Below are positions 1 to 64,000 of a stretch of 64,000 nt of DNA, in pieces. The stretch's first letter is position 1. Every line of letters begins with the position of its first letter. Position numbers and translations under genes: made by a program. The notes below the pieces were generated by a model. The model was given only the letters and a program-made list of their open reading frames with translations. It searched no databases and was not told where the DNA came from. This DNA is from Candidatus Zymogenaceae bacterium. Lineage in GTDB: Bacteria > Desulfobacterota > Zymogenia > Zymogenales > Zymogenaceae. The stretch spans positions 62,001 to 126,000 of the forward strand of contig JAFGFE010000039.1 in assembly GCA_016931225.1 (NCBI GenBank). Direction: 5' to 3'.

Positions 1-1
1 T

Positions 2-922
2 GAGCTGGGGATGAACACGCCCGGGGAGATGAAGCGGCTGGTTGCCATCGCCGGGCCGGATATCGGCGTCATCACCAACATCGGCCCGGTTCATCTTGAG
101 GGTGTGGGAAGCATTGAGGGGGTGTACCGGGAGAAGCGTGAGATGTTCCTGGGGCTTCCCGATGACGGCGTCGCGGTTTTCGAGGACGACGGCCCCTTTT
201 CAGATCGCCTCAGGCGGGATGTGAATACGCGCGCCGTCACCTTCGGATTCGGCCCGGGTGCGGATGTCAGGGCGCAAAACATCGGGGAGCGGGACGACGG
301 TGCGGCGGATGTGGAGTTCGTCGTGCCGGAAGGCGCCTTTCGCGCGACGTTTCATATCCCCGGCCGCCATAACCTGAAGAACTCCCTTGCGGCGCTGGCC
401 GTCGGATCGGCCCTGGGGGTGGATACGGACGCCATGAAAGAGGCCGTTGAGGCGTCGCGGCCGGTGTCGATGCGCATGGAGCTTGCCGAGACGAAAGACG
501 GGGTGATGGTGCTCAACGACACCTACAACGCCAACCCGGTGTCCGTAAAGGCGGCCCTCGAATTCCTGGCCCTGGAATCGAAGAGGCGGGGCGGGCGGCT
601 TTTAGCCGCCCTGGGGGATATGTTGGAGCTGGGAGACTACGCCCGGGAGGGACACGAGACGGTGGGGGAGACTGCGGCCCGGGAGGGATACGAGAAGCTC
701 TTCATCCTGGGAGATCATTCGTCGGATGTGGCCCGGGGGGCGGTGCGTGGGGGGATTAAGGAATCGGCGATCAGAATATACGGCAGGGACACCCAGTCGT
801 CTCTGATCGACGAACTCGTACAAGAGGTTCGTCCCGGCGATCATGTATTGATAAAGGGATCCAGGGGGATGTGCATGGAGCGGGTGGCGAACGCCCTTTT
901 GGATTCGGACGAGGCCCACTAA
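2..922 (+). CDS. murF: UDP-N-acetylmuramoyl-tripeptide--D-alanyl-D-alanine ligase, 5' end outside window
   Basis: MurF adds the D-Ala-D-Ala dipeptide to UDP-MurNAc-tripeptide in the cytoplasm, the last soluble step of the peptidoglycan precursor pathway. The reading frame is open from base 2, so the N-terminal part with the ATP-binding loop lies outside the window. Visible are the family stretches ELGMNTPGEM at the very start and LNDTYNANP near base 510, plus a C-terminal Mur ligase domain with LGDMLELG and a late KGSRGM motif. The stop is 15 bases before mraY, the usual murF-mraY order, so the two are very probably co-transcribed. Confidence 0.95.
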   Translation, partial: ELGMNTPGEMKRLVAIAGPDIGVITNIGPVHLEGVGSIEGVYREKREMFLGLPDDGVAVFEDDGPFSDRLRRDVNTRAVTFGFGPGADVRAQNIGERDDGAADVEFVVPEGAFRATFHIPGRHNLKNSLAALAVGSALGVDTDAMKEAVEASRPVSMRMELAETKDGVMVLNDTYNANPVSVKAALEFLALESKRRGGRLLAALGDMLELGDYAREGHETVGETAAREGYEKLFILGDHSSDVARGAVRGGIKESAIRIYGRDTQSSLIDELVQEVRPGDHVLIKGSRGMCMERVANALLDSDEAH

Positions 923-937
923 CAAGAAGGGGAATAT

Positions 938-2014
938 ATGTTTTATCACCTGTCGCAATGGCTGGCCGATTCGGCGTCGTTTTTCAACCTGTTTCGGTAT
1001 ATAACGTTCAGGACCATTTACGCCAGCCTCACGGCGCTGGTCATCTGCCTGGTGTTCGGTCCGATGTTCATCCGAAAGCTGCGGGATCTCCAGGTGGGTC
1101 AGCCGATTCGGGAAGACGGCCCGACGTCTCATTTTCAGAAGGCGGGCACCCCCACCATGGGCGGCGTCCTGATCGTTTTCAGCGTGGTTATCTCGACACT
1201 GTTGTGGGCCGATCTCTCGAATCTGTATATATTCATGGTGCTTTTTGTGACGATCTCGTATGCCGCCATCGGCTTTGTGGATGATTACAGAAAGCAGATC
1301 AAGAAGGATTCCCGGGGACTCCCCGGAAGATACAAGCTTTTGTGGCAGGTGATCGTGGGAATACTGGTAGGCGTGATGCTCTACATGGACCCCAATTTCA
1401 ACACAGAGCTGTCGGTGCCGTTTTTGAAGAATGTGACCCCGGACTTGGGATGGTTCTATATCCCCTTTGCGATATTCGTCATCGTCGGGACATCGAACGC
1501 GGTGAACCTCACCGACGGACTGGACGGCCTGGCCATCGGGCCGGTGGTGAGCGTCGCCGCAACGTACCTGGTATTCGCCTATGTGTCCGGCCACATCGAT
1601 TTCGCCGACTATCTGCTCATCACCTTCATCCCCGAGGCGGGGGAGTTGTCGGTGTTCTGCGGGACGATGGTGGGTGCGGGCATCGGATTCCTGTGGTATA
1701 ACTCCCACCCCGCCGAGATTTTCATGGGAGACGTGGGCGCCCTTTCACTGGGCGGCGCCATCGGCATGGTGGCGGTGGCCACCAAGCACGAGCTGCTCCT
1801 GGTGATCGTGGGGGGACTGTTTGTCGTGGAAACGCTGTCCGTGATCATCCAGGTGGGCTACTTCAAGCTGAAAAAGCGCAGAATCCTCAAGATGGCCCCC
1901 CTGCACCATCACTTCGAGCTTCTCGGGTGGCCGGAGCCGAAAATAATTGTGCGTTTTTGGATTATTTCCATCATGTTTGCGTTACTGGCAATAAGTACTT
2001 TAAAGATACGATGA
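938..2014 (+). CDS. mraY: Phospho-N-acetylmuramoyl-pentapeptide-transferase
   Basis: MraY transfers phospho-MurNAc-pentapeptide from UDP to undecaprenyl phosphate, giving lipid I at the inner face of the cytoplasmic membrane. The 358-residue polytopic protein has the family length. Catalytic signatures are all present: VDDYRK near residue 115, [10 protein letters not shown] near 190, a [10 protein letters not shown] stretch near 263 and the [10 protein letters not shown] histidine cluster near 320. An AAGAAGGGG ribosome-binding site precedes the ATG. Its stop lies 15 bases before the next start, within the dcw operon. Confidence 0.98.
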
Positions 2015-2028
2015 CGGAGGTTCTTAAA

Positions 2029-2391
2029 ATGGCGTATTCTTATCACGTCAATGACCAGGTCGGCTCAAACCGCCTGTCCGCCGCGATCGAAGAGTTCGAT
2101 CTGACGAGCTTCGGCGATGAGTTGGCCACAGCCAAGGTGGTGGAGCTGACCGACGGCGGTGTGTTGCTTGAGACCTGCCGCGCATTCTCCACCGGCACGC
2201 TGGTGCGGATCGATTTCTATCCGCCCGAATACGACGGCATCAGCGACGAATACGATGAAGTGGTGGCGGTGGGGGTCGTGCGGGAATCTCGGGAGATCGT
2301 TTCGGGTAACCTGTATCGGCTCTTTGTGGCGTTTGCGCCGCTGAAGAGCGATCACTACCGCCAGACCATCGAAGGACTGGAGAACTGGTAA
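2029..2391 (+). CDS. PilZ-like small cytoplasmic protein inserted in the dcw operon
   Basis: A 120-residue protein sits between mraY and murD, a place normally without extra genes. The start at 2029 is chosen because GGAGG lies 8 bases upstream; an upstream in-frame start at 1927 would overlap mraY. The middle reads VVELTDGGVLLET followed by a hydrophobic strand pattern and TLVRIDFYPPEY, which resembles the beta-barrel of PilZ domains. The (D/N)xSxxG signature is altered to ELTDGG and no clear RxxxR motif precedes it, so cyclic-di-GMP binding is doubtful. The PilZ call rests on pattern recognition only; it may be another small beta-barrel protein. Confidence 0.55.
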   Translation: MAYSYHVNDQVGSNRLSAAIEEFDLTSFGDELATAKVVELTDGGVLLETCRAFSTGTLVRIDFYPPEYDGISDEYDEVVAVGVVRESREIVSGNLYRLFVAFAPLKSDHYRQTIEGLENW

Positions 2392-2405
2392 GGGGGACGT
2401 GTGCT

Positions 2406-3779
2406 GTGGATCCCGCACGGAGACATGACCTCTCCGGCGAACGGGTGCTGGTGGTCGGCGGTGCATTGACCGGCATAAGCGTCTGTCGCTTTTTAGCCCG
2501 GCGGGGCTCTCGGGTGACATTGACCGATCTATCAAATCTCGCAGGGAAGGAGAGTGAGCTTTCGGCCCTCGCCGGGCTGGGGGTGAATCTCGTGATCGGC
2601 GGACACCGGGATCGTGACTTCCTGGATGCAGATCTGATCGTCGTCAGCCCCGGAGTGCCCCTCTTTATCGAATCGCTCGTAAAGGCGAAACAGGCCGGCG
2701 TGACGATTATCGGGGATGTGGAGCTGGCGTCCTGGTATCTGAAGGCCCCGATCCTCGCCGTCACCGGCACGAACGGTAAGACCACCACCACGGCGCTGTT
2801 GGGGGAGATGCTTGATGCATGCAATCTTTCGGTCGCCGTGGGGGGCAACATCGGCGAGCCCCTGGTGGACCTCGTGGAAGGATCGGAAAACCTGGACTGT
2901 GTCGTCGCGGAGCTTTCCAGCTTTCAGTTGGAGGCGATCGATACGTTCAGGCCGCATGTCGCGGTGCTCTTGAACATCACACCGGATCATCTGGACCGGT
3001 ATCCCGGGTTCGAGGAATACGTCCTCTCCAAGATGCGGATATTCGAAAACCAGACGGGGGAAGATTACGCGGTGCTCAACGCCGACGATCTCGAGGTAAC
3101 GGCCCGAACGGAACGCATCAGGCCAAAGCGGGTCTGTTTTTCCGGGCAAAAAGCCCTCGACGAGGGGGTGATCTGGGATGACGGGCGTATCGTCTGCCGC
3201 ATGGAGGGGGCCTCGTATTCATACAATCCGGAAGGATCGGCCCTGACGGGCGTTCACAACAGGGAGAACATCATGGCCGCCGTGGCGGCGGCAGCCGTGA
3301 TGGGATGTGCGGGAGAGGCGGTGGATCGGGCGATTCACTCCTTTCGTCCCGCGGCCCATCGCCTGGAGCTGGTGGGTGAGGCGAACGGTGTGCGCTATTT
3401 CGACGATTCAAAGGCCACCAACGTGGGGGCGACCCTCAGGTCTATCGAGAGCTTCGATGGCGGTGTGCACCTGATCATGGGGGGGGTGGACAAGGGGGGG
3501 AGCTACGGACCGCTTGTAGAGGCGGTGAAGCGACGGGTGACGGCCCTCTATCTGATGGGGGAGGCGGCGGACCGCATCGAGAAGGAGCTGGGCGGGGCGG
3601 CGAAGGTCGTGCGGGTTGCGGATATGGCCGATGCGGTGCGTCGGGCGTCCGACGCCGCATCGAGGGGGGATGTGGTGCTTTTGGCCCCGGCATGTTCCAG
3701 CTTTGATATGTACGATAATTACAAGGAGCGGGGGAAGCACTTCGCTCTGCTTGCCGCCGAGCGGATGAAAGAACGATGA
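2406..3779 (+). CDS. murD: UDP-N-acetylmuramoylalanine--D-glutamate ligase
   Basis: MurD adds D-glutamate to UDP-MurNAc-L-alanine in the cytoplasm. The 457-residue product has the Rossmann-like UMP-binding start VLVVGGALTGISVCRFL, the ATP-binding GTNGKTT at residues 121-127, a central Mur ligase domain with LNITPDHLDRY and a C-terminal domain with YFDDSKATNVGAT. Translation starts at a GTG at 2406, with a GGGGG ribosome-binding site about 8 bases upstream. The stop overlaps the ftsW start (ATGA), implying translational coupling. Confidence 0.97.
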   Translation: MDPARRHDLSGERVLVVGGALTGISVCRFLARRGSRVTLTDLSNLAGKESELSALAGLGVNLVIGGHRDRDFLDADLIVVSPGVPLFIESLVKAKQAGVTIIGDVELASWYLKAPILAVTGTNGKTTTTALLGEMLDACNLSVAVGGNIGEPLVDLVEGSENLDCVVAELSSFQLEAIDTFRPHVAVLLNITPDHLDRYPGFEEYVLSKMRIFENQTGEDYAVLNADDLEVTARTERIRPKRVCFSGQKALDEGVIWDDGRIVCRMEGASYSYNPEGSALTGVHNRENIMAAVAAAAVMGCAGEAVDRAIHSFRPAAHRLELVGEANGVRYFDDSKATNVGATLRSIESFDGGVHLIMGGVDKGGSYGPLVEAVKRRVTALYLMGEAADRIEKELGGAAKVVRVADMADAVRRASDAASRGDVVLLAPACSSFDMYDNYKERGKHFALLAAERMKER

Positions 3780-4873
3780 GCAGATATCGATACGACAAGA
3801 TACTGATCGCCGTCACACTGCTCCTGGTGCTTTTCGGCATCATGATGGTGTTTTCCGCGAGCTTCGTGGTGTCCTACCAGGAATCCGGCACGGAATTTCA
3901 TTTCTTTCAGCGGCAGGCTGCGTTCGCGGTGCTGGGGCTGGTGTTGCTCGGGTTGACGATGACCCTCGATTATCACATCCTGAAGACATATGTCTACCCG
4001 ATACTCGGTTTCAGTCTCCTGCTTCTGGTGCTGGTGCTGATTCCGGGCGTCGGCCTGAAGATAAACAACGCCCGCAGGTGGATCGGCGTTATGGGGCTTA
4101 ATTTTCAGCCGTCGGAGCTGGCGAAGCTCGCCCTGGTGATATACCTTGCATATTCCCTGACGAAGAAGGACGACAAGATAAAGACCCTCAAGGTCGGATA
4201 CTTGCCGCATCTGGTGCTCATGCTGATCATGGCGTTTCTCATCTGGAAACAGCCGGATTTCGGCGCCGCGATAACCATCGGCGTCATCGCATTCATCATG
4301 CTGTTTGTGGCGGGAACCCGCCTGTCGTATCTCTTGGCCACGGTATTGGCGACCGCTCCCTTCATATATCTGGGGGTGGTCAACGTGGAATACCGGTTCA
4401 AACGGATTATCGCGTTTTTGAATCCCTGGGAGGATCCCACCGGGAGCGGGTATCACATCATCCAGTCCTTTCTCGCCTTCGGCTCCGGCGGATTGACCGG
4501 TACCGGGCTGGGGCAGGGGACCCAGAAGCTGTTTTACCTCCCCTATGCGTATTCGGATTTCATCTTTGCGGTTATCGGGGAGGAGCTCGGTTTTATCGGC
4601 GCCTGTGTCGTGATATCGGCGTACGTGGTGTTGGCGGTGCGGGGCTTCAGGGCGGCCAGAATGGCGCCGGACCTGTTCGGCACATATCTGGCGGTGGGCA
4701 TTACCTGCCTGATTACCGTAGGGGCGATACTGAACACCGGCGTCGTGACGGGACTCTTTCCCACGAAGGGGATGACATTACCTTTTATCAGCTACGGGGG
4801 GTCATCCCTGGTGGTCAACATGCTGGCAGCGGGGATTCTCATTAACGTGTCGGGCCAGGGGGTGGAATCGTGA
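3776..4873 (+). CDS. ftsW: Lipid II polymerase FtsW (SEDS family)
   Basis: FtsW is the SEDS-family glycosyltransferase of the divisome, polymerising lipid II into septal glycan together with a class B penicillin-binding protein. The 365-residue product has about ten hydrophobic segments. SEDS signatures include GVGLKINNARRWI, NFQPSELAK near residue 115, a WKQPDFG stretch and the C-terminal GLFPTKGMTLPFISYGGSS. Placement between murD and murG supports FtsW rather than RodA. It overlaps both neighbours by four bases. Confidence 0.96.
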   Translation: MSRYRYDKILIAVTLLLVLFGIMMVFSASFVVSYQESGTEFHFFQRQAAFAVLGLVLLGLTMTLDYHILKTYVYPILGFSLLLLVLVLIPGVGLKINNARRWIGVMGLNFQPSELAKLALVIYLAYSLTKKDDKIKTLKVGYLPHLVLMLIMAFLIWKQPDFGAAITIGVIAFIMLFVAGTRLSYLLATVLATAPFIYLGVVNVEYRFKRIIAFLNPWEDPTGSGYHIIQSFLAFGSGGLTGTGLGQGTQKLFYLPYAYSDFIFAVIGEELGFIGACVVISAYVVLAVRGFRAARMAPDLFGTYLAVGITCLITVGAILNTGVVTGLFPTKGMTLPFISYGGSSLVVNMLAAGILINVSGQGVES

Positions 4874-5955
4874 ATATCGTTATCGCGGGAGGGGGCACCG
4901 GCGGACATCTATTCTGCGGCATCGCGGTGTATGAATGCCTGAAGGTGCGTACCGACATCTATTGTGATGTGCGGTTCATCGGTTCGAAGACCGGACTGGA
5001 GGCGAGCGTGCTGCCGGATCTCGAGATTCCCGTGTCGTTCATCCCGGTGGTGAAGCTCAGGACGAGCGGTATAGTCGGCAGAATGAAATCGCTCGCGATG
5101 CTCCCGATATCCATCCTGTCATCGATCGGGCATCTGAGGAAGCTTGCGCCCGACGTGGTGCTGGGGGTCGGCGGGTACGCCTCGGGCCCCGTGGTGCTGG
5201 CGGCGTGTCTGATGAGAATTCCGACGGCGCTTATCGAACAGAATGCCGTGGCCGGATTTACCAACCGGGTACTGGGGAGGTGGGCGAAGAAGGTGTTTTT
5301 GGGACTTCCCGGGGCGGAATCGGCGTTTCGAAAGGAGCAGGCGGAGTTCGTGGGGAATCCGGTAAGGGTGTCGCTCACCGAAATTCCACCCGTGGATAGC
5401 GTACCCGCTCCCTTTACCGTGCTGGTGTTCGGCGGCAGCCAGGGAGCCAGGCGCATTAACGAACTGGTGACGGGCGCCCTGAAGATGCTGGGAAACCTCA
5501 AAAGTGACATTCAATTTCTCCATGTAACCGGAGAGCATGACTATCCTTGGGTATCCAGGGCGTATCGGACCGAATCAGTGAGGGCAGAGGTGCTCAAATT
5601 CACAAACGACATGTACAAACTCTATGCCCGGGCGCACTTCGTGATCGGACGGTCCGGGGCGCTCACGGTTTCGGAGTTGGCCGCCGCGGGCCGGGGGGCG
5701 CTTTTGATCCCCTATCCTTATGCCGTCGATGATCACCAGGCGGCCAACGCCCGGTATCTTGTCGATAGGGATGCCGCATTCATGATCAGGCAGCATGAGC
5801 TGACGGAGAAAAAATTGGCCGATGTAATCGTCAATATGATCAACGAGCCGAAAAAGTTCATACATATGGGGGAGCTCGCCGGGAGCCTAGCCACCCCCGA
5901 CGCCGCCCGGCGCATCGCCGACTGGCTCGTGGAGAGGGGGGGGACGGCATCATGA
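4870..5955 (+). CDS. murG: UDP-GlcNAc:undecaprenyl-PP-MurNAc-pentapeptide GlcNAc transferase
   Basis: MurG converts lipid I to lipid II at the inner face of the membrane. The 361-residue GT28-family protein begins [14 protein letters not shown], the glycine-rich N-terminal loop of the family, followed by a [11 protein letters not shown] loop near residue 97, [10 protein letters not shown] near 190 and a [23 protein letters not shown] donor-site segment near 258. The start is a GTG overlapping the ftsW stop as GTGA. The last four bases overlap murC. Confidence 0.97.
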
Positions 5956-7337
5956 ATCGATTCGATCGGAGGGAATACAAGGGATTTCATCGGGTGCACT
6001 TCGTCGGCATCGGCGGCATCGGCATGAGCGGTATCGCGGAGGTGCTTTTGAACCTCGGATACGAGGTGTCCGGATCCGACCTGAAACGCTCGGACATCAC
6101 CCAGCGTCTTTCTGATATGGGCGCGAAGATACATTACGGTCATGCCGAGAAGAACCTCGAGGACGCCGATGTGGTGGTCGCCTCCACCGCCGTGAAGAAC
6201 GACAATCCGGAGGTGAAAGCCGCCGAGGAGCGCACTATCCCGGTCATTCCCAGGGCCGAGATGCTGGCAGAATTGATGCGCATCAAATACGGCATTGCGG
6301 TGGCCGGCACCCATGGAAAGACCACCACCACCTCGATGATCGCGACGCTTCTGGGCGTGGGAAACCTCGACCCGACAATCGTCATCGGAGGAAAACTCGA
6401 TTTCATCGGCTCAAACGCAAAGCTCGGGGAGGGACAGTTCCTGGTCGCCGAGGCGGACGAGAGCGACGGCTCGTTTCTGATGCTCACCCCCACCATCACG
6501 GTGGTCACGAACATCGAGGAAGAGCACATGGATCATTACGGGTGCCTGGAGGAGATTCGGGAGGATTTCATCACCTTCGTCAACTCGGTGCCCTTTTACG
6601 GTCTGAATGTGCTGTGTCTCGAGCACGAGAACGTTCAGGGCATCATCCCCCGGGTCAATCGCCGGTTCGTCACCTACGGTTTTTCGCCCCAGGCGGATTT
6701 TTACGCGTCCCGGGTGCGGTTTGAAGGGCTCACCTCCACATTTGATGTGAACTTTCGGGGAGAGGGATGGGGGGAGATCACGCTGCATATGCCCGGCGCC
6801 CACAATGTGCTCAATTCCCTCTCCGCCGTGGCCGTGGGTATGGAGGTGGGGCTCGACTTCGCCACCATTCAGAGGGGCCTCAACGGCTTTACCGGCGTGC
6901 ATCGGCGCTTTCAGGTCAAGGGGGAAAAGGCGGGAGTGACGGTGGTCGACGATTACGGCCATCACCCCACGGAGATTATCGCCACTTTAAAGGCGGCCCG
7001 CAACATCTGGAACGGACGGATCATTGCGGTGTTCCAGCCCCATCGCTATACCAGAACCCGGGACGCCTTTGAGGGATTCCTGACGGCCTTCTTCGCGGCG
7101 GACGTTCTGGTGATGACCGACATCTATCCCGCGGGAGAGGACCCGATACCGGGAGTCACGGCGAAATCGCTCTTCGACGGCATCCGGGAGCGGGGGATGA
7201 AGGAGGCGTATTTCATCCCGGACAAGAAAAAAGTGGCGGGGAAACTCGCGGAACTGGTACGGCCGGGGGATATGGTTATCACCCTGGGTGCGGGGGATAT
7301 CAATCAAGCGGGCATGAAGCTTTTGGAGATGGCATAG
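5952..7337 (+). CDS. murC: UDP-N-acetylmuramate--L-alanine ligase
   Basis: MurC attaches L-alanine to UDP-MurNAc, the first amino-acid addition of the peptide stem. The 461-residue product has the UMP-binding [14 protein letters not shown] near residue 18, the ATP-binding GTHGKTT at 119-125, an [10 protein letters not shown] segment and a C-terminal [10 protein letters not shown] motif, all diagnostic. The ATG overlaps the murG stop and murB follows after two bases, a tightly packed operon. Confidence 0.98.
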
Positions 7338-7339
7338 CA

Positions 7340-8248
7340 ATGAACCGGGCGATGGGAGACATACTGCATGAGCAAGTGAAGGGACGGGTGCGGGAGAACG
7401 AGCCGATGGAGCATCACACCTCCTTTCGGATCGGCGGGCCGGCGGACCTGTTTGTGGAGCCTCGTGACCTGGATGATCTCATCATCGCTCTGGAAATATG
7501 TACAGAGCATCAAATCCCCGTTATGATTGTCGGCGCCGGAACGAATATGCTGGTCAGAGACGGCGGGATTCGCGGCGCGGTGATCGGTCTCCGGGAGATG
7601 AAACGGGTGGAGCGGCGGGGCGCTTCGAGCGTATACGCGGACTGTGGGGCGCTTCTTTCCGGTCTGGTGATGAAGTCCGTCTCGTGGGAGTTGTCCGACC
7701 TGGAATTCGCCGTGGGGATTCCGGGAAGCGTCGGAGGTGCCGTCATCATGAACGCCGGCGCCCACGGATCGAGCATATCGAATGTGGTAAAAAGGGTGGA
7801 GATGGTTTCTCCCGACGGGTCAGTAAATATTATCGACGTTTATGATCTTTCGTTTTCATATCGAAGGTGTCATATAGACGAAGGAAAGATCGTCACCGGG
7901 GTCGAATTTACTCTTCAGCCCGGGGACTCCGTTGACATAAAGAAACGGATAGAAAAACACCTCTCGTGGCGAAAAGACAACCAGCCCCTGAAATACCCCT
8001 CCGCCGGGTCGGTGTTCAAAAACCCCCCCGATGTGTCGGCGGGGAAGGTCATAGACGATCTGGGTATGAAGGGAATGAATGTGGGTGGGGCGAAGGTGTC
8101 CGAGACCCATGCCAACTTCATCGTCAACACCGGGGGGGCTGTGGCCCGGGATGTGCTGGAGCTCATCGATCGTATCAGGGAGCGGGTCAACGATCGACAC
8201 GGCATCGAGCTGGAGCTGGAGATTCGGGTTGTGGGGGAGGATGAATGA
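7340..8248 (+). CDS. murB: UDP-N-acetylenolpyruvoylglucosamine reductase
   Basis: MurB reduces UDP-GlcNAc-enolpyruvate to UDP-MurNAc with NADPH and FAD. The 302-residue product shows the FAD-binding HTSFRIGGPADLF near residue 26, VGAGTNMLVRDGG near 65, FAVGIPGSVGGAVIMNAGA and the catalytic-serine loop SAGSVFKNPP near 218, with a closing glutamate in ELEIRVVGE. The GSVFKNP form of the loop is typical of the shorter, non-enterobacterial MurB type. The last four bases overlap ftsQ. Confidence 0.97.
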   Translation: MNRAMGDILHEQVKGRVRENEPMEHHTSFRIGGPADLFVEPRDLDDLIIALEICTEHQIPVMIVGAGTNMLVRDGGIRGAVIGLREMKRVERRGASSVYADCGALLSGLVMKSVSWELSDLEFAVGIPGSVGGAVIMNAGAHGSSISNVVKRVEMVSPDGSVNIIDVYDLSFSYRRCHIDEGKIVTGVEFTLQPGDSVDIKKRIEKHLSWRKDNQPLKYPSAGSVFKNPPDVSAGKVIDDLGMKGMNVGGAKVSETHANFIVNTGGAVARDVLELIDRIRERVNDRHGIELELEIRVVGEDE

Positions 8249-9039
8249 GCAGGGATTATAAGCATTATACATCCCGGGAAGGGAACGATCGAAAGGGTAA
8301 AAGCAAAAAGGATTCTCGTTCTCCATCCGGATCTCCGACGAGCGGCCTGTTTGTGATGCTTCTGATACTTCTGGGAGTCGGATTCGGGGTGTACAAGCTG
8401 AGCCCTGTTCTGTCCCAGAGATTGTCCGATGCGGACTATTTCAGAATCAGCGCCGTTGACGTAATAGGGGTGGAGCGGGCCGACAAGGATGAGATAGCCC
8501 GGGCAGTGGGCGTAACGGTGGGGGAGAGTGTGTTGGAGACCGATCTTTTGGCCATGCGGGAGCGGATAGAGGCGGTGACCTGGATCAAGAGCGTCGAAGT
8601 GATCCGGGAGCTTCCGTCCAAGATCGTCATCCGCGTGGAGGAACATATGCCCGTGGGGGTGATCATCGACGGGAATGAGACGAGGTTCGTCGATCCCGAC
8701 GGCATGACCGCAGTTATGAACGAGACGGTGGATGCATACCCACTGTTTGTGGACATGAAAACGGCCGAGGAAGTGATCGAGGCCGCCCGGCTGATGGAGG
8801 TGCTTCTGAGGTCCGGGGTGACCACGCTGGAATCGGTGGCGATGGTGTCCCACGATCCGATGGCGGGATTTGAAATTGTGACACGGGGGGGAACGAGAGT
8901 CCGTGTCGGGAATGCTCCCTTTGAAGAAAAGATCGAGAGATTGAAAATGATTCTTCCGGACGCGACGGCCCAGGGAACCATTGAGTATATCTATCTTGAT
9001 ATGGACGACAGGATTGTTGTAAAGAACGAAACGCTGTAA
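8245..9039 (+). CDS. ftsQ: Cell division protein FtsQ (POTRA domain)
   Basis: FtsQ is a bitopic divisome protein linking early and late division components in the periplasm. The 264-residue product has a short basic, lysine-rich cytoplasmic tail, one membrane segment at about residues 36-57, a POTRA domain starting near FRISAVDVIGVERADKDEI and an FtsQ C-terminal domain. Sequence similarity is modest, as is usual for FtsQ; the topology and the place between murB and ftsA carry much of the call. ddl, often found between murB and ftsQ, is absent here and lies at 28889. Confidence 0.9.
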   Translation: MSRDYKHYTSREGNDRKGKSKKDSRSPSGSPTSGLFVMLLILLGVGFGVYKLSPVLSQRLSDADYFRISAVDVIGVERADKDEIARAVGVTVGESVLETDLLAMRERIEAVTWIKSVEVIRELPSKIVIRVEEHMPVGVIIDGNETRFVDPDGMTAVMNETVDAYPLFVDMKTAEEVIEAARLMEVLLRSGVTTLESVAMVSHDPMAGFEIVTRGGTRVRVGNAPFEEKIERLKMILPDATAQGTIEYIYLDMDDRIVVKNETL

Positions 9040-9081
9040 AAGCGGCGTTGTTCAGGATTACTATAAAGGAGGTGTGGTATC

Positions 9082-10308
9082 ATGTCTTCAAACGGGAACG
9101 TGTTCGTCGGCCTTGACATCGGAACCACGAAAATCTGCGCTATTGTCGGAGAGATCGTGGACGGCGAGGTCGAGATCATCGGGATCGGCACGACGCCCTC
9201 CAAGGGTTTGCGAAAAGGGGTGGTTATAAATATAGAGAGTACCGTTGCGTCCATCAAGAAGGCCATAGAAGAGGCGGAACTGATGGCGGGGCTTGAAATC
9301 AAATCGGTATACGCAGGAATCGCCGGAGGGCACATCAAGGGTTTTAACAGCCACGGTATTATCGCGGTGAAAAACCGCGTGGTCGGCGACGGCGACATCA
9401 AGCGGGTAATCGATGCGGCCCGGGCCATCGCCATACCGGTGGATCGGGAGGTCATCCATATCCTGCCCCAGGAGTTCATCGTGGACGACCAGGACGGCAT
9501 CCAGGAGCCCATTGGGATGAACGGCGTACGGCTGGAGGCGAAGGTACATATCGTCACGGGGGCGGTGACGTCCGCCCAGAACATCATCCGCTGTGTCAAT
9601 CGAACCGGCATCGACGTGTCGACCATCGTATTGGAGCAGCTGGCCTCGGCGGAGGCGGTGCTGACCCCCGATGAGAAGGAGCTGGGCGTGGCCATCGTCG
9701 ACATCGGCGGCGGCACCACCGACGTGGCCCTGTTCTGTGAGGGGAGCATCAAGCATACCGCGGTATTCTCCCTGGGAGGTGATCATCTGACCAACGATAT
9801 CGCGGTGGGGCTTCGCACCCCCATCGTCGAGGCGGAAAAGCTCAAAAAGGGGAATGGATCGGCGATGGCGGCCCTGGTGGAGCGGGATGAGACCATAGAA
9901 GTCCCGTCGGTTGGGGGGAGGCGTCCACGGACAATTTCGCGGCAGATACTGGCGGAGATTATTGAGCCGAGGGTGGAGGAAATGCTCAGCCTGGTTGCGA
10001 GAGAGATCACCCGTTCCGGGTACGGCGATATGCTTGCGTCGGGGGTTGTGTTGACCGGAGGATCTTCGCTTCTTTTCGGCATGGCCGAGATGGGCGAGCA
10101 GATTTTCAATATGCCGGTGAGGATTGGATATCCGGGAGGTATCGGGGGGCTTGTGGATGTGGTCAACAGTCCCATGTACGCCACCGGGGTGGGATTAGTG
10201 CTCTACGGGGCCAGGAATCAGGAGGCGGCGAAGTTTCGCGTGGGCGACAACAACGTTTTCGGTAAAGTGGTCACCCGGTTTCGGGAGATCATCAACGACT
10301 ATTTTTAA
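9082..10308 (+). CDS. ftsA: Cell division protein FtsA (actin-like)
   Basis: FtsA is the actin-like ATPase that tethers FtsZ to the inner membrane and recruits later divisome proteins. The 408-residue product starts with the phosphate-1 loop FVGLDIGTTKICAIVGE, has the family SHTS/1C subdomain with GHIKGFNSHGI, the phosphate-2 loop VDIGGGTTDVALF and an adenosine motif GVVLTGGSSLL. It ends in a short amphipathic stretch, VVTRFREIINDYF, that fits the membrane-targeting helix. A strong AAAGGAGGTG ribosome-binding site precedes the ATG. Confidence 0.97.
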   Translation: MSSNGNVFVGLDIGTTKICAIVGEIVDGEVEIIGIGTTPSKGLRKGVVINIESTVASIKKAIEEAELMAGLEIKSVYAGIAGGHIKGFNSHGIIAVKNRVVGDGDIKRVIDAARAIAIPVDREVIHILPQEFIVDDQDGIQEPIGMNGVRLEAKVHIVTGAVTSAQNIIRCVNRTGIDVSTIVLEQLASAEAVLTPDEKELGVAIVDIGGGTTDVALFCEGSIKHTAVFSLGGDHLTNDIAVGLRTPIVEAEKLKKGNGSAMAALVERDETIEVPSVGGRRPRTISRQILAEIIEPRVEEMLSLVAREITRSGYGDMLASGVVLTGGSSLLFGMAEMGEQIFNMPVRIGYPGGIGGLVDVVNSPMYATGVGLVLYGARNQEAAKFRVGDNNVFGKVVTRFREIINDYF

Positions 10309-10326
10309 TCCTGGAGGAGACGGCCT

Positions 10327-11493
10327 ATGGATATGTTTGAATACGCGGAAAGCACGCAAGACGGCGCCAGGATTAGGGTGATCGGGGTCGGGGGGGGAGG
10401 AGGAAACGCCGTTGACAATATGATCAGCATGGGGCTCGGCGGCGTCGAGTTTATCTCCGCCAATACCGACGCCCAGGCCCTCAGGGCATCCAAGGCGCCC
10501 AAAAAGATTCAGATCGGCGTGAAGATCACCAGGGGACTCGGTGCGGGTTCAAATCCTGATATCGGGAAGAGGGCCGCCGAGGAGGACCGGGAGAAGATCA
10601 AGGAGTACCTTACCGGCTCAAACATGGTGTTTATCACCGCTGGCATGGGGGGGGGCACCGGGACCGGCGGCGCGCCGGTGTGCGCCGAGATCGCCCGAGA
10701 GATCGGCGCGCTCTCCGTGGCGGTGGTCACCAAGCCTTTCAATTTCGAGAACAAGCGGCGCATGGAGCAGGCGGAGCGGGGCATCAAAGAGCTCGAAAAA
10801 CATGTGGATACCCTCATCTGTATCCCGAACCAGCGGCTTCTTGAGCTGTCCGGAAAGACGGAAACCCTCCTGAACGCCTTCAAGCAGGCCGACGAGGTCC
10901 TGTACTACGCCGTCAAGGGCATCGCCGAGCTGATTACCGTCCGGGGGCTGATAAACCTGGATTTTTCCGACGTCAGGACCGTCATGGAAGAGACCGGCAT
11001 GGCGATTATGGGAACCGGGGAGGCCGAGGGGAAGAACAAGGGCATCGAGGCGGCGAAACGGGCCGTATCAAGCCCCCTCCTTGAGGATATCTCCATCTGC
11101 GGCGCCACCGGCGTGCTGGTGAATCTCACCGGAGGAGAGAATATGACTATGGAGGATGTGGAGGGCGCCATGTCCTTTATCCAGGGTGAGGCGCACCAGG
11201 ATTCCCATATCATCTTCGGATCGGTCATCGATAAGAAAATGAACGATCGCATGATGGTGACCGTCATCGCCACCGGTTTTCAGAAACGGAGCGACCTCAA
11301 GTCCGAGGATTACCTGACCATTGTTCCGGCGGCGCCGTCGTTTCGCCCGGACCTGGATACCCCCACCTTCATCCGAAAAGAAAGGGAGCAGCTTGCCGTC
11401 GATCGGGTCGCCGCAAGCCGGCGCAGCACCCCGGGGGACGACCTGGAGTCGGAGTACGATATCCCGACATTTCTCAGGAAAAAGGCGGATTGA
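10327..11493 (+). CDS. ftsZ: Cell division protein FtsZ with two C-terminal-peptide-like motifs
   Basis: FtsZ is the tubulin-like GTPase forming the Z ring. The 388-residue product has the nucleotide-binding GVGGGGGNAVDNM near residue 19 and the tubulin signature GGGTGTGGAP near 109. The conserved C-terminal peptide that contacts FtsA is present as YDIPTFLRKKAD at the extreme end. A second, very similar motif DTPTFIRKE sits at about residues 344-352, roughly 34 residues upstream, so the unusually short linker is framed by two such peptides. A GGAGG site lies 18 bases after ftsA. Confidence 0.98.
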   Translation: MDMFEYAESTQDGARIRVIGVGGGGGNAVDNMISMGLGGVEFISANTDAQALRASKAPKKIQIGVKITRGLGAGSNPDIGKRAAEEDREKIKEYLTGSNMVFITAGMGGGTGTGGAPVCAEIAREIGALSVAVVTKPFNFENKRRMEQAERGIKELEKHVDTLICIPNQRLLELSGKTETLLNAFKQADEVLYYAVKGIAELITVRGLINLDFSDVRTVMEETGMAIMGTGEAEGKNKGIEAAKRAVSSPLLEDISICGATGVLVNLTGGENMTMEDVEGAMSFIQGEAHQDSHIIFGSVIDKKMNDRMMVTVIATGFQKRSDLKSEDYLTIVPAAPSFRPDLDTPTFIRKEREQLAVDRVAASRRSTPGDDLESEYDIPTFLRKKAD

Positions 11494-11559
11494 CGGTTCG
11501 ATGAAAACATCCCCTTCACATGGTTCAGGGAACGGGCGGACGCATCGGTACCGCGGACG

Positions 11560-13242
11560 GTGAGCGGTTCATACGAACAGACCCTGAGAAACCTCGCCCG
11601 GGAGGAGCGGTCCGTTCTCGAAAGCACAAGAGGCGGCGGGTATAAGATCATTCTTGCATATCCGAACCGTTATCATGTCGCCATGAGCAACCTCGGGTTT
11701 CTGTCGGTCTACCGGATGCTGGCCGAGCGCTTCGACGTCTCTGTGGAGCGGGCCACGCTGCCGGACCCGAAGGACGAGCGTGCCCTGAGGGCTGCGGGGA
11801 AGCCGATCCGCTCAATCGAATCCCAAAAAGACCTCAGAACCTTCGATTCCATCCTCTTTTCCATCTCGTTCGAAAACGACTATATCAACGTACTAAAAAT
11901 CCTTCACATCGCAGGCCTTCCCGTGCGCGCGTCCGACCGCACCGACGGACATCCCCTGATAGGGGCCGGGGGCGTGGCGATGATGATCAATCCCGAAGCC
12001 CTGGCCCCGTTCATAGATTTCTTCGCCCTGGGGGAGGGAGAGGGATTGATCGACGAGGTGTGTGACGACCTGATCGCGGCGAAGCGGAGGGGACTCTCCC
12101 GGGAGGAGACGCTGGAGGAATTGGCTGAGATACCGGGCGTGTATGTGCCGACCCACTTTCGTGTTACGTATGGTGCCGACGGCGTCATCGATCGCATTGA
12201 AAACCTGAAGGGGAGATCGAACCGCGTCCCGGTCCGGCGCCTCGACGACTTTCACACGGCCCCATTCTGCTCACCCCTGGTGACATCCGGCACCGAGTTT
12301 TCCGATATGTTTCTGGTGGAAATGGAAAGAGGCTGCCCCTACAATTGTGCGTTCTGCGGCACGAAGACCGTCTACGGGAAGGTCCGGCACCGTCCCGGCG
12401 GGGATGTTATACGAGACATTGAGCGGGGGGCGGAGCTCACCTCCCGGGTGGGCCTGGTGGGACCCTCCGTCGCCTCACATCCCGATTTCATATCGATCCT
12501 TCGCCATATCGAGAAGACGGGGATGGATCTTGGGCTTCCATCAATCCGCACGGAATCCCTGGGCGATGACGACATTCGGCTCCTGGCGGAATTGGGCGTG
12601 AGGACCATTACGATCGCCCCGGAGACCGGCACGGAACGCCTCAGGAGCAGGCTCGGAAAAATGATGCGGGATGAACAGATCATGGATCTCGTGTTCCGGG
12701 CGGTGAATGCCGGGATCGCACAGTTTCGGCTCTATTTTCTTATCGGCGTGCCCGAGGAGACCCAGGAGGACCGGGACGGCATCGTGGACCTGGTAAAAAA
12801 GATACGCCATCGGGCGAGGGAAAAAACCGCAGGGAAGAAACAGGTGGGGCGAATCACCGCGTCCATCAATCCGCTGGTGCCCAAGCCGCACACGCCGCTC
12901 ATGTGGATGGCGATGGCGGAGCCGAAGGAACTTCTGACCCACATCCGAACCCTTTCGGGAAAACTCAAGAAGATCGGGGGTGTTACGACGATATACGAGC
13001 CGCCCAAGTGGTCGTATCTCCAGTGCCTTCTCGCCCGGGGCGATCGACGGGTGGCCGATATTTTGGAAGCGGCGCTTCTTTCCGATGAGAATTGGAACGC
13101 CGCCATGAAAAAGACGCCGATAAACCCGGATTTCTACGTGCTCAGGGAGCGGGGTGAAGACGAAACATTCCCCTGGGACATCCTCGATTACGGGGTGGAT
13201 AAGCCCGCCCTCTATTCACGATACAAAAAAATCATATCGTAA
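11560..13242 (+). CDS. Radical SAM protein with B12-binding-like N-terminal domain
   Basis: The 560-residue protein carries the radical SAM cluster motif at C259, C263 and C266 (CPYNCAFC), followed by a TIM-barrel core with IAPETGTERLR and a C-terminal region. The first 190 residues contain YPNRYHVAMSNLGFLSVYRML and GHPLIGAGGVAMMINPEAL, similar to the Rossmann-like domain of B12-binding radical SAM enzymes. The substrate is unknown. The start is a GTG at 11560. It follows ftsZ in the same direction after 66 bases, an arrangement I recall from Geobacter-type genomes, but the functional link to division is unclear. Confidence 0.85.
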   Translation: MSGSYEQTLRNLAREERSVLESTRGGGYKIILAYPNRYHVAMSNLGFLSVYRMLAERFDVSVERATLPDPKDERALRAAGKPIRSIESQKDLRTFDSILFSISFENDYINVLKILHIAGLPVRASDRTDGHPLIGAGGVAMMINPEALAPFIDFFALGEGEGLIDEVCDDLIAAKRRGLSREETLEELAEIPGVYVPTHFRVTYGADGVIDRIENLKGRSNRVPVRRLDDFHTAPFCSPLVTSGTEFSDMFLVEMERGCPYNCAFCGTKTVYGKVRHRPGGDVIRDIERGAELTSRVGLVGPSVASHPDFISILRHIEKTGMDLGLPSIRTESLGDDDIRLLAELGVRTITIAPETGTERLRSRLGKMMRDEQIMDLVFRAVNAGIAQFRLYFLIGVPEETQEDRDGIVDLVKKIRHRAREKTAGKKQVGRITASINPLVPKPHTPLMWMAMAEPKELLTHIRTLSGKLKKIGGVTTIYEPPKWSYLQCLLARGDRRVADILEAALLSDENWNAAMKKTPINPDFYVLRERGEDETFPWDILDYGVDKPALYSRYKKIIS

Positions 13243-13326
13243 TGTATCGTTATCCCTCGAGATCTCTCATGCCTCCCGGGTGATGTGCGGGCGAGGGATT
13301 CCTTTCCGTTGTGGTATGGACCTTTC

Positions 13327-13355
13327 TTGACCGGATGTTTTCTTTTTGATATTCT
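13327..13355 (+). promoter_or_regulatory. Sigma70-type promoter
   Basis: TTGACC at 13327-13332 and TATTCT at 13350-13355 are separated by 17 bases. The expected start near 13362 gives a short leader to the GTG at 13385, which has GGAGA about 8 bases upstream. It would drive the CPBP-like, TPR and glycosidase-like genes independently of the dcw operon. Confidence 0.5.
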
Positions 13356-13384
13356 CATGTGCATACATCACGGAGATACGGACT

Positions 13385-14182
13385 GTGACACACATGGAAG
13401 AACCGACGGGCCCAAGAGGAAAGGACGGGGGAGGGGCGGGAATCCTCATGCGCGCCGTCGAGGGGATGACCCGAGGGGTGAAGCCGGAACGGGTCGTCCG
13501 GGAGGCGGCTCTTCTGACCGTCTTTGCCCTGGTTGCCGCGATTTCCTACGTCCGCTACCTGTTGGATATGGCGGTCGGGCGGGGCATGCTGGGGTTGGAG
13601 ACGGCGTCCGTCGTCTTCGTCACCGATCTGTTTTTGCTGGGTGTGCTCTTGTTTTTATGCGCCCTGGTGGGGCTCTCCTTCGCACCCCGGTATCGCCTTC
13701 CGGGGCTGGGGCTGACAAAACGGGTCGTTCATGATCTGCCGCTCCTGGTTCTCGGCGGCCTGGCCTTGGCGGCGCTGACGTTTTTCCTGTTCGATCGATA
13801 CTTCTATGCCGTCTCCCCCGGATCATATCCAGTATCTCCGCTGATGCTGATCTCTCTTCCAATGAAGGGCGCCGTCACCGATGAGGTCATCCTGCGGCTG
13901 GGGATGCTGACACTGGCGGTCGGACTGCTCAGGCACCGGGGGGCGGGCGTCATGCTGATGGCGGCGCTGGCGGCGCTGATGTCGCTCAGGTATTTTCAGT
14001 TTCTGGGGATCCCGATCGGCCTGAATTATATGATGATCGCCCACCTTTTGATCTCATTTGTGGGGAACCTGGCGCTGGGATATCTGTATGTCCACCGGGG
14101 CCTGATGCACGCGATGCTCCTCAAGGCGGTATACGGGAGCAGGTATCTGGCGGTGGCTTTTTTTCTGGCGGGGGGGTGCTGA
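13385..14182 (+). CDS. Divergent CPBP-family (CAAX protease-like) membrane protein
   Basis: A 265-residue polytopic protein with about seven hydrophobic segments after a charged N-terminus. The C-terminal half keeps the outline of the CPBP/Abi family of intramembrane proteases: TDEVILRLGML where the EExxxR motif is expected, and FVGNLALGYLYVHRGLMHAML near the end where the family has its last helix. The first motif has lost one glutamate (TDE instead of EE), so proteolytic activity is uncertain. GTG at 13385 is preferred because GGAGA precedes it; ATG at 13394 is an alternative. The stop overlaps the next start. Confidence 0.55.
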   Translation: MTHMEEPTGPRGKDGGGAGILMRAVEGMTRGVKPERVVREAALLTVFALVAAISYVRYLLDMAVGRGMLGLETASVVFVTDLFLLGVLLFLCALVGLSFAPRYRLPGLGLTKRVVHDLPLLVLGGLALAALTFFLFDRYFYAVSPGSYPVSPLMLISLPMKGAVTDEVILRLGMLTLAVGLLRHRGAGVMLMAALAALMSLRYFQFLGIPIGLNYMMIAHLLISFVGNLALGYLYVHRGLMHAMLLKAVYGSRYLAVAFFLAGGC

Positions 14183-15366
14183 TGGTGTCGGGTGGAAGAA
14201 TGGTGTCAAGACGCATCGTCTCGTTCGGGTTGGTATTCGTGATCTTTTCCGTGACCGGTGCACTCTCCGCCCGGGGGGAGTCGGACCGGCTCACCGAGGA
14301 GCTTCTCTTCGGGATGGACCTGATATATAATTGCGACATGCAGGGCGGCGGGGAGGTGTTCGATAGGATCATTGATCGCGAGCCCGACAACCCGGCCCCC
14401 TATATCTACAAGGCGATGGTCTACCTCTCCCTTCCCCCTCGGGAGACGGGCGACGGCCCGCCCCAGATCGACGAAGGGGTGGTGGAGGACCTCCTGATTA
14501 TGGGGACAAGATTGGCCTCGGAATATCCCTGGGGGGATGAGGACCGGGGACGGGGGGAGCTGCTTTCGGCCACGGGATATTCTCTCCTGGCCCAGCTCTA
14601 TCAGGCACAAAGGCGATACGTACCGGCGGCGGATGCGGCGATGAAGGCCGCGAAACACATCGATGAGGCCTACGCCCTCACCCCAGAGGACCCGGACGTC
14701 CTCTACGCCCGGGGGCTTCTGCTCTACGGTCTCGCAACGATGCCGGATGTGGCGAGAACCCTGCTCTCTCTTGTCGACATGCAGGGCGATAAAGACGAGG
14801 GGCTGGCGCTGATATCCACTGCGGCGGCGGACGGCGTCTATACCGCTTCCAGTGCACGGATGTCGCTCTTGTTTGTGCTGGTGAATGTGGAACACGATTT
14901 CGCCGGGGCGATCCCCCACGGGGAAGCCCTTCTTTCCACGTATCCGCACAATCCCGAAATTTATTTCCCGTACGCCTACGCCCTTTCCATGATCGGGGAT
15001 TTCGATGGGGCTCTGGTGATCGCCGCTGAACTGAAGGCCGGCATCGACCGATCTCTTCCCTATTTCGACGACGCGATCATCCCCCGGTACCATCACCTGA
15101 GGGGGAAGATATACATGGACATGGGAGCGTATGATCGGGCGAAAGAGGAGTTCGAGGCGGCCCTGACGGTGACGGACGTCAACTACGGGTGGGTCCGGGC
15201 CCTGGCGCTGGCCCGGATGGGGATGATCGAGGATCTCTGGGGGAATCGGGAGGCCGCGGTGGATCTCTATTGCCGGGTGATTGACGAGGATATCCCGGGG
15301 GTGGGGCTGGAGCTTTCTCTCAAGTTTCTCGAAACGCCCTATGACGGGACCAACGAATTTGAATGA
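14182..15366 (+). CDS. Exported tetratricopeptide-repeat protein
   Basis: A protein of about 394 residues with a hydrophobic N-terminal signal (IVSFGLVFVIFSVTGALSA) and helical repeats throughout. Recognisable TPR-type repeats are HLRGKIYMDMGAYDRAKEEFEAAL and the adjoining segment with WVRALALARMGMIEDLWGN. Such periplasmic repeat proteins act as scaffolds; no partner is evident. The ATG at 14182 overlaps the preceding stop (TGATG); ATG at 14200 would give a tighter signal peptide and cannot be excluded. It lies 30 bases before the next gene and is probably co-transcribed with it. Confidence 0.7.
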   Translation: MVSGGRMVSRRIVSFGLVFVIFSVTGALSARGESDRLTEELLFGMDLIYNCDMQGGGEVFDRIIDREPDNPAPYIYKAMVYLSLPPRETGDGPPQIDEGVVEDLLIMGTRLASEYPWGDEDRGRGELLSATGYSLLAQLYQAQRRYVPAADAAMKAAKHIDEAYALTPEDPDVLYARGLLLYGLATMPDVARTLLSLVDMQGDKDEGLALISTAAADGVYTASSARMSLLFVLVNVEHDFAGAIPHGEALLSTYPHNPEIYFPYAYALSMIGDFDGALVIAAELKAGIDRSLPYFDDAIIPRYHHLRGKIYMDMGAYDRAKEEFEAALTVTDVNYGWVRALALARMGMIEDLWGNREAAVDLYCRVIDEDIPGVGLELSLKFLETPYDGTNEFE

Positions 15367-15396
15367 TATATTGGTTACTGAGTATGAGGTGGCAGT

Positions 15397-17004
15397 ATGC
15401 AGCGATTGAGCTATGACCCGAAGAATCCGATCTATTCGATCTTCGATGAGGAGTTCTCCCTGGAAATCTTCACCATGGAGAACGTGTTCGGCTTGGACCC
15501 CGAACGTACCGAGGTCAAGATCGAGGGTGACAAGGCCCTGGTGACCGCTCGGGGCCTTACCTGGGCGGGGGGACAGGAGAAGTGCGACGGCGGGGCGATG
15601 CTGCTTGTGGAAAAGACGGAAAGCGGGCTTCGGTTCAAGGTGGAGGCGGCGCATCAGGAGAAACTTCGCTCGGTCAAGGTAATCCTGCCGGGTCGAAGGG
15701 GAGGAGCCGTCACCAGCGATTACGCCCAGGACATGCCGATCCTCGAGGGGGGCATGGTCTATGAATATCCGCACTGGCACGCCTTTATGCTGCGCATGCC
15801 GTTGGTTATGTTGAAAAACGGCGGAGAATACACCTACTTCCTCTCGAAGGATGAGCGGGTGACGGCCCGGAGGTTCGGATTCTTCCATCGCCAGGACGAC
15901 CCGGAGCTTATAGACGTGGAATTGATTTACGAGGCGCCCGCCACCGGATTCGGGGAGATTATCGTCACCCCGGCCTGGGAGATGGGGGTGACGACCGACC
16001 CCCGCAGCGTCGCGGAACTCTACCTCGCCTGGGCCGCCGAAACGTACGGGTTCAGTCCGTTTGAGAAGAGGGAAGACGTGCCGGACTGGTTTCGGGATAT
16101 CAGCCTCATCGTCTCGATTCACGGCATGCATTTTTCCGGCTACGTCTTCAACACCTACAGGGAGATGCTCAATACCATCAAATGGTTCGCCGAGCGTATG
16201 GAGGGAAAGAGGATTCTCGCCTACCTCCCCGGCTGGGAGGGCCGCTACTACTGGCAGTATGGGGATTACCGCCCCGATCCGCGCCTGGGGGGACAGGACG
16301 GGTTCAAGCGGCTGGTGGAAGGCGCCCATGAGCTGGGGGTCAACCTGATGCCGATGTTCGGTGCCAACTGCACGAACAGCGGACACCCGGATTTTCCTGA
16401 CTACGGTCCCATCTCCCGGCTCCACGATGCATCGGGCACCCGTTTTGTGGGCAACAAGCCGGACTGGAGCGGCGATCGCGCCTACGACCCGGGCTGGCAG
16501 ATATGGCTCAATCCGGGCGCCCCGGCCTGGAAGGACAAGCTGGTCGAGTCGTTGTCGGATCTCATCGATCAGTACGGATTCAGGGCGGTGTTTCTGGATA
16601 CCCACTTCACCTGGACGAATGATCCCTATTACGACGTCTTTGAGGGATATCGCGCCATCAAGAGCGAGCTGAAGAGCGCGTATCCGGATCTCCTGCTGGC
16701 AGGAGAGCGCTGGTATGACGCGCTTCTTTCCATCACGCCGCTGTTTCAGATGGACGGGCCGGCCAACTGGGAGGATATCTATGCGAAGTACGCCCTGGCG
16801 ACGCCGCACCTTTCAACGCCGTCACCCTGCCGAGGGAGCACAGGCGTTCACGAGGACGGATATCTCCCCTTCGCCATGCCCGAGCGAGAGCCCGGAGTGA
16901 TCCCGATGGTGACCGTTGTGGACGGGACCCTGGCGGCGGCGCCGGACCGGCTGATGGACTATATCAAGCTCGCGGAGGTGTTCGAGGCGGGGAGGAAGAA
17001 GTAA
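15397..17004 (+). CDS. Glycoside-hydrolase-like TIM-barrel protein, cytoplasmic
   Basis: A 535-residue protein without a signal peptide. Residues 1-210 look like beta-strand-rich carbohydrate-binding or N-terminal sandwich sequence; the remainder has alternating strands and helices with aromatic-rich loops (LPGWEGRYYWQYGDYRPD, MFGANCTNSGHPDFPDYG) that resemble an alpha-galactosidase-like or DUF6259-like barrel. GFRAVFLDTHF places D401 at the end of a strand, a plausible nucleophile, and LLLAGERWYD could supply the acid. The assignment to a GH fold is inference from pattern, and the substrate is unknown. A strong bidirectional terminator follows. Confidence 0.5.
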   Translation: MQRLSYDPKNPIYSIFDEEFSLEIFTMENVFGLDPERTEVKIEGDKALVTARGLTWAGGQEKCDGGAMLLVEKTESGLRFKVEAAHQEKLRSVKVILPGRRGGAVTSDYAQDMPILEGGMVYEYPHWHAFMLRMPLVMLKNGGEYTYFLSKDERVTARRFGFFHRQDDPELIDVELIYEAPATGFGEIIVTPAWEMGVTTDPRSVAELYLAWAAETYGFSPFEKREDVPDWFRDISLIVSIHGMHFSGYVFNTYREMLNTIKWFAERMEGKRILAYLPGWEGRYYWQYGDYRPDPRLGGQDGFKRLVEGAHELGVNLMPMFGANCTNSGHPDFPDYGPISRLHDASGTRFVGNKPDWSGDRAYDPGWQIWLNPGAPAWKDKLVESLSDLIDQYGFRAVFLDTHFTWTNDPYYDVFEGYRAIKSELKSAYPDLLLAGERWYDALLSITPLFQMDGPANWEDIYAKYALATPHLSTPSPCRGSTGVHEDGYLPFAMPEREPGVIPMVTVVDGTLAAAPDRLMDYIKLAEVFEAGRKK

Positions 17005-17022
17005 GTACGTCGTTGTAATATA

Positions 17023-17059
17023 AAACGGGGAATCGGAAAGAACTCCCGATTCCCCGTTT
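17023..17059. terminator. Bidirectional intrinsic terminator
   Basis: A 14-bp perfect stem AAACGGGGAATCGG / CCGATTCCCCGTTT with a 9-base loop lies between two convergent genes. On the minus strand the stem is followed by TTTATATT, a good U-rich tail for the gene ending at 17083; the plus-strand tail is poorer in T. Confidence 0.85.
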
Positions 17060-17082
17060 CCGTTCGTTTCGGCAGGAAGTGA

Positions 17083-17562
17083 TTATCGGCTGATGGTGAT
17101 GTTATCCTCCCAGACGCACTCGAATCCCGAGGGATGGAGGTATCGTGAGCTGCCCCTGCCCCATCCGTTGCTGTCCGAGGAGAAGAACAGCGCCATGGCG
17201 TTGGTGGCCTCCCCACCCTCGTCGTCCACGATGTCGGTGTTGGAGACCATAATCTGTCCCTCTTCAACCCGACCGGTGAAGATGCACATGGAGGGGGGAG
17301 CGCACGTTCTTCCGGAGAGGAACGTCAGGGTGACAACGTCACCCGCCACGGCGATGGAAAGCTCCCCGGAACCGGGTACCCCCGGGGGACACATGCCGAC
17401 GATGCTCATGGGCGTGACGGTATAGGTCCATACGCCGGTGAAATCCACTTTTGATGGATCCACCGGTATGGGTGTGGGTTCGATACTATCCTGGGCGGTT
17501 GCGATGGCCGCCGGGATTACCAGAGCGCATACCATGAGTATACATATCATAAAACGTTTCAT
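17083..17562 (-). CDS. Small exported protein of unknown function
   Basis: A 159-residue product with a clear signal peptide, MKRFMICILMVCALVIPAAIA, and a predicted cleavage near TAQ-DS. The mature part is beta-rich, with VDFTGVWTYTVTPM and later SMCIFTGRVEEGQIMVSNTDIVDD, a pattern seen in small lipocalin-like or META-like secreted proteins; I do not recognise the family. Several cysteines (MCPPG, TCAPPSMC, FECVW) could form disulphides. The start at 17562 is fixed by GGAG about 8 bases upstream; a longer frame to 17643 lacks such a site. Confidence 0.7.
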   Translation of the reverse strand: MKRFMICILMVCALVIPAAIATAQDSIEPTPIPVDPSKVDFTGVWTYTVTPMSIVGMCPPGVPGSGELSIAVAGDVVTLTFLSGRTCAPPSMCIFTGRVEEGQIMVSNTDIVDDEGGEATNAMALFFSSDSNGWGRGSSRYLHPSGFECVWEDNITISR

Positions 17563-17602
17563 GCGGGTTCTCCTGAAAAGAGAAATGTTAAAATTTCTAT
17601 AT

Positions 17603-17633
17603 ATTGTACCAAACATGAACCGACTTTTGTCAA
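17603..17633 (-). promoter_or_regulatory. Extended -10 promoter for the exported protein gene
   Basis: On the minus strand TTGACA (17633-17628) is followed after 19 bases by TACAAT (17608-17603), preceded by TGG as an extended -10 element. The predicted leader to the ATG at 17562 is about 35 bases. The long spacer is compensated by the extended -10. Confidence 0.5.
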
Positions 17634-17817
17634 GGATTTTCATGAGATAAAAGAGCGCCTCACCGGACCCACACCGGGCGGTGTATATTCATGATACAAT
17701 GACACGGGGGGTGCGGCACGGCGGGGAGGGATGGGGGAGGGGCGGGTTTCGGAAATTTGCGCTCAATTGTATGTAATTGAAAAAGAATAACAGTAGTGCA
17801 GTGGGAGGCGATGAGAT

Positions 17818-18255
17818 ATGGCGCGAAGACTGTGTGTAGCGGCGATACTGCTCATGATGATTTTGACGATCCGGGGACCGGTGTCCGCCGACGAGGTGTA
17901 TGTCAAGATTCATGTCAGTGATGTTGACATTGATGCGACGTATACATCGAGCGATACGGTTTACTACGCCTGGATGTTTCGGGCGTGGACCAACGATTTC
18001 GAAATGCCCCACGAGATGCTCGCCATAGAAACCGTCTATTCGATACGGCTCTACGATCAGGAAGGAATCACGATCGCCTCGGACGACAGCTCATTTCTCT
18101 TTACTCCCGAAGATCTGATAATCCTGGAAACCCGAGGGGATTCCATCTACGGGAGATATGAGCGGACGATATTCGGAGAGGCGACGATTGATCGGGCGCT
18201 GTGGGATCGATTTTCCGAGTGGGAGGTGGTGGTGGGTGCCAGCGATTTCAGGTAG
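17818..18255 (+). CDS. Small exported protein, paralogue of the 18485 gene
   Basis: A 145-residue product with a signal peptide, MARRLCVAAILLMMILTIRGPVSA, then a beta-rich mature domain. It aligns over its length with the product of 18485-18931: VYYAWMFRAWTND against VYFTWKFTAKTDD, and FTPEDLIILETRGDSIYGRYER against FTKDDFTILRATRDSVFGRFQK. Function unknown; a secreted immunoglobulin-like or lipocalin-like fold is possible but not shown. A GGGAGGCG site precedes the ATG. Confidence 0.75.
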   Translation: MARRLCVAAILLMMILTIRGPVSADEVYVKIHVSDVDIDATYTSSDTVYYAWMFRAWTNDFEMPHEMLAIETVYSIRLYDQEGITIASDDSSFLFTPEDLIILETRGDSIYGRYERTIFGEATIDRALWDRFSEWEVVVGASDFR

Positions 18256-18407
18256 CATGAAACGCTCCACAGGTCTTTGTACTCAATGTCGCTCCACTGA
18301 GAAAACGGGATCGCATTTTCGGGGCGTTCTCAAACAACAGGGATAAAGTTCAAGCACTCATTGGGAACATGAGCGCTCCTTATCGATAAAACATTGTCTA
18401 AATAAAC

Positions 18408-18436
18408 TTGACAAGTATGTCTGTTATATGTATTGA
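18408..18436 (+). promoter_or_regulatory. Candidate promoter in AT-rich intergenic stretch
   Basis: TTGACA at 18408-18413 is followed after 17 bases by TATTGA at 18431-18436, with GATAAT slightly downstream. The surrounding 18400-18480 is clearly richer in A and T than its neighbours. The rest of 18256-18484 shows no gene. Confidence 0.4.
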
Positions 18437-18484
18437 TAATATATTTATTTGCATTTGATATATTCCTGATTCAAGAGATATGGT

Positions 18485-18931
18485 ATGAAAAAACTCGCCG
18501 TTATTTCCTGTGCTCTTGTGTTGCTTGGATCAGTCTTTTGTGTGCCCTGTTTTTGTGAGGATTTGTTTGTTGAGGTGACCGATTTCTATGTGGATATTAC
18601 CAAGATGACGAATAACTATGTGTATTTCACCTGGAAGTTCACGGCGAAAACTGATGACACATACTTCGATAATAGCGTATATACCAGTAACAGTTACAGG
18701 TATGAGGTATACTACTCGATACATGTACGTAACTCCAGCAATTTTGTTACTCGTAACGCCGTGCGATCATTCTATTTCACAAAGGATGATTTCACCATTC
18801 TACGTGCAACAAGGGATTCCGTCTTCGGCCGTTTCCAGAAAGAGGTTTCCGATAACTATATTGTCGAAAAAGATGTCTGGTTCGGGAGAGATTCCGTGGA
18901 GATTGTCATCACGGACGTCTATCTGAAGTAA
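18485..18931 (+). CDS. Small exported protein, AT-richer paralogue of the 17818 gene
   Basis: A 148-residue product with signal peptide MKKLAVISCALVLLGSVFCVPCFC and a mature domain homologous to the 17818 product. The shared core is VYFTWKFTAKTDD, the YYSIHV segment, SFYFTKDDFTILRATRDSVFGRFQ and a final strand with EIVITDVYLK. Codon use looks more AT-rich than in the first copy, and it has its own candidate promoter, so it may be an older duplicate or an acquired copy. No strong ribosome-binding site is seen. A terminator hairpin follows 21 bases after the stop. Confidence 0.75.
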   Translation: MKKLAVISCALVLLGSVFCVPCFCEDLFVEVTDFYVDITKMTNNYVYFTWKFTAKTDDTYFDNSVYTSNSYRYEVYYSIHVRNSSNFVTRNAVRSFYFTKDDFTILRATRDSVFGRFQKEVSDNYIVEKDVWFGRDSVEIVITDVYLK

Positions 18932-18952
18932 TAGAGAGAGTGATATAAAAAG

Positions 18953-18977
18953 GGGGGATGCGGAATCCGCATCCCCC
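18953..18977. terminator. Bidirectional intrinsic terminator between convergent genes
   Basis: GGGGGATGCGG and CCGCATCCCCC form a near-perfect hairpin between genes that end at 18931 (+) and 19034 (-). On the minus strand the hairpin is followed by TTTTTATAT, a classic U tract; the plus side is followed by TCGTTGTT. Confidence 0.85.
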
Positions 18978-19033
18978 TCGTTGTTCGGCGTCGGAAGTTG
19001 ATGTCGGCAGCCGACGCCCGCTATGTGTTTTTT

Positions 19034-19552
19034 TTACCAGCGCCAACATCCCCGACCGTAGCCCGTGCCGGAGCCCATGCCGTAGCCTTTTCCGTAGCCC
19101 ATACCGTAACCCATGCCGTAGCCCATACCGTAGCCTCTTCCGTATCCCATGCCGTAGCCGCCGTTAAAGGCGTATGGATATTCGGAGAGCTGCTCGTCGG
19201 TCAGCACGCCCCGCGCCTCGTCCCGATACTCCCGCCTGAGGTCGATCAGTTCACGGTTCAGATCGTATATGTCGTCCTCCAGGGCGTCCGCCTTCGTGTA
19301 ATTCGGGTTGTCGTCCCGGTAGATTTTGTCAAGCTGATCCTGCTTGTCCGCGATCGAATCCATGATGGCCTCGGATTTCTCCCAGTATTTCTCCTGGATG
19401 TCCGCAAGCCGCTCGTTCTGGGTATCGGTCATGGTGACGTCGTTTCTCCAGCACCAGGGTGCATAGGTATAGTCGGTCGTATCCGCCGCCAGAACCGCCC
19501 CCGCCGTCAGTGCCAGTGCCATGATTATTGTGAGTGTTACTATTCGTTTCAT
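19034..19552 (-). CDS. Spy/CpxP-like periplasmic protein with Gly-Tyr-Met repeat tail
   Basis: A 172-residue exported protein: signal peptide MKRIVTLTIIMALALTAGAVLA, a helical middle and a repetitive C-terminus. The helical part has two LTxxQ-like motifs, MTDTQNERLADIQ and VLTDEQLSEYP, separated by a charged coiled segment, the layout of Spy/CpxP/ZraP-type periplasmic chaperones and metal-responsive proteins. The last 40 residues repeat GYGM and GYGK units and end in CWRW. The start at 19552 has GGAG about 7 bases upstream. It is the last gene of a four-gene unit headed by an ECF sigma factor. Confidence 0.75.
   Translation of the reverse strand: MKRIVTLTIIMALALTAGAVLAADTTDYTYAPWCWRNDVTMTDTQNERLADIQEKYWEKSEAIMDSIADKQDQLDKIYRDDNPNYTKADALEDDIYDLNRELIDLRREYRDEARGVLTDEQLSEYPYAFNGGYGMGYGRGYGMGYGMGYGMGYGKGYGMGSGTGYGRGCWRW
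19049..19162 (-). repeat. 12-bp tandem repeats encoding GYGM units
   Basis: The 3' part of the Spy-like gene is built of degenerate 12-base units (forward reading CCGTAGCCCATA and variants) encoding Gly-Tyr-Gly-Met/Lys/Arg. About nine units are visible. Such a tract is prone to length change by slippage. Confidence 0.8.
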
Positions 19553-19617
19553 TGTATGCTCCTTTTCTCGTTCGATCGATGTGCGATCGTCTGTTACGTT
19601 TGTAGTTATAGGTTTCT

Positions 19618-20205
19618 TCAGGGACAATATCCCTTGCCGGATCCATAGCCGGATCCGTTGTTTTTGTTCTGATTTCGCCAGCCCTTTCCCTTGCCCTTGC
19701 CCCTAAAATCATCGTCGGTGTCGTACTCGTCGTCCCACCGTCCCCGTCCCATGCCGTACCCGCCGCCGGGACAGAGCCGCTCCTCCATGTGTGTGGTGAA
19801 TATCTCGGCCTGCTCCGGGGTCAGGACGGCGTGCACCTCCATCATCTGCTCGGCGATCATCTGCTCCAGTTCACGCTGGAGGTCCGCGATCTCGGCGATT
19901 TTCAGCTCCACAGCGTCGGGATCCGGCTCGTCCTGTCGCATCAGCTCCGTCAGCTCGAAGCGCTTTTGGGAAAGCTCATTCTTGATGTCGTTCATCTCCT
20001 CTTGGTTTTTTGAGATGATCTCGTCGATGGTCTCCCGCTGTGCGTCATCCAGCATGCCGTCTCCCAGCCAGGTATGAAATCCGAACGAATCGGGAGAGAT
20101 CGTCGTTTCCGGCGTGACGACGTGCCTGAGGGCCATCGTGCCGATGAGCCCCAGGTTAAGGGCGACGGAAAGGATCAGCAGGATAATCAGCGTGTTTCTA
20201 CTCAT
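19618..20205 (-). CDS. Membrane-anchored CpxP/CnrX-like periplasmic sensor protein
   Basis: A 195-residue protein with an uncleaved-looking N-terminal membrane segment (LIILLILSVALNLGLIGTMAL) and a periplasmic all-helical domain. MLDDAQRETIDEII and VLTPEQAEIF are LTxxQ-type motifs; the coiled segment between them (residues 60-125) matches the periplasmic heavy-metal sensor/CpxP layout. The C-terminus is low-complexity, rich in Gly, Lys and Asn and ends GKGYCP. It overlaps the anti-sigma gene by 8 bases. By analogy with CnrYXH it may sense a periplasmic signal and act on the anti-sigma factor; this is inference. Confidence 0.7.
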   Translation of the reverse strand: MSRNTLIILLILSVALNLGLIGTMALRHVVTPETTISPDSFGFHTWLGDGMLDDAQRETIDEIISKNQEEMNDIKNELSQKRFELTELMRQDEPDPDAVELKIAEIADLQRELEQMIAEQMMEVHAVLTPEQAEIFTTHMEERLCPGGGYGMGRGRWDDEYDTDDDFRGKGKGKGWRNQNKNNGSGYGSGKGYCP

Positions 20206-20680
20206 CGGTCACCTCCCGGTCGAAATAGAAGGCCGTCAGGGATTGGGGCGGTGCGTCCATCAGGTATTCGACGGCCAGGGGATCGGTCTGGGGCTCGGGA
20301 GTTGCGACGGACGGCGTAAGAAAGGTAAAGAGCGGCAGAACGCCCGCGGCCAGGCCGATGGATGCGGCCAGCGCGTAGGCCGCGGCGTGCCGTAAACGCA
20401 TATCGAACATGTTCGAGATGCGATCGGCGATGGATTTCCTCCCCTCGATCTCCCTGATTTTCCCAAGAACGAGATCTGTGATGTCGAACTCGGGATCAAT
20501 CGTGCGGTGCGCCAGGGCCCCGGAAAGCGTGCGATGCAGCTGCTTTTCGCGCCTGAGCGCCCGGGCGCAGTCTTCGCACCGGGCCAGGTGACTCTCCAGC
20601 CGCTCGGCCTCCTTCTCGTCCAGTTCTCCGAAGAGATATGCGGACAGGAGCTTTTCAAACTTTCTATGTTTCGTTTTCAT
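20198..20680 (-). CDS. Zinc-finger anti-sigma factor (zf-HC2), membrane-anchored
   Basis: A 160-residue protein with an N-terminal zf-HC2 domain: H31, C35 and C38 in SHLARCEDC, preceded by the typical LLSAYLFGELDEKEAERLESHL helix. One membrane segment follows at about residues 97-118, then a short periplasmic tail. This is the layout of RsrA/ChrR-like or RseA-like anti-sigma factors that hold an ECF sigma factor. It follows the sigma gene after 99 bases on the same strand and overlaps the sensor-like gene. Confidence 0.85.
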   Translation of the reverse strand: MKTKHRKFEKLLSAYLFGELDEKEAERLESHLARCEDCARALRREKQLHRTLSGALAHRTIDPEFDITDLVLGKIREIEGRKSIADRISNMFDMRLRHAAAYALAASIGLAAGVLPLFTFLTPSVATPEPQTDPLAVEYLMDAPPQSLTAFYFDREVTDE

Positions 20681-20779
20681 CGATTGATTCCCTTTCCAAT
20701 CCGTTCCCGTCGTGCGTTCCCACTATTTCGTTCTTCTGTACATATAAACCGGATCATGGTATAAATCCTTCGGTTTGCC

Positions 20780-21370
20780 TTACACATTTTCGCTCGGTGC
20801 GGTGACGTCCCGCTTTTCCAGCTCGCGTTTGAGCTTCCTTTTTGCCCGTATCAGAAGAGAATCCACCGCGGATTCGCTGTCACCCGTCGCCTCGGCGATC
20901 TCGGTATAGCTCATATCAAGGGTATATTTCATTATCAGAACGGAGCGCTCCCTTTCAGACAGGGTCGAAAGCGCGTCCTCGATGAATCGGGACTCCTCGG
21001 CGACCAGGGCCGCTTGTTCAGGATTGTCGTTCTCTGATGCGACGATTGGATCGACGGTGTCCGGATCGTCGGTCTCCATCGGAACGGAGACGGGGCGCTT
21101 TTTTGCGATGACCTTGTTGATGGCCAGGTTGTGGGCCACGCGAAAGAGATACGTGGTGAACTTCGCCGTGGGGCGATAGCGCCTCCTGGCTTCATATATG
21201 CGCAGGAATACCTCCTGGCTCAGCTCCCGGGCGGTTTCGATGTTTTGGGTATATCGAAAAAAATAGTTGATGACAGCCCCCTGGTGACGGCGCACCAGTT
21301 CGCCGAAGGAATTCGTATCCCCCTCTGCTGCGGCCTTCATGAGTTTCTGATCCAGGTCGATGTCGGTCAT
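20780..21370 (-). CDS. ECF-family RNA polymerase sigma factor
   Basis: A 196-residue sigma factor of the extracytoplasmic-function class. Region 2 runs from about residue 22 (FGELVRRHQGAVINYFFRYTQNIETARELSQEVFLRIYEA) with the YLFRVAHNLAINK helix of region 2.4, and region 4 from about 125 (LSTLSERERSVLIMKYTLDMSYTEIAEATGDSESAVDSLLIRAKRKLK). Partnered with the downstream zf-HC2 anti-sigma and two CpxP/Spy-type proteins. The motif TATAAACCG (forward strand) occurs upstream of both this gene (21441-21449) and the anti-sigma gene (20743-20751). Confidence 0.93.
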   Translation of the reverse strand: MTDIDLDQKLMKAAAEGDTNSFGELVRRHQGAVINYFFRYTQNIETARELSQEVFLRIYEARRRYRPTAKFTTYLFRVAHNLAINKVIAKKRPVSVPMETDDPDTVDPIVASENDNPEQAALVAEESRFIEDALSTLSERERSVLIMKYTLDMSYTEIAEATGDSESAVDSLLIRAKRKLKRELEKRDVTAPSENV

Positions 21371-21621
21371 CGGTCGTGGGTATTTCCGTCTCGTCGATAT
21401 GTGCCTGAAAATTCGTTCATCGGCTTCTGCGCCTTTCTACTATAAACCGACGTGTCGGCGAAACACTGCGACGATATATGAAAAAAACAGAAATCATATT
21501 CGATTTGGTATCGACACGTAATAAATATCCGAAAAAGTACGGACATATACTATGCTATACTATATCATGGACGATGACACACTGCATACACATACCTCCA
21601 TGTGAAGGAGCTGCTTCGAGT

Positions 21622-22371
21622 ATGAAACGGATACCGATTTTTCTGATAATCATGCTCTGTGCGGCGTATCCGGTATGCGCCGATATGTATTCCGTAAAAA
21701 CCGATGATCTTCCCTTGTCGAATGATGTCACAATGGCCCTGTCACTTCTGGAGGATGCGCTGGAGACGGCCCGGGGACTTGAGGATTATCAGGTGACGCT
21801 GTTCAAGCGGGAGCGGATCGACGGGATCCTGGGCGAGGAGGAACGGATGACCTTCAAGTGGAGGCGGCCCTTCTCCGTGTATGTCCGGGTGGAGGAGGGA
21901 GGTGACAAGGGGCAGGAAATCATCTATGTGAAGGGCGAGTATGAAGACAAGATGATTGTCAGTCCCGGAGGGATCCTCGGCGGGATGACGCTGAAAATCG
22001 CCCCGGACAGCGGCATCGTCACCAAAAACAACCGCCATATCATCACCGAGGCGGGTATCACTCCCACCCTTGAGCGGATCATATCGATCATCGTCACGGA
22101 TTCGGAGAACCCGTCGTCTCCCATTCGGGTGGAGTATCACGATCATATTTTGTTTCAGGAGAAGCCGTGCAACCTGATACGGGTACATGAAAACAGCTAC
22201 GCGTATCTGACCGAGATATATTTGTACCGGGACACCCTGCTCCCCGCCGCCTTCATATCATATAATGAGGCAGGAGAGCTGATCGAGTCCTACCGGTATC
22301 AGGATTACCTGATCAATATCGGGCTCGGCGAAGATGATTTCGACCCGGACAACGACGAATACAATTTTTAG
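21622..22371 (+). CDS. DUF1571-family exported protein
   Basis: A 249-residue product with signal peptide MKRIPIFLIIMLCAAYPVCA. The mature part matches the DUF1571 outline: LEDALETARGLEDYQVTLFKRERIDG, FKWRRPFSVYVRVEEGGDKGQEIIYVKGEYEDKMIVSPGG and a late SYRYQDYLINIGL segment. Such proteins look like LolA/LppX-type beta-cups that may carry lipid in the periplasm, but no member is known to me to be characterised. Start at 21622 is chosen for the signal peptide and the AAGGAG upstream, over an in-frame ATG at 21478. The tail EDDFDPDNDEYNF recurs in a decayed form at 23168. Confidence 0.75.
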   Translation: MKRIPIFLIIMLCAAYPVCADMYSVKTDDLPLSNDVTMALSLLEDALETARGLEDYQVTLFKRERIDGILGEEERMTFKWRRPFSVYVRVEEGGDKGQEIIYVKGEYEDKMIVSPGGILGGMTLKIAPDSGIVTKNNRHIITEAGITPTLERIISIIVTDSENPSSPIRVEYHDHILFQEKPCNLIRVHENSYAYLTEIYLYRDTLLPAAFISYNEAGELIESYRYQDYLINIGLGEDDFDPDNDEYNF

Positions 22372-22393
22372 GAGAGGGCGTCCCCCCGCTGCG

Positions 22394-22414
22394 GGCGGCG
22401 TATCGCACGCCGCC
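22394..22414. terminator. GC-rich stem-loop after the DUF1571 gene
   Basis: GGCGGCGT and ACGCCGCC form an 8-bp stem with a 5-base loop 22 bases after the stop. There is no T run, so it is a weak terminator candidate or simply an RNA-stabilising hairpin. Confidence 0.35.
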
Positions 22415-22513
22415 TGTGGTGCCCGGTTATGGCCCGGAAACCATCTTTCGTTATAAATGACCGTGTGGTGAGGTCCGGTCTCTCTCTGATTTCAACCTCA
22501 AAGGGGTATATCA

Positions 22514-23167
22514 ATGAATGAGCGAACACGCCGTTTTGTGGTATGGGCGATGTGTGTTGTGTTTGTGATGTCGGTTGTCCCGGCCGCGGCCGGGGATTCG
22601 ATGCTCCTCGACATCTCTGACACGTATTGGGACCCGGAGCGGGAAGACAACGGGGAAGGATGGTGTGGGGAGGCGTGCCTGGAAATGGCCATGGCGTATT
22701 ACGGGGTGGACATTTCTCAGAAGGAGATCAACGAGGCGGCCGTGGATCGTACGCCGGGCCTGATCGAGGAAAACATCGACCAGGCCATGGATGCCCTGGG
22801 CGTTACCTATGTGATCTGGGACGACGAGGAGAGTGATCTGGATCTGTTTTTAGAGTGGATTCGGGAAGGACTTCGGCGTGGGCATCCCGTGCTCGTGGGC
22901 ACCAAGATCTATCCGGATGAGCACCCGAGGTGGTTTGTGGATCATTTCGTGCTTGTGGTGGGCTTTGACGAGCGCGGGCTGGTGATGAACACCCAGTTCG
23001 ATCTGGACGGCAAAATCCATGTATCCTATGCTCAACTAAAGTCTTGGGACGACGGATATTCCTTTGCCAGCAGGCATGATACGTATTTCGGCAGGGTAAT
23101 CACGGGAGTAGACACGAATAGAGGCCCCTCCGGCGGGCAGAATCCCGGGGCGGGGAGAGTCAGATGA
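22514..23167 (+). CDS. Exported C39-like papain-fold peptidase
   Basis: A 217-residue product with a signal peptide (VVWAMCVVFVMSVVPAAAG). GEGWCGEACLEMAMAYYGVDISQKEINEAA gives the family nucleophile, C51, in the CGxA context of C39-like (C39_2) cysteine peptidases, and the later VDHFVLVVGFDERGLVMN supplies the expected histidine near residue 143 and an Asn/Asp near 157. C55 is an additional cysteine. Probably a periplasmic or secreted peptidase or peptidase-like protein. AAAGGGG precedes the ATG. Its stop is followed, in the same frame, by a DUF1571-like remnant. Confidence 0.75.
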   Translation: MNERTRRFVVWAMCVVFVMSVVPAAAGDSMLLDISDTYWDPEREDNGEGWCGEACLEMAMAYYGVDISQKEINEAAVDRTPGLIEENIDQAMDALGVTYVIWDDEESDLDLFLEWIREGLRRGHPVLVGTKIYPDEHPRWFVDHFVLVVGFDERGLVMNTQFDLDGKIHVSYAQLKSWDDGYSFASRHDTYFGRVITGVDTNRGPSGGQNPGAGRVR

Positions 23168-23223
23168 GATATCGATCTGACCGGGGATGATTTCAATCCA
23201 AACAACGGGGAGTATGATTTCCG
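23168..23223 (+). pseudogene. Remnant of a DUF1571 C-terminus
   Basis: Directly after the C39-like stop codon, and in the same frame, the bases translate as DIDLTGDDFNPNNGEYDF. This matches the last residues of the DUF1571 protein encoded at 21622-22371 (NIGLGEDDFDPDNDEYNF) at 10 of 18 positions, and the nucleotides are similar too. Nothing upstream in this frame belongs to DUF1571, so it is a short relic of a second copy. Confidence 0.6.
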
Positions 23224-23274
23224 ATGCTCCGAACGGCCTGTGTCTTTGTCGGCGTCTCATCGATACGAATATCG

Positions 23275-23302
23275 TTGACAATCGAATGTCGTGGCATATA
23301 AT
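23275..23302 (+). promoter_or_regulatory. Consensus sigma70 promoter for the B12 uptake operon
   Basis: Perfect TTGACA at 23275-23280 and perfect TATAAT at 23297-23302 with a 16-base spacer. Transcription would begin near 23309, about 60 bases before the cobalamin riboswitch. Confidence 0.8.
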
Positions 23303-23369
23303 AGAGCACGATTTTCAAAAGGGGGGGGGTGGATTGATCCATCGGCCCTCCGAGATGAAAAGACAAACA

Positions 23370-23527
23370 AGGCGCTTTTGCTTTCCGACGATCGGAAAGC
23401 GCCAGGGAAGATGGTGAAGATCGAGGACAAGTATTTTGCTCCTGGGTCGTATTCCGTCGCTGCCCCGCAACTGTGAATGGGCGAAAAGAATATTGACGCC
23501 CGAAAGCCAGGAACCTGGATGCGCCTG
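23370..23527 (+). ncRNA. Cobalamin riboswitch upstream of btuF
   Basis: The stretch has the cobalamin aptamer core: GGGAA at 23404, the block CCGTCGCTGCCCCGCAACTG at 23454-23473, and a B12-box-like AAGCCAGGAACCTGG at 23504-23518. The ends AGGCGC (23370-23375) and GCGCCT (23521-23526) pair as a closing stem, and CTTTCCGA/TCGGAAAG (23381-23399) forms a hairpin. Compared with the second riboswitch, where GACGG and CCGTC close a tiny loop, GATGG and CCGTC here enclose about 40 extra bases. An intrinsic terminator follows. Confidence 0.88.
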
Positions 23528-23600
23528 AAAGACCAAACAGTCTTCCGAGGGGAGGGCGGTCTTCCGCGAAGGCGAGTTTTCGTGCCGCAGCAGGAATACA

Positions 23601-23629
23601 CCCCGCCCTTTTGAAGGGCGGGGTTTTTT
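23601..23629 (+). terminator. Riboswitch-controlled intrinsic terminator
   Basis: CCCCGCCCTT / AAGGGCGGGG, a 10-bp perfect stem with a TTG loop, is followed by TTTTTT and ends 7 bases before the btuF start. AGGGCGG at 23553-23559 is complementary to CCGCCCT in the left arm and could act as an antiterminator, so bound cobalamin would favour termination. Confidence 0.85.
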
Positions 23630-23636
23630 GTATCGA

Positions 23637-24572
23637 ATGAAATATATGTACAGACATCTCATTTGTGCGGTTATCATTTTTGCGCTTGTGGTATCAGCGG
23701 GCGTCTCGTGCCGTGCCGGGGAGGCGAGGTCCCTCATCGACCAGATGGGCCGGGAGGTGACGGTGCCTGAAAACCCAGGGCGCATCGTCTCCCTGGCCCC
23801 GAACATCACGGAGATTCTCTTCGCCCTGGATGCCGGGGATCGGGTTGTGGGTGTGACCGTCTTCTCGGACTACCCGGAGGCTGCGGCCTCGATCCCGGTG
23901 GTGGGGACGTACATCACCCCGAACCTCGAAGTGATCGTGGCCCTGAAGCCGGACCTGGTCATCGCCACCGCCGACGGCGATAAACAGGAGCCCCTGGCGA
24001 TTCTCGAAACATTCGGCATCCCGGTGTATGTGATCAATCCGAAGGGCGTCGATGATGTGATCGACACGGTCATTGAGATCGGCGAACTGGTGGGAGAGGG
24101 TGAGGAGGCGCGGAAGATCGCAGACGAGATGCAAGGCGTCATCCGTGATGTGGAGGAGCGGGTGAAGGACCTCGAGCCGGTATCGGTGCTGATGGCGCTG
24201 GATATCGAGCCGGTGATTACCGTCGGGACGGAGGCCTTCGCCCACGAGCTCATCGAGCGCGCCGGCGGAGTGAACGCCGCCGGCTCCCGGAAGATACGCT
24301 ATCCCCGGATTTCCCTCGAAGCGGTGATTGCCGCGGCGCCGGAGGTGATCATCATTCCCTCCATGTCGTTCGAGGCGGATACCGAGCGGGCCCTCGCCTT
24401 CTTCGCCGCCTATCCGACCATTCCCGCGGTGATGACCGGAAGAATCCACGTGATCGAGGCGGATATCGTCACCCGCCCCGGTCCCAGGATCGTGGAGGGT
24501 CTTTTCAATTTGGCTGCTCTTCTTCACCCGGACGCTTTTAAAGATATGCCCGACGATGAATCAGAGACGTAA
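23637..24572 (+). CDS. btuF: Cobalamin ABC transporter substrate-binding protein
   Basis: A periplasmic class III solute-binding protein of about 311 residues. It has an N-terminal hydrophobic export signal ending near SAGVSCRAGEA, where VSC could be a lipobox. The family core includes LIDQMGREVTVPENPGRIVSLAPNITEILFAL, VGTYITPNLEVIVALKPDLVIAT and a late RPGPRIVEGLFNLAALLHPD. The riboswitch, the permease and the ATPase downstream make vitamin B12 or a cobinamide the likely ligand. The start at 23637 or 23646 has no clear ribosome-binding site apart from the GGGG in the terminator arm. It overlaps btuC by 17 bases. Confidence 0.9.
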   Translation: MKYMYRHLICAVIIFALVVSAGVSCRAGEARSLIDQMGREVTVPENPGRIVSLAPNITEILFALDAGDRVVGVTVFSDYPEAAASIPVVGTYITPNLEVIVALKPDLVIATADGDKQEPLAILETFGIPVYVINPKGVDDVIDTVIEIGELVGEGEEARKIADEMQGVIRDVEERVKDLEPVSVLMALDIEPVITVGTEAFAHELIERAGGVNAAGSRKIRYPRISLEAVIAAAPEVIIIPSMSFEADTERALAFFAAYPTIPAVMTGRIHVIEADIVTRPGPRIVEGLFNLAALLHPDAFKDMPDDESET

Positions 24573-25551
24573 GCTCATCATCACCGTGCCGCTTCTGCTT
24601 TTAGCCGTGGCGGTGACGGCGCTGATCGCCGCCGGTGTGGGCGCGGTTCATATCCCTATCCGGGATGCGGTTCTGTCGATTTTCCGTCCTGATTCCGTCT
24701 CCCCCGAGACGCTTACCATCATCCGGGAGCTCAGGCTTCCCCGGATCATCGTGGGGCTTTTGGTGGGGGGCGGCCTGGCGCTTGCCGGGATTGTCTTCCA
24801 GGCGCTGCTCAGAAATCCCCTGGCGGATCCATACATCCTGGGTGTTTCCAGCGGCGCGGCGGTGGGTGTGGTGACGGCGTCGCTTTTGGGGCTGGGAGGG
24901 GTGTTTTGGGCGTCGAAGCTGTTCGCCTTTGCCGGGGCCATGACCACCGTGATCATCGTATTCCGCATCGCCCGTATCAAGGAGCGGCTCTATCCCCACA
25001 CGATGCTTTTGACCGGCGTGATCGTGAACGCATTCTTCTCCGCGGCGATCATGTTTTTCATCTCCATCGCCCGGAGCGACCAGATATACAGCATCTTTTT
25101 CTGGCTGATGGGAAATCTGGCTCTCTCCTCCATGGGGGAAGCACTGGTGCTGGGGATAGTGTTTGTCTGTGTCTCCGTGATCGTCTTCTACCATGCCCGG
25201 AACATGAATCTCCTCCTGGGCGGCGACGAGTCGGCGGCGTCTCTGGGGGTGGAGGTGGAGAGGACCAAGCTGGTGCTGTTCGTTGCGGCGTCGGCGCTGA
25301 CGGCGGTGGTGGTTTCCGCCGCCGGGGTGGTCGGCTTCGTGGGATTGATCGTCCCCCACATGCTGAGGATGGTCCTGGGGGCGGATCACCGGGCGCTCAT
25401 CCCCACGGCGGTGCTCTTCGGCGGTCTGTTTCTGGTCGTCGCCGATACCGCCGCCCGGACGGTCATCGCCCCCCTGGAGCTGCCGGTGGGAGTGCTGACG
25501 GCTTTGTTCGGGGCGCCCTTTTTCATCTACCTTTTGCGGAGGGAGCTGTGA
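24556..25551 (+). CDS. btuC: Cobalamin ABC transporter permease (FecCD family)
   Basis: A 331-residue FecCD-family permease with about ten membrane segments. Typical motifs are LRLPRIIVGLLVGGGLALAGIVFQALLRNPLADPYILGVSSGAAVG and, near the C-terminus, GFVGLIVPHMLRMVLGADHRALIPTAVLFGG, which includes the coupling helix that contacts the ATPase. It overlaps btuF upstream and btuD downstream (TGATG), so the three subunits are likely translated together. Confidence 0.93.
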   Translation: MNQRRKLIITVPLLLLAVAVTALIAAGVGAVHIPIRDAVLSIFRPDSVSPETLTIIRELRLPRIIVGLLVGGGLALAGIVFQALLRNPLADPYILGVSSGAAVGVVTASLLGLGGVFWASKLFAFAGAMTTVIIVFRIARIKERLYPHTMLLTGVIVNAFFSAAIMFFISIARSDQIYSIFFWLMGNLALSSMGEALVLGIVFVCVSVIVFYHARNMNLLLGGDESAASLGVEVERTKLVLFVAASALTAVVVSAAGVVGFVGLIVPHMLRMVLGADHRALIPTAVLFGGLFLVVADTAARTVIAPLELPVGVLTALFGAPFFIYLLRREL

Positions 25552-26336
25552 TGATAGAGACACAGACCGTCCGCTTCCGGTACCGCGACGACTGGGTCAT
25601 TCGTGATGCCAGTATAACCATAGACGATGGGGAAAACGTGGCCGTCATCGGGCCGAACGGGTCCGGCAAGAGCACGCTGTTGAAAATCCTCGCGGGGCTC
25701 CTCGTCCCCCAGAACGGGCGGGTGCTGCTTTCGGGTGTTGAGATTTCGGGGCTTTCCCGGCGGAAGATATCCCAAAAGATCGCCCTGGTCTCTCAGGATG
25801 GGGGCGGCGATTTCCCCTTCAGTGTCCGGGACGTGGTCCTCATGGGTCGGGCGCCCTATCTTTCCGGGTTCGCCCTGGAGAAGCGGGGGGATTACGAGCG
25901 GGCCGAGTGGGCAATGCGGGTGACGGATCTTACGGCTCTTCAGGATCGACTGATGATGGAGCTTTCCGGAGGAGAGCGGCAGCGGGCCTGTATCGCCCGG
26001 GCCCTGGCCCAGGATACGGATCTTTTGCTCCTCGACGAGCCGACGGCGTATCTTGACATCGGCCACCAGGTCGCCGTGTCCGGTCTTCTCAGGCGTCTTC
26101 ATCGGGAGTACCGAAAGACCGTCGTCTCCGTCACCCACGATATCAACCTGGCCTCGACCTTTTTCGATCGGGTGATATTGATGTCGGACGGCGCGGTGCT
26201 TGCGGATGGAACGCCGAATGATGTGATTCGGGAAGAATATATACGGGATGTCTATCACACCGAGGTGCTGGTCGATACAAATCCGATATACGACCGGCCC
26301 CGGGTAACCCTTTTGGATACAAAAAGGGAGGTATAG
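25551..26336 (+). CDS. btuD: Cobalamin ABC transporter ATP-binding protein
   Basis: A 261-residue ABC ATPase with Walker A GPNGSGKST at residues 34-42, a Q-loop in ALVSQDGGG, signature LSGGERQR near 141, Walker B LLLLDEPT near 162 and a switch histidine in SVTHDINLA. The frame is open far upstream into btuC, but the ATG overlapping the btuC stop is the natural start. With btuF and btuC it forms a complete inner-membrane importer. Confidence 0.94.
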   Translation: MIETQTVRFRYRDDWVIRDASITIDDGENVAVIGPNGSGKSTLLKILAGLLVPQNGRVLLSGVEISGLSRRKISQKIALVSQDGGGDFPFSVRDVVLMGRAPYLSGFALEKRGDYERAEWAMRVTDLTALQDRLMMELSGGERQRACIARALAQDTDLLLLDEPTAYLDIGHQVAVSGLLRRLHREYRKTVVSVTHDINLASTFFDRVILMSDGAVLADGTPNDVIREEYIRDVYHTEVLVDTNPIYDRPRVTLLDTKREV

Positions 26337-26346
26337 TGTTATGTGA

Positions 26347-26548
26347 GCTCGAAAATGAACGGGAAGACGGTGCAAATCCGTCGCTGCCCCGCACCTGTGA
26401 GTGGGAACGACCGCCGTATGAGACGCCACTGCGAATCAGAGAGATGCCGTTCACAAAACGTTATGGGACGTATGAGCTTCGGCATTTTTCGCTCGCGGGA
26501 AGGCACGGCCAGTAGGACGCCCATAAGCCAGTAGACCGATTTTCGGGC
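26347..26548 (+). ncRNA. Cobalamin riboswitch upstream of the BtuB-like receptor
   Basis: Core elements are GGGAAGACGGTGCAAATCCG at 26361-26380, GCTGCCCCGCACCTGTGA to 26400, GCCACTGCGAAT near 26431 and the B12-box-like AAGCCAGTAGACCG at 26525-26538. GCTCGAAAAT (26347-26356) pairs with ATTTTCGGGC (26539-26548) as the closing P1 stem, one pair being G-U. No strong terminator follows; instead a hairpin covers the ribosome-binding site of the downstream gene. Confidence 0.92.
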
Positions 26549-26555
26549 CTTTTTC

Positions 26556-26585
26556 AACCAGCCTTTTCGAGGGTGAAAGGAGGTT
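26556..26585 (+). promoter_or_regulatory. Hairpin sequestering the btuB ribosome-binding site
   Basis: AACC and GGTT plus CCTTT and AAAGG pair around a 9-base loop, with a small internal bulge, and bury AAAGGAGG (26576-26583), the Shine-Dalgarno of the gene starting at 26589. Lying just after the riboswitch, it is a likely translational output. Confidence 0.7.
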
Positions 26586-26588
26586 CTC

Positions 26589-28694
26589 ATGAAACGCTGG
26601 TTTGTTTTCTGTGTTGCGACATTGGTGCTGTGTGTGTGCGTGGCCGGTATCGCCCCGGCCCAAGACGAGGATGATGAGCTGCTGGTCCCGGAGATCAAGG
26701 TGATCTACACCAGGAGCGAGACCGATCCCCGTAAGATTCCGGCGTCCGTGACCGTCATCGACGCCGAGACCATCGAGAAGTCCGGGGCGAAGACGGTGCC
26801 TGACGTGCTCAGGCGGGAAGCGGGCATCAACATTACGAGCCTGATGGGTAACAACACATTCGTGGATGTGAGCACGAGGGGGTCAAGCAGGGGTACGGAT
26901 ACGCTGCTTATGGTCAACGGCGTCCGATTGACCGAGCCGACCCTGGCCGCCGGGGACTGGTCCCTGATACCGCTGGAGGCCGTCGAGAGAATCGAAATCG
27001 TCCGGGGGACCGGCACGGCCTACTGGGGTGACAATGCCACGGCGGGTGTCGTCAACATCATCACAAAGAAGGGATACGATGTGCCGTTCGCCACGGTTGG
27101 GACCCTCTTCGGCTCCTACGGGAGATTCGAGGAGACGGCAAGCGCCGGGTACTCTCATGACCTGTTTCACGCCTTCGCATCCGGTTCGTACTCGGCCGTC
27201 GAGGGGTGGCGGAGAAACAGCGACGCCGAGGAGCTGAGCTTCGTCGGCTCCGTCGGCTTCACCCCCACCGATATCTTCTCCCTGAGCGTGGACGCGGGCT
27301 ACGTGTCCGACTCCTTCGGCCTTCCCGGAGATCTGACCGCGGCCGACGAGGAAACCTACGGGCGGGATTACTCCTCCACCGACCACGATCGTGGGGCGGG
27401 GGAGCGGTTTTACATCACCACCGGTGTCGATTTCGACTTCGATCGGTTCGGCATGTTCACCGCGGATTACTCCTACCGAGACGGCTACTGGTGGTGGGAC
27501 TCCTTCGATGTGAACGGCGGGTTCGACAACAAGTCGAGAAACAAGAGCGTCGAGCACAATGTTTCCGGAAAGTACGTCTGGGACGTCGCGCTGGGCCCGG
27601 TGGAAAACCGGGTGACGGTGGGCGGCGAGTATCGTGTCTATGACTGGAGTTATGGGCTCTACTGGCCGTCAATGACCACCTGGGTGGACGATGACCTGGA
27701 TCGGACGACCCGGTCGTTCTACACAACCGACGAGCTGACCCTGTATGATATGGTCGTGTTGAGCCTCGGGTATCGCTACGAGCATGCGCAGAATCACTTC
27801 ACCATGGATAACCTCAATACCGGTCTGGTCACCGAGTCGGACGAATTTTATACCAACCAGGCGTACACGGCGGGGATCACGTTCTTGTACGGAAAGGAGG
27901 GGACGCCCTTCTTCGAGGACGGAAGCAAGCTCTACTTCCGGTTCTCCCGGGGCTATCGGCTGCCGCTTATGGATGAATATTTCGGCGTCGGCCTTCCCTC
28001 GATCAACGAGGACCTGGAGCCTGAGATCGTCGTCAGCTACGAGGTGGGATTTGAACACTACTTCACCGAGTATCTCCGCCTGACTTTCGATTACTACCGG
28101 ACGTATTACGAGGACGAGATCGTCTACGACGGCAATATGAACGTCAATTTGGATAAGACCGTGCACGAGGGGATCGAGGTGGGTCTGTACGCGGAGCCGC
28201 TGGACTGGTTGAGCCTCTACGCCGCCTACGCGTGGCAGCGAACGGTCATCTATTCGGACGGGTACTATGCCATATACGACACGATATGGCCGGCGCCGCC
28301 CAGTTACGAGGGATATGAGTACAGCAGCCTGCCGATGATCCCCGAACATACGGTGAGCTTCGGCCTGGGGATCGACTGGAAGGGCATCGCATTCAACACC
28401 GACGCCCGGTGGGTAGACGAGCGGATTTACGACAGCGACTTCACCCGGCAGACCGAAACCCTCGACGATTACCTCGTGGTGGACGCCCGCCTGGGGTACA
28501 CCCACGATTTCGACTTCATGAGGCTGGAGGTGTTCTTCGGCGTCAACAACATTTTTGATGAGGAATATGCCGATTACGGCGTATATACCTACGAGTACTT
28601 CGACTGGGGGACATTTTCCGTCATCCCGGCGAGTACCTCCACCTATCGCCTGCCCGGCCGGGAGTTCTACGGCGGGGTGACCGTACGCTTTTAA
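26589..28694 (+). CDS. btuB: TonB-dependent outer-membrane receptor, BtuB-like
   Basis: A 701-residue outer-membrane receptor with signal peptide MKRWFVFCVATLVLCVCVAGIAPA. The plug domain starts near residue 45 (KIPASVTVIDAETIEKSGAKTVPDVLRREAGINI) and includes VERIEIVRGTGTAYWGDNATAGVVNIITKKG. The beta-barrel follows with many aromatic strand ends, closing with GREFYGGVTVRF, which ends in the aromatic residue expected for outer-membrane barrels. The cobalamin riboswitch directly upstream makes corrinoid uptake the likely role, delivering to BtuFCD. A strong terminator follows. Confidence 0.9.
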   Translation: MKRWFVFCVATLVLCVCVAGIAPAQDEDDELLVPEIKVIYTRSETDPRKIPASVTVIDAETIEKSGAKTVPDVLRREAGINITSLMGNNTFVDVSTRGSSRGTDTLLMVNGVRLTEPTLAAGDWSLIPLEAVERIEIVRGTGTAYWGDNATAGVVNIITKKGYDVPFATVGTLFGSYGRFEETASAGYSHDLFHAFASGSYSAVEGWRRNSDAEELSFVGSVGFTPTDIFSLSVDAGYVSDSFGLPGDLTAADEETYGRDYSSTDHDRGAGERFYITTGVDFDFDRFGMFTADYSYRDGYWWWDSFDVNGGFDNKSRNKSVEHNVSGKYVWDVALGPVENRVTVGGEYRVYDWSYGLYWPSMTTWVDDDLDRTTRSFYTTDELTLYDMVVLSLGYRYEHAQNHFTMDNLNTGLVTESDEFYTNQAYTAGITFLYGKEGTPFFEDGSKLYFRFSRGYRLPLMDEYFGVGLPSINEDLEPEIVVSYEVGFEHYFTEYLRLTFDYYRTYYEDEIVYDGNMNVNLDKTVHEGIEVGLYAEPLDWLSLYAAYAWQRTVIYSDGYYAIYDTIWPAPPSYEGYEYSSLPMIPEHTVSFGLGIDWKGIAFNTDARWVDERIYDSDFTRQTETLDDYLVVDARLGYTHDFDFMRLEVFFGVNNIFDEEYADYGVYTYEYFDWGTFSVIPASTSTYRLPGREFYGGVTVRF

Positions 28695-28722
28695 TGCCCG
28701 GATACATCAGAGGAATGTATTA

Positions 28723-28749
28723 CCCCCGGACGGTATGTCCGGGGGTTTT
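28723..28749 (+). terminator. Intrinsic terminator of the receptor gene
   Basis: CCCCCGGAC / GTCCGGGGG with a 5-base loop is followed by TTTTGTTGTT, 28 bases after the btuB stop. Confidence 0.85.
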
Positions 28750-28771
28750 GTTGTTGGGCGGGTCGGAGCCG

Positions 28772-28800
28772 TTGACAGCCGGTGTGTGACGTGATAGAAG
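28772..28800 (+). promoter_or_regulatory. Candidate promoter for ddl
   Basis: TTGACA at 28772-28777 and TAGAAG at 28795-28800, spacer 17 bases. It lies after the upstream terminator, and the leader to the GTG start at 28889 would be about 80 bases. Confidence 0.45.
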
Positions 28801-28888
28801 AGAACACGGTCGTTTTCATGGAACCCGGCGATATACAGCGGTGTCGATACATACATCGGGATTATCAATCAAGAAACAGAGGAAAGAC

Positions 28889-30001
28889 GTGAACAAACAG
28901 AAAATCGGCGTCATATTCGGCGGGCGTTCGGGTGAGCACGAGGTATCACTGGTGTCGGCCACATCGATCATCGAGGCCCTCGACCGGAATCGGTTCGAGG
29001 TCGTTCCCATCGGTATCTCCAAGGAGGGGCACTGGTACACGGGTGCGGGGGTGATGGAATTCCTGAAGGGGAGGCCTTCGGCCGGGCCCGCACACGCCGC
29101 GATTCTGCTGCCGGACAACGAGGGGGGGCTTCTGACCTGGGACGAGGGGAGGGGGCGGGAGAGGCTGGACTGTGTGTTTCCGGTGCTCCACGGTCCCTAC
29201 GGAGAGGACGGCACCGTCCAGGGGCTTCTGGAGCTGGCGGGTGTTCCCTATGTGGGGTGCGGAGTAATGGCGTCGAGCCTGGCGATGGACAAGGTGGTCT
29301 CAAAGGCATTGTTCCTTTCCCTGGATCTGCCCACGGCGCCGTATATATGGTTCCACTCATCGGGGTGGAAAGCTGACGAGGAGGGGGTCATCGCCGATAT
29401 CGAAAAGGAGCTCTCCTACCCGGTATTCATCAAGCCCGCCAACATGGGGTCGTCCGTGGGGATATTCAAGGCCCACGATCGAAATGAGCTGTCCGACGCT
29501 GTGCCGCAATCCATGCAGTATGATCGAAAGGTTCTCGTGGAGGAGGCGGTTGAGGACGCCATGGAGATCGAAGTGTCCGTTCTGGGAAACGACGAGCCCG
29601 AGGCCTCGGTCCCGGGAGAGATCATCCCCTCAAACGAGTTTTACGATTACGATGCGAAATATGTGGACGGCAAGTCCACAGACAAGATACCGGCGGATCT
29701 GCCGAAGAATGTTATCGAGCGCATCCGTGAGCTCGCGGTGGAGTCGTTTCGGGCCATAGACGGCTCAGGCCTTGCCCGGGTTGATTTTCTGGTGACCCGC
29801 AAAACCCACGAGATCTTTCTCAACGAGCTCAATACCATCCCCGGCTTTACCTCCATCTCCATGTATCCGAAGCTGTGGGAGGCCACAGGCCTCGGCTATT
29901 CGGATCTGCTCACCCGTCTGGTGGATCTGGCGTTTGAGCGGCACGCGGTCAAGTCGTCTTTAGCCACCTCGTATCAGCCGAAAGAGGACTGGTATAAATA
30001 G
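28889..30001 (+). CDS. ddl: D-alanine--D-alanine ligase
   Basis: Ddl joins two D-alanines for the peptidoglycan pentapeptide; its product feeds MurF. The roughly 370-residue ATP-grasp enzyme has the N-terminal IGVIFGGRSGEHEVSLVSA, PVLHGPYGEDGTVQGLLE, the ATP-binding YPVFIKPANMGSSVGIFKA and metal-binding NELNTIPGFTSISMYPKLWEA. The GTG at 28889 has AGAGGA 6 bases upstream and is preferred to an upstream GTG at 28841. Many dcw clusters carry ddl next to murB and ftsQ; here it is a separate single gene with its own promoter. Confidence 0.95.
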   Translation: MNKQKIGVIFGGRSGEHEVSLVSATSIIEALDRNRFEVVPIGISKEGHWYTGAGVMEFLKGRPSAGPAHAAILLPDNEGGLLTWDEGRGRERLDCVFPVLHGPYGEDGTVQGLLELAGVPYVGCGVMASSLAMDKVVSKALFLSLDLPTAPYIWFHSSGWKADEEGVIADIEKELSYPVFIKPANMGSSVGIFKAHDRNELSDAVPQSMQYDRKVLVEEAVEDAMEIEVSVLGNDEPEASVPGEIIPSNEFYDYDAKYVDGKSTDKIPADLPKNVIERIRELAVESFRAIDGSGLARVDFLVTRKTHEIFLNELNTIPGFTSISMYPKLWEATGLGYSDLLTRLVDLAFERHAVKSSLATSYQPKEDWYK

Positions 30002-30105
30002 TACCCGGGGTGTTGTGGGACGAAACATGGCGGGATAAGCAATGGTCGCCCCGGCGTATCGCTCGTATGGCTGTTTTTAAAACGACATTATATAAAATAA
30101 AAATA

Positions 30106-30133
30106 AAAGGGCGTCCGATGTCGGACGCCCTTT
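30106..30133. terminator. Bidirectional intrinsic terminator
   Basis: AAAGGGCGTCCGA / TCGGACGCCCTTT is a near-perfect hairpin between the convergent ddl and lipoprotein genes. On the minus strand it continues as TTTTATTTTTATTTTA, a long U-rich tail; the plus side has a short TTT within the stem. Confidence 0.85.
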
Positions 30134-30157
30134 CGCTTCCATATTCATATTGAGCTG

Positions 30158-30610
30158 CTACTGCTGGTTTCCCCAGATATACCAGTTCGGATAGACGTAG
30201 ACCCAGTAGCCCGCCGGGATGTTGGAATAGCCGGCGTAGCTCGTGCCGCTCCAGTATCCCCATTCATAGAAGTCACCGTAGCCGCCCCGGTCGTCCGGAA
30301 CCGAAATGGTGGTTAAAAGATTGTAATACTTGCCGTTCACCGACGCCCTCACCGCGTCGGGGGAGAGGGTTGGGGCGCTGACCGCCGGTCCTCCCGGCTG
30401 TGCCGGTCCAACTGCGGTGCCGCCGCTCGCTCCGGGCCCGGCCGGGGTCTGGGGGGTGGTGCCGGTGGTCGGCGGGGCTGGGGGTGCGGGAGCGGTGATC
30501 TCTTCGGCGTCGCCTCCGCCGGTTATTATGTCGATGATCTTATTACAGCCGGAAAGGACCGGAGAAAAGGCGATTACCAGCGCAAATAATATAAAAACCG
30601 TCCGTTTCAT
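30158..30610 (-). CDS. Lipoprotein with proline-rich linker
   Basis: A 150-residue product with a lipoprotein signal, MKRTVFILFALVIAFSPVLSGC, the lipobox being LSGC. After the lipidated cysteine comes a linker of about 60 residues rich in Pro, Ala, Gly and Thr, then a small aromatic domain (NGKYYNLLTTISVPDD to YWVYVYPNWYIWGNQQ) with nine tyrosines and four tryptophans. The linker suggests reaching across to the cell wall or outer surface. The ATG at 30610 is preceded by GAGGAAA; a TTG at 30625 is less likely. Family not recognised. Confidence 0.75.
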   Translation of the reverse strand: MKRTVFILFALVIAFSPVLSGCNKIIDIITGGGDAEEITAPAPPAPPTTGTTPQTPAGPGASGGTAVGPAQPGGPAVSAPTLSPDAVRASVNGKYYNLLTTISVPDDRGGYGDFYEWGYWSGTSYAGYSNIPAGYWVYVYPNWYIWGNQQ

Positions 30611-30694
30611 TATCTTTTTCCTCAATCTATTATGGAAAAAAAGGTAATACTATTGTTTCGTCCCCGGGTCTGAATACATGCTGACATAAAATCG

Positions 30695-32344
30695 TCAGTC
30701 CGCCATATCCTTTAGGATCACCTTTCCATCGGCGGTCTTGTTCATTTCCCGAAGGAACTCCACCTCCACCGGCGTTTTGAACGGGGACAGGTTGGCCCTG
30801 CAGTAGGAGATAATGTCCTTACCGGAGAGGGCCTTTCCCTCCTCCAGCACCACAAACGCCTTGACCGCCTCACCGGTCAGCTCATCCGGGATTCCGATCA
30901 CCGCCGCATCCACCACCAGGTAATGTTTCATGAGAACATCCTCCACTTCCCGGTGATAGACCCGGTTTTCACCCACGAAGATGATGTTTTTCTTGCGTTC
31001 CTCCAGCCTGAAATAGCCGTCACCGTCCATGACGGCGATATCACCGGTGAAAAGCGAGCCGTTCTTGACGGTGTCCGCGGTTTCATCCGGCATGGCCCAG
31101 TATCCATGCATCACCTGCGGCCCCGAGATCGTCAGCTCACCCGATTCATTGGGCGCAAGCGGTCCCTTTCCGGACAGGAGATTTACCACCTGGGCGTCGG
31201 TGCCGGGCAGGGGCAGGCCGATGGTCCCCGGCTTCCCCTTTCCGGACGCCGGGTTGATGTGCGTCAATCCGGACGCCTCCGCCAGGCCGTATCCCTCGAT
31301 GATCGGAACGCCCGTTATCCGGCGGAATGATTCCCGAGTCGATTCGTTGAGGGGGGCCGCTGCGGACATGGAGAGCTTCAAGGTGGAAAAATCGAGCTTT
31401 TCGATGATCGGTGAATGGATGAGGGATCGATACATGGCGGGAATCGCGGGGAAGAAGGTCGGCCGATCCTTTGTGATCACATACTCGAACTTTTCCGGGG
31501 TGAATTTGTTCATGACGATGATGGACGCCCCCAGACGTATCGGCAGGTCCAGGGCCATAGTCATGCCGTACAGGTGGTTATAGGGGGCGGCGGCGATAAA
31601 ACGGTCGTCCTTCGTGAGGTGCCCCTTAAACCAGAGCGCCACTTGCTCAACATTGGTGGCGATGTTCCTGTGGGTGAGCTGCGCGCCCTTGGAGACGCCC
31701 GTAATGCCTCCGGTATACTGAATGACCGCCGTGTCCTCCGGCGTGATTCTCACCTCCGGCTTCGACTTCGGGTGGTGATTGATGAGTGTGGAGAAGTTGT
31801 GAATATCGCCCTCGTAGGTGATTCTACTGAAATACCCGGTGGTCTTGGCGATGTATTCCTTGAAGAACCGAAGCCGCTTGGGATAGAATCGGCGGATGTT
31901 GGTCAGAATCAGGTGTTTGATACCGGTCTTGTCTTTGATGGACAAAAGCCGCTCAAAGTCGCGCTCCAGACCGATGACGACACCCGTCCGGGAATTGGTG
32001 AGAATGCGGGATATTTCGCTTGTTGAGGATTCCGGGTTTAGACCGATCATGGCGGCCCCGGCCTTGAGGATCGCGTAGTAGGAGATGATGGTCTGGGGAA
32101 GGTTCGGCATCATTACCGCCACCCTGTCTCCCGTCGTGACTCCCAGGTATGTCAGTGCATTGGCCAGGGAATTGGAGAGTTCATCCAGTTCACGGTAGGT
32201 CAGACGATTTCCCTTGAAGAAAATGGCCGGCTTCCCGGGGTGGGCGCCGGCGGACTTGGCAAGGTTGTCTATAACGGTATCATCCACAGCTCCAACGTCC
32301 GTAGGAACTCCTTCATCATAAGACGCATGCCACGGTCTGTCCAT
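30695..32344 (-). CDS. AMP-forming acyl-CoA ligase with altered phosphate-binding motif
   Basis: A 549-residue ANL-superfamily enzyme, probably activating fatty or other carboxylic acids with ATP and CoA. The core motifs are VIQYTGGITGVSKGAQLTH near residue 205, EGYGLAEASGLTHINPASG, a SLFTGDIAVMDGDGYFRLEERKKNIIFVGENRVYHREVED hinge and a C-terminal NKTADGKVILKDM with the catalytic lysine. The usual TGGTTG appears as TGGITG, a change at a phosphate-contact position. It lies 78 bases downstream of a related ligase on the same strand; the two share the start MDRPWHASYDEGVP / MDKLWHTSYAPGVP. AAAGGGGG precedes the ATG. Confidence 0.88.
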   Translation of the reverse strand: MDRPWHASYDEGVPTDVGAVDDTVIDNLAKSAGAHPGKPAIFFKGNRLTYRELDELSNSLANALTYLGVTTGDRVAVMMPNLPQTIISYYAILKAGAAMIGLNPESSTSEISRILTNSRTGVVIGLERDFERLLSIKDKTGIKHLILTNIRRFYPKRLRFFKEYIAKTTGYFSRITYEGDIHNFSTLINHHPKSKPEVRITPEDTAVIQYTGGITGVSKGAQLTHRNIATNVEQVALWFKGHLTKDDRFIAAAPYNHLYGMTMALDLPIRLGASIIVMNKFTPEKFEYVITKDRPTFFPAIPAMYRSLIHSPIIEKLDFSTLKLSMSAAAPLNESTRESFRRITGVPIIEGYGLAEASGLTHINPASGKGKPGTIGLPLPGTDAQVVNLLSGKGPLAPNESGELTISGPQVMHGYWAMPDETADTVKNGSLFTGDIAVMDGDGYFRLEERKKNIIFVGENRVYHREVEDVLMKHYLVVDAAVIGIPDELTGEAVKAFVVLEEGKALSGKDIISYCRANLSPFKTPVEVEFLREMNKTADGKVILKDMAD

Positions 32345-32422
32345 AGTGCCCCCTTTGTGTGATGATCAGGAAAGACAAGACTTTACGCCGCGGTCGATAT
32401 ACCGGGTCGACTCGATTCGGCG

Positions 32423-34099
32423 TTAAGACTTCTTCTGTTTTTCGATCTCCTGGGCGCGAAGTTCTTTTCTGAGGACCTTGCCGACGGTGCTCTTGGGGAG
32501 GCTGTCTCTAAATTCCACGAGCTTGGGCACCTTATATTTCGCCAGCTTCTCCTTGCAGTAGGAGATAATCTCATCGCCGGTCATCGTCTCTCCCGGCTTG
32601 GGTACGATAAACACCTTCACCGTCTCGCCCCGGTACTCGTCCGGGACCCCCACGGCGCACGCCTCCTGCACCTTCGGGTGCTCATACAGCACCTCGTCGA
32701 TCTCCCGGGGATAGATGTTATAGCCGCCGGCGATGATCATGTCCTTTTTCCGGTCCACGATGTAGAAGTAACCGTCTTCGTCCATAGTCGCCACATCGCC
32801 GGTGTAGAGCCATCCGTCGCGAAGGGTTCCCTTCGTTTCGTCCGGCATGTTGTAATACCCCTGCATTACCTGGGGGCCACTGATGATGAGCTCTCCGGAG
32901 TTTCCCTGCTTGACCTCGGTTTTTTCGTCGTCCAAATCCACGATGCGACAGTCCGTATCCGGCAGCGGCACGCCGATGCTGCCGATCTTGGTTATACCGC
33001 CGAAGGGATTGATGTGGGTTACCGGTGTCGACTCGGTCAGTCCGAAGCCTTCGACGATTTTCGCACCGGTCATGGATTCAAATTCCTTGATGACCTCCAC
33101 CGGCAGCGGCGCCGAACCCGAGAAGCAGCCCTTGATGGATTTCAGGTCGCTCTTCTTGGTGTCCGGATGGGCCAGAAGCCCGATATACATGGTGGGCACC
33201 GCCGGGAAAAAGGTGGGCTTGAAGCTGGTGACCGCGTCCAGGATGGCGCTCGGCTCCGGCCGGGGGATGAGTATGTCGGCCCATCCCATATAGATGCAGA
33301 AGTTCATCACGCAGGTGAGGCCGAACACATGAAAAAACGGGAGCACGGCAATGCCGATTTCACCTCCCTCGGTGAAGGTGGGGAACCACGCCTTGAGCAT
33401 CTGAACATTCTTGCAGAGATTTTCGTGGGAGAGCATGACGCCTTTGGAGACGCCGGTGGTGCCGCCGGTGTACTGGAACAGGGCGGTGTCGCTAAAAGCG
33501 ATGTCCGCTTTAATGGGTGTCGGGGGATATGCAGCCAGGACCTTTTTGAAGAAATGAACGTTCTCCGCTTGGGGGACATCCGCCTTCATCCCCTTCTTCT
33601 TGGCGACCAGGGGAAACAGAAGACTCTTGGGGAAGGGGAGGTAATCACCGATGCCGGTGACGATGATGTTCTTCACCTTTGTCTTGGGCTTAAGAGCAAT
33701 CATTCTCGGTGCCAGAAGGTCCAGGCAGACCAGCAACACGGACTCCGAATTATTAAGCTGGTGTTCCAGTTCCCGGTCGGAGTATAGGGGATTGTTCATC
33801 ACAACGATGGCGCCGATCCTGAGGGCGGCGTAGAACGCCACGACGCATTGAATCAGGTTCGGCAGCAGGATGGCGATTCGGTCCCCCTTTTTGACTCCCA
33901 TGTCTATGTATGCCGCCGCCAGGCGGTTTACCATCTCGTCCAGTTTTTCGTAGGTAACGGTATAGCCCTGGAAAATAAGGGCGGTATTTTTGGGATACTT
34001 TTCCCGTGATCTGGTCAGCGCCTCAGGGAGGGTTATTTCGTCGTAGTCGATATTGTGGGGAACTCCCGGGGCATACGATGTGTGCCACAGTTTGTCCAT
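32423..34099 (-). CDS. Long-chain acyl-CoA synthetase (AMP-forming)
   Basis: A 558-residue ANL-superfamily ligase. It has canonical LFQYTGGTTGVSKGVMLSHENL near residue 215, VEGFGLTESTPVTHINPFGG, GWLYTGDVATMDEDGYFYIVDRKKDMIIAGGYNIYPREIDEVLYEH and a final LPKSTVGKVLRKELR with the catalytic lysine. These are FadD-like features; chain length cannot be read from sequence. It is the upstream gene of a two-ligase unit, with AAGGA before the ATG. An alternative role is activation of aromatic or branched acids. Confidence 0.9.
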   Translation of the reverse strand: MDKLWHTSYAPGVPHNIDYDEITLPEALTRSREKYPKNTALIFQGYTVTYEKLDEMVNRLAAAYIDMGVKKGDRIAILLPNLIQCVVAFYAALRIGAIVVMNNPLYSDRELEHQLNNSESVLLVCLDLLAPRMIALKPKTKVKNIIVTGIGDYLPFPKSLLFPLVAKKKGMKADVPQAENVHFFKKVLAAYPPTPIKADIAFSDTALFQYTGGTTGVSKGVMLSHENLCKNVQMLKAWFPTFTEGGEIGIAVLPFFHVFGLTCVMNFCIYMGWADILIPRPEPSAILDAVTSFKPTFFPAVPTMYIGLLAHPDTKKSDLKSIKGCFSGSAPLPVEVIKEFESMTGAKIVEGFGLTESTPVTHINPFGGITKIGSIGVPLPDTDCRIVDLDDEKTEVKQGNSGELIISGPQVMQGYYNMPDETKGTLRDGWLYTGDVATMDEDGYFYIVDRKKDMIIAGGYNIYPREIDEVLYEHPKVQEACAVGVPDEYRGETVKVFIVPKPGETMTGDEIISYCKEKLAKYKVPKLVEFRDSLPKSTVGKVLRKELRAQEIEKQKKS

Positions 34100-34304
34100 G
34101 GATCGGGTAATCCTTTCTTGTTGGTGTGAGAAGAGCTGTAAAGAAAAATTCCGTATCAGAAAGCAGAATTATTGTATGTCAATGACCCGTCAATATGCAA
34201 GAAAAAATGAAAAAAGACGCATCCGCCCGGGGGGAAAAGTGATAATCCTTTCCTCACGACATGCTCCCCTTTGTGCCAGTGTTGTGGTGCGGCTTTCTTT
34301 TTCC

Positions 34305-34333
34305 TTGAAAACCTGCGGGATATTTTTTATAGT
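34305..34333 (+). promoter_or_regulatory. Sigma70-type promoter
   Basis: TTGAAA at 34305-34310 and TATAGT at 34328-34333 with a 17-base spacer, 36 bases before the ATG at 34370. The rest of 34100-34369 contains AT-rich sequence with no gene; it is the divergent control region for the ligase pair. Confidence 0.65.
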
Positions 34334-34369
34334 GTGTCCCACAAAGAATGTGAAAAGCGGTGTATCTTT

Positions 34370-35176
34370 ATGGGGCTGATTTCACTGTGTCATCCCGATG
34401 ACACGAAATCCTGCGGCGCCTGCTGCGGGCTCTACAACTGGACCGATCATAACCGCAGACAGGTGACGGAGCTCGTCAATCGTCGTACCGATATCTTTCG
34501 CTCCGGCATGTCGTACGGAAAAGACCTTCTGATCATCAAGGAAGAGCTTCAGGCGGCCGATTCCCTGGAAAGGCTCTTCGAGGTGATCTATAACTGCCCC
34601 TTTGTCGGCTTTGTGGATCAAGAGCGCCGACAGGTCGGCTGCATGATTCACCCGGTACATCACGGCGGCCGGGAGCTGAGGGACATTTCGCTGTACGGCG
34701 CCGAGCTGTGTCACGGTCATGAGTGTCCCAGCCATCAGGTGCTGACCGAGGTGGAAAGACGGCTTGTCATCGACAGCGTTGACGACTGGTACCTCTACGG
34801 CCTGGTAATCACGGATATCGACCTGATCAAAGAGTTCACGACCCTGGTCAGCAACCGGCTGGGCGAGGAGATACGGCCGCATCTGTTCAAAAACCGTCGG
34901 GTTCGAGACGCCGCGGCGTCCTTTTTCCGTCTCAAGGAGACCTGGCCCTATCGCAACGGGCAGCGGCGTTTCGGAAAATATTCGTTTTCCATCGCCGAGT
35001 ACCACATAGAGCGGGATGTGGCCGAGGGGGAACTGGACATCCCCGAATCCCCATTTAAAAAGATTTTTATAAGCCTCGCCACCCGATTCGAGAACGAGTC
35101 CGATGCGAGACGGGGCCACGGGATCATCGAGGACAGCATCACTCGGTTTGTTCAATTGTACAGGGGGGCGGCGTGA
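34370..35176 (+). CDS. Cysteine-rich N-terminal protein, probable metal or Fe-S binder
   Basis: A 268-residue soluble protein of unknown family. All eight cysteines lie in the first 122 residues: C7, C15, C18, C19, C76, C91, C114 and C119, in contexts [17 protein letters not shown] and [10 protein letters not shown] with nearby histidines. The remaining 145 residues are helical, charged and cysteine-free. This suggests a zinc or iron-sulphur domain attached to a helical effector part; CGACC recalls YkgJ-type metal-binding proteins, but I cannot assign it. The ATG at 34370 fits the promoter just upstream. Its stop overlaps the dtd GTG start. Confidence 0.6.
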
Positions 35177-35622
35177 GGGCGGTTGTACAGCGGGTCTCAA
35201 GGGCCCGGGTGGATGTCGAAGATCTGACCGTGGGAGAGATCGGGATGGGGCTGTGCGTGCTTTTGGGGGTGGAGCGGGGGGACGGGGAGGCCGACCTTGC
35301 CTACGTATTTGATAAGATCGTGAACCTGAGAATATTTGAGGACGACGAGGGGAAGATGAACCGATCGCTGCTGGAGGTGGGCGGGGCGTTGCTGGTGGTG
35401 TCTCAATTCACCCTGCTGGGTGATGTCAGGAAGGGAAGGCGACCCTCTTTCGTCGCCGCCGAGGAGCCGGGGAGGGCCAATGAGCTGTATGAACAGTTTC
35501 TCGCCCGCGCCCGGGAGATGAGCATCGAGACGGCGGGAGGCGTATTCCAGGCGATGATGGATGTGACGCTCACGAATCAGGGGCCGGTCACTTTCATTGT
35601 GGACAGTAAAAAACGTTTTTGA
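35173..35622 (+). CDS. dtd: D-aminoacyl-tRNA deacylase
   Basis: Dtd hydrolyses D-amino acids (and glycine) from mischarged tRNAs in the cytoplasm. The 149-residue length is exact for the family; [13 protein letters not shown] starts the protein, the catalytic SQFTL motif is at residues 77-81 and the active-site NQGPVT loop begins at N135. It starts at a GTG overlapping the upstream stop (GTGA) and is the second gene of an apparent operon. Confidence 0.97.
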
Positions 35623-35635
35623 TATGATATGTCAA

Positions 35636-36130
35636 ATGGATTCTTACAAGCCGTATACCATCTCGATCGACAAAGACGGGCTGTGGTATTACAACGGACG
35701 TCAGATTATTCACCCCACGGTCCTGAGAATGTTCAACGACGGGCTCAGTCTGCTTGATGACGGAACGTACATTCTTGAGGTTGAGGGAGATCGGGCGCCG
35801 GTGGAGGTGGAGGACGCGCCGATCGTGGTTCGGGGCGTCATGCCGGTCAAGGATCGTGATGACGGATTGGTCGGTTTCATCCTGGCCCTTTCCGACGATA
35901 CGAAAGAAGCGCTGGACCCTGACACCCTCAGTATCAATGAAAAGAACATTCCATACTGCATAGTGAAGAGGGAGGGCGTAAACGCCCCCCGGGGGCTGAT
36001 GGCCCGGTTCACATCCAAGGCGTACTACGCCCTGGCGGAATATATCGAACATGACGAGGATGAAGACGCCTATTTCATCGAGACCGTGCGGAAGAGATTT
36101 ACAATACCGTATCAGGGGGCCGATGCATGA
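35636..36130 (+). CDS. DUF1285-like protein
   Basis: A 164-residue soluble protein. YTISIDKDGLWYYNGRQIIHPTVLRMFNDGLSLLDDGTYILEVEGDRAPVEVEDAPIVV follows the DUF1285 pattern (a small dimeric two-domain fold known from structural genomics). A paralogue is encoded at 38244-38663; aligning them supports ATG 35636 over in-frame ATGs at 35597 and 35624. The last four bases overlap the next gene. Function unknown; the two copies bracket an Sm-like, a GGDEF-like and an HD gene. Confidence 0.65.
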   Translation: MDSYKPYTISIDKDGLWYYNGRQIIHPTVLRMFNDGLSLLDDGTYILEVEGDRAPVEVEDAPIVVRGVMPVKDRDDGLVGFILALSDDTKEALDPDTLSINEKNIPYCIVKREGVNAPRGLMARFTSKAYYALAEYIEHDEDEDAYFIETVRKRFTIPYQGADA

Positions 36131-36321
36131 GGGGAGATCTGGGCAGCCTTGTCGGCAAGGATGTGGAAGTCATGGCCAATGGTACCGTCTACAGGGGAAG
36201 GCTCATTGAGGTGGGGATCGAGGAGGTGTACCTCAGAGCCGATACGAGATGGATTACCATCATGACCTCAGCGGTTAGCGAAATACATGAGATTCACAGC
36301 TCCGAGACCGTGGATCGATGA
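36127..36321 (+). CDS. Small Sm-like (SH3-type barrel) protein
   Basis: A 64-residue protein. LVGKDVEVMANGTVYRGRLIEVGIEEVYLRADTRWITIMTSAVSEI has the five-strand spacing and turn glycines of LSm/Hfq-like small barrels, including the G at the strand-2 bend and a final SAVSEI strand. It could bind RNA or merely serve as a scaffold. The ATG overlaps the DUF1285-like stop (ATGA), so the two proteins are probably made together. The fold call is inference from pattern. Confidence 0.55.
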   Translation: MRGDLGSLVGKDVEVMANGTVYRGRLIEVGIEEVYLRADTRWITIMTSAVSEIHEIHSSETVDR

Positions 36322-36355
36322 CCGCCGGATAAATTCATATGTGGAGTGACAGATT

Positions 36356-37600
36356 ATGTACAGTCCAACGGCGCTTTTTTCCATTAATGCATCGTTAATA
36401 TGCGTGGCCTTTTCGGCGCTTTTCTTTATTTTATATCTTTCCATTGATCGAAGGGCCCAGTTTCTCGGATACTGCCTGGTAACCCTGGCGCTGGCGATTC
36501 ACCAGGCGGCGATTGTGCTTCGCGTGTTGTTTGAAAACAATCACGAGCAATACCTGTTTTGGATCAAGGTGGCATATATTGTTGCCGTACTCATCGGCGG
36601 TGCCCTGACCGCCGTGTCGAACATGCTGACAGGTCGGACGGTTCGTTCGAGGCTCCTGCTGCTGTTCACCGTGACCGTGGTGCTGGTTGTGCTGCTTGTG
36701 TTTACGCCGCTGTTCGGCGACGTTACCGAAACGGGGCAAGACGGATATACCTTTACGCCGGGTCTGACGGTATATATCGTCGGCCTGTTCCTGGTGGTTC
36801 TCTTGTGTGTCGTCGTCGCCCGCCTGTTGTATCCCTTCTTCCTCGGGGAAAGGAATCCCCGAGCCAAATCATATGTCATCGTGGCCGTTGCCGCAGGTTT
36901 CCTCATGCTTTCCCTGATAATGGACATCGCGGTGGATTTCGGCATCGTCACCCCTCTCCGCTGTGCCTATTCGGCGCCGGGGGCCATCATCTGGGTGGTC
37001 GTGGGCGCGGTGGGGATCTTGTACCAGTATTATCGGATGGTGGCGCCGGGGAAACGGGTGCTCGTGCACCTGCGCGAATCCCGTGATACGCTTGCCGCCG
37101 ACAAGATGGCGATTTCCGACAATCTGACGAATCTATTCACCAGGGACTTTTTTGATGAAAATATCGAGGCGGAGGTCCTGGACTCGATACAGCAGAACCG
37201 CTCACTCTCTCTGATGATGATAGAGCTTGACGACTTTAAAAACGTGAAAAAGGTGCTGGGCAACGAATTGAGCGACAATCTCATATCCGAGATAGCGGCC
37301 GTTATCAAGCGGCATCTCAAGGGAAGCGACATTCCCGCCCGGTACGAGATGGAAATGTTCGCGATACTCCTGCCCAATACCAGCACGCCGGGCGCCGAGG
37401 AGGTTGCCGAGCGCATCAGGCATATAGTGGAGGAAATGGAGTTTCTCTCTCCCGGAAATCCTGATGTAAGGGTGACCGTCTCTATGGGTGTTGCGACATT
37501 GCGGGGATCCGACGTGCCCGCTGATCTGATGAAAAGGTGTGTGGATTCCCTGAAGTCTTCGATAAAACACGGCGGGAACCGGGTGAGTGTTGCCACGTGA
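36356..37600 (+). CDS. Multi-pass membrane protein with degenerate GGDEF domain
   Basis: A 414-residue protein. Residues 1-230 hold seven hydrophobic segments, beginning LFSINASLICVAFSALFFILYLSI, similar in layout to 7TM sensor regions of signalling proteins. The C-terminal 170 residues follow a GGDEF domain: DNLTNLFTRDFFDENIEAEV, LMMIELDDFKNVKKVLG, and VSMGVATLRGSDVPADLMKRCVDSLKSSIKHGGNRV. The active-site GGDEF is replaced by EMEMF at 331-335, so diguanylate cyclase activity is not expected. It may be a GTP/c-di-GMP sensor or a regulator of partners. The stop overlaps the HD gene. Confidence 0.8.
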   Translation: MYSPTALFSINASLICVAFSALFFILYLSIDRRAQFLGYCLVTLALAIHQAAIVLRVLFENNHEQYLFWIKVAYIVAVLIGGALTAVSNMLTGRTVRSRLLLLFTVTVVLVVLLVFTPLFGDVTETGQDGYTFTPGLTVYIVGLFLVVLLCVVVARLLYPFFLGERNPRAKSYVIVAVAAGFLMLSLIMDIAVDFGIVTPLRCAYSAPGAIIWVVVGAVGILYQYYRMVAPGKRVLVHLRESRDTLAADKMAISDNLTNLFTRDFFDENIEAEVLDSIQQNRSLSLMMIELDDFKNVKKVLGNELSDNLISEIAAVIKRHLKGSDIPARYEMEMFAILLPNTSTPGAEEVAERIRHIVEEMEFLSPGNPDVRVTVSMGVATLRGSDVPADLMKRCVDSLKSSIKHGGNRVSVAT

Positions 37601-38202
37601 CGATCCTCTCCGATCATTTCGATCCAACCGACGATCCGCTGTTTTGTGACCTGATCGATGCGGTACGGGAGTGTTTTGTCGATGACGATTCCCATGGGAT
37701 GAATCACGCCCTGAACACCCTGGATTTTGCGCTGGCGATCGCCGACGGGCTGAAAAGAAGAGAAGGTGCGGATATCGACCTCTACGCCCTGGCCGCCGCC
37801 GCCCTGATGCACGATATCGGCAGGGAGAATATCTTCTTTGATCCGGGGCACGGCGGGCGGGGCGCACGGCGCGCCGATGATATCCTCACGAGGTTGGGCG
37901 CCCCCTGGGATCGTGAGAAGATCATGCGTCTCATCGCCCTGCATGACGAAGAGGGGATCGACTGTGAGTCGGAGCCGATGGAGCTGATAATCCTCAGGGA
38001 TGCCGACAAGCTGGAGCTTTTGCGCATCGGGCCGGATTATCTTGACCTTGATCGACTGGTCACCCGGGAGGCGCTGGCTCTTGTCGAAGAGGTACTGGCC
38101 CGATACGATACCGGAGATAACGAGTATCGGAAACGGGCCGATGAAACGACCAGACGGGCGAAAGGCCTGCTGGGAAAGAGAGAGCATAACACGGCACCGT
38201 AA
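37597..38202 (+). CDS. HD-domain phosphohydrolase
   Basis: A 201-residue cytoplasmic protein of the HD superfamily. Metal-ligand motifs are SHGMNHALNTLDFALAI (first His), ALMHDIGR (the HD pair), ALHDEEG and RDADKLELLRIG. Such enzymes cleave nucleotides or phosphoesters; the substrate is unknown. The GTG start overlaps the stop of the GGDEF-like gene (GTGA), a strong hint that the pair works together. It could degrade a nucleotide signal that the membrane protein senses, but that is inference. Confidence 0.85.
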   Translation: MTILSDHFDPTDDPLFCDLIDAVRECFVDDDSHGMNHALNTLDFALAIADGLKRREGADIDLYALAAAALMHDIGRENIFFDPGHGGRGARRADDILTRLGAPWDREKIMRLIALHDEEGIDCESEPMELIILRDADKLELLRIGPDYLDLDRLVTREALALVEEVLARYDTGDNEYRKRADETTRRAKGLLGKREHNTAP

Positions 38203-38243
38203 CAGGAGCGGTATACATATTCAAGGAGAACGGGAGGCGCATC

Positions 38244-38663
38244 ATGGAGTCTCAACAGCTTTTTTTTCGCATCGATTATGAAGGACGGTGGTATGGTCCA
38301 GACGGCAAAGAGGTAAACGAGGCGAGCATCTATTTTTTGACAAATAACATCCGCTCCGATGAAAACGGGTATTTTGTCGGCATGGGATTCGGCCCGGCAA
38401 AGCTGATTGTTGAGGACGTCCCGTTTGTCATCCAGACGGTACAGAGAAAAGACGGCGATCCCCCCTTTCTTGAGCTGGTACTCACCGACGGCGTCACGGA
38501 AGCGCTGGATCCTGAGACCCTCTCGATAAAAAAAGGCGAGGTCGATCTCTACTACTGCATGGTGCGGGGTGGGCAGTTCCCGGCCCGGTTTTCGGACGAG
38601 GCGGCCCGGGTGCTCGAACAGTACCTCACCAGGGAGGAGGATAGTGTTTTCCTGACCCTGTAA
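38244..38663 (+). CDS. DUF1285-like protein, second copy
   Basis: A 139-residue soluble protein homologous to the 35636 product: FRIDYEGRWYGPDGKEVNEASIYFL against ISIDKDGLWYYNGRQIIHPTVLRMF, then VEDVPFVIQTV and TEALDPETLSIKKGEV against KEALDPDTLSINEKNI. It lacks the C-terminal 20-25 residues of the first copy. GGGAGG precedes the ATG. It closes the five-gene group from 35636. Confidence 0.65.
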   Translation: MESQQLFFRIDYEGRWYGPDGKEVNEASIYFLTNNIRSDENGYFVGMGFGPAKLIVEDVPFVIQTVQRKDGDPPFLELVLTDGVTEALDPETLSIKKGEVDLYYCMVRGGQFPARFSDEAARVLEQYLTREEDSVFLTL

Positions 38664-38804
38664 AAAGTGTGGGTGTCCTTGGTGTCTTGACGGCGATACA
38701 TCTTTTCCGTGTCGCCGTTTGCGTATTGCGAAATGTCGAACGAACCGGGGCCGCTTTTTTCCGTCTTTAGCGATCCATTACGAGGAAAATCCCTTTATTT
38801 GTCC

Positions 38805-38833
38805 TTGACAAAAACCGGTCAGCCGTTTATTGT
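38805..38833 (+). promoter_or_regulatory. Sigma70-type promoter
   Basis: TTGACA at 38805-38810 and TATTGT at 38828-38833 with a 17-base spacer, about 40 bases before the expected leader end at the ATG 38881. Confidence 0.65.
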
Positions 38834-38880
38834 ATCGACCATTCGAAGAGTATACCATATCTATTTTTTAAGCTTTCATC

Positions 38881-39993
38881 ATGCAGATAATTGAAGTAGT
38901 GGACAAAAGAGATCTGAAGGATTTTGTGAAATTTCCTTTTGATCTCTATCGAGACCACCCGGTCTGGGTGCCGCCGCTGAGAATAATGGCTAACCGGGAA
39001 TTCGATCGAAAGAAAAACGGTTTTTTCGAACACGCCGACGCCGCTTTTTTCATGGTCAAAGACGGCGATCGGGTCCTGGGGCGCATCGCCGCATTTATCA
39101 ATCTCAATTACTTGAAACATTACGACGACAAGGTCGGTTTTTTCGGTTCATTTGAATCGGTGGATGATCAGGAAGTGGCGCGCCTTCTGGTGCACGGCGC
39201 CTGCGATTGGCTGAAGGAGCGGGGCATGGATCTCATCCGCGGCCCGTATAATTTCACCTCCCAGAGCACCGGATGCCTCATTGAGGGGTTCGACCAGGCG
39301 CAGATTTGCCTGAGTCCCTACAATTATCCATACTATGATCGGATACTCCGGAGTACGGAACTGGTAAAAATAAGAGACCTGAACGCCTATTACGGTGATT
39401 CCCTGGAGCGGTATACGTTTCCGGATCGCTTCACCCGGTACGCGGAACTTCTGATGAAACGATACGGCGTGACGGTTCGTACCCTGCAAAAGATGCGGCT
39501 CCACGATGATATTCTGGACCTGATACGGGTGGGAAACCAGGCATCCAGCGGGAACTGGGGATTCGTCCCCGCCGACGAGGCGGAGGTCGACGAGATTGTC
39601 CGCAGTTTTAAACCGGTAATGGATCCCGACGCGGTCTTCCTGATGTACAAGGGGGAGACGCCCATCGGTTACGCCATCGCTCTGCCGGATATCAACCGCA
39701 TCATCAAGAAACTGGACGGGAGGCTCTTTCCCTTTGGTATTTTTCGTTTAAAGTACGGTGTGAAGAGGCTCCGGGAATACCGCCTCCTCGGGCTGGGGCT
39801 GGTACCGCAGTACCAGAGCAAGGCCCTGGACACGCTGCTCTATTACAGCATTTTTAAAAGCCTCATCAAGAAACATGCCCGGCTGGAGGCGAACTGGGTT
39901 CTGGAGAGTAACTACAAGATGAACCACGCCCTCGTCAAGCTCAACATGAAACTCACGAAGCGCTACCGGCTCTACCAGAAGCCGCTGGACTGA
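38881..39993 (+). CDS. GNAT-fold acyltransferase-like protein
   Basis: A 370-residue soluble protein. The N-terminal half (VKFPFDLYRDHPVWVPPLR, FFMVKDGDRVLGRIAAFINLNYL, VGFFGSFESVDDQEVARLLVHGACDWLKERGMDLIRGPYNFT) and the C-terminal YRLLGLGLVPQYQSKALDTLLYYSI resemble an acyl-CoA N-acyltransferase fold in a family of uncharacterised proteins. No substrate can be named. It is a single gene with its own promoter and a strong terminator, so it is regulated alone. A start without clear Shine-Dalgarno is noted. Confidence 0.65.
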   Translation: MQIIEVVDKRDLKDFVKFPFDLYRDHPVWVPPLRIMANREFDRKKNGFFEHADAAFFMVKDGDRVLGRIAAFINLNYLKHYDDKVGFFGSFESVDDQEVARLLVHGACDWLKERGMDLIRGPYNFTSQSTGCLIEGFDQAQICLSPYNYPYYDRILRSTELVKIRDLNAYYGDSLERYTFPDRFTRYAELLMKRYGVTVRTLQKMRLHDDILDLIRVGNQASSGNWGFVPADEAEVDEIVRSFKPVMDPDAVFLMYKGETPIGYAIALPDINRIIKKLDGRLFPFGIFRLKYGVKRLREYRLLGLGLVPQYQSKALDTLLYYSIFKSLIKKHARLEANWVLESNYKMNHALVKLNMKLTKRYRLYQKPLD

Positions 39994-40044
39994 ACACGTC
40001 GCCGAAAAACGGCGCACCTCTCGCGTCTGCATGACCGAAAAACA

Positions 40045-40075
40045 CCCCCTTCGATTGGCAAGAAGGGGGTTTTTT
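40045..40075 (+). terminator. Intrinsic terminator
   Basis: CCCCCTTC / GAAGGGGG with a 9-base loop followed by TTTTTT, 52 bases after the acyltransferase-like stop. Confidence 0.9.
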
Positions 40076-40125
40076 ATGCCCGATGATACGGAACCGCCGT
40101 GTATACAGAATCGCCGCCCGGGCGG

Positions 40126-40725
40126 TTATCGGTGCAGCACGGTGATCTCCACATCTCCCGGCGTGCCGATGATGCCGGCCAGGTTCACCACATATATCGA
40201 ACCGTGGGATACCCCGGGGGGAATGCGGAGAGAGAACCTGCCGATTGTTCTTCCCTCCGCGTCCGGTACGGAAATATCGAACACACCGCCCCGCATCGCT
40301 TCATATCGGGTCAGGTATATTTCAAGACAGCGCCGGGTGTGAGGGGGGATCGATCGGGAGTCAAACGTATCTGCATTGCGAATATGGGGGGTGATGGTAA
40401 AAAAGCGTTCGAACAGGGATGAAAACGTGTCGAAAACAGACCGCGACGGCTGGGGCGCCGGTCCGGAGCGCCTCAATGGACGACCGGACCGGGCAAAAAC
40501 ATCGGGGGACGGGGAGATTGTCGGCAGGATGGCATCGTACTCGGCGCGTTTCCTTCGGTCACCCAGTATCTCATAGGCCTCCTGCACATTGTACAGGTCT
40601 TCCGCGGTCATATCGCAGTCAAGAGAGTCGGGATGACACCGTTTGATACTATCCCGGTAGGCTCGTTTTATCCTTTCAACAGAGGCATCCCGGGGTATGC
40701 CGAGTATTTTATAATAATCCTTCAA
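40126..40725 (-). CDS. J-domain protein without zinc finger
   Basis: A 199-residue J-protein. Residues 1-65 are a J domain (DYYKILGIPRDASVERIKRAYRDSIKRCHPDS) with the HPD motif needed to stimulate DnaK. A Ser/Pro/Arg-rich linker follows, then one C-terminal substrate-binding-like domain (CLEIYLTRYEAMRGGVFDISVPDAEGRTIGRFSLRIPPGVSHGS). There is no cysteine-rich zinc finger and only one such domain, so it is a short type II or specialised co-chaperone. The start appears to be TTG. It is the third gene of a minus-strand unit behind two Hsp20 genes. Confidence 0.88.
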   Translation of the reverse strand: MKDYYKILGIPRDASVERIKRAYRDSIKRCHPDSLDCDMTAEDLYNVQEAYEILGDRRKRAEYDAILPTISPSPDVFARSGRPLRRSGPAPQPSRSVFDTFSSLFERFFTITPHIRNADTFDSRSIPPHTRRCLEIYLTRYEAMRGGVFDISVPDAEGRTIGRFSLRIPPGVSHGSIYVVNLAGIIGTPGDVEITVLHR

Positions 40726-40756
40726 CGTACCGCTCGTCCCGTGTTCTTAAGATAAA

Positions 40757-41155
40757 TTACGATACGGCGATCTTTCTCGGTTTTGCCTTTTCAACCTTCG
40801 GCAGCACCAATGTCAGGACTCCGTTGGTCAGTTGTGCCGAGATTTTTTCCTGGTCAATCACCTCGCTGAGGGTGAACTGCCTCTGGTAATTGCCCACGCC
40901 GTATTCACGAACGAGATAGCGGCGCTCCTCGTCTTCGACATCGGCCTTGCCCAGGATGGTCAGGGTGTCGTCCCTCAGGTCGATCTCAAGGTTCTTCGGA
41001 TCAACTCCGGGCAAATCCGCCAGCAGGGTCAGCTCTTTTTCGGTTTCATATATGTCCACTCGGGGGCGATAGTATACGCCCTCTCGGGTGCCCTCGGCCT
41101 TGGCCGATGATTCGGACTGTGTGCTTTTCTGTACTTCAAGTTCCTTGTCTTTCAT
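40757..41155 (-). CDS. Small heat-shock protein, Hsp20 family
   Basis: A 132-residue alpha-crystallin-type chaperone. The domain runs from YRPRVDIYETEKELTLLADLPGVDPKNLEIDLRDDTLTI to the signature LTNGVLTLVLPKVEKAKPRKIAVS, with the conserved NGVL motif. The N-terminal arm is short and charged, lacking a terminal IxI motif. GGAGGG precedes the ATG. It sits 31 bases downstream of the second Hsp20 gene and shares its promoter. Confidence 0.95.
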   Translation of the reverse strand: MKDKELEVQKSTQSESSAKAEGTREGVYYRPRVDIYETEKELTLLADLPGVDPKNLEIDLRDDTLTILGKADVEDEERRYLVREYGVGNYQRQFTLSEVIDQEKISAQLTNGVLTLVLPKVEKAKPRKIAVS

Positions 41156-41186
41156 GGATCGTCCCTCCTTCTCTCAAAAGGGTGGA

Positions 41187-41639
41187 TCATTCATTGGCCT
41201 TGATGGTGATCTGTTTTGGCTTGGACTCCTCGGCCTTGGCCATCTTCACCGTCAGGACGCCGTTCTTCAGGCTCGCCTCGACCTTTTCAGGATCGATTCG
41301 GTCTCCCAAGGTGACGACCCGGGAAAACTTACCGCCGCTTCGCTCCCGGCGATGGTAGTTGACGTCCTCTGCATCTTCGATCTTTCGCTCTCCCTTGAGG
41401 GTAATGCTGTCGTAGACCGCCGTGATTTCCAGGTCCTTCTGCTCGATCCCCGGAATCTCCGCGTTGAGAAAGTAGTTGTCGCTGTCCTCGTACACATTTA
41501 CCGCCGGGAACACCCCCATGGTCCGGGGTCCCCCCTCTCCGGGAGAGAAATGATCCACAATACGGGCCATCTGCTGCTGCAGCCGGGAGAACTCATTTAA
41601 AAACGGATCCCTCGGCACAAACCATCTGTAACGGTTCAT
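41187..41639 (-). CDS. Small heat-shock protein, Hsp20 family
   Basis: A 150-residue Hsp20 with the layout of HspA-type proteins: N-terminal MNRYRWFVPRDPFLNEFSRLQQQMARI, alpha-crystallin domain with VNVYEDSDNYFLNAEIPGIEQKDLEI and ASLKNGVLTVKMAKAEESKPKQITI. ATG at 41639 is chosen for the GGAGGG 6 bases upstream; the frame extends to 41780 without support. First gene of a three-gene chaperone unit (Hsp20, Hsp20, J-protein) that likely responds to heat or protein damage. Confidence 0.95.
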   Translation of the reverse strand: MNRYRWFVPRDPFLNEFSRLQQQMARIVDHFSPGEGGPRTMGVFPAVNVYEDSDNYFLNAEIPGIEQKDLEITAVYDSITLKGERKIEDAEDVNYHRRERSGGKFSRVVTLGDRIDPEKVEASLKNGVLTVKMAKAEESKPKQITIKANE

Positions 41640-41700
41640 GATATCCCTCCTTCTTTCCTGTATACTCTTTACACTGAATACATGTCTCGCTTTTAAAAAA

Positions 41701-41728
41701 AATATAATCATGTTTTTTCTGATGTCAA
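41701..41728 (-). promoter_or_regulatory. Sigma70-type promoter of the chaperone unit
   Basis: On the minus strand TTGACA (41728-41723) and TATATT (41706-41701) are 16 bases apart, about 60 bases upstream of the Hsp20 start. No CIRCE inverted repeat was seen. Confidence 0.65.
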
Positions 41729-41748
41729 GGGGACGTGATGTGTCCTGT

Positions 41749-41777
41749 TTGACAATATACAGAATGACGCATATAAT
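41749..41777 (+). promoter_or_regulatory. Perfect consensus sigma70 promoter
   Basis: TTGACA at 41749-41754, a 17-base spacer and TATAAT at 41772-41777, all exact consensus. GGAGG at 41786-41790 and the ATG at 41801 follow, giving a leader of only about 17 bases. It is divergent from the chaperone promoter 21 bases away. Confidence 0.85.
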
Positions 41778-41800
41778 CATGCGATTGGAGGACTACGTAT

Positions 41801-42583
41801 ATGCAGCATGGAAAAAACGATGAAGGAGGGGGGCAGGACATCGGGCTTGGTGTACCGTCGAAACTGACCGTCGGTTTCGTTTTAAGAGAGCTTCGAGGCG
41901 TTTTTATTTTTATCGCCGTCATTTCGGCCGTGTATGTCGGATTTCGTTTTTCACCCTGGTACGGCGCGTTTACCGTTGCCGAGTTTGATGAGCATCTCAG
42001 GTCCCTGGGATACCTGGCGATGCCGATTCATATCGTCTGTTTTGTGATTCTGCCCCTTTTTATCTTTCCTATTACACCGCTGTGCGTGGCGGGTGGGGTG
42101 CTGTTCGGCACGGGGCTCGGCTTTGTGATCTCAGCCGTCGGATACATTCTCAATTCCTGGGCGGGTTTTCTCATTTCAAAAAGCATGTTCAGAAAGCGTA
42201 TCGAGCGTCTGGTGCGGGGTCGGGGAATGGACATCGACAAAGGAATCGCTTCTCACGGTATCCTCTCCACGTTTCTCATTCGGTTTTTCCCCTTCACTCC
42301 CGCAGGATTCCAAAACTACCTCGTGGGCCTCTCCGGGGTAGGTTTTCGCCATTTCACCATCGGCAGCATACTGGGCGGAATTCCCTGGGTGTTCGTTCTC
42401 GTGTTCATAGGCGGTGCCTTTTTCACCGATCGGGCTTCTGTTTTTCTCTCGTCGATTCTTCTTTTTTTATTTATTTGTGTTGTATCGCTCATCATTACAT
42501 TTTACAATAGAGACAAAATATTGGGAAAAACGTCGAAGAATGGACACAGTCATGTTCGAACGCATAATGAGGAACGCACATGA
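41801..42583 (+). CDS. VTT/DedA-family membrane protein (TVP38/TMEM64-like)
   Basis: A 260-residue inner-membrane protein with about six hydrophobic segments. The VTT domain is visible as FPITPLCVAGGVLFGTGLGFVISAVGYILNSWAGFLISK followed by FLIRFFPFTPAGFQNYLVGLSGVGFRHFTIGS, the re-entrant loop pair of the family. Relatives act in phospholipid or undecaprenyl-phosphate translocation across the membrane; which lipid here is unknown. It has a perfect promoter. The stop overlaps the next gene (ATGA). Confidence 0.88.
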   Translation: MQHGKNDEGGGQDIGLGVPSKLTVGFVLRELRGVFIFIAVISAVYVGFRFSPWYGAFTVAEFDEHLRSLGYLAMPIHIVCFVILPLFIFPITPLCVAGGVLFGTGLGFVISAVGYILNSWAGFLISKSMFRKRIERLVRGRGMDIDKGIASHGILSTFLIRFFPFTPAGFQNYLVGLSGVGFRHFTIGSILGGIPWVFVLVFIGGAFFTDRASVFLSSILLFLFICVVSLIITFYNRDKILGKTSKNGHSHVRTHNEERT

Positions 42584-43050
42584 TTTCCGAAAAATTTATT
42601 AGGATGATCGAAGACAACGCCGAGGAAATTACCGGCTACTGGATTGCAGATATCAGGGAGAACATCACGACTCCCGTGTTTCACCTGATGTCCGACGAGA
42701 TATGCATTCCATACGGAACGTCCCTGATACAGGAGCTGGGTGATTGGCTGGACGAGGGGAAAAAGGGTCGAGACGTCAAGGACGTGTATCTGGCTCTCGG
42801 AAAAAAGCGGGCGGAAGAGGGGATTGCCCTGGGAGATATCGTCAGCGCTCATCTGCTCCTGAAACGGCACATCTGGCTGTATGTCCTGTCTCACGGTTTT
42901 CTCTCCACCGCGTTTGAACTCTACCAGGTCCTCGAGTTGAATAATCGGGTCGTTCACTTTTTCGACAACCTCGTCTTTTGGCTCGTCTATGGATACGAAT
43001 CGGAGACGACGGCGAAGATCAAGGGAATGGAACGGTTATTTACAGAGTAG
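42580..43050 (+). CDS. RsbR N-terminal-like sensory domain protein
   Basis: A 156-residue all-helical soluble protein. The segment ITGYWIADIRENITTPVFHLMSDEICIPYGTSLIQELGDWLDEGKKG, then LGKKRAEEGIALGDIVSAHLLLKRHIWLYVLSHG, follows the RsbRD_N/globin-like sensor pattern found in deltaproteobacterial signalling proteins. No output domain is attached. It overlaps the DedA-like gene by four bases, suggesting they are translated together, and could modulate a partner in trans. Confidence 0.6.
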   Translation: MISEKFIRMIEDNAEEITGYWIADIRENITTPVFHLMSDEICIPYGTSLIQELGDWLDEGKKGRDVKDVYLALGKKRAEEGIALGDIVSAHLLLKRHIWLYVLSHGFLSTAFELYQVLELNNRVVHFFDNLVFWLVYGYESETTAKIKGMERLFTE

Positions 43051-43095
43051 TCCGCACGGTACTGAGACACTCCGAGACGTCTGAAAAACCCAGTA

Positions 43096-44097
43096 ATGGA
43101 TATTTCCGAAAGAGAGAAATGGCGTAATTACCTGCGCGAAATGGGGATTGTCATCATCCGAATACCCATGTCGATGGATATTTCTCACTCCAACGCCTAT
43201 TTTATCGACGGTCCCTCTCCTCTTTTGATCGACACCGGATACCCGAGCAATGAGGCGGTGAAGGTCTTGGAGGAGACTCTCAATTCAGCGGGATTCAGTA
43301 TTACGGATGTCCAGACTATTCTCCTGACACACAGTCATGATGATCATGCCGGCCTTGCGACGCATATCAGGGACATGACAGGGGCCAGGGTGCTCATTCA
43401 CCATCGGGAACGGGGCGTTGCGGACGACGAGGCATTCAAAAAATACACACACCGGGTCGTTGATTGTTTTCGTGAAATCGGAACACCTCCCGCCGAGGTG
43501 GAGAATTGTCAGAAGATTCTGTCCGAACAACTCTCCAAGCGAATCGGTGTATCCATCATACCGGACGGGTTACTCACCGGTGGGGATGAATTCGATACCG
43601 GTGCCGGACGGTTGAGGGTAGTCGAAACGCCGGGACATTCCGAGGGATCGGTATCATTTCATATCGAAGGAGCGGGGTTGTTGTTCACCGGGGATCTGAT
43701 CTCCGCCAACTACAATCCCCTTTCAGTGTTGATGATGGATTACGAAAGAAGGGGCGCTGTATCGGCATACGACGCGATGATGAAATCCATTAACAGGATA
43801 TTGGAGATATCTCCCAGGCTGCTTTTGCCGGGCCACGGGAGGCCCATCGATACCTGGGAGCGGCTCATCGAACGGATAACGTCGGTCCAGGGTACGCTGA
43901 CAGGCAGCATCAGGGAATTGCTTCGGGCGGAGAAGGAGCTCTCCGTCTATAAAATCACCCGCCTGATGTATCCCGGCGCGAAGGGCCCCGGGATGATTCC
44001 GGCCGTAAACATGGTGCTGGGCATTCTGGAGCGATTGAACCGGGAGCATATCGTGGACCGTGTCGACAACGGGGTGGTCCGATTTATCTCGTCCTGA
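43096..44097 (+). CDS. Metallo-beta-lactamase-fold hydrolase
   Basis: A 333-residue MBL-fold protein. Metal-binding motifs are THSHDDHAG (HxHxDH) near residue 78, ETPGHSEGS near 178, GDLISANY near 200 and LPGHGRP near 252. The C-terminal 80 residues (ELSVYKITRLMYPGAKGPGMIPAVNMVLGILERLNREHIVDRV) form a helical extension like that of LACTB2-type hydrolases. Substrate could be a thioester or other ester; its position before two crotonases and an acyl-CoA ligase suggests acyl-CoA chemistry, but this is inference. Confidence 0.88.
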   Translation: MDISEREKWRNYLREMGIVIIRIPMSMDISHSNAYFIDGPSPLLIDTGYPSNEAVKVLEETLNSAGFSITDVQTILLTHSHDDHAGLATHIRDMTGARVLIHHRERGVADDEAFKKYTHRVVDCFREIGTPPAEVENCQKILSEQLSKRIGVSIIPDGLLTGGDEFDTGAGRLRVVETPGHSEGSVSFHIEGAGLLFTGDLISANYNPLSVLMMDYERRGAVSAYDAMMKSINRILEISPRLLLPGHGRPIDTWERLIERITSVQGTLTGSIRELLRAEKELSVYKITRLMYPGAKGPGMIPAVNMVLGILERLNREHIVDRVDNGVVRFISS

Positions 44098-44128
44098 CTG
44101 AACATCAAAACTTAGGGGGAGTGGAGAG

Positions 44129-44914
44129 ATGGAGTATTCGCATCTATTGCTTGAGAAAAGAGAGGGTGTGCTCATTATCATCCTGAATCGCCCGGAGGTG
44201 AGAAACGCACTTTCCGTCGATCTCTTGTCCGAGCTGCATCGGGCCCTGGTAGATGCCGAAGCCGATGAAGGCGTCGACGTGGTAATCATCACCGGTGCAG
44301 GAAAGGCCTTTTCCTCCGGCATCGATGCGTCCGATTTCGCCTTCTTCACCGTCATGGAGGGTGACACCGAATATGAAAAACTCCAAGACGCCTTCGGATC
44401 CATTACGGTTCTGTCCGACATGACGAAGCCCACCATCGCCGCGGTCAACGGTGCGGCGGTAACCGGCGCATTCGAGCTGGTGCTCAGATGCGATGTGGTG
44501 ATTGCTTCCGAATCTGCGCGATTCGCCGATACCCACGCCCGGGTGGGCATCATTCCCGGCGGAGGCATGACCCAGATTCTTCCCCGACTGGTGGGGGCCG
44601 CCCGGGCCAGGGATATCTCTTTTACGGGCCGGTTCATCGGTGCCACCGAAGCCTATGATATGGGACTTGTGAGCCGGGTGGTGCCGGACGACGTTCTGAT
44701 GGACGAGGCGCTGTCCGCGGCGGCCCAGATGCGCCTGTGCCCGAAGGATGCACTCAGAGAGATTAAAAACCTCATCAACCGCGGTCTGGAGCTTCCCCTG
44801 GGCGAAGGTCTTCTTCTGGAACAGGATGCGTTCAACCGATGGCGTCGATCCATCGACCCGGCTCGGTCCGCTGGCGCCTTGAAGACCATCGCACGAAACA
44901 AGGATAATAAATAA
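44129..44914 (+). CDS. Enoyl-CoA hydratase/isomerase family protein
   Basis: A 261-residue crotonase-fold enzyme: VLIIILNRPEVRNALSVDLLSEL, oxyanion-hole residues in GKAFSSGIDASDF and AAVNGAAVTGAFELVLRCDVVIASESARFADTHARVGIIPGGGMTQILPRLVG. The first catalytic glutamate is kept in GAFELVL, but the second position reads G in VGIIPGGG, as in several isomerase or other crotonase subfamilies, so the exact reaction is open. Closely related to the second crotonase at 46709. Its stop overlaps the HEAT-protein start (TAATG). Confidence 0.88.
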   Translation: MEYSHLLLEKREGVLIIILNRPEVRNALSVDLLSELHRALVDAEADEGVDVVIITGAGKAFSSGIDASDFAFFTVMEGDTEYEKLQDAFGSITVLSDMTKPTIAAVNGAAVTGAFELVLRCDVVIASESARFADTHARVGIIPGGGMTQILPRLVGAARARDISFTGRFIGATEAYDMGLVSRVVPDDVLMDEALSAAAQMRLCPKDALREIKNLINRGLELPLGEGLLLEQDAFNRWRRSIDPARSAGALKTIARNKDNK

Positions 44915-45921
44915 TGAGGGCGTCCCCCCGGAAGAGACGATGGATCTTGCTGTTGACAGCGGCTGTGGTGCTGTGCGGGGCCCTCTGGGTGTGTCTCCTT
45001 TCCCGGGGGCGCACCGCCGCCCTTTTTTTTCCCCTGCCGTACGGCGTACCGGGTGAGATCATCGTCATAGACAGCGCTACATCGGGGCCCATACCCGACG
45101 CCGTGGTTCGCGCCGAATGGTGGTGCCACGACAATCCCCTGCCCGACGGCCCCGGTTCCTTTACGGTGATGTCCGAGGCGACGACCGATGCGGAGGGTCG
45201 GGCCGGTCTGACCGTGCCGAAAAGAAGGGGAGGCTGGTTCGGATGTTCCCTTGCCGTTACGATATCAAAACCGGGATACATTCCCGCGGGAATCCTGGTT
45301 GATCCGGTAAATATACCTCTCCCCGAGTCGGTGGCCACATGGCCGTTCAGGACGACGGTATCGATTGCGGAGTTTCCCGAAACGCTGACGGTGTATCTCG
45401 AATCGGCGCTTCCGGTGTATCTTTCCGCCCTTGTCGATGACGACGCGTTTATCCGCGCCGTCGCCGCCGAGGAGCTGGGCGCCCTTGAGCCGGTATTGGT
45501 GACCGAGAGGGACGAGGTGGTTCTGGCGCTGACGAACGCCCTGGACGATTCGGACGCGCAGGTCAGGCGAAACGCCGCACAGGCCCTGGGCGTTTTCGCC
45601 GATGACGCGTGCGGCTCGATGCCTGTGCTTGTGGAGCTTGTGTTCGACGAGGATGAATGGGTCCGCCTGGAGGCGTGCACCACCCTGGGGCTTCTGATGC
45701 AGGCGGGCTGTCTCCCGACCAACGGGACAATCGACGCCCTGATACGGGCGCTGTCGGATGAGTTTGCCTGGGTCCGCCGGGCCGCGGCAGAAGGATTGCG
45801 GTATGCCGGACCCGACGGGACCGGCGCCCTCGACGCCCTCACCCGAGCCTTGGAGGATGACGACGCCCAGGTCCGGGAGTACGCCGCCTGGGCGATCGAA
45901 GAGATAAGACGTGCAAAATAA
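44914..45921 (+). CDS. Membrane-anchored HEAT-repeat protein with beta-sandwich domain
   Basis: A 335-residue protein. One N-terminal membrane anchor lies at residues 10-30. A beta-sandwich resembling a carboxypeptidase-regulatory-like domain spans about 45-150 (VIDSATSGPIPDAVVRAEWWCHD, AEGRAGLTVPKRRGGWFGCSLAVTISKPGYIPAGILV). From about 165 come HEAT or PBS-lyase-type repeats, e.g. ALVDDDAFIRAVAAEELGALEPV, ALDDSDAQVRRNAAQALG and ALEDDDAQVREYAAWAIEEIRR. It is probably exposed on the outer side of the inner membrane as a binding scaffold. A shorter paralogue follows. Confidence 0.75.
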   Translation: MRASPRKRRWILLLTAAVVLCGALWVCLLSRGRTAALFFPLPYGVPGEIIVIDSATSGPIPDAVVRAEWWCHDNPLPDGPGSFTVMSEATTDAEGRAGLTVPKRRGGWFGCSLAVTISKPGYIPAGILVDPVNIPLPESVATWPFRTTVSIAEFPETLTVYLESALPVYLSALVDDDAFIRAVAAEELGALEPVLVTERDEVVLALTNALDDSDAQVRRNAAQALGVFADDACGSMPVLVELVFDEDEWVRLEACTTLGLLMQAGCLPTNGTIDALIRALSDEFAWVRRAAAEGLRYAGPDGTGALDALTRALEDDDAQVREYAAWAIEEIRRAK

Positions 45922-45960
45922 ATGGTGTTTTTTTATATATCCTGACAAGATTGGCGAATA

Positions 45961-46656
45961 ATGGCGGCTCCCCTCACGGAGGAACGAAGAAGGATCATCC
46001 TCATCTGGGTGGCGGTGTGCATCCTTATCGGGGTGTTGGTGTCCTTCCGGGGACGGTTCGCCCCGATCTTTCCCTCCCTGAAGTATGGCCCGTCGAAGGA
46101 TATCGGTGTGTACGACGCGGACACCTCACAGCCTATATCCGGCGCCGAGGTCAGGGCCGAATGGCGGTGCGGCGACTATCCTCTTTCCAACCGTTCCGGC
46201 TCGCCCAATATAACACTCGGGACCATCACCGATGAAGGCGGCCGGGCCACACTGACTATTCCCCGGGATCTGGACGAATCCTTTGAATGTCCCATGTCCG
46301 TGACGATATCGAAATCGGGGTATGTGCCGGAGAGAATACTGGTGTGCCCGACGCCCGGCTCCTTTCCCGATCAGGGAGGAGACTGGCCCTTCAGGACGAC
46401 GACGCTCGTTGCTGAGCTTCCCAAAGATCTGACGGTCGTCCTTTCGCCCGCTCCGCCGATCTATCTTTCGGCCCTCTCGGATAACGACCCGCTGATTAGG
46501 ACCATCGCCGCAGAAGAACTGGGAAAGCTCCCGGTGCTGGAAGAGGAGCGGGAAGAGGTGATTCGTGCATTGACGAACGCCCTGGATGATCAGAATCCCC
46601 AGGTCCGAGAATCCGCCGCACGGGCGATTGAGAACTTGATGTGCACGGAACAATAG
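45961..46656 (+). CDS. Shorter paralogue of the HEAT-repeat protein
   Basis: A 231-residue protein aligning with the preceding gene product: membrane anchor IILIWVAVCILIGVLVSF, then YDADTSQPISGAEVRAEWRCGDYPL, FECPMSVTISKSGYVPERILV and YLSALSDNDPLIRTIAAEELGKLPV. Only the first two HEAT repeats are kept, ending ALDDQNPQVRESAARAIENL, so about 105 C-terminal residues are missing relative to the longer copy. The shared GDWPFRTTT / ATWPFRTTV segment shows recent common origin. No obvious ribosome-binding site precedes the ATG. Confidence 0.72.
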   Translation: MAAPLTEERRRIILIWVAVCILIGVLVSFRGRFAPIFPSLKYGPSKDIGVYDADTSQPISGAEVRAEWRCGDYPLSNRSGSPNITLGTITDEGGRATLTIPRDLDESFECPMSVTISKSGYVPERILVCPTPGSFPDQGGDWPFRTTTLVAELPKDLTVVLSPAPPIYLSALSDNDPLIRTIAAEELGKLPVLEEEREEVIRALTNALDDQNPQVRESAARAIENLMCTEQ

Positions 46657-46708
46657 CGTTTAGTTTTACATATATCTGAACCGTATTTTGAACAGGGGGA
46701 ACCATTTC

Positions 46709-47446
46709 ATGTCGGAAAACCATGTACTGTATGAAAAGAAGGACGGTATCGCCGTCATCACCCTCAACCGCCCCGAGGTGAGAAACGCCCTGAACCTCGC
46801 CATGTTGTATGAAATCGAGCGGCTTTTCAAGGAGGCGGACGCAGACGATGATGTGCGGGTGATCGTCTTTACCGGCGCCGGCGACCGGGCGTTCTCCGCA
46901 GGCCTCGACCTGAGTGATTTGAGAAGCTTCATGGCGGCGGAGGAAGATCCGGACAACACGGAACTGTTCGCGGGAGAGCGGGGATTTCGCACAATTAGGG
47001 AAATGAAGAAGCCGGTCATCGCCGCAGTCAATGGGTACGCCGTCACCGGCGGTCTGGAGCTTGTTCTGGGATGCGACATAATCATCGCTGCGGACACCGC
47101 CAAGTTTGGAGACACACACGCGAAGGTGGGGGTCACCCCCGGCGCGGGTATGAGCCAAATACTTCCCCGCATCGTCGGGTCTTACAAGGCGAAGCTCATG
47201 TCGTTGACCGGGGAGTTTATGGACGTCCAGGCGGCGTATACGGCGGGGCTTGTGGCCCGGGTGGTCGAGGGAAAAGCTCTGATGGATGAGGCCATGCGGC
47301 TGGCCGGGATCATCGCCTCCTTCAACGATGAGCAGGTCCGGCGGATAAAACGGATGATCGATCGCGGCGGGGATCTCTCACTGGCCGACGGCATGGCCTT
47401 GGAGGCCCGGGAATTTGTCGAATGGAAGGAGACAAAGAGAGGCTGA
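46709..47446 (+). CDS. Enoyl-CoA hydratase/isomerase family protein, second copy
   Basis: A 245-residue crotonase. Motifs are IAVITLNRPEVRNALNLAML, GDRAFSAGLDLSDLRSF and AAVNGYAVTGGLELVLGCDIIIAADTAKFGDTHAKVGVTPGAGMSQILPRIVG. It shares the VG-PGxGM-Q-LPR segment with the first crotonase and likewise has G where many hydratases have the second catalytic Glu. ATG at 46709 is chosen for the GGGGGA 8 bases upstream, rather than a TTG at 46688. It probably acts with the acyl-CoA ligase that follows. Confidence 0.88.
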   Translation: MSENHVLYEKKDGIAVITLNRPEVRNALNLAMLYEIERLFKEADADDDVRVIVFTGAGDRAFSAGLDLSDLRSFMAAEEDPDNTELFAGERGFRTIREMKKPVIAAVNGYAVTGGLELVLGCDIIIAADTAKFGDTHAKVGVTPGAGMSQILPRIVGSYKAKLMSLTGEFMDVQAAYTAGLVARVVEGKALMDEAMRLAGIIASFNDEQVRRIKRMIDRGGDLSLADGMALEAREFVEWKETKRG

Positions 47447-47564
47447 AAAAACTCATCACCACATGATCGTAACATCACGGGAAGCATCATAAGCTTGGAT
47501 TCGGACGCGAAAAAGAGCGTCAGGTAATATATCTCATATTTCCAGTATGATCAGGAGGTATCAT

Positions 47565-49262
47565 ATGTCTGTTTCGTATGAGCAGAAACCGTGGATGGCT
47601 TTTTACGACGATCACGTACCGGAATTTCTGGACTATCCAGAAAAGCTCTATTCCGAGCGTTTTCAAGACATCGTTCGGGCGATGCCGGATGCCGTAGCGG
47701 TATACTATATGGATCGGCCCATCACCTATAGGGAACTGAATCGATACGCCGACCGCTTCGCGAATTTTATCATATCCCGGGGGTTGGTCCCCGGCGATGT
47801 GGTGGGGGTGAATCTCCCCAATCTCCCGGCCTACTATATCGCTATACAGGGCATCATGAAGGCGGGTTGCGTTCTCTCAGGCGTCAGCCCGCTCTTGACT
47901 CCCAAGGAGTTGGAATATCAGCTCAATGACTCCGGCGCGAAGATACTGGTGACGCTGGATCTTTTGTTCGGCAAGGCGGCCGAGGTGGTGGCGAAGACCG
48001 GTGTGCGGTCGGTGCTGGTCGCCGGGATAAGTGATTTTCTCCCTCCCGTCAAGAAATTTTTGGGAAAGCTCCTCAAGAAGATTCCCACAGGCGCCGTCAC
48101 GGAAGTCCCGGGTGTGGAGGTCATTCGCTATATGGAAGCCCTTGCCGGGGCGGAGGAGTCTCCGGTGCTGGTTCAGGTCGGCTTCGGGGCGCCGTGTCTG
48201 ATGCAGTACACCGGGGGCACCACCGGTCCTCCAAAGGGTGCGGTGCTCACCCAGAAGAACGTTTCCTGGCACGTGGAGCAGCTCAAGAGTTGGTTAAACC
48301 TGGATCCGGGATACGGCGCGGCCATATCCGCCTTTCCGCTGTTTCACCAGGCGGGGCTTTTTGTGGGGATGCTCTGCATGGCCATGGGTTTAAACCAGGT
48401 GGCCGTTCCGAATCCGCGGGACTTGGGATTCATCGTCAAAAATATCAAAAAATACAAACCATTCGGCATCATCAACGTTCCCACGATTTTTTTGGAGCTG
48501 ATGAAGCGGGAAGATTTTCGCGCGCTTGATTTTTCTAGCGTCAACTGGTTCGTCAGCGGGGCGGCGCCCTTTCCGGCGGACTATATCGTCGAGTTCGAAA
48601 AGATCGTGGGGAAAAACAAGCTGGTGGAGGTCATGGGCATGACCGAGACCACACCCATCACCACGGCCCTGCCGATATACGGCAAAAAAAAGGTCGGGTC
48701 GGTGGGGATTCCCATTTCCGACACCGATGTGAAGGTGGTGGACCCGGCCACGAAGGAGGTGGTGCCGGTGGGAGAGCCGGGGGAGATGGTGGTGAAGGGC
48801 CCCCAGGTCTTCACCATCGGGTATCACAACAAGCCCGAGGAGACCGCCAATACGCTCAGGGACGGGTGGATATACACCGGGGATATCGTCTCCATGGACG
48901 AGGACGGTTACTTCTTCGTGGTGGACCGGGCCAAGGATATGCTGATCGTCTCGGGCTACAAGGTGTTCACCCGGACAGTGGACGACGTTCTGATGGAGCA
49001 TGACGACATCGACATGGCGGCCACCATCGGCCTCCCCGACCCGAAGCGGCCCGGTTCAGAGCTGGTGGCCTCGGCGATCGTCCTGAAGAAGGGCGTTTCG
49101 GCGGACGACGCGGCGAAGGAGCGCATTATCGCCTACATGAAGGAGAAGGTCGCCCCTTACAAGGTCCCGAAGGTTATCGAGTTTATGGACGAGCTTCCCA
49201 TGAGCGCCGTGGGGAAAATCCTCAAGCGGGAGCTTAGGGATTCAATGGCGAAGAAGGCATAG
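47565..49262 (+). CDS. AMP-forming acyl-CoA ligase
   Basis: A 565-residue ANL-superfamily enzyme. Key segments are CLMQYTGGTTGPPKGAVLTQKN near residue 215, VEVMGMTETTPITTALPIYG, DGWIYTGDIVSMDEDGYFFVVDRAKDMLIVSGYKVFTRTVDDVLMEHDDID and a C-terminal LPMSAVGKILKRELR containing the catalytic lysine. It is related to but distinct from the two ligases near 30-34 kb. CAGGAGG lies 8 bases before ATG 47565. Substrate not predictable; with the two crotonases upstream it may start a beta-oxidation-like route. Confidence 0.9.
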   Translation: MSVSYEQKPWMAFYDDHVPEFLDYPEKLYSERFQDIVRAMPDAVAVYYMDRPITYRELNRYADRFANFIISRGLVPGDVVGVNLPNLPAYYIAIQGIMKAGCVLSGVSPLLTPKELEYQLNDSGAKILVTLDLLFGKAAEVVAKTGVRSVLVAGISDFLPPVKKFLGKLLKKIPTGAVTEVPGVEVIRYMEALAGAEESPVLVQVGFGAPCLMQYTGGTTGPPKGAVLTQKNVSWHVEQLKSWLNLDPGYGAAISAFPLFHQAGLFVGMLCMAMGLNQVAVPNPRDLGFIVKNIKKYKPFGIINVPTIFLELMKREDFRALDFSSVNWFVSGAAPFPADYIVEFEKIVGKNKLVEVMGMTETTPITTALPIYGKKKVGSVGIPISDTDVKVVDPATKEVVPVGEPGEMVVKGPQVFTIGYHNKPEETANTLRDGWIYTGDIVSMDEDGYFFVVDRAKDMLIVSGYKVFTRTVDDVLMEHDDIDMAATIGLPDPKRPGSELVASAIVLKKGVSADDAAKERIIAYMKEKVAPYKVPKVIEFMDELPMSAVGKILKRELRDSMAKKA

Positions 49263-49277
49263 TGACTTGATACCGCA

Positions 49278-49309
49278 CGCCGGGGTCGATTCGGCCCCGG
49301 CGTTTTTTT
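49278..49309 (+). terminator. Intrinsic terminator
   Basis: CGCCGGGG / CCCCGGCG stem with a 9-base loop followed by TTTTTTT, 16 bases after the ligase stop. Confidence 0.9.
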
Positions 49310-49434
49310 GTGCCCGTGCAGGTTCATTGCCCCGTTACAGGATCTCCGGCGATACGGCCGATGGATTTGGATTCAGTCGGGCCTGGGATGGGGCACGTCG
49401 TCTGTAGAACGATCCGGACGCTGAGTGCGCCCCA

Positions 49435-49914
49435 TCACTCCCAGGAGGCCTCCCAGGGGCCGGAGCCGCCCTTGGAGTAGATGATCAGCCAGTACGTCCC
49501 CGCTCCCGGAAGCGGTATCGACATATCCTGCCATATCTCGTATTCGGCGATCATCGTTACGCCCGAGGCGTCCTTTATCTGGAGCCAGAAATCGCTCTTG
49601 GAATTTTCCACGCTGACATTGATCGAAACGGTCTCGTCATGGGCGGTGACGGTCCAGGAACAGTATTCGCCGGGGCCTATCAGGTATCCGGACGCGGAGT
49701 TTGATTTCATCTCGCAGGTGGTTTCCGTCGGCACGATCATCTTGTCGAAGAGATGCACCATACCGCTGACGTAAAGCAAAGAAAGTATCCAGATAATAAA
49801 GCATATGAGTCCGATCACTCCCAGGCAGGAGAGGCTCCCGAACACGATGATTTTTTGATTCCTGGTTAAAAGCGGCTTTTTCACATCTTTTTCGCCGTTG
49901 TGCGGCTGTTCCAT
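49435..49914 (-). CDS. Single-pass membrane protein of unknown function
   Basis: A 159-residue protein: about 20 polar residues, one membrane segment at about 23-50 (IIVFGSLSCLGVIGLICFIIWILSLLYV), then an extracytoplasmic beta-rich domain of about 100 residues. The domain reads GPGEYCSWTVTAHDETVSINVSVENSKSDFWLQIKD and ends PGAGTYWLIIYSKGGSGPWEASWE, which resembles the PPC-type or emp24/GOLD-like sandwich of secreted proteins, but this is only a pattern. ATG 49914 is chosen so that the membrane segment is N-terminal; the frame extends to 49995. No neighbour suggests a role. Confidence 0.6.
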   Translation of the reverse strand: MEQPHNGEKDVKKPLLTRNQKIIVFGSLSCLGVIGLICFIIWILSLLYVSGMVHLFDKMIVPTETTCEMKSNSASGYLIGPGEYCSWTVTAHDETVSINVSVENSKSDFWLQIKDASGVTMIAEYEIWQDMSIPLPGAGTYWLIIYSKGGSGPWEASWE

Positions 49915-50174
49915 AGTTGTCTCCCGGGTACTATCCGTTATGTGTGCGGTGACGGAGGGAGGCTGTCGGCGTTTACGTCGGATATGCCCCGGCATTCACC
50001 CCTCGATCGCCTTTCGGCATCATCCCGCCCGTGATTTTTCAATACTGGAATACTTTTTCGTGCGGTAAGTGTCTGTGCGGACGGACAGGTGTTTCCGATA
50101 TACCAGATTTTTAGGGGAAAGACAAGAAGATACACAGGCTTTGTGGAGATAGAAGCGAAGGGGAACATCCCCGT
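49915..50174. other. Intergenic stretch without a recognisable gene
   Basis: These 260 bases separate the unknown membrane protein gene from uxaE, both on the minus strand. I see no supported ORF, tRNA or strong terminator; GGGGA/TCCCC just after the uxaE stop (50160-50172) could form a small hairpin without a T run. Confidence 0.5.
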
Positions 50175-51425
50175 CTATTCGTCAAAAAAGAGCCGCCTGA
50201 TGTGCCGATTAAAGATGTTTTCGTATACCTGTTCCGAGATGACCGCCTCGTACTCATCCAAAGCGTCGAGATAGCGTTCTTCCATCTCCGCCGCCACACG
50301 ATAGCCCACGTGCAACAGCTGGCGGAGGTCCGGGTTGTACAGGGGATGTGCGGGGTCGTGACGCAGTGCGTCGGCGAATTGTTTCCCGGACCATCGATCC
50401 ACATCACCGGGCGCAGGGAGGTGATCGATGTTGATGTCCACGACGGTGCTGTAGGGTTTCGTCAGCTCGGCGCGCCTGGCGTATGACTCCCGGTAAATCT
50501 CCCGGGCGATGACAAGCCCCTCGCCTCCGGACTCGGCCAGGCCGATCAGCTCCTCCAACCAGGTGGTACCGGCGGTCTTGAGGTGGACGCCGGCGTCGAA
50601 TTTTTTCAATCCGTCACGGATGGCCGGATAGATGGAGAACTTGTCCGAGCCCGAGTGGATGGAGAGCTTCAGGTTGGAAGGCAATCCGAATCGGGAGACG
50701 GCGAAATCGATAACCGCCAAATCCGCCTCGAACTCCCGGGAGAACCGCTCCACGTCCCCCACATAGTCTACCCCCTTGTTGAACCGTCCGGAAAACCGCG
50801 GGGCGATGGTTTGGACGGGTATTTTTTCATCGGCGATCGCCGCCAGGATCACCAGAAGCTCCACGGGCGTTTGGGGTGAATTGGTCTCGTCCATGGAGAT
50901 TTCCGTAATAAAGGAATCGCTTCCCTTTATCGATGCAATGTGGCGGTATATCCGCCCGGCATTGTGAACGGCGGCCAGCACCCGCCCGGCAATACGCCCA
51001 AGATCCTCGGTTGATATCTCCAGGGGGTGCTCGATACCGGGGATCCGGTGGCTCCCGACGAGGTCCCGGCGGGCCGTGATGAAGGCGGCGAGGGACGCAT
51101 CATCCACTGGCGCTCCCAGGGAGTCGGCCACGTCCAGGGTGAAGAAGTCACAGTGATCGAGGAACCGATCGACGGTGTTTGCGCCGATGTGATCGGCGTC
51201 GACGAAGTAGCGCCCGGAATAGTCGAGGTGTTGTATCGCCGCGTCCGCCCTGCGACGCTGCTCGGAAGGAGATGTGCGGGTGATTTCGTGCTCCCGGTGG
51301 GACTTGTTCCAGACCGGATCGATATCAACGCCCAATTCCCGTGCGTTCATGATCGCCCGAAGCTGAACCGCACCCTGACGGCCGAATCGATCCCCAATTC
51401 CCATGGAATATTTCCCGATTTTCAT
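50175..51425 (-). CDS. uxaE: Tagaturonate/fructuronate epimerase
   Basis: UxaE interconverts D-tagaturonate and D-fructuronate, a step described in Thermotoga maritima that lets galacturonate enter the mannonate branch. The 416-residue product has the family landmarks GIGDRFG near residue 9, VDADHIG near 92, EISMDETNSPQTPVEL, RFSGRFNKGVDYVGD, KLSIHSGSDKFSIYPAI, HLKTAGTTWLEEL and RQLLHVGYRVA, a metal-dependent TIM barrel. It starts almost directly at the GDR motif, without the longer N-terminal part I recall from other members. The ATG at 51425 is weakly preceded by GAAAG; the open frame continuing to 52538 is antisense to the transporter and not coding. Confidence 0.85.
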   Translation of the reverse strand: MKIGKYSMGIGDRFGRQGAVQLRAIMNARELGVDIDPVWNKSHREHEITRTSPSEQRRRADAAIQHLDYSGRYFVDADHIGANTVDRFLDHCDFFTLDVADSLGAPVDDASLAAFITARRDLVGSHRIPGIEHPLEISTEDLGRIAGRVLAAVHNAGRIYRHIASIKGSDSFITEISMDETNSPQTPVELLVILAAIADEKIPVQTIAPRFSGRFNKGVDYVGDVERFSREFEADLAVIDFAVSRFGLPSNLKLSIHSGSDKFSIYPAIRDGLKKFDAGVHLKTAGTTWLEELIGLAESGGEGLVIAREIYRESYARRAELTKPYSTVVDINIDHLPAPGDVDRWSGKQFADALRHDPAHPLYNPDLRQLLHVGYRVAAEMEERYLDALDEYEAVISEQVYENIFNRHIRRLFFDE

Positions 51426-51449
51426 GCGTACTTTTCTTTCGGAATATTC

Positions 51450-51479
51450 TTGACTTTTTTGCGCGCAAAGAGATATATT
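51450..51479 (+). promoter_or_regulatory. Promoter of the sugar-utilisation operon
   Basis: TTGACT at 51450-51455 and TATATT at 51474-51479, spacer 18 bases. The spacer contains the perfect palindrome TTTGCGCGCAAA (51458-51469), a plausible operator. Transcription towards the transporter would start near 51486. Confidence 0.6.
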
Positions 51480-51531
51480 TTTCACGATAGTACCACAGAT
51501 GTGGTTGCTTTTCAAAATATTTTTCACGATA
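51475..51531. repeat. 15-bp direct repeat in the divergent control region
   Basis: ATATTTTTCACGATA occurs exactly at 51475-51489 and 51517-51531, 42 bases apart, which is close to four helical turns, on either side of the inverted repeat ACCACAGATGTGGT. Likely protein-binding sites. Confidence 0.7.
51487..51515 (-). promoter_or_regulatory. Promoter of uxaE, overlapping an inverted repeat
   Basis: On the minus strand TTGAAA (51515-51510) and TACTAT (51492-51487) are 17 bases apart. The inverted repeat ACCACA-GA-TGTGGT (51492-51505) occupies the spacer next to the -10. The start would be near 51480, so this promoter faces the transporter promoter. Confidence 0.6.
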
Positions 51532-51572
51532 CTCGTTTCCATATCATCATATTTTCTATCAGGAGCGGGGAC

Positions 51573-53021
51573 ATGAACGACAAGTCGAATGAGCGGTTGA
51601 GCTGGGGGACCAAGCTCGGCTTCGGCGCCGGGGATATCTTCGGCGGCGGGGCGATGGTGATTATCGGTTTTTTCTATCTTTTCTTTCTGACCGATGTGTT
51701 GCTGATATCGCCGGTCCTGGCAGGCGTGGTGTTCCTCGTCAGCAAGATGTGGGACGCGGTGAGCGACCCGATCATGGGCATCATCAGCGATCGAACCCGT
51801 ACCCGCTTCGGCAGGCGGCGGCCCTATTTCCTGTTGGGGGTGGTGCTGGTGTTCCTGTCGTTTTTCATGATGTGGTTCCCGGTGGATTTTGAGCGGGAGA
51901 CACATCGATTCATCTTCGTGCTGGCGGCGTATATCTTTTTTTCCACGAGCTATACCATTGTGATGATTCCCTACCTCGCCCTGGCGTCGGAGCTGACCAC
52001 CGACTACAACGAGCGGACCGCCTTGACATCGGTGCGCATGGTCTTTTCGATGGTCTCCTCGCTCGTATGCGCGGTGCTTCCCCTTGAGATCGTCAAAACG
52101 TTCCCGGAGGTCAGGACCGGGTATATTGTCATGGCGCTGGTCTTCGCATCGTTGTTTTCTCTTCCCTTCCTCGCCACGTTTTTCGCAACGAAGGAGAGGC
52201 CGGAATTCCAGAAGGAGCCGGAAACGTTCAATTTCAAGCGGACGTTCGTGGAGCCGTTCAAAACGCCGACGTTCATCCATGTGCTTCTGATGTATCTCTT
52301 CTCCATGGCGACGATGGACATCGTCATGTCGATCATGATGTACTTCATGACCTACTACATTAAACGTCCCGATGAAGCCAACTACGTGCTCGGAGCGCTT
52401 TTGATCGCCCAGATTGTCGCCATTCCTTTGTTTGCCGTAATCAGCGGCAAAATAGGGAAAAAACGCACCTTCGTGTATGCCGCGATAATGTGGCTTGTGA
52501 CCATGTGCTTCAGCCTTCTCATCACGCCCGACAATCACGATATCGTCATCTACGTGTTCTGTGCTATTGTGGGCATCGGATCGGGAGGGATTGTCGTGAT
52601 GATCTATTCCATCCTGCCCGATGTGCCGGATGTGGATGAGCTCTATTCCGAGCGTCGGCGGGAGGGTATCTTTTCCGGTCTGATGACGTTTCTCAGAAAG
52701 GCCAGCTCCGCCCTGGGCATCTTCATCGTATCCCAGATCATCTTTTGGGCAGGATACTTAAAGCCGGTGGAGACGATAATCGACGGGAAGGCGGTCATCG
52801 AAAGGCAGGCCCAGACGCCGGAGTTTCTCATATCCCTCAAGATCATGTTTGCATTGGTTCCCGCACTGTTTTTATCGATCGCGATCATCAGCGCGATACG
52901 CTATCGCCTGACACCCGAGGTCCACGATCGCCTCAACATCACGCTGACCGCCCGGAGACGGGGCAAGGATTATAATAAAACCGAGGAGCAACAATTAAAG
53001 AAAACCCTTGAGGGCGAATGA
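51573..53021 (+). CDS. GPH-family sugar:cation symporter
   Basis: A 482-residue transporter with twelve predicted membrane segments. SWGTKLGFGAGDIFGGGAMVIIGFFYLFFLTDVLLISP, the SKMWDAVSDPIMGIISDRTRTRFGRRRPYFL loop and PDVPDVDELYSERRREGIFSGLMTFLRKASSALG are diagnostic of the glycoside-pentoside-hexuronide:cation symporter family. In this cluster a hexuronide, oligouronide or fucoside is a likely substrate. AGGAGCGGGG precedes the ATG; the frame is open upstream to 51027 but that part lies over uxaE. First gene of the plus-strand operon. Confidence 0.93.
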   Translation: MNDKSNERLSWGTKLGFGAGDIFGGGAMVIIGFFYLFFLTDVLLISPVLAGVVFLVSKMWDAVSDPIMGIISDRTRTRFGRRRPYFLLGVVLVFLSFFMMWFPVDFERETHRFIFVLAAYIFFSTSYTIVMIPYLALASELTTDYNERTALTSVRMVFSMVSSLVCAVLPLEIVKTFPEVRTGYIVMALVFASLFSLPFLATFFATKERPEFQKEPETFNFKRTFVEPFKTPTFIHVLLMYLFSMATMDIVMSIMMYFMTYYIKRPDEANYVLGALLIAQIVAIPLFAVISGKIGKKRTFVYAAIMWLVTMCFSLLITPDNHDIVIYVFCAIVGIGSGGIVVMIYSILPDVPDVDELYSERRREGIFSGLMTFLRKASSALGIFIVSQIIFWAGYLKPVETIIDGKAVIERQAQTPEFLISLKIMFALVPALFLSIAIISAIRYRLTPEVHDRLNITLTARRRGKDYNKTEEQQLKKTLEGE

Positions 53022-53059
53022 GGCATCGGGCGGGACACGATCGAGAGAGGGCGACGATC

Positions 53060-55573
53060 ATGAATAACAGCGCCGCACGCGTACACCTCGCGTTTCGGTT
53101 TCACGGCAATTTCTATCACTCCTACCGGGGCGACACGCCGGATGAGCTGGGCTTCGGGAAGGACATCCGGATCATCCGGCACATCATAGACACCCTGGAG
53201 GCGTACAATAAAAGGGGTGTCGCGGTCCGGGGCACCTGGGATTTTGAGAATTATTTCTCCCTTGAAACGATCATGCCCGAGCACTGTCCCGGCATCATCG
53301 AAGCCATCAGAAAGAGGGTGGCGGACGGGAGGGATGAGATACAGTTCATGTCCTACAACAACGGCATGATCAGCGCCCATACCGCGGGTGAGTTCGAGGA
53401 CGCCGTCGGCCGCGCGGTGACCAACGAGGCGGGCTCCGGCGTTCAGGATATCTTCGGCGCCTTCGGCCCGATGGTGCGTCCCCAGGAGATGATGTTTACG
53501 CCGAAGCACCTTGAGCTTTACCCCACATACGGCATCACGGCCGTCAGCCTCTTCTACAGCGCGCTGCCATTCAACGCGTTCAGCAATTTCATCCCGCCCC
53601 TCTCGTTCGTGGAGCGCTACAATCCGCTGACGCTGACGTATCCGGGGGTGGAGGGATCGATGACCCTGGTGCCGGCGTACAACACCGGCGACCTGGTGGA
53701 CAACATCACGCTCAGGAGATGGGTCAGGCGGCTCCGCCGGGAACAGCTTACCCAGGACACGCCTCGGGATGTCCTTTTATTGATCGACATGGACGCCGAC
53801 GACGATTTCTGGGTCGGGTTCGACATCCCGCTGGTGAGTCGTCTCTACTCCTCGGCCAGGGGCCTTGCGGGGTTGATCGAGGACGTCGCCGATTTGGACT
53901 ACGTGGTCTTCACCACGCCGTTGGACTACCTCAACTCCCACGAGCCGGTGGGGCGGGTCACCTTCGGCCAGGATACGGCGGACGGCAGCTTCGACGGCTA
54001 CTCGAGCTGGGCGGAGAAGTGGTCGAACCAGATCCTCTGGACCGGCATCGACCGATCCCGCATTCTGGAGTACCAGACCCGGAGGCTCTTGGAGACGGGC
54101 GCGGCGAAGGTGAAGGCCTCACGGATCGAGGAGCGCCTCTCCCGCTCCCGGATGTATCGGGTCAGGGCGCTCTCCACCACCCACTTCGGGCTGTCGTCCC
54201 CGGTCATGAACGTCACGAGGCTCGGGGTTGCTCGGGACATCATTGCTGTATCGGTGGAGGAGGGGAGGGAGGCCTTCGATGCGGCGAGGGGAGAGATCGG
54301 CGATGAAAAGACGATTGTAATCGCCGATTACGAGCGGGGGGTCTCCACGGATATCATTCGCTACGGGAAGCGGCCCTCCACATCTCTGGTGGAGATCGGG
54401 CTCCGGGAGGGGGCGGGGGATATGGTCGCAGGCATCCTCGATGAACACGGGAAGCCGGTGCCGGCGGCGGTCTGTCCGCCGGGGATTTTCGGGGATGGAA
54501 AGGGACGGCGGCTTTTCGTGGTCGTTGAGACCGACCCCGGCGAAGAAAGGCGCTTCACGCTGACCGTCGACTCCCACGGAAAAGCTCCCGACGTCTCCGA
54601 TCCCGTCTCCATCGACGAGCGCTCGATGGCGAACGAACACCTCACCCTCTCCTTCGACGGTCGGGGACACGTTTCCGGGTGCGTCTGCCGGGGCGTCGAG
54701 GCGGCCCGGGGGACGTACCTGGGAAGCGGCGTCACGTATGGCGGCAAGAGAAGCAACGTATCCTCGTGGGAGACCGTGGACGCCCGGGTCTTCGGAGGGG
54801 GGCTTGTGGGGATACGGCGGCAAACGGCCGCGCTCCCTTTCAAAGAGGGCACGGTTTGTTATGAGCGGGAGATACTCGCGGCCGGCGGCCTTCCCTATCT
54901 ATATGTCACCATACGGGTCCGCTACCCCGAGACGATGAATCGAAAATTCAAGAAGGGGAGGGCCGAGCGGCTCGGCAGGACGTGGGACGGGCGCTGGGAG
55001 GAGGTAATGCCCTGCGAGATCTCCCCGAACCTCCGGGGGGAGGGGGGAGGGCACCTTCGCATATGGAAGCACAACTATCTGGGACACGTGAGCGGCTATG
55101 ATCTGAACTACGCCGATTTCTCCCGAAATAAAGAGCTCGATTCCTCCAACAACCACATCACCTGCGGGTGGGTGGCCGTGACTGACAAAAAGAACGGCCT
55201 CCTCGTGGCCCAGACGACGAACATTCTCACGTCCCAGGCCTTCTGCCCGATCAGGACCAGAATCGACGGGGGGGGCGCCGTCATATACCTCAACCCCTTC
55301 GGGAGCTATTACGGGCGGCAGCTCAGGTACGACACCGGGCATACCGGCCTGGGGCGGTTTCTGGGGCTTTCCATGTCCGACCACCTGGATCCCTACGCCC
55401 CGTCGTACAACGGGAAGGTCCAGGAGTTTTCCCTCATGATCGCGCCCTACGCGGGGGACGAACCGCCGGAAAGGCTGCAAAACGACGCCCTGGCGTTTGC
55501 CTATCCGCCACTGGTGCTGGGCGGTGGTGATGCGGTCGCTGAGCCGCCCCACAGGAAGTGGCGGGGGCTGTAG
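53060..55573 (+). CDS. Large glycoside-hydrolase-like protein (GH38/GH57-type barrel plus beta-sandwich)
   Basis: An 837-residue cytoplasmic protein. The N-terminal 330 residues resemble the deacetylase-like barrel of GH38 and GH57 enzymes: VHLAFRFHGNFYHSYRGD, VRGTWDFENYFSLE and LLLIDMDADDDFWVG, the last with an acidic cluster where GH38 enzymes carry the nucleophile. Residues 480-820 are beta-strand-rich, like the C-terminal sandwich of alpha-mannosidases. The exact family cannot be named and catalytic residues are uncertain. ATG 53060 has GAGAGGG upstream; ATG 53018 overlaps the transporter stop (ATGA) and is an alternative. It likely cleaves the glycoside brought in by the adjacent symporter. 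Confidence 0.6.
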   Translation: MNNSAARVHLAFRFHGNFYHSYRGDTPDELGFGKDIRIIRHIIDTLEAYNKRGVAVRGTWDFENYFSLETIMPEHCPGIIEAIRKRVADGRDEIQFMSYNNGMISAHTAGEFEDAVGRAVTNEAGSGVQDIFGAFGPMVRPQEMMFTPKHLELYPTYGITAVSLFYSALPFNAFSNFIPPLSFVERYNPLTLTYPGVEGSMTLVPAYNTGDLVDNITLRRWVRRLRREQLTQDTPRDVLLLIDMDADDDFWVGFDIPLVSRLYSSARGLAGLIEDVADLDYVVFTTPLDYLNSHEPVGRVTFGQDTADGSFDGYSSWAEKWSNQILWTGIDRSRILEYQTRRLLETGAAKVKASRIEERLSRSRMYRVRALSTTHFGLSSPVMNVTRLGVARDIIAVSVEEGREAFDAARGEIGDEKTIVIADYERGVSTDIIRYGKRPSTSLVEIGLREGAGDMVAGILDEHGKPVPAAVCPPGIFGDGKGRRLFVVVETDPGEERRFTLTVDSHGKAPDVSDPVSIDERSMANEHLTLSFDGRGHVSGCVCRGVEAARGTYLGSGVTYGGKRSNVSSWETVDARVFGGGLVGIRRQTAALPFKEGTVCYEREILAAGGLPYLYVTIRVRYPETMNRKFKKGRAERLGRTWDGRWEEVMPCEISPNLRGEGGGHLRIWKHNYLGHVSGYDLNYADFSRNKELDSSNNHITCGWVAVTDKKNGLLVAQTTNILTSQAFCPIRTRIDGGGAVIYLNPFGSYYGRQLRYDTGHTGLGRFLGLSMSDHLDPYAPSYNGKVQEFSLMIAPYAGDEPPERLQNDALAFAYPPLVLGGGDAVAEPPHRKWRGL

Positions 55574-55702
55574 CCGAACAAACAATACAGGCGTTTCCCT
55601 CAAGGCCGTGTGACGGGGCGCGATGGGGGATGTTTTCATTATGGACATGCGCCGGTGTCGGGTGGAGTGGGGGGGCGCACGGAAAAAATATTGGAGAGCA
55701 CG

Positions 55703-56515
55703 ATGAAACTGAGCCTTTCGACATTCGTCTATTTCAGGTACCCGCTCATCGAGGCGATCCGTCGGACCGCCCGCTTCGGGTATGACGGCGTCGAGCTGTG
55801 GGGCGGCAGGCCCCACGCCTACGCCGACGACATGGACACAGTCCGCATCCGGGATATCAAGACGGCGCTGGACGACTGCGGCATAGCCGTCTCGAACTTC
55901 ATCCCCGCCCAGTTCCGCTACCCCAGCAACCTGGCCGCCCCGGACGAGGGGATCAGGCGGGGCAGCGTCGACTACATCAAGAAAAGCATCGATGCCGCGG
56001 AAGGCGTGGGCGCGCCGTACGTCAGCCTCTGTCCCGGATTTTCCCTGTACGGTCAGTCCCGCGCCGAGGCGTGGGGGGCGATGATGACGAGCTTCACGGA
56101 GCTCCTCGACCATGCCCGGGGCATGTCGTGCACCCTCCTTTTGGAGCCGGCGAACCGGTACGAGTCGGACCTGGTGGTGACGGTGGAGGATGGACTTTCG
56201 GCCATAGACGAACTGGACTGGGAGATGGGGATCCTCGTCGATACGGGGCACCTCTTCATTAATAGAGAACCTCTATCCGACGTGGTCGGGAAGACAAAAG
56301 ACCTCATCTGCCACTACCACATAGACGACAACGACGGCGTGACCGACGACCACATGGTCCCCGGCGACGGGAAAATGTACTACGACATATTCCTCGAAGA
56401 CCTCATAAACTCCGGCTACGACGGATTCCTGGCGGTGGAGCTCGGGTTTCAGTACACCATCGACCCGGACCCGGCGGTGAGGCGGAGCATCGAGTATTTG
56501 AAGGCCCGTATATGA
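55703..56515 (+). CDS. Sugar isomerase/epimerase TIM-barrel protein
   Basis: A 270-residue xylose-isomerase-like barrel protein: FRYPLIEAIRRTARFGYDGVELWGG, LLLEPANRYESDLVVTVEDG (metal-binding Glu), MGILVDTGHLFINRE and ICHYHIDDNDGVTDDHMVPGDG, closing with FLAVELGFQYTIDPDPAVR. These are the AP_endonuc_2-family metal ligands used by ketose 3-epimerases and related isomerases. The precise sugar is unknown. ATG at 55703 has GGAGAG upstream; the frame starts earlier at 55610 without a ribosome-binding site. The 129-base gap before it contains nothing recognisable. Confidence 0.8.
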   Translation: MKLSLSTFVYFRYPLIEAIRRTARFGYDGVELWGGRPHAYADDMDTVRIRDIKTALDDCGIAVSNFIPAQFRYPSNLAAPDEGIRRGSVDYIKKSIDAAEGVGAPYVSLCPGFSLYGQSRAEAWGAMMTSFTELLDHARGMSCTLLLEPANRYESDLVVTVEDGLSAIDELDWEMGILVDTGHLFINREPLSDVVGKTKDLICHYHIDDNDGVTDDHMVPGDGKMYYDIFLEDLINSGYDGFLAVELGFQYTIDPDPAVRRSIEYLKARI

Positions 56516-56531
56516 TTGAGGGGGAAGGGGG

Positions 56532-58337
56532 ATGACATCGTATAAAAGGGGAACGCCGACATACCGGCTCAACGGGACGCTCCCGAGGATCGGCATCCGT
56601 CCGGTGATCGACGGCCGGAGAAACGGCGTCCGGGAATCTCTGGAGGGGCCGATCATGCGGATGGCCGAGTCCACAGCATCGCTCATCACCGAAAACGTCA
56701 GGCACGCCTCGGGGCATACTGTGGAGTGTGTTATCGCCGATACCACCATCGGCGGAGCGGCCGAGGCCGCCCGGTGTGCCGAGAAGTTCAGGCGGGAAGG
56801 GGTGGGGGCGGTGATCGACGTCACCCGCTGCTGGTGCTATGGGGCCGAGGTGGTCGACATGACCCCGCACCTCCCGAGGGCGATCTGGGGCTTCAACGGG
56901 ACGAAGAAGCCGGGGGCGGTGTACCTGGCGGGGGCCCAGGCGGTGCTGGAGCAGAAGGGGCTTCCGGTCTTCAAGATATACGGGAAGGATGTCCAGGACG
57001 AGGACGATTTCACCATCCCCGACGACGTGCGGGAGCAGATTCTTCGCTTCGTCCGATGCGCCGTGGGCGTGGGCACGATGAAAGGGACATCCTATCTCTC
57101 GATCGGCGGCGTCGCCATGGGGATCGGCGGGTCCATTGTGGACGCGGATTTCTTTCAGGATTATTTCGGCATGCGGGTGGAGTATGTCGACATGACGGAA
57201 ATTATCCGTCGCGTCGATCGGGGGATATACGATCGGGACGAGTACGAGCGGGCGATTCAGTGGGCGAGGGAGAACTGCCCGGAGATGGACGACCCGAATC
57301 CGAAGGAAATCCAGCGGACACGGAAGGAAAAGGACGCCGACTGGGAGATGTCGGTGAAGATGGCGCTCATCGTCCGGGACCTGATGATCGGCAACCCGAA
57401 GCTCGCCGAAATGGGACACGTCGAGGAATCCGAGGGGCACAACGCGATCGCTGCGGGCTTTCAGGGCCAGCGCCAATGGACCGACCATTTTCCCAACGGG
57501 GATTTCATGGAGGCGATGCTCAACTCGTCATTCGACTGGGACGGCATCCGCCAGCCCTACATCGTCGCCACCGAGAACGACTCCCTCAACGCCGCGGCCA
57601 TGCTCTTCGGGCACCTTCTTTCGGGCACCGCACAGATATTCGTCGACGTGCGCACCTACTGGAGCCCCGAGGCGATACGACGGGTCAGCGGCGAAACGCT
57701 GAAAGACCCCGCGGCGTTTGGATTCTTCTACCTCACCAACTCCGGGGCGGCGGCGATGGACGGCACTGGAGAACAGGTGAAAGACGGGAAGCCCGCTCTG
57801 AAACCCTTCTGGGGGATAGAGCCGGAGGATGCCGACCGGTGCGTGAAGGCCGTCTGGTGGGGGGCGGGGAAGCTGGTGACCTTTCGGGGCGGGGGATTCT
57901 CCTCGGCGTATTGCTCCCGGGGGGGGATGCCGTTAACCATGTCCCGGATCAACCTGGTGAGGGGGCTGGGGCCGGTGCTCCAGCTTGCCGAGGGGGTAAG
58001 CGTGGAGCTTCCCGAAAAGGTATACGCCGAAGTGGTCAACCGCACCGATCCCACCTGGCCCCGGACCTTCTTCGCCCCGCGGCTCACCGGGAAGGGCGCC
58101 TTCAGGGACGTCTATTCGGTCATGCGAGCCTGGGGGGCCAATCACGCGGCCCTCTGCTACGGCCACATCGGAAAGGATCTGATCACCCTGGCCTCGATGC
58201 TCAGGATACCGGTGGCCGTGCACAACGTGGACGAGAAAGACATCTTCCGGCCCGGCGGCTGGAACGCCTTCGGCACCAACGATCTCGAGGGGGCGGACTA
58301 CAGGGCCTCCGCCGCATACGGGCCGCTGTATGGATAA
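56532..58337 (+). CDS. fucI: L-fucose isomerase
   Basis: FucI converts L-fucose to L-fuculose (and D-arabinose to D-ribulose). The 601-residue product matches the enterobacterial enzyme throughout: [66 protein letters not shown], and the metal and catalytic residues in VATENDSLN (Glu) and [14 protein letters not shown] (Asp), then [17 protein letters not shown]. The GGGGG site lies directly upstream, and the gene follows the epimerase by 16 bases. The fuculokinase and fuculose-phosphate aldolase partners are not in the window. Confidence 0.95.
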
Positions 58338-58371
58338 TATTTTTTTCAAGGCACATCTATGAGGGACACCG

Positions 58372-59229
58372 ATGGAATTACCGTTTGAAATAGACCTGAA
58401 AGGGAGGACCGCCGTGGTCACCGGCGGGGGGGGCGTGCTCTGCTCCACATTCGCCCGGGCCCTGGCCGCGTGCGGCGCGACGGTTGCCGTCCTCGACCTG
58501 GATGAAACGAGCGCCCAGAAGGTGGCCGATGAGATCACAAAACAGGGGGGGAGGGCCCGGGGCGTCGTCGCCGATGTGTTGAATATCGAGAGCCTGAAGC
58601 ATGCCCGGGACGAGGTCACGGAACATCTTGGGCCGGTGGATATCCTCATCAACGGCGCGGGAGGCAACCACCCCGCCGGCACCACCTCCCGGGAATACCT
58701 GGAGAGGGAAGACCTGAAGGAGGGGACGGACGATCTCGTCACCTTTTTCGACCTGGACCCCGAGGGGATTCGGTTCGTGTTCGACCTGAACTTCCTCGGC
58801 ACGCTCATGCCGACCCAGGTATTCGCGAGGGATATGGCAAAAAAGGGAAGCGGCGTCATCATTAACGTCTCCTCCATGAACGCCTTTCGCCCCCTGACCA
58901 AGATACCGGCGTACAGCGGCGCCAAGGCGGCGGTGAGCAATTTCACCCAGTGGTTGGCGGTGCATTTTTCCCGCACCGGTATCCGGGTCAACGCCCTGGC
59001 CCCCGGCTTTTTCCTGACCCGGCAGAACGAAAAACTCCTGGTGAGGGACGACGGCTCCCACACGGAGCGGGCGGAGAAAATCCTGGCCCACACCCCCATG
59101 GGACGGTTCGGCGTGCCCGAAGACCTGTTGGGGACGCTCCTGTGGCTGACGGATGAAAACGCCTCCGGGTTCGTGAACGGGACAGTCATCCCCATCGACG
59201 GGGGATTCTCCGCCTACTCGGGGGTGTAG
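58372..59229 (+). CDS. uxuB: SDR-type D-mannonate oxidoreductase
   Basis: A 285-residue short-chain dehydrogenase that would reduce D-fructuronate to D-mannonate with NAD(P)H. It has TVVTGGGGVLCS-like cofactor glycine motif (AVVTGGGGVLCSTFA), NGAGGNHPAGTT, catalytic S in NVSSMN and YxxxK in YSGAK, and the C-terminal TPMGRFGVPEDLLGTLLWLTDENASGFVNGTVIPIDGGFSAYSGV typical of the SDR mannonate oxidoreductases (YjmF type), which replaces the long-chain UxuB of E. coli. The neighbouring uxuA supports the call. The 59230-59351 gap before the next gene shows nothing clear. Confidence 0.88.
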   Translation: MELPFEIDLKGRTAVVTGGGGVLCSTFARALAACGATVAVLDLDETSAQKVADEITKQGGRARGVVADVLNIESLKHARDEVTEHLGPVDILINGAGGNHPAGTTSREYLEREDLKEGTDDLVTFFDLDPEGIRFVFDLNFLGTLMPTQVFARDMAKKGSGVIINVSSMNAFRPLTKIPAYSGAKAAVSNFTQWLAVHFSRTGIRVNALAPGFFLTRQNEKLLVRDDGSHTERAEKILAHTPMGRFGVPEDLLGTLLWLTDENASGFVNGTVIPIDGGFSAYSGV

Positions 59230-59351
59230 GGGGTCGGAGTCCGGGGGCCGAGAGGGACGGAGCGGGGCGAGGTTCGGGGGGCGGGGGATCTCAATGATGG
59301 TCCCATGAAAAAATGAAGATACTATGCAATGATACATGAGGAAAGGCAGCC

Positions 59352-60404
59352 ATGACGTTTCAAATCGGTTTCAGGTGGTATGGAAAAGAAGACCCGGTGC
59401 CCCTCGCACACATCCGCCAGATTCCCGCGGTGGACGGGATCGTGTCGGCCCTGTATGACGTGGCGGTGGGGGATGTATGGCCCAGGGCGAGGATCGCCGG
59501 CCTCAAGAAGATCATCGAGGAGGGGGGGCTTCGGTTCTCAGTCATCGAGAGCATCCCGGTCCACGAGGATATCAAGCTGGGGCGCCCCACCCGAGATGCG
59601 TACATCGAGAATTACCAAGAGAGCATCCGAAACATGGGAGCGGAGGGCGTTGGCATTCTCTGTTATAATTTCATGCCGGTGTTCGACTGGACCAGGTCGA
59701 GCCTCGCGATGGAGCTTTCCGATGGATCGACGACCCTCAGTTACGACCACGAAGAGCTGAAAGACGTCGATCTGAGAAAAGGCTCGTTCACCCTGCCCGG
59801 ATGGGCCACGGCCTACACCACCGATGAGCTTCACGCCCTCCTGGATGCCTACGCGGGTATGGATGCTGAGACCCTCTGGGGGAACCTGGAATATTTCCTG
59901 AAGCGGGTCGTGCCGACGGCCGAGGAGTGCAACGTCCGAATGGCCATCCACCCGGACGATCCCCCCTGGCCCATATTCGGCCTGCCCCGGATCATCACCG
60001 ACGGTGACTCCCTGGATCGTCTCGTCTCCATCGTGGACAGCCCGTCCAACGGCGTCACGTTCTGTACCGGCTCCCTGGGGCCGAACGCCGAAATGAATCT
60101 CTTAAAAAGCCTCGAGACGCTCTCCGCCAAAGACCGTGTCCCCTTCGTCCACATGAGAAACATCGCGGGCGACGGGAAGAGGAGCTTCCACGAGACGCCT
60201 CATCCATCCCGCTTCGGCGATGTGGACATGTATCGGATCATGAAGATACTGGTCGATACCGGCTTCGACGGCGTGGTGCGCCCCGATCACGGCAGGATGA
60301 TCTGGGGTGAGACGGGCAGGCCGGGCTACGGACTGTACGACCGGGCGCTGGGGGTGATGTACCTGGATGGGCTGCGGGAGGCGCTGACGAAGGGAATCGG
60401 GTGA
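59352..60404 (+). CDS. uxuA: D-mannonate dehydratase
   Basis: UxuA dehydrates D-mannonate to 2-keto-3-deoxy-D-gluconate. The 350-residue metal-dependent TIM-barrel protein shows GFRWYGKEDPVPLAHIRQIPAVDGIVSAL, LCYNFMPVFDWTRS, MAIHPDDPPWPIFGLPRIITD with the metal-binding histidine and aspartate, NGVTFCTGSLG, VHMRNI and RPDHGRMIWGE. AGGAAAGG precedes the ATG. It completes the isomerase-epimerase-reductase-dehydratase route of this cluster. Confidence 0.96.
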   Translation: MTFQIGFRWYGKEDPVPLAHIRQIPAVDGIVSALYDVAVGDVWPRARIAGLKKIIEEGGLRFSVIESIPVHEDIKLGRPTRDAYIENYQESIRNMGAEGVGILCYNFMPVFDWTRSSLAMELSDGSTTLSYDHEELKDVDLRKGSFTLPGWATAYTTDELHALLDAYAGMDAETLWGNLEYFLKRVVPTAEECNVRMAIHPDDPPWPIFGLPRIITDGDSLDRLVSIVDSPSNGVTFCTGSLGPNAEMNLLKSLETLSAKDRVPFVHMRNIAGDGKRSFHETPHPSRFGDVDMYRIMKILVDTGFDGVVRPDHGRMIWGETGRPGYGLYDRALGVMYLDGLREALTKGIG

Positions 60405-60472
60405 TTTCCTTGATTCCCTGGCCGACATGAGGTAGAATCCGCCCGATGCCTTCCTTTTCCATCGAGTGTATC

Positions 60473-60490
60473 GGGCGGGACGTCCCGCCC
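60473..60490. promoter_or_regulatory. Perfect 18-bp palindrome before the LacI gene
   Basis: GGGCGGGACGTCCCGCCC at 60473-60490 is fully self-complementary with a central CG, the symmetry typical of LacI-family operators. Its left half also pairs in the RNA with CCGCCCGAT (60439-60447), allowing two exclusive hairpins. It lies 26 bases before the regulator start. Confidence 0.5.
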
Positions 60491-60515
60491 TCGGTCGAGG
60501 GAAAAATGCCCGGGG

Positions 60516-61577
60516 ATGAAACAGGAACAGCGAGGGCTCAGACAGATTCATATGACGGACGAAAAACAAAAGAAGAACGGCACGCTGGAGGATATCGCCC
60601 GGTTGTGTAATCTCTCGATCAGCTCCGTATCCCGGGTGCTGAACAACGAGCCGGGGGTCTCCGCGCCCACCCGGCGCCGGGTGCTGGAGACGGCCCAGAA
60701 GCTGCAGTACACCCCCCGGAAGCGAAAGCGGCCGCTGACCCGCTCGATGCTCAACCTGGCCGTGGTGGTGCCCGAAGAGCGGGAGCTGTCGGAAAATCCG
60801 TTTTTCAATATTCCCGAACTTCTGGGGGCCATCAACGAGGCCTTCATGGACGAGAAGAAACGGGTGGAGGTCGTCTCCATCTCCGATTTTCAGGCCTATG
60901 TGGACAACGATATCCAGGAGATCGACGGGATCATCCTGGCATATCGCAGCGTGGAGCGTGATGTCCGGGAGCGTTTTCAAGAGCAGGGTATTCCATATAT
61001 CTTTCTCAGCCGGATGATCGAGGGCGAAAACTACGTCGCCTGCAACTACTACAAGGCCTTTGTCGAGCTGGGGAAACACCTGACGGGTCTGGGACACAAA
61101 AGGATCGGCTATCTGGGAAACGAAGACAATCCGAACAACATCGATCGCAATCGGGGATATCATACCGCGCTGCTCGAGGCGGGGATAGATGCCTCCGATG
61201 AGGTTGTAGTACATCTTCAGGATATTTTCGCCGTTGATCGGGCGTGCGCCGAGTATTTTATCGAACACTTCTGCGACGCGGTGATGTGCTTCAACGATTA
61301 CATGGCGATTCGCCTGATTCATCAACTGGATGAGATGGGGATTACGGTGCCGGAGGGGATATCGATTACCGGATTCGACGACTCGCCCCTCAGAAGGGTC
61401 TTTCGCCCCCGGCTGACCACCGTGAAGCAGCCGACCTATGCTATGGGATTTCTCGCGTCCCGATGGCTTCGAGACAATATCCTCAACAGGAGCCACCGCG
61501 CCCTCCGTGTGGAGGTGGACGGAAAGCTCCTTATCGGTGAGAGCGTGTTTTCAAGGGTAGAAGGTGACGGCCTCTAA
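60516..61577 (+). CDS. LacI-family transcriptional regulator
   Basis: A 353-residue repressor or activator. The N-terminal helix-turn-helix is TLEDIARLCNLSISSVSRVLNNEPGVSAPTRRRVLETAQKLQYTP at about residues 23-67; the rest is a periplasmic-binding-protein-like effector domain ending ITGFDDSPLRRVFRPRLTTVKQPTYAMG. It probably controls the surrounding hexuronate genes in response to a pathway sugar acid. Two starts are possible, ATG 60516 and ATG 60552; neither has a strong ribosome-binding site. The palindromes at 51458, 51492 and 60473 are candidate operators. Confidence 0.93.
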   Translation: MKQEQRGLRQIHMTDEKQKKNGTLEDIARLCNLSISSVSRVLNNEPGVSAPTRRRVLETAQKLQYTPRKRKRPLTRSMLNLAVVVPEERELSENPFFNIPELLGAINEAFMDEKKRVEVVSISDFQAYVDNDIQEIDGIILAYRSVERDVRERFQEQGIPYIFLSRMIEGENYVACNYYKAFVELGKHLTGLGHKRIGYLGNEDNPNNIDRNRGYHTALLEAGIDASDEVVVHLQDIFAVDRACAEYFIEHFCDAVMCFNDYMAIRLIHQLDEMGITVPEGISITGFDDSPLRRVFRPRLTTVKQPTYAMGFLASRWLRDNILNRSHRALRVEVDGKLLIGESVFSRVEGDGL

Positions 61578-61680
61578 GGCGACGGCGGAGGGGGAGACCG
61601 ACACTGTTATTCGAGCGAACCATTGCGCCGGTCCGGGCCTGAGGTATCCGTCCGGACCGGAAATCAGGGGAGCGATATCG

Positions 61681-63102
61681 ATGACACCTTTCATCCATGA
61701 ACGATTTCTGCTTGAGGGCGATGCGGCACAGAATTTGTATCGTGAGTACGCAAAACCTGAGCCGATTATCGACTACCACAACCACCTTCCTCCGCAAGAC
61801 ATCGCCCAAAACACACGCTTTTCGAACATCGCCGAGATGTGGCTCGCCCGGGATCATTACAAGTGGCGGGCGATGAGGACCAACGGCGTTGACGAGAGAC
61901 TCGTTACCGGCGACGCACCGTGGCGGGAAAAATTCCGCGCCTGGGCCGCCACCGTCCCTATGACCCTCAGGAATCCGCTCTATCACTGGACCCACCTGGA
62001 ATTGTCCCGCTATTTCGGAATCGACATCCTCCTCTCTCCGGACACCGCCGACGAGATTTACGATCGGGCAAACGAGATGCTTGCCACAGACGGCTTCGGG
62101 GCGAGGGACCTAATCGCGAGGATGAACGTCACACACTTGTGCACCACCGACGATCCCACCGACACCCTTGAGTATCACGAAGGCTACGCCCGGCGGCAGA
62201 ACCGGCCCTTCGAGATGTACCCGGCGTGGCGGCCGGATCGGGCATTGATGGTTGAGGACCCCCGCCGCTTCAACGAGTGGGTGAACGCCCTGGAGGCCGC
62301 GGCGGACCGGTCAATCGGCGACTTCTCATCGTTTCTCGAGGCACTCAAGGTGCGGCACGAATTTTTCCACATCAATGGATGTCGGGTGTCCGACTACGGC
62401 CTGACGGAGATCGACGCGGGCGCCGAAAGCGATCGCATCGCCGGGAAGGCATTCATGAAGGCGAGGCGAAACAAGTCCCTCACCGCCGGTGAGGCGGCGA
62501 CGTATCGATCGACGATGCTTGTGCATCTCAGCCGCCTCGATCACGATCGGGGCTGGGTGCAGCAGTTTCACATCGGCGCCCTCAGGAACGTCAACTCCCG
62601 GCTCTTCAGAACGCTGGGGCCGGACGTGGGGGTGGATTCCATCGGGGACTTCCGGCACGCTCGCGCCCTGGCGGAATTATTGGATCGACTTGATCGGGAA
62701 GGACGCCTGGCGAAGACCGTCATCTACCCGATCAATCCCACCGACAACGAGGTGGTCGCCACCATGATCGGCAACTTCCAGGACGGATCAACCCCGGGGA
62801 AGCTCCAGTTCGGCAGCGCCTGGTGGTTCATGGATCAGAAGGACGGGATCGAAAACCAGCTCAATATTCTTTCGGCGACGGGACTCCTCTCGCGCTTTAT
62901 CGGCATGACCACCGACTCCCGGAGCGTGCTTTCTTTCCCCCGCCACGAGTATTTTAGGAGAATCCTCTGTAACCTCATCGGCGGGGACATGGAAAGGGGC
63001 CTGATTCCGAACGATATGGATCTTGTCGGATCGTTGATCAAGGGGGTCTGTTACGACAACGCCGCCCGATATTTCGGATTCAAAGAAGGGGTGTTCCGAT
63101 AA
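61681..63102 (+). CDS. uxaC: Uronate isomerase
   Basis: UxaC isomerises D-galacturonate to D-tagaturonate and D-glucuronate to D-fructuronate. The 473-residue amidohydrolase-like protein has the family length and motifs: IIDYHNHLPPQDIA (HxH metal site), ATVPMTLRNPLYHWTHLEL, HLCTTDDPTDTLEYH, MLVHLSRLDHDRGWVQQFHIGALRNVNSR and FGSAWWFMDQKDGIENQLN. ATG 61681 has GGGGAG 8 bases upstream; the frame extends to 61564 but starts inside the LacI gene end. Last gene of the uronate cluster seen here. Confidence 0.96.
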   Translation: MTPFIHERFLLEGDAAQNLYREYAKPEPIIDYHNHLPPQDIAQNTRFSNIAEMWLARDHYKWRAMRTNGVDERLVTGDAPWREKFRAWAATVPMTLRNPLYHWTHLELSRYFGIDILLSPDTADEIYDRANEMLATDGFGARDLIARMNVTHLCTTDDPTDTLEYHEGYARRQNRPFEMYPAWRPDRALMVEDPRRFNEWVNALEAAADRSIGDFSSFLEALKVRHEFFHINGCRVSDYGLTEIDAGAESDRIAGKAFMKARRNKSLTAGEAATYRSTMLVHLSRLDHDRGWVQQFHIGALRNVNSRLFRTLGPDVGVDSIGDFRHARALAELLDRLDREGRLAKTVIYPINPTDNEVVATMIGNFQDGSTPGKLQFGSAWWFMDQKDGIENQLNILSATGLLSRFIGMTTDSRSVLSFPRHEYFRRILCNLIGGDMERGLIPNDMDLVGSLIKGVCYDNAARYFGFKEGVFR

Positions 63103-63175
63103 ATGTATGTTCATACGGAATTGTCTTTGTGATACAGTGGGAACGATTATTTGAATTTTTAATTGGAAACATGTC

Positions 63176-64000
63176 ATGAAAATTCAGGCAAAGATAAAGC
63201 AGAGAATCATAAGACTTGCATTGAAGTATCCACGGGTGACGGATTTTGTATTGGCGCCTTTTATATACGTTTCGGGGCGGCTGCTCAGATTTATACGGCG
63301 GGAAGGCATCGTGAATTTTCCCCGGGCAAAGAATATTTTGATGAATCTCGGAGTCTTTCCTATTTTTAATCATTACTATGAACCCCGGTTTGATAATCGA
63401 GATCCGAAATACCCGTTTTCACAGGATAGAATCCTGCCGGGGATCGACTGGAACATCACAGGCCAGCTCGCATTGCTCGATACATTCACCTTTTCGGAAG
63501 AGCTGTTGCATGTGCCGGAAACCAGGCCGGAAACCCTCGAGTTTTTCATGAACAACGCGACGTTTGGATCGGGGGACGCCGAATATTGGTACCAGCTCAT
63601 TCGCTCGATACAACCGGGGAAAATCTATGAGATCGGCAGCGGGAACTCGACCCTCATGGCGATAAAGGCCCTCCGAAAAAACCGGGAGACAGATCCGGGA
63701 TATGAGTGCCGGCACGTATGTATCGAGCCGTATGAAATGCCCTGGCTCGAGCAGACCGGCGTGACGGTTATCAGGAGGAGAGTCGAAGATATTGAATTGG
63801 ATTTCTTCTATGAACTGGATGAAAATGATATTTTATTTATCGACTCATCACATATCATCAAGCCACAGGGCGATGTGCTCTTCGAGTATCTGAGCCTGTT
63901 GCCAAGTCTCAAGAAAGGAGTCATCGTTCATGTGCATGATATATTTTCGCCAAAAGACTACCCAAAAAAATGGCTGGAAGGTGAAGTGAAGTTTTGGAAC
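63176..64000 (+). CDS. Class I methyltransferase-like protein, 3' end outside window
   Basis: The frame from ATG 63176 stays open for 275 codons to the end of the window. The first 150 residues are a basic, hydrophobic N-terminal region. From about residue 148, KIYEIGSGNSTLMAIKAL is a SAM-binding motif I, followed by HVCIEPYEMPWLE, ENDILFIDSSHIIKPQGDVLFEYLSLLPSLKKGVIVHVHDIF, matching the Methyltransf_24-type class I domains often found in glycan or cell-surface biosynthesis. Its base composition and lack of spacing to the uronate genes (73 bases, own leader) suggest a new transcription unit. Substrate unknown. Confidence 0.75.
   Translation, partial: MKIQAKIKQRIIRLALKYPRVTDFVLAPFIYVSGRLLRFIRREGIVNFPRAKNILMNLGVFPIFNHYYEPRFDNRDPKYPFSQDRILPGIDWNITGQLALLDTFTFSEELLHVPETRPETLEFFMNNATFGSGDAEYWYQLIRSIQPGKIYEIGSGNSTLMAIKALRKNRETDPGYECRHVCIEPYEMPWLEQTGVTVIRRRVEDIELDFFYELDENDILFIDSSHIIKPQGDVLFEYLSLLPSLKKGVIVHVHDIFSPKDYPKKWLEGEVKFWN

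Follow-up and report, generated by a model that had tools for sequence, protein, structure and literature searches.

Different predicted outputs of two cobalamin riboswitches in a B12 uptake locus of a Candidatus Zymogenaceae bacterium

Why should one import system be gated twice by the same ligand? The vitamin B12 uptake locus described here is a natural test of this question. Control of transcription saves mRNA, and control of translation can shut off the receptor at once on mRNA that already exists. The locus lies in a window of 64,000 nt (the whole stretch of DNA that was analysed), to which all coordinates refer, and all features described below are on the + strand. A preliminary description had proposed that two cobalamin riboswitches with different outputs, one before the importer genes and one before the outer-membrane receptor gene, tune importer and receptor separately.

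Two aptamers and their expression platforms

Riboswitches were searched for with the Infernal model R1, which replaced a fuzzy regular expression (682 matches, too noisy). Both proposed regions were matched by the covariance model of the cobalamin family, RF00174, with 46.1 and 82.4 bits (gathering score 31.5), and the whole genome of this bacterium (G000) contains no RF00174 match besides these two, both on the + strand. The aptamer of switch 1 extends from 23359 to 23536 (E 2.2e-8; 43.4 bits with the R1 core model) and is preceded by the sigma-70-like promoter TTGACA-16-TATAAT at 23275-23302, which agrees with the consensus in 12/12 positions. Its loop L5 (CTGCCCCGC) is located at 23460-23468, and the hairpin P13 with loop L13 (GTCTTC-CGAGGG-GAGGGC) at 23540-23557. 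As the preliminary description had it, a strong intrinsic terminator follows just before btuF (23600-23629), composed of a hairpin with 11 pairs at 23600-23624 and the U-run TTTTTGTATC. Between 22900 and 28900, terminator-like sites on the + strand amounted to 10, compared to 4.9 +/- 2.3 in shuffled sequences, so that the informative point is only the strength of the two strong sites among them, namely the hairpin of switch 1 and the one at 28722-28746, which marks the operon end. The 3' side of P13 in switch 1 (AGGGCGG) complements the 5' arm of the terminator and is a candidate antiterminator; the two pair in the nascent fold in G000 and G001, and the model for Priestia megaterium metE has a P13 3' side that likewise pairs with the terminator 5' arm (PMC10653944). 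This complementarity does not go beyond that of shuffled sequences in the three genomes compared (p 0.15 in the window, 0.81 and 0.44).

The genes between the two strong terminators encode a BtuFCD-like importer and a receptor. A btuF-like gene for a corrinoid-binding protein (23637-24572; PF01497) has the vitamin B12-binding protein 5ysc as best solved relative (E 5.7e-33). It is followed by a btuC-like permease gene (24556-25551; PF01032; 276.7 bits with the NCBIfam BtuC model, below the cut-off of 461) and a btuD-like ATPase gene (25551-26336; PF00005; 243 bits with the corrinoid ATPase model, below the cut-off of 537). The last gene (26589-28694; PF07715 and PF00593) encodes a TonB-dependent receptor, which misses the NCBIfam cut-off for B12 receptors (TIGR01779; 98.8 vs 599.7 bits) and which we call BtuB-like because of its context and because BtuB proteins are its nearest solved relatives (E 3e-14). 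In the genome (3.73 Mb, 99% complete) CbiC was not found, and the activation domain of MetH gave a weak match only, which fits a host dependent on imported corrinoid.

The Rfam limits of the aptamer of switch 2 are 26317 and 26558 (E 8.9e-19), with a B12 box present. The 5' end falls within btuD and is poorly aligned, and the closing stem is really formed by approximately 26347-26355 with 26540-26548. L5, again CTGCCCCGC, is found at 26384-26392. The P13/L13 region (26562-26583) consists of the arms CCTTTT (26562-26567) and GAAAGG (26575-26580) around the loop CGAGGG (26568-26573), and the Shine-Dalgarno (SD) sequence of the receptor gene, AAAGGAGG at 26576-26583, lies within and after the 3' arm, upstream of the ATG at 26589. 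No strong terminator was detected after switch 2 until the operon end. Thus, the proposed hairpin over the receptor SD, with no terminator, was recovered as P13.

In the window alone, the pairing of the SD is no better than with a shuffled pyrimidine-rich 5' arm (p 0.73), and shuffling of single sequences was uninformative for P13 in general (p<=0.05 in 4/49 relatives), for which a permutation of arms between relatives was used instead. With 41 distinct sequences, among which kinship is still present, each arm pairs more stably with its own partner than with permuted partners (-4.50 vs -3.39 +/- 0.21 kcal/mol; 0/5000 permutations). The set of SD-type switches was obtained from 61 pattern rows by leaving out 12 loci, nine without the R1 core (L145, L146, L147, L151, L153, L154, L160, L179 and L182) and three with the core and an unclear start (L133, L152 and L181). 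All of the remaining 49 carry the L13 motif CGNGGG, of which the search pattern had fixed only GNGGG; L102 and L155 seem to deviate only because of a shift in register.

The candidate L13, CGAGGG, and L5 are retained in both switches of the window, and their pairing is predicted with -7.4 and -7.0 kcal/mol. With N bulged, CGNGGG can pair with CCCCG of L5, and a bulge is also mentioned for the kissing loop of env8 (PMC10653944). When L13 was held unpaired during folding, the accessibility of the receptor SD in the window decreased from 0.80 to 0.32. Outside the window, a general role of L13 capture in switching SD accessibility was not supported, with six falls and eight rises among the 49 relatives. 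We also rejected the reading of switch 2 as an ON switch, in which the strand flanking the closing stem on its 3' side would pair with the SD; the isolated fold permits it, but this strand is not kept in G001 and G002.

A probable single operon with two gates in series

Whether the two switches act separately depends on the transcription units. The promoter before switch 1 agrees with the consensus in 12/12 positions in G000 and G001 and in only 9/12 in G002, and was not found in G041. Upstream of switch 2, no sigma-70-like promoter was found in the window, G001, G002 and G041, and a promoter of another kind may lie inside btuD. The genes btuF, btuC and btuD overlap, switch 2 begins at the stop codon of btuD, and in the window btuD is not separated from the receptor gene by a terminator. 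With the sole good promoter placed before switch 1, overlapping importer genes and a switch 2 that adjoins the btuD stop, the receptor gene is most likely behind both gates in series.

The computed features (both aptamers, the terminator, the P13/SD hairpin, the gene order and its conservation, and the lack of an internal promoter-like site) can be combined into the following model, for which we infer the identity of the ligand, the OFF direction, the kissing loop and co-transcription. The operon would have the order promoter, switch 1 with terminator, btuF, btuC, btuD, switch 2 with SD hairpin, btuB and terminator. With plentiful corrinoid, L5 of aptamer 1 would capture L13, the terminator would form and the mRNA that encodes the entire uptake system would be scarce. 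Corrinoid bound to aptamer 2 would cause L5 to capture L13 (CGAGGG), so that P13 pairs with the SD and only the receptor is no longer translated. Switch 2 would thus act on mRNAs already present or escaped from switch 1, and the receptor would be gated twice and the importer once. The kissing-loop/P13 logic of this model has been published for the cobalamin riboswitch class (PMC10653944). In orthologous leaders of some relatives, switch 2 would act on a short upstream open reading frame (uORF) of 10-11 codons, on which btuB translation probably depends. We regard it as probable that switch 1 gates all genes of one operon and switch 2 is a second gate for the receptor, complemented by uORF dependence in some relatives.

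An alternative is close to the preliminary description. If the receptor gene had a promoter inside btuD, the locus would comprise two transcription units and the switches would tune importer and receptor separately. In its favour, switch 2 is complete and has its own platform, and single B12 switches precede receptor genes at other loci. However, none of the four genomes compared showed a promoter-like site ahead of switch 2, and the interval from btuD to the receptor gene is free of terminators, which makes this arrangement unlikely. Thus, different predicted outputs of the two switches are well supported, while their independent tuning is not, given that a promoter was found only before switch 1 and that the genes from btuF to switch 2 are contiguous.

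Two further possibilities concern switch 1. It could be a dual device, in which the terminator hairpin, if the transcript is not released, also blocks translation of btuF; this is compatible with the serial model. The sole SD-like stretch upstream of btuF, AAGGGCGGG at 23614-23622, lies inside the 3' arm of the terminator, a location also known from dual platforms (Barrick and Breaker 2007, PMC2258182). However, this SD is weak (-7.3 kcal/mol), and the distance of 12 nt between the hairpin and the ATG at 23637 is slightly over the limit of 10 nt given for such platforms (PMC2258182), which would be kept only with a start at TTG 23628, and we consider the dual function conceivable, though somewhat doubtful. 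Alternatively, aptamer 1 may be decaying or re-specialised, having lost its response to AdoCbl or preferring another corrinoid, so that only switch 2 works in practice. The peripheral extension P7-P12 of class I with the B12 box (GCCACTG / GGGAAGGC), which is present in switch 2, was looked for in aptamer 1 and is absent, and for this reason we do not file switch 1 as cobalamin class I. In addition, the Rfam alignment shows a 32-nt insert in loop L4 (23418-23449) and a shortened J6/3 (GGA-ACC where GGAGACC is expected), and the score of 46 bits compares to 89 bits for the orthologue in G001. The latter retains the extension, which is missing in G002 as in G000. Judged from these sequence features, aptamer 1 is degenerate, so that its binding might be weak, and because of the missing extension, the insert and the shortened J6/3 it may differ from aptamer 2 in affinity, sensitivity or cofactor preference. 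Such decay or re-specialisation is nevertheless rather improbable, since the core motifs GGGAA, GGUG, L5 and AGCCAGGA as well as L13 and the terminator are all retained, and G002 retains the same form.

Conservation of the pair and a uORF in relatives

The genome collection includes four genomes of the class to which the window belongs and eight of the class of G041. The switch pair is present in three of the former four (G000, G001 and G002), and the fourth (88% complete) has no match at all. At 32 loci with two B12 switches on the same strand, the terminator type came first and the SD-hairpin type second in 21, and the reverse order was never found; this proportion is enriched for the SD platform in second place, because 15 of the loci were chosen by the SD-hairpin pattern. 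The other 17 came from pattern-free searches, although some of these regions entered the set because two matches were present, and nine of them show the same order (the window, L033, L034, L035, L036, L037, L038, L053 and L131). The genes between the switches are other than btuFCD in L037 and L038, and a terminator was called also after the second switch in four of the 21 loci (L034, L137, L148 and L174). The terminator-then-SD order is to be expected where both switches serve one gene, since a switch that controls translation needs contact with the SD. Loci that look like true tandems, with both switches in a single leader and their cores approximately 290-510 nt apart, are L131, L142, L148, L149, L150, L155, L174 and L175.

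In the window there is no uORF, and the ATG at 26589 starts the receptor itself. In six orthologous leaders, however (G001, G002, G041, G119, G091 and contig DSDU01000165, our locus L056), P13 of switch 2 hides the SD of an ORF with 10-11 codons, and btuB, whose start was set by the position of the signal peptide, follows 56-74 nt behind the end of this uORF with an SD of its own. In the minimum-energy fold of 6/6 leaders, the btuB SD is at least partly paired with the stop region of the uORF, with 3/6 SD bases in G001 and 4-6/6 in the other five.

When the spacers were shuffled, this pairing reached p<=0.05 in four of the six (G002, G041, DSDU01000165 and G091) and was not significant for G119 (p 0.06) and G001 (p 0.46); the combined Fisher value of 7e-5 comes from six non-independent cases. 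Permutation of the arms gave p 0.031 for the six leaders, p 0.005 for ten distinct leaders including another family and p 0.07 for that other family alone. A simpler duplex test was at p<=0.05 in 5/6 orthologous leaders and in 1/9 leaders of the other family. L197, which is near-identical to L196, was left out of these pairing tests.

A uORF of 6-13 codons was also found with 10/29 B12 switches examined in the G030 family, where the starts of uORFs and main genes were chosen by eye and L213 (which looks frameshifted) and L189 (without ATG) were not counted. From their sequence resemblance, we take the genes behind these uORFs to be metE, a receptor gene and a cbiK-like gene. In a sample of 395 genomes of the phylum, the SD-hairpin pattern occurred in 50 genomes (reversed control, 9), eight of which lack the B12 core; a uORF is present in 5 of the remaining 42. 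In sister lineages without the uORF (the window, G019, G056, G163 and G076) the switch SD is directly at the receptor gene, which suggests that the uORF was lost by deletion between the two SDs.

Taken together, this looks like a riboswitch-uORF relay that was repeatedly gained or lost, with moderate statistical support from sequence comparison. In such a relay, the switch would control an 11-codon uORF, the ribosome terminating there would unzip the hairpin that holds the btuB SD, and one deletion between the repeated SDs would remove the device. The peptide varies while length and complementarity are kept, and the layout at metE, receptor and cbiK-like genes is similar. We offer this mechanism tentatively, with the chances nearly balanced and tipped a little against it.

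Comparison with known systems

The known RF00174 switches of E. coli btuB (translation) and P. megaterium metE (transcription) share with the window the aptamer core, the L5-L13 interaction and a P13 that leads to an SD hairpin or a terminator (PMC10653944). Unlike in these cases, a single operon here has both outputs, the N of L13 (CGNGGG) is probably bulged, and aptamer 1 has no peripheral extension. Bi-mechanism tandems of SAM-II and SAM-V also place a transcription gate before a translation gate for one ligand (PMC9481103), and by its platform anatomy the pair in the window likewise combines a transcriptional and a translational platform for what is presumably the same ligand. In contrast to SAM-II/SAM-V, both aptamers are of the cobalamin type and btuF, btuC and btuD are in between. 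Tandems were defined by the lack of an ORF between the aptamers and a gap of at most 300 nt, and AdoCbl doublets appear, in the part of that paper concerned with them, as pseudo-cooperative only (PMC9481103). For the receptor, the pair would work like a bi-mechanism tandem, yet we do not count it in this group because three ORFs intervene. The locus is a genuine and well-formed pair of switches of known kinds, arranged in a new way.

The lead of greatest interest is the uORF relay of the orthologues, for which the support is moderate. The sister lineages, differing in one feature (direct control or control via the uORF), constitute a comparative set for the added value of a relay. Open-licence full texts dealing with riboswitches together with uORFs, leader peptides or translational coupling yielded one relevant B12 case (PMC11260477). 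In this case, ppe2 of Mycobacterium tuberculosis with uPPE2, the SD concealed by the B12 switch belongs to a uORF whose translation the main gene requires (PMC11260477), and the layout in the relatives of the window is alike. The coupling differs: it is an AUGA overlap of stop and start codon at ppe2 (PMC11260477) and a predicted hairpin in a spacer of 56-74 nt in the relatives described here. If the relay is true, the mycobacterial example of a B12 switch acting through a uORF has a counterpart in a second phylum, where the coupling is achieved by another device.

Flanks and inserts of the two switches

Loop L4 of aptamer 1, which precedes btuF, carries a 32-nt insert capable of forming a hairpin (23418-23449). 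At switch 2, located before the BtuB-like receptor gene, the final btuD codons contain the motif AAAAAGG (26320-26326), which can pair with a CTTTTT stretch (26549-26555) adjoining P13, the hairpin over the Shine-Dalgarno sequence (SD). Because of this complementarity, ribosomes translating the end of btuD could interfere with the flank of switch 2 in the window. The pairing was not seen in G001 or G002, two relatives of the same class harboring the same pair of switches.

Gene neighborhood of the B12 operon

Immediately 5' of the operon, a DUF1571 protein and a C39-peptidase-like protein are encoded (21478-23167). The interval 19037-20205 (-) encodes a pair of small exported proteins that carry LTXXQ and Metal_resist domains; next to them lie two ORFs (20198-21370 (-)) which, judging by their sequence, we take to be sigma-factor-like and anti-sigma-like. 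A D-Ala-D-Ala ligase gene (28841-30001) follows immediately 3' of the operon, and in G001 a ligase-like ORF is likewise found downstream of the receptor gene.

uORFs, compact platforms and apparent tandem switches in relatives

In the switch 2 orthologues L033, L034, L036, L056, L156 and L158, an upstream ORF (uORF) of 10-11 codons separates the B12 switch from btuB, and the btuB SD is complementary to the uORF stop region; such a uORF is absent at switch 2 of the window. Short uORFs (6-13 codons) also lie 3' of B12 switches in the family of G030 (L188, L190, L194, L196-L198, L200, L203, L206 and L208), where the downstream genes are metE, receptor or cbiK-like genes.

Compact platforms with the sequence CCTCGAGGGGGG or similar were observed at L042, L054, L056 (937), L059 (5664) and L102 (7753). 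In these, the SD seems to be the L13 motif itself, which could pair directly with L5.

Finally, at L131, L142, L148, L149, L150, L155, L174 and L175, a single leader contains two B12 switches, the first with a terminator and the second over the SD. These pairs look like tandem bi-mechanism cobalamin switches.

Follow-up and report, generated by a model that had tools for sequence, protein, structure and literature searches.

Within the window, the whole 64,000-nucleotide stretch of DNA analysed here, seven genes on the forward strand likely form one candidate operon at positions 34370-38663. The first encodes a YkgJ-like cysteine protein with a CGACCGLYN motif (34370-35176), followed by dtd, the gene for D-aminoacyl-tRNA deacylase (35173-35622, GTG start), DUF1285-A (35636-36130), a 64-residue Sm-like protein (36127-36321), a seven-transmembrane (7TM) protein with a C-terminal degenerate GGDEF domain (36356-37600), an HD-domain phosphohydrolase (37597-38202, GTG start) and DUF1285-B (38244-38663), a deep paralogue of DUF1285-A. 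The initial annotation had described only the last five of these (35636-38663) as a gene group. All five reading frames are indeed present where it placed them, and the protein families and the Sm-like fold it named agree with Pfam matches and paralogy and with AF2 modelling and Foldseek comparison. As a natural unit the five genes fall short: dtd and the ykgJ-like gene belong to it as well, and the omitted Dtd is the strongly conserved partner of DUF1285. The group is the tail of a longer unit, and we have moved its boundary upstream to 34370: only 13 bp separate the end of dtd from DUF1285-A, and the ykgJ-like gene and dtd share 4 bp. Likewise, the several stop-start overlaps reported among the five genes come down to two, both of 4 bp (DUF1285-A with the Sm-like gene, and GGDEF with HD); the remaining junctions are gaps of 34 and 41 bp.

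Upstream of the ykgJ-like gene, an AMP ligase (identified by sequence) is encoded on the opposite strand at 32423-34099. Downstream, a 217-bp gap separates DUF1285-B from the next gene on the forward strand, which encodes a GNAT-like acyltransferase (38881-39993; weak GNAT Pfam match) and is probably a separate unit. The gap holds a modest hairpin with a short T run (38690-38719, forward strand), a possible, weak candidate for the operon end; its predicted fold is not significant (z=-0.69) and the terminator scan calls none at this position.

Conservation of the gene set within the family

The full gene order recurs in G002, a genome from another genus of the same family, where it is split over two contigs: one end of contig C55 carries ykgJ-dtd-DUF1285-A-Sm-GGDEF, and the 4.3-kb contig C44 carries HD-DUF1285-B-GNAT. 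The co-occurrence of the five families is thus not confined to a single genome. Most genes are 48-69% identical between the two genomes, with the YkgJ-like homologue at 57-59% in the same position, the GNAT homologue beside DUF1285-B at 65%, and the membrane protein at 39% across the full length of the alignment. In G002 the GGDEF-HD junction coincides with the contig break, where both contigs have non-coding ends; the two halves are probably linked, because their outer flanks match those in the window, ykgJ and dtd at one end and GNAT at the opposite end. In two other genomes of the family, drafts of 88-89% completeness, DUF1285, Sm-like and Dtd genes were not found. As a set, HD, 7TM and DUF1285-B occur in only two genomes of one family. 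DUF1285-B has no orthologue beyond G002 in the relatives searched, and for the 7TM part the matches listed include no recognisable relative outside G002; a scan of viral contigs with the GGDEF protein gave no match. For the HD protein, a profile search of 395 genomes of the phylum returned G002 as the sole orthologue, and a peptide-pattern scan of 84,980 species genomes, which divergent orthologues may escape, returned only three distant HD proteins.

Dtd, the DUF1285 paralogues and the Sm-like protein

Members of the Dtd family strip D-amino acids, or mis-charged glycine, off tRNA. The window protein belongs to this family by its match to Pfam Tyr_Deacylase (188 bits) and to the TIGR00256 equivalog model (184.7 bits against a cut-off of 101.5). 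Its upstream neighbour, the YkgJ-like protein, has no Pfam match, and in one further genome (G076) a YkgJ-like gene likewise lies upstream of dtd.

DUF1285-A matches Pfam DUF1285_N (PF06938) with E=1.3e-6 and 28.5 bits in the search with the window proteins, below the cut-off of 29.3, and with 29.4 bits in the genome search, just above it; this borderline score is supported by the fold. Its AF2 model (pLDDT 91, 48 family members in the alignment) has the DUF1285 crystal structures 2re3 and 2ra9 as its sole significant PDB matches in Foldseek (E~2.5e-8, TM 0.61-0.77), and DUF1285-A is accordingly predicted to adopt the two-domain fold of these structures. The crystal structures date from 2007, and we know of no function assigned to the family. 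They revealed a new fold with a conserved, apparently non-catalytic interdomain cleft of purine-, sugar- or phosphate-like character (PMC2954208). Nudix neighbours were reported and a signalling role was proposed in the same study, which does not mention a link to tRNA or a deacylase (PMC2954208); our literature search found this paper alone on DUF1285 function, and no DUF1285 biochemistry. DUF1285-B is shorter and has no significant Pfam match of its own, in which it differs from the family at large. The two proteins are nonetheless clear paralogues (E~1e-10 in both directions; DUF1285-A is found by DUF1285-B at 5.4e-11), and a search with DUF1285-B matched DUF1285 genes in 64 of 148 relative genomes. 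A tree built from 48 DUF1285 proteins places the two far apart, with DUF1285-B on a long branch, and pairs each with its own G002 orthologue; the duplication is therefore older than the split of the two genera.

The AF2 model of the Sm-like protein (pLDDT 84) consists of a helix and five strands (H5-8, E12-17, E20-29, E33-37, E42-46 and E50-55). Hfq and LSm chains lead its Foldseek list with probability 1.00 and E-values of 0.004-0.02 (best 4.4e-3), as can be expected because the query has only 64 residues, and profile matches to LSm6 and SmAP chains have E-values of 0.01-0.03. The predicted Sm topology is what the protein shares with Hfq and LSm. It differs from them in that it has no significant Pfam match, the Hfq and LSm families included; Sm1 Asp/Asn and Sm2 Arg-Gly RNA-contact residues are not evident in the family alignment (VxV...YRGxLxE...V.LR...I, read by eye). 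The model thus supports an Sm fold in a protein that does not appear to be a canonical Hfq. A canonical Hfq is encoded on another contig, and we rejected the Sm-like protein as the Hfq of this genome. Sm-like genes also lie near DUF1285 in three genomes of family f12, at gaps of 140-203 bp. A partner specific for DUF1285 was rejected as well, since relatives in family f45 sit between GspK and a YoaA/DinG-type helicase.

DUF1285 neighbourhoods in other lineages

Across the 64 relatives that carry DUF1285, dtd lies within 150 bp of it in 24 genomes from 13 families (convergently in one, G102) and within 1 kb in 29 genomes from 15 of the 28 families, against a chance expectation of ~0.0009 per genome. 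The widely conserved core is Dtd-DUF1285, not the five-gene set. In three families (f18, f53 and f59) the pair is followed by a SpoU-type methylase at gaps of 4-8 bp, two of these methylases scoring as TrmL-like, and in f31 a dGTPase gene overlaps DUF1285 downstream of Dtd. Elsewhere, QueA follows DUF1285 (f20), DUF1285 overlaps MnmE in three genomes of f19 (by profile in one and by clustering in the other two), and a second DUF1285 copy comes after EF-P and EpmA (f37). Three genes overlap in series on Sphingomonas and Rhizobium plasmids: DUF1285, a Nudix CoA pyrophosphatase gene and the gene for CCA tRNA nucleotidyltransferase. Nudix and CCA transferase genes also neighbour DUF1285 in Methylobacterium (frames read by eye); at the Sinorhizobium locus the CCA transferase is present and the Nudix gene is not among the genes listed, and the Paracoccus locus has neither. 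In an Acinetobacter record, DUF1285 precedes glutamate racemase. Caulobacter vibrioides, another alphaproteobacterium, also has a DUF1285 gene.

Could these arrangements simply be housekeeping operons, in which DUF1285 is functionally unrelated to dtd and the tRNA genes, with the window group a chance same-strand run kept in one family? Such an explanation fits the occurrence of the full set in two genomes only, and many DUF1285 genes do have unrelated neighbours: counter-examples are common, among them PpiC/SurA, IMPDH (directly after DUF1285 in f30), DUF1015, MaoC and ComEC-like genes. Nevertheless, the recurrence of Dtd-DUF1285 adjacency in more than half of the families is far beyond chance, and in other clades DUF1285 stands with tRNA genes of other kinds (MnmE, EpmA and CCA) and no dtd, so that we regard a purely coincidental grouping as unlikely, if still deserving serious attention. 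Once Dtd itself is left out of the count, tRNA or translation genes account for only ~3 of the 11 distinct contexts with close spacing (P=0.004-0.025, assuming a background of 3-6% and contexts listed by hand), and the excess of such neighbours beyond Dtd is suggestive, not conclusive.

The membrane protein and the HD hydrolase

The 7TM protein has seven hydrophobic segments, and Pfam GGDEF matches its residues 252-408 with 104.7 bits. Where RYGGDEF is expected, the window protein reads RYEMEMF (YEMEM, and YGKSL in G002), and the I-site RxxD, five residues before GGDEF, reads KGSD in the window and KGRD in G002, the arginine being replaced by lysine in both. An active diguanylate cyclase was rejected for lack of GG(D/E)EF in either genome, and a c-di-GMP receptor acting through the I-site for lack of RxxD in either. 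Because both sites are degenerate in both genomes, the domain is unlikely to make c-di-GMP or to bind it at the standard I-site, and the inactive GGDEF described initially is supported in both genomes that carry it. The protein has a C-terminal GGDEF domain on a 7TM protein in common with degenerate membrane GGDEF proteins, and differs from these in having lost both GGDEF and RxxD.

The HD protein (Pfam HD 35.7 bits) has its ligands H37, H72-D73, H85, H116 and D135/D137 invariant with the G002 orthologue. They follow the H...HD...H...H...D motif, which has been tied to dinuclear enzymes such as YqeK, as opposed to the mononuclear YpgQ (PMC8177086); the spacing from the HD histidine to the third histidine is 13 residues, versus 33 in YqeK. 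The YqeK model TIGR00488 does not match the window protein, and no full-scoring YqeK is found in the genome, where the best match reaches 20.3 bits on another contig. A substrate of the Ap4A type is thus possible for the HD protein, because its six-ligand motif is as in YqeK and the genome is without a full-scoring YqeK; the protein itself lies outside the YqeK family. An HD-GYP phosphodiesterase was rejected: a single H116 is followed by D, with neither the HH pair nor the GYP triad. The HD core is common to the YqeK-, YpgQ- and 2pq7-type phosphohydrolases, and the nearest PDB relative is 2pq7 (E=2.9e-7).

Is the locus a second-messenger system, in which a membrane sensor, the 7TM-GGDEF protein, controls the HD nucleotide hydrolase, with DUF1285 and the Sm-like protein as ligand or RNA partners? 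The initial annotation proposed a signalling system of this kind, and its support is partial. The GGDEF and HD genes overlap and co-occur in G002, the membrane protein has seven hydrophobic segments, the metal ligands of the HD protein are intact, and signalling is the role earlier proposed for DUF1285. The c-di-GMP motifs and HD-GYP features are, however, lost or missing, the conserved partner of DUF1285 is Dtd and not a sensor, its other neighbours are often tRNA, translation or nucleotide-enzyme genes, and none of the other families examined showed a GGDEF gene directly beside DUF1285 on the same strand; we consider a sensor system decidedly unlikely. A nucleotide-pool house-cleaning unit, with a YpgQ-type (d)NTP pyrophosphohydrolase as its HD protein and Dtd as a passenger, seems more improbable still: the YpgQ-like chains 3djb and 3dto are among the nearest PDB relatives of the HD protein, YpgQ hydrolyses NTPs and dNTPs (PMC8177086), and a dGTPase lies beside DUF1285 in f31, but the extra H85 and H116, which align with 2pq7, are absent from 3djb and 3dto, and the six-ligand motif is of the dinuclear YqeK-like type.

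Discussion

What, then, is the seven-gene operon for? We tentatively favour, at somewhat less than even confidence, a translation-quality operon over one that mainly serves as a sensor system: an old Dtd-DUF1285 module would have been extended in this family by an HD hydrolase and a membrane scaffold. A service of DUF1285 in translation quality control is suggested because DUF1285 adjoins tRNA-care and translation genes in many related bacteria; these linkages occur in unrelated lineages and involve Dtd, tRNA modification, tRNA repair and EF-P. Gene anatomy and linkage are matters of observation, and beyond Dtd we infer each functional step. Most likely, DUF1285 would bind a nucleotide-type ligand without catalysis and act together with tRNA-handling enzymes such as Dtd. 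A ligand-binding role is conceivable for DUF1285-A because it is predicted to have the published fold, whose cleft is apparently non-catalytic and of purine-, sugar- or phosphate-like character; the ligand could be the adenosine that ends the tRNA, or else a nucleotide produced under aminoacylation stress. To judge from its six-ligand metal motif, the HD protein may hydrolyse a nucleotide linked to the same tRNA process, a dinucleoside polyphosphate being one candidate. The 7TM-GGDEF protein would probably act as a scaffold at the membrane or as a switch that binds nucleotides, and the Sm-like protein may be a small-barrel partner of DUF1285-A. Co-location does not equal interaction, a consideration that weighs against a translation-quality operon.

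In its most specific form, the translation-quality reading would make DUF1285 the first of a new class of factors: it would recognise the 3' adenosine of tRNA, or a nucleotide set free when aminoacylation goes wrong, and so link proofreading by Dtd to the hydrolysis of an Ap4A-like, aminoacylation-linked nucleotide by the HD enzyme, tethered through the membrane protein with its inactive GGDEF domain as scaffold; we put this forward as a speculation with only a slight chance of being right in full. For the broader translation-quality operon, the window supplies candidate partners of DUF1285 in its HD hydrolase, its Sm-fold protein and its putative membrane scaffold.

How does the locus compare with what has been described for the DUF1285 family (PF06938/PF21028; 2re3, 2ra9)? 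DUF1285-A shares the family profile and predicted fold, and DUF1285-B is its paralogue, so that the operon carries two members. The published context is one of Nudix genes and oxidative stress (PMC2954208), whereas Dtd is the most frequent neighbour both at this locus and in the phylum at large. Nucleotide hydrolases recur near DUF1285, as dGTPase in f31, Nudix in Alphaproteobacteria and HD in the window. The alphaproteobacterial DUF1285-Nudix-CCA operon resembles the window operon in combining DUF1285 with a nucleotide hydrolase and a tRNA enzyme; the families differ, with Nudix and a CCA transferase acting on the tRNA 3' end in the former, and HD and Dtd in the latter.

In genomes of family f45, relatives of the 64-residue Sm-like protein (at L010:6703-6927 and L012:6034-6240, loci cut from other genomes, and also in L144 and L145) have a GspK-like gene of type II secretion on one side and the gene for a YoaA/DinG-type helicase on the other, and represent an uncatalogued Sm-fold family in a second conserved context.

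The YkgJ-like cysteine protein (window 34370-35176; L188:2446-3276), which carries a CGACCGLYN motif and is without a Pfam match, was found in 46 of 148 relatives. Its gene also lies 5' of dtd in genome G076, with a small cysteine protein encoded in between.

In an Acinetobacter baumannii record (L181:4905-6431), murI (glutamate racemase) is located 48 bp downstream of DUF1285, and this neighbourhood is a further D-amino-acid link. A divergent DUF1285 subtype (L185:4033-4500; L186:3811-4287) matches the DUF1285-B query only; in genome G035 its gene follows purC by 23 bp. The in-frame TAG within another DUF1285 reading frame (L028:1477-1950; G049:C258) could mark a pseudogene or a site of readthrough, or be a sequencing error.

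Shortly downstream of the gene group, the minus strand carries the gene for a DnaJ-like protein, together with two neighbouring genes for small heat-shock proteins of the Hsp20-like kind (window 40126-41780).
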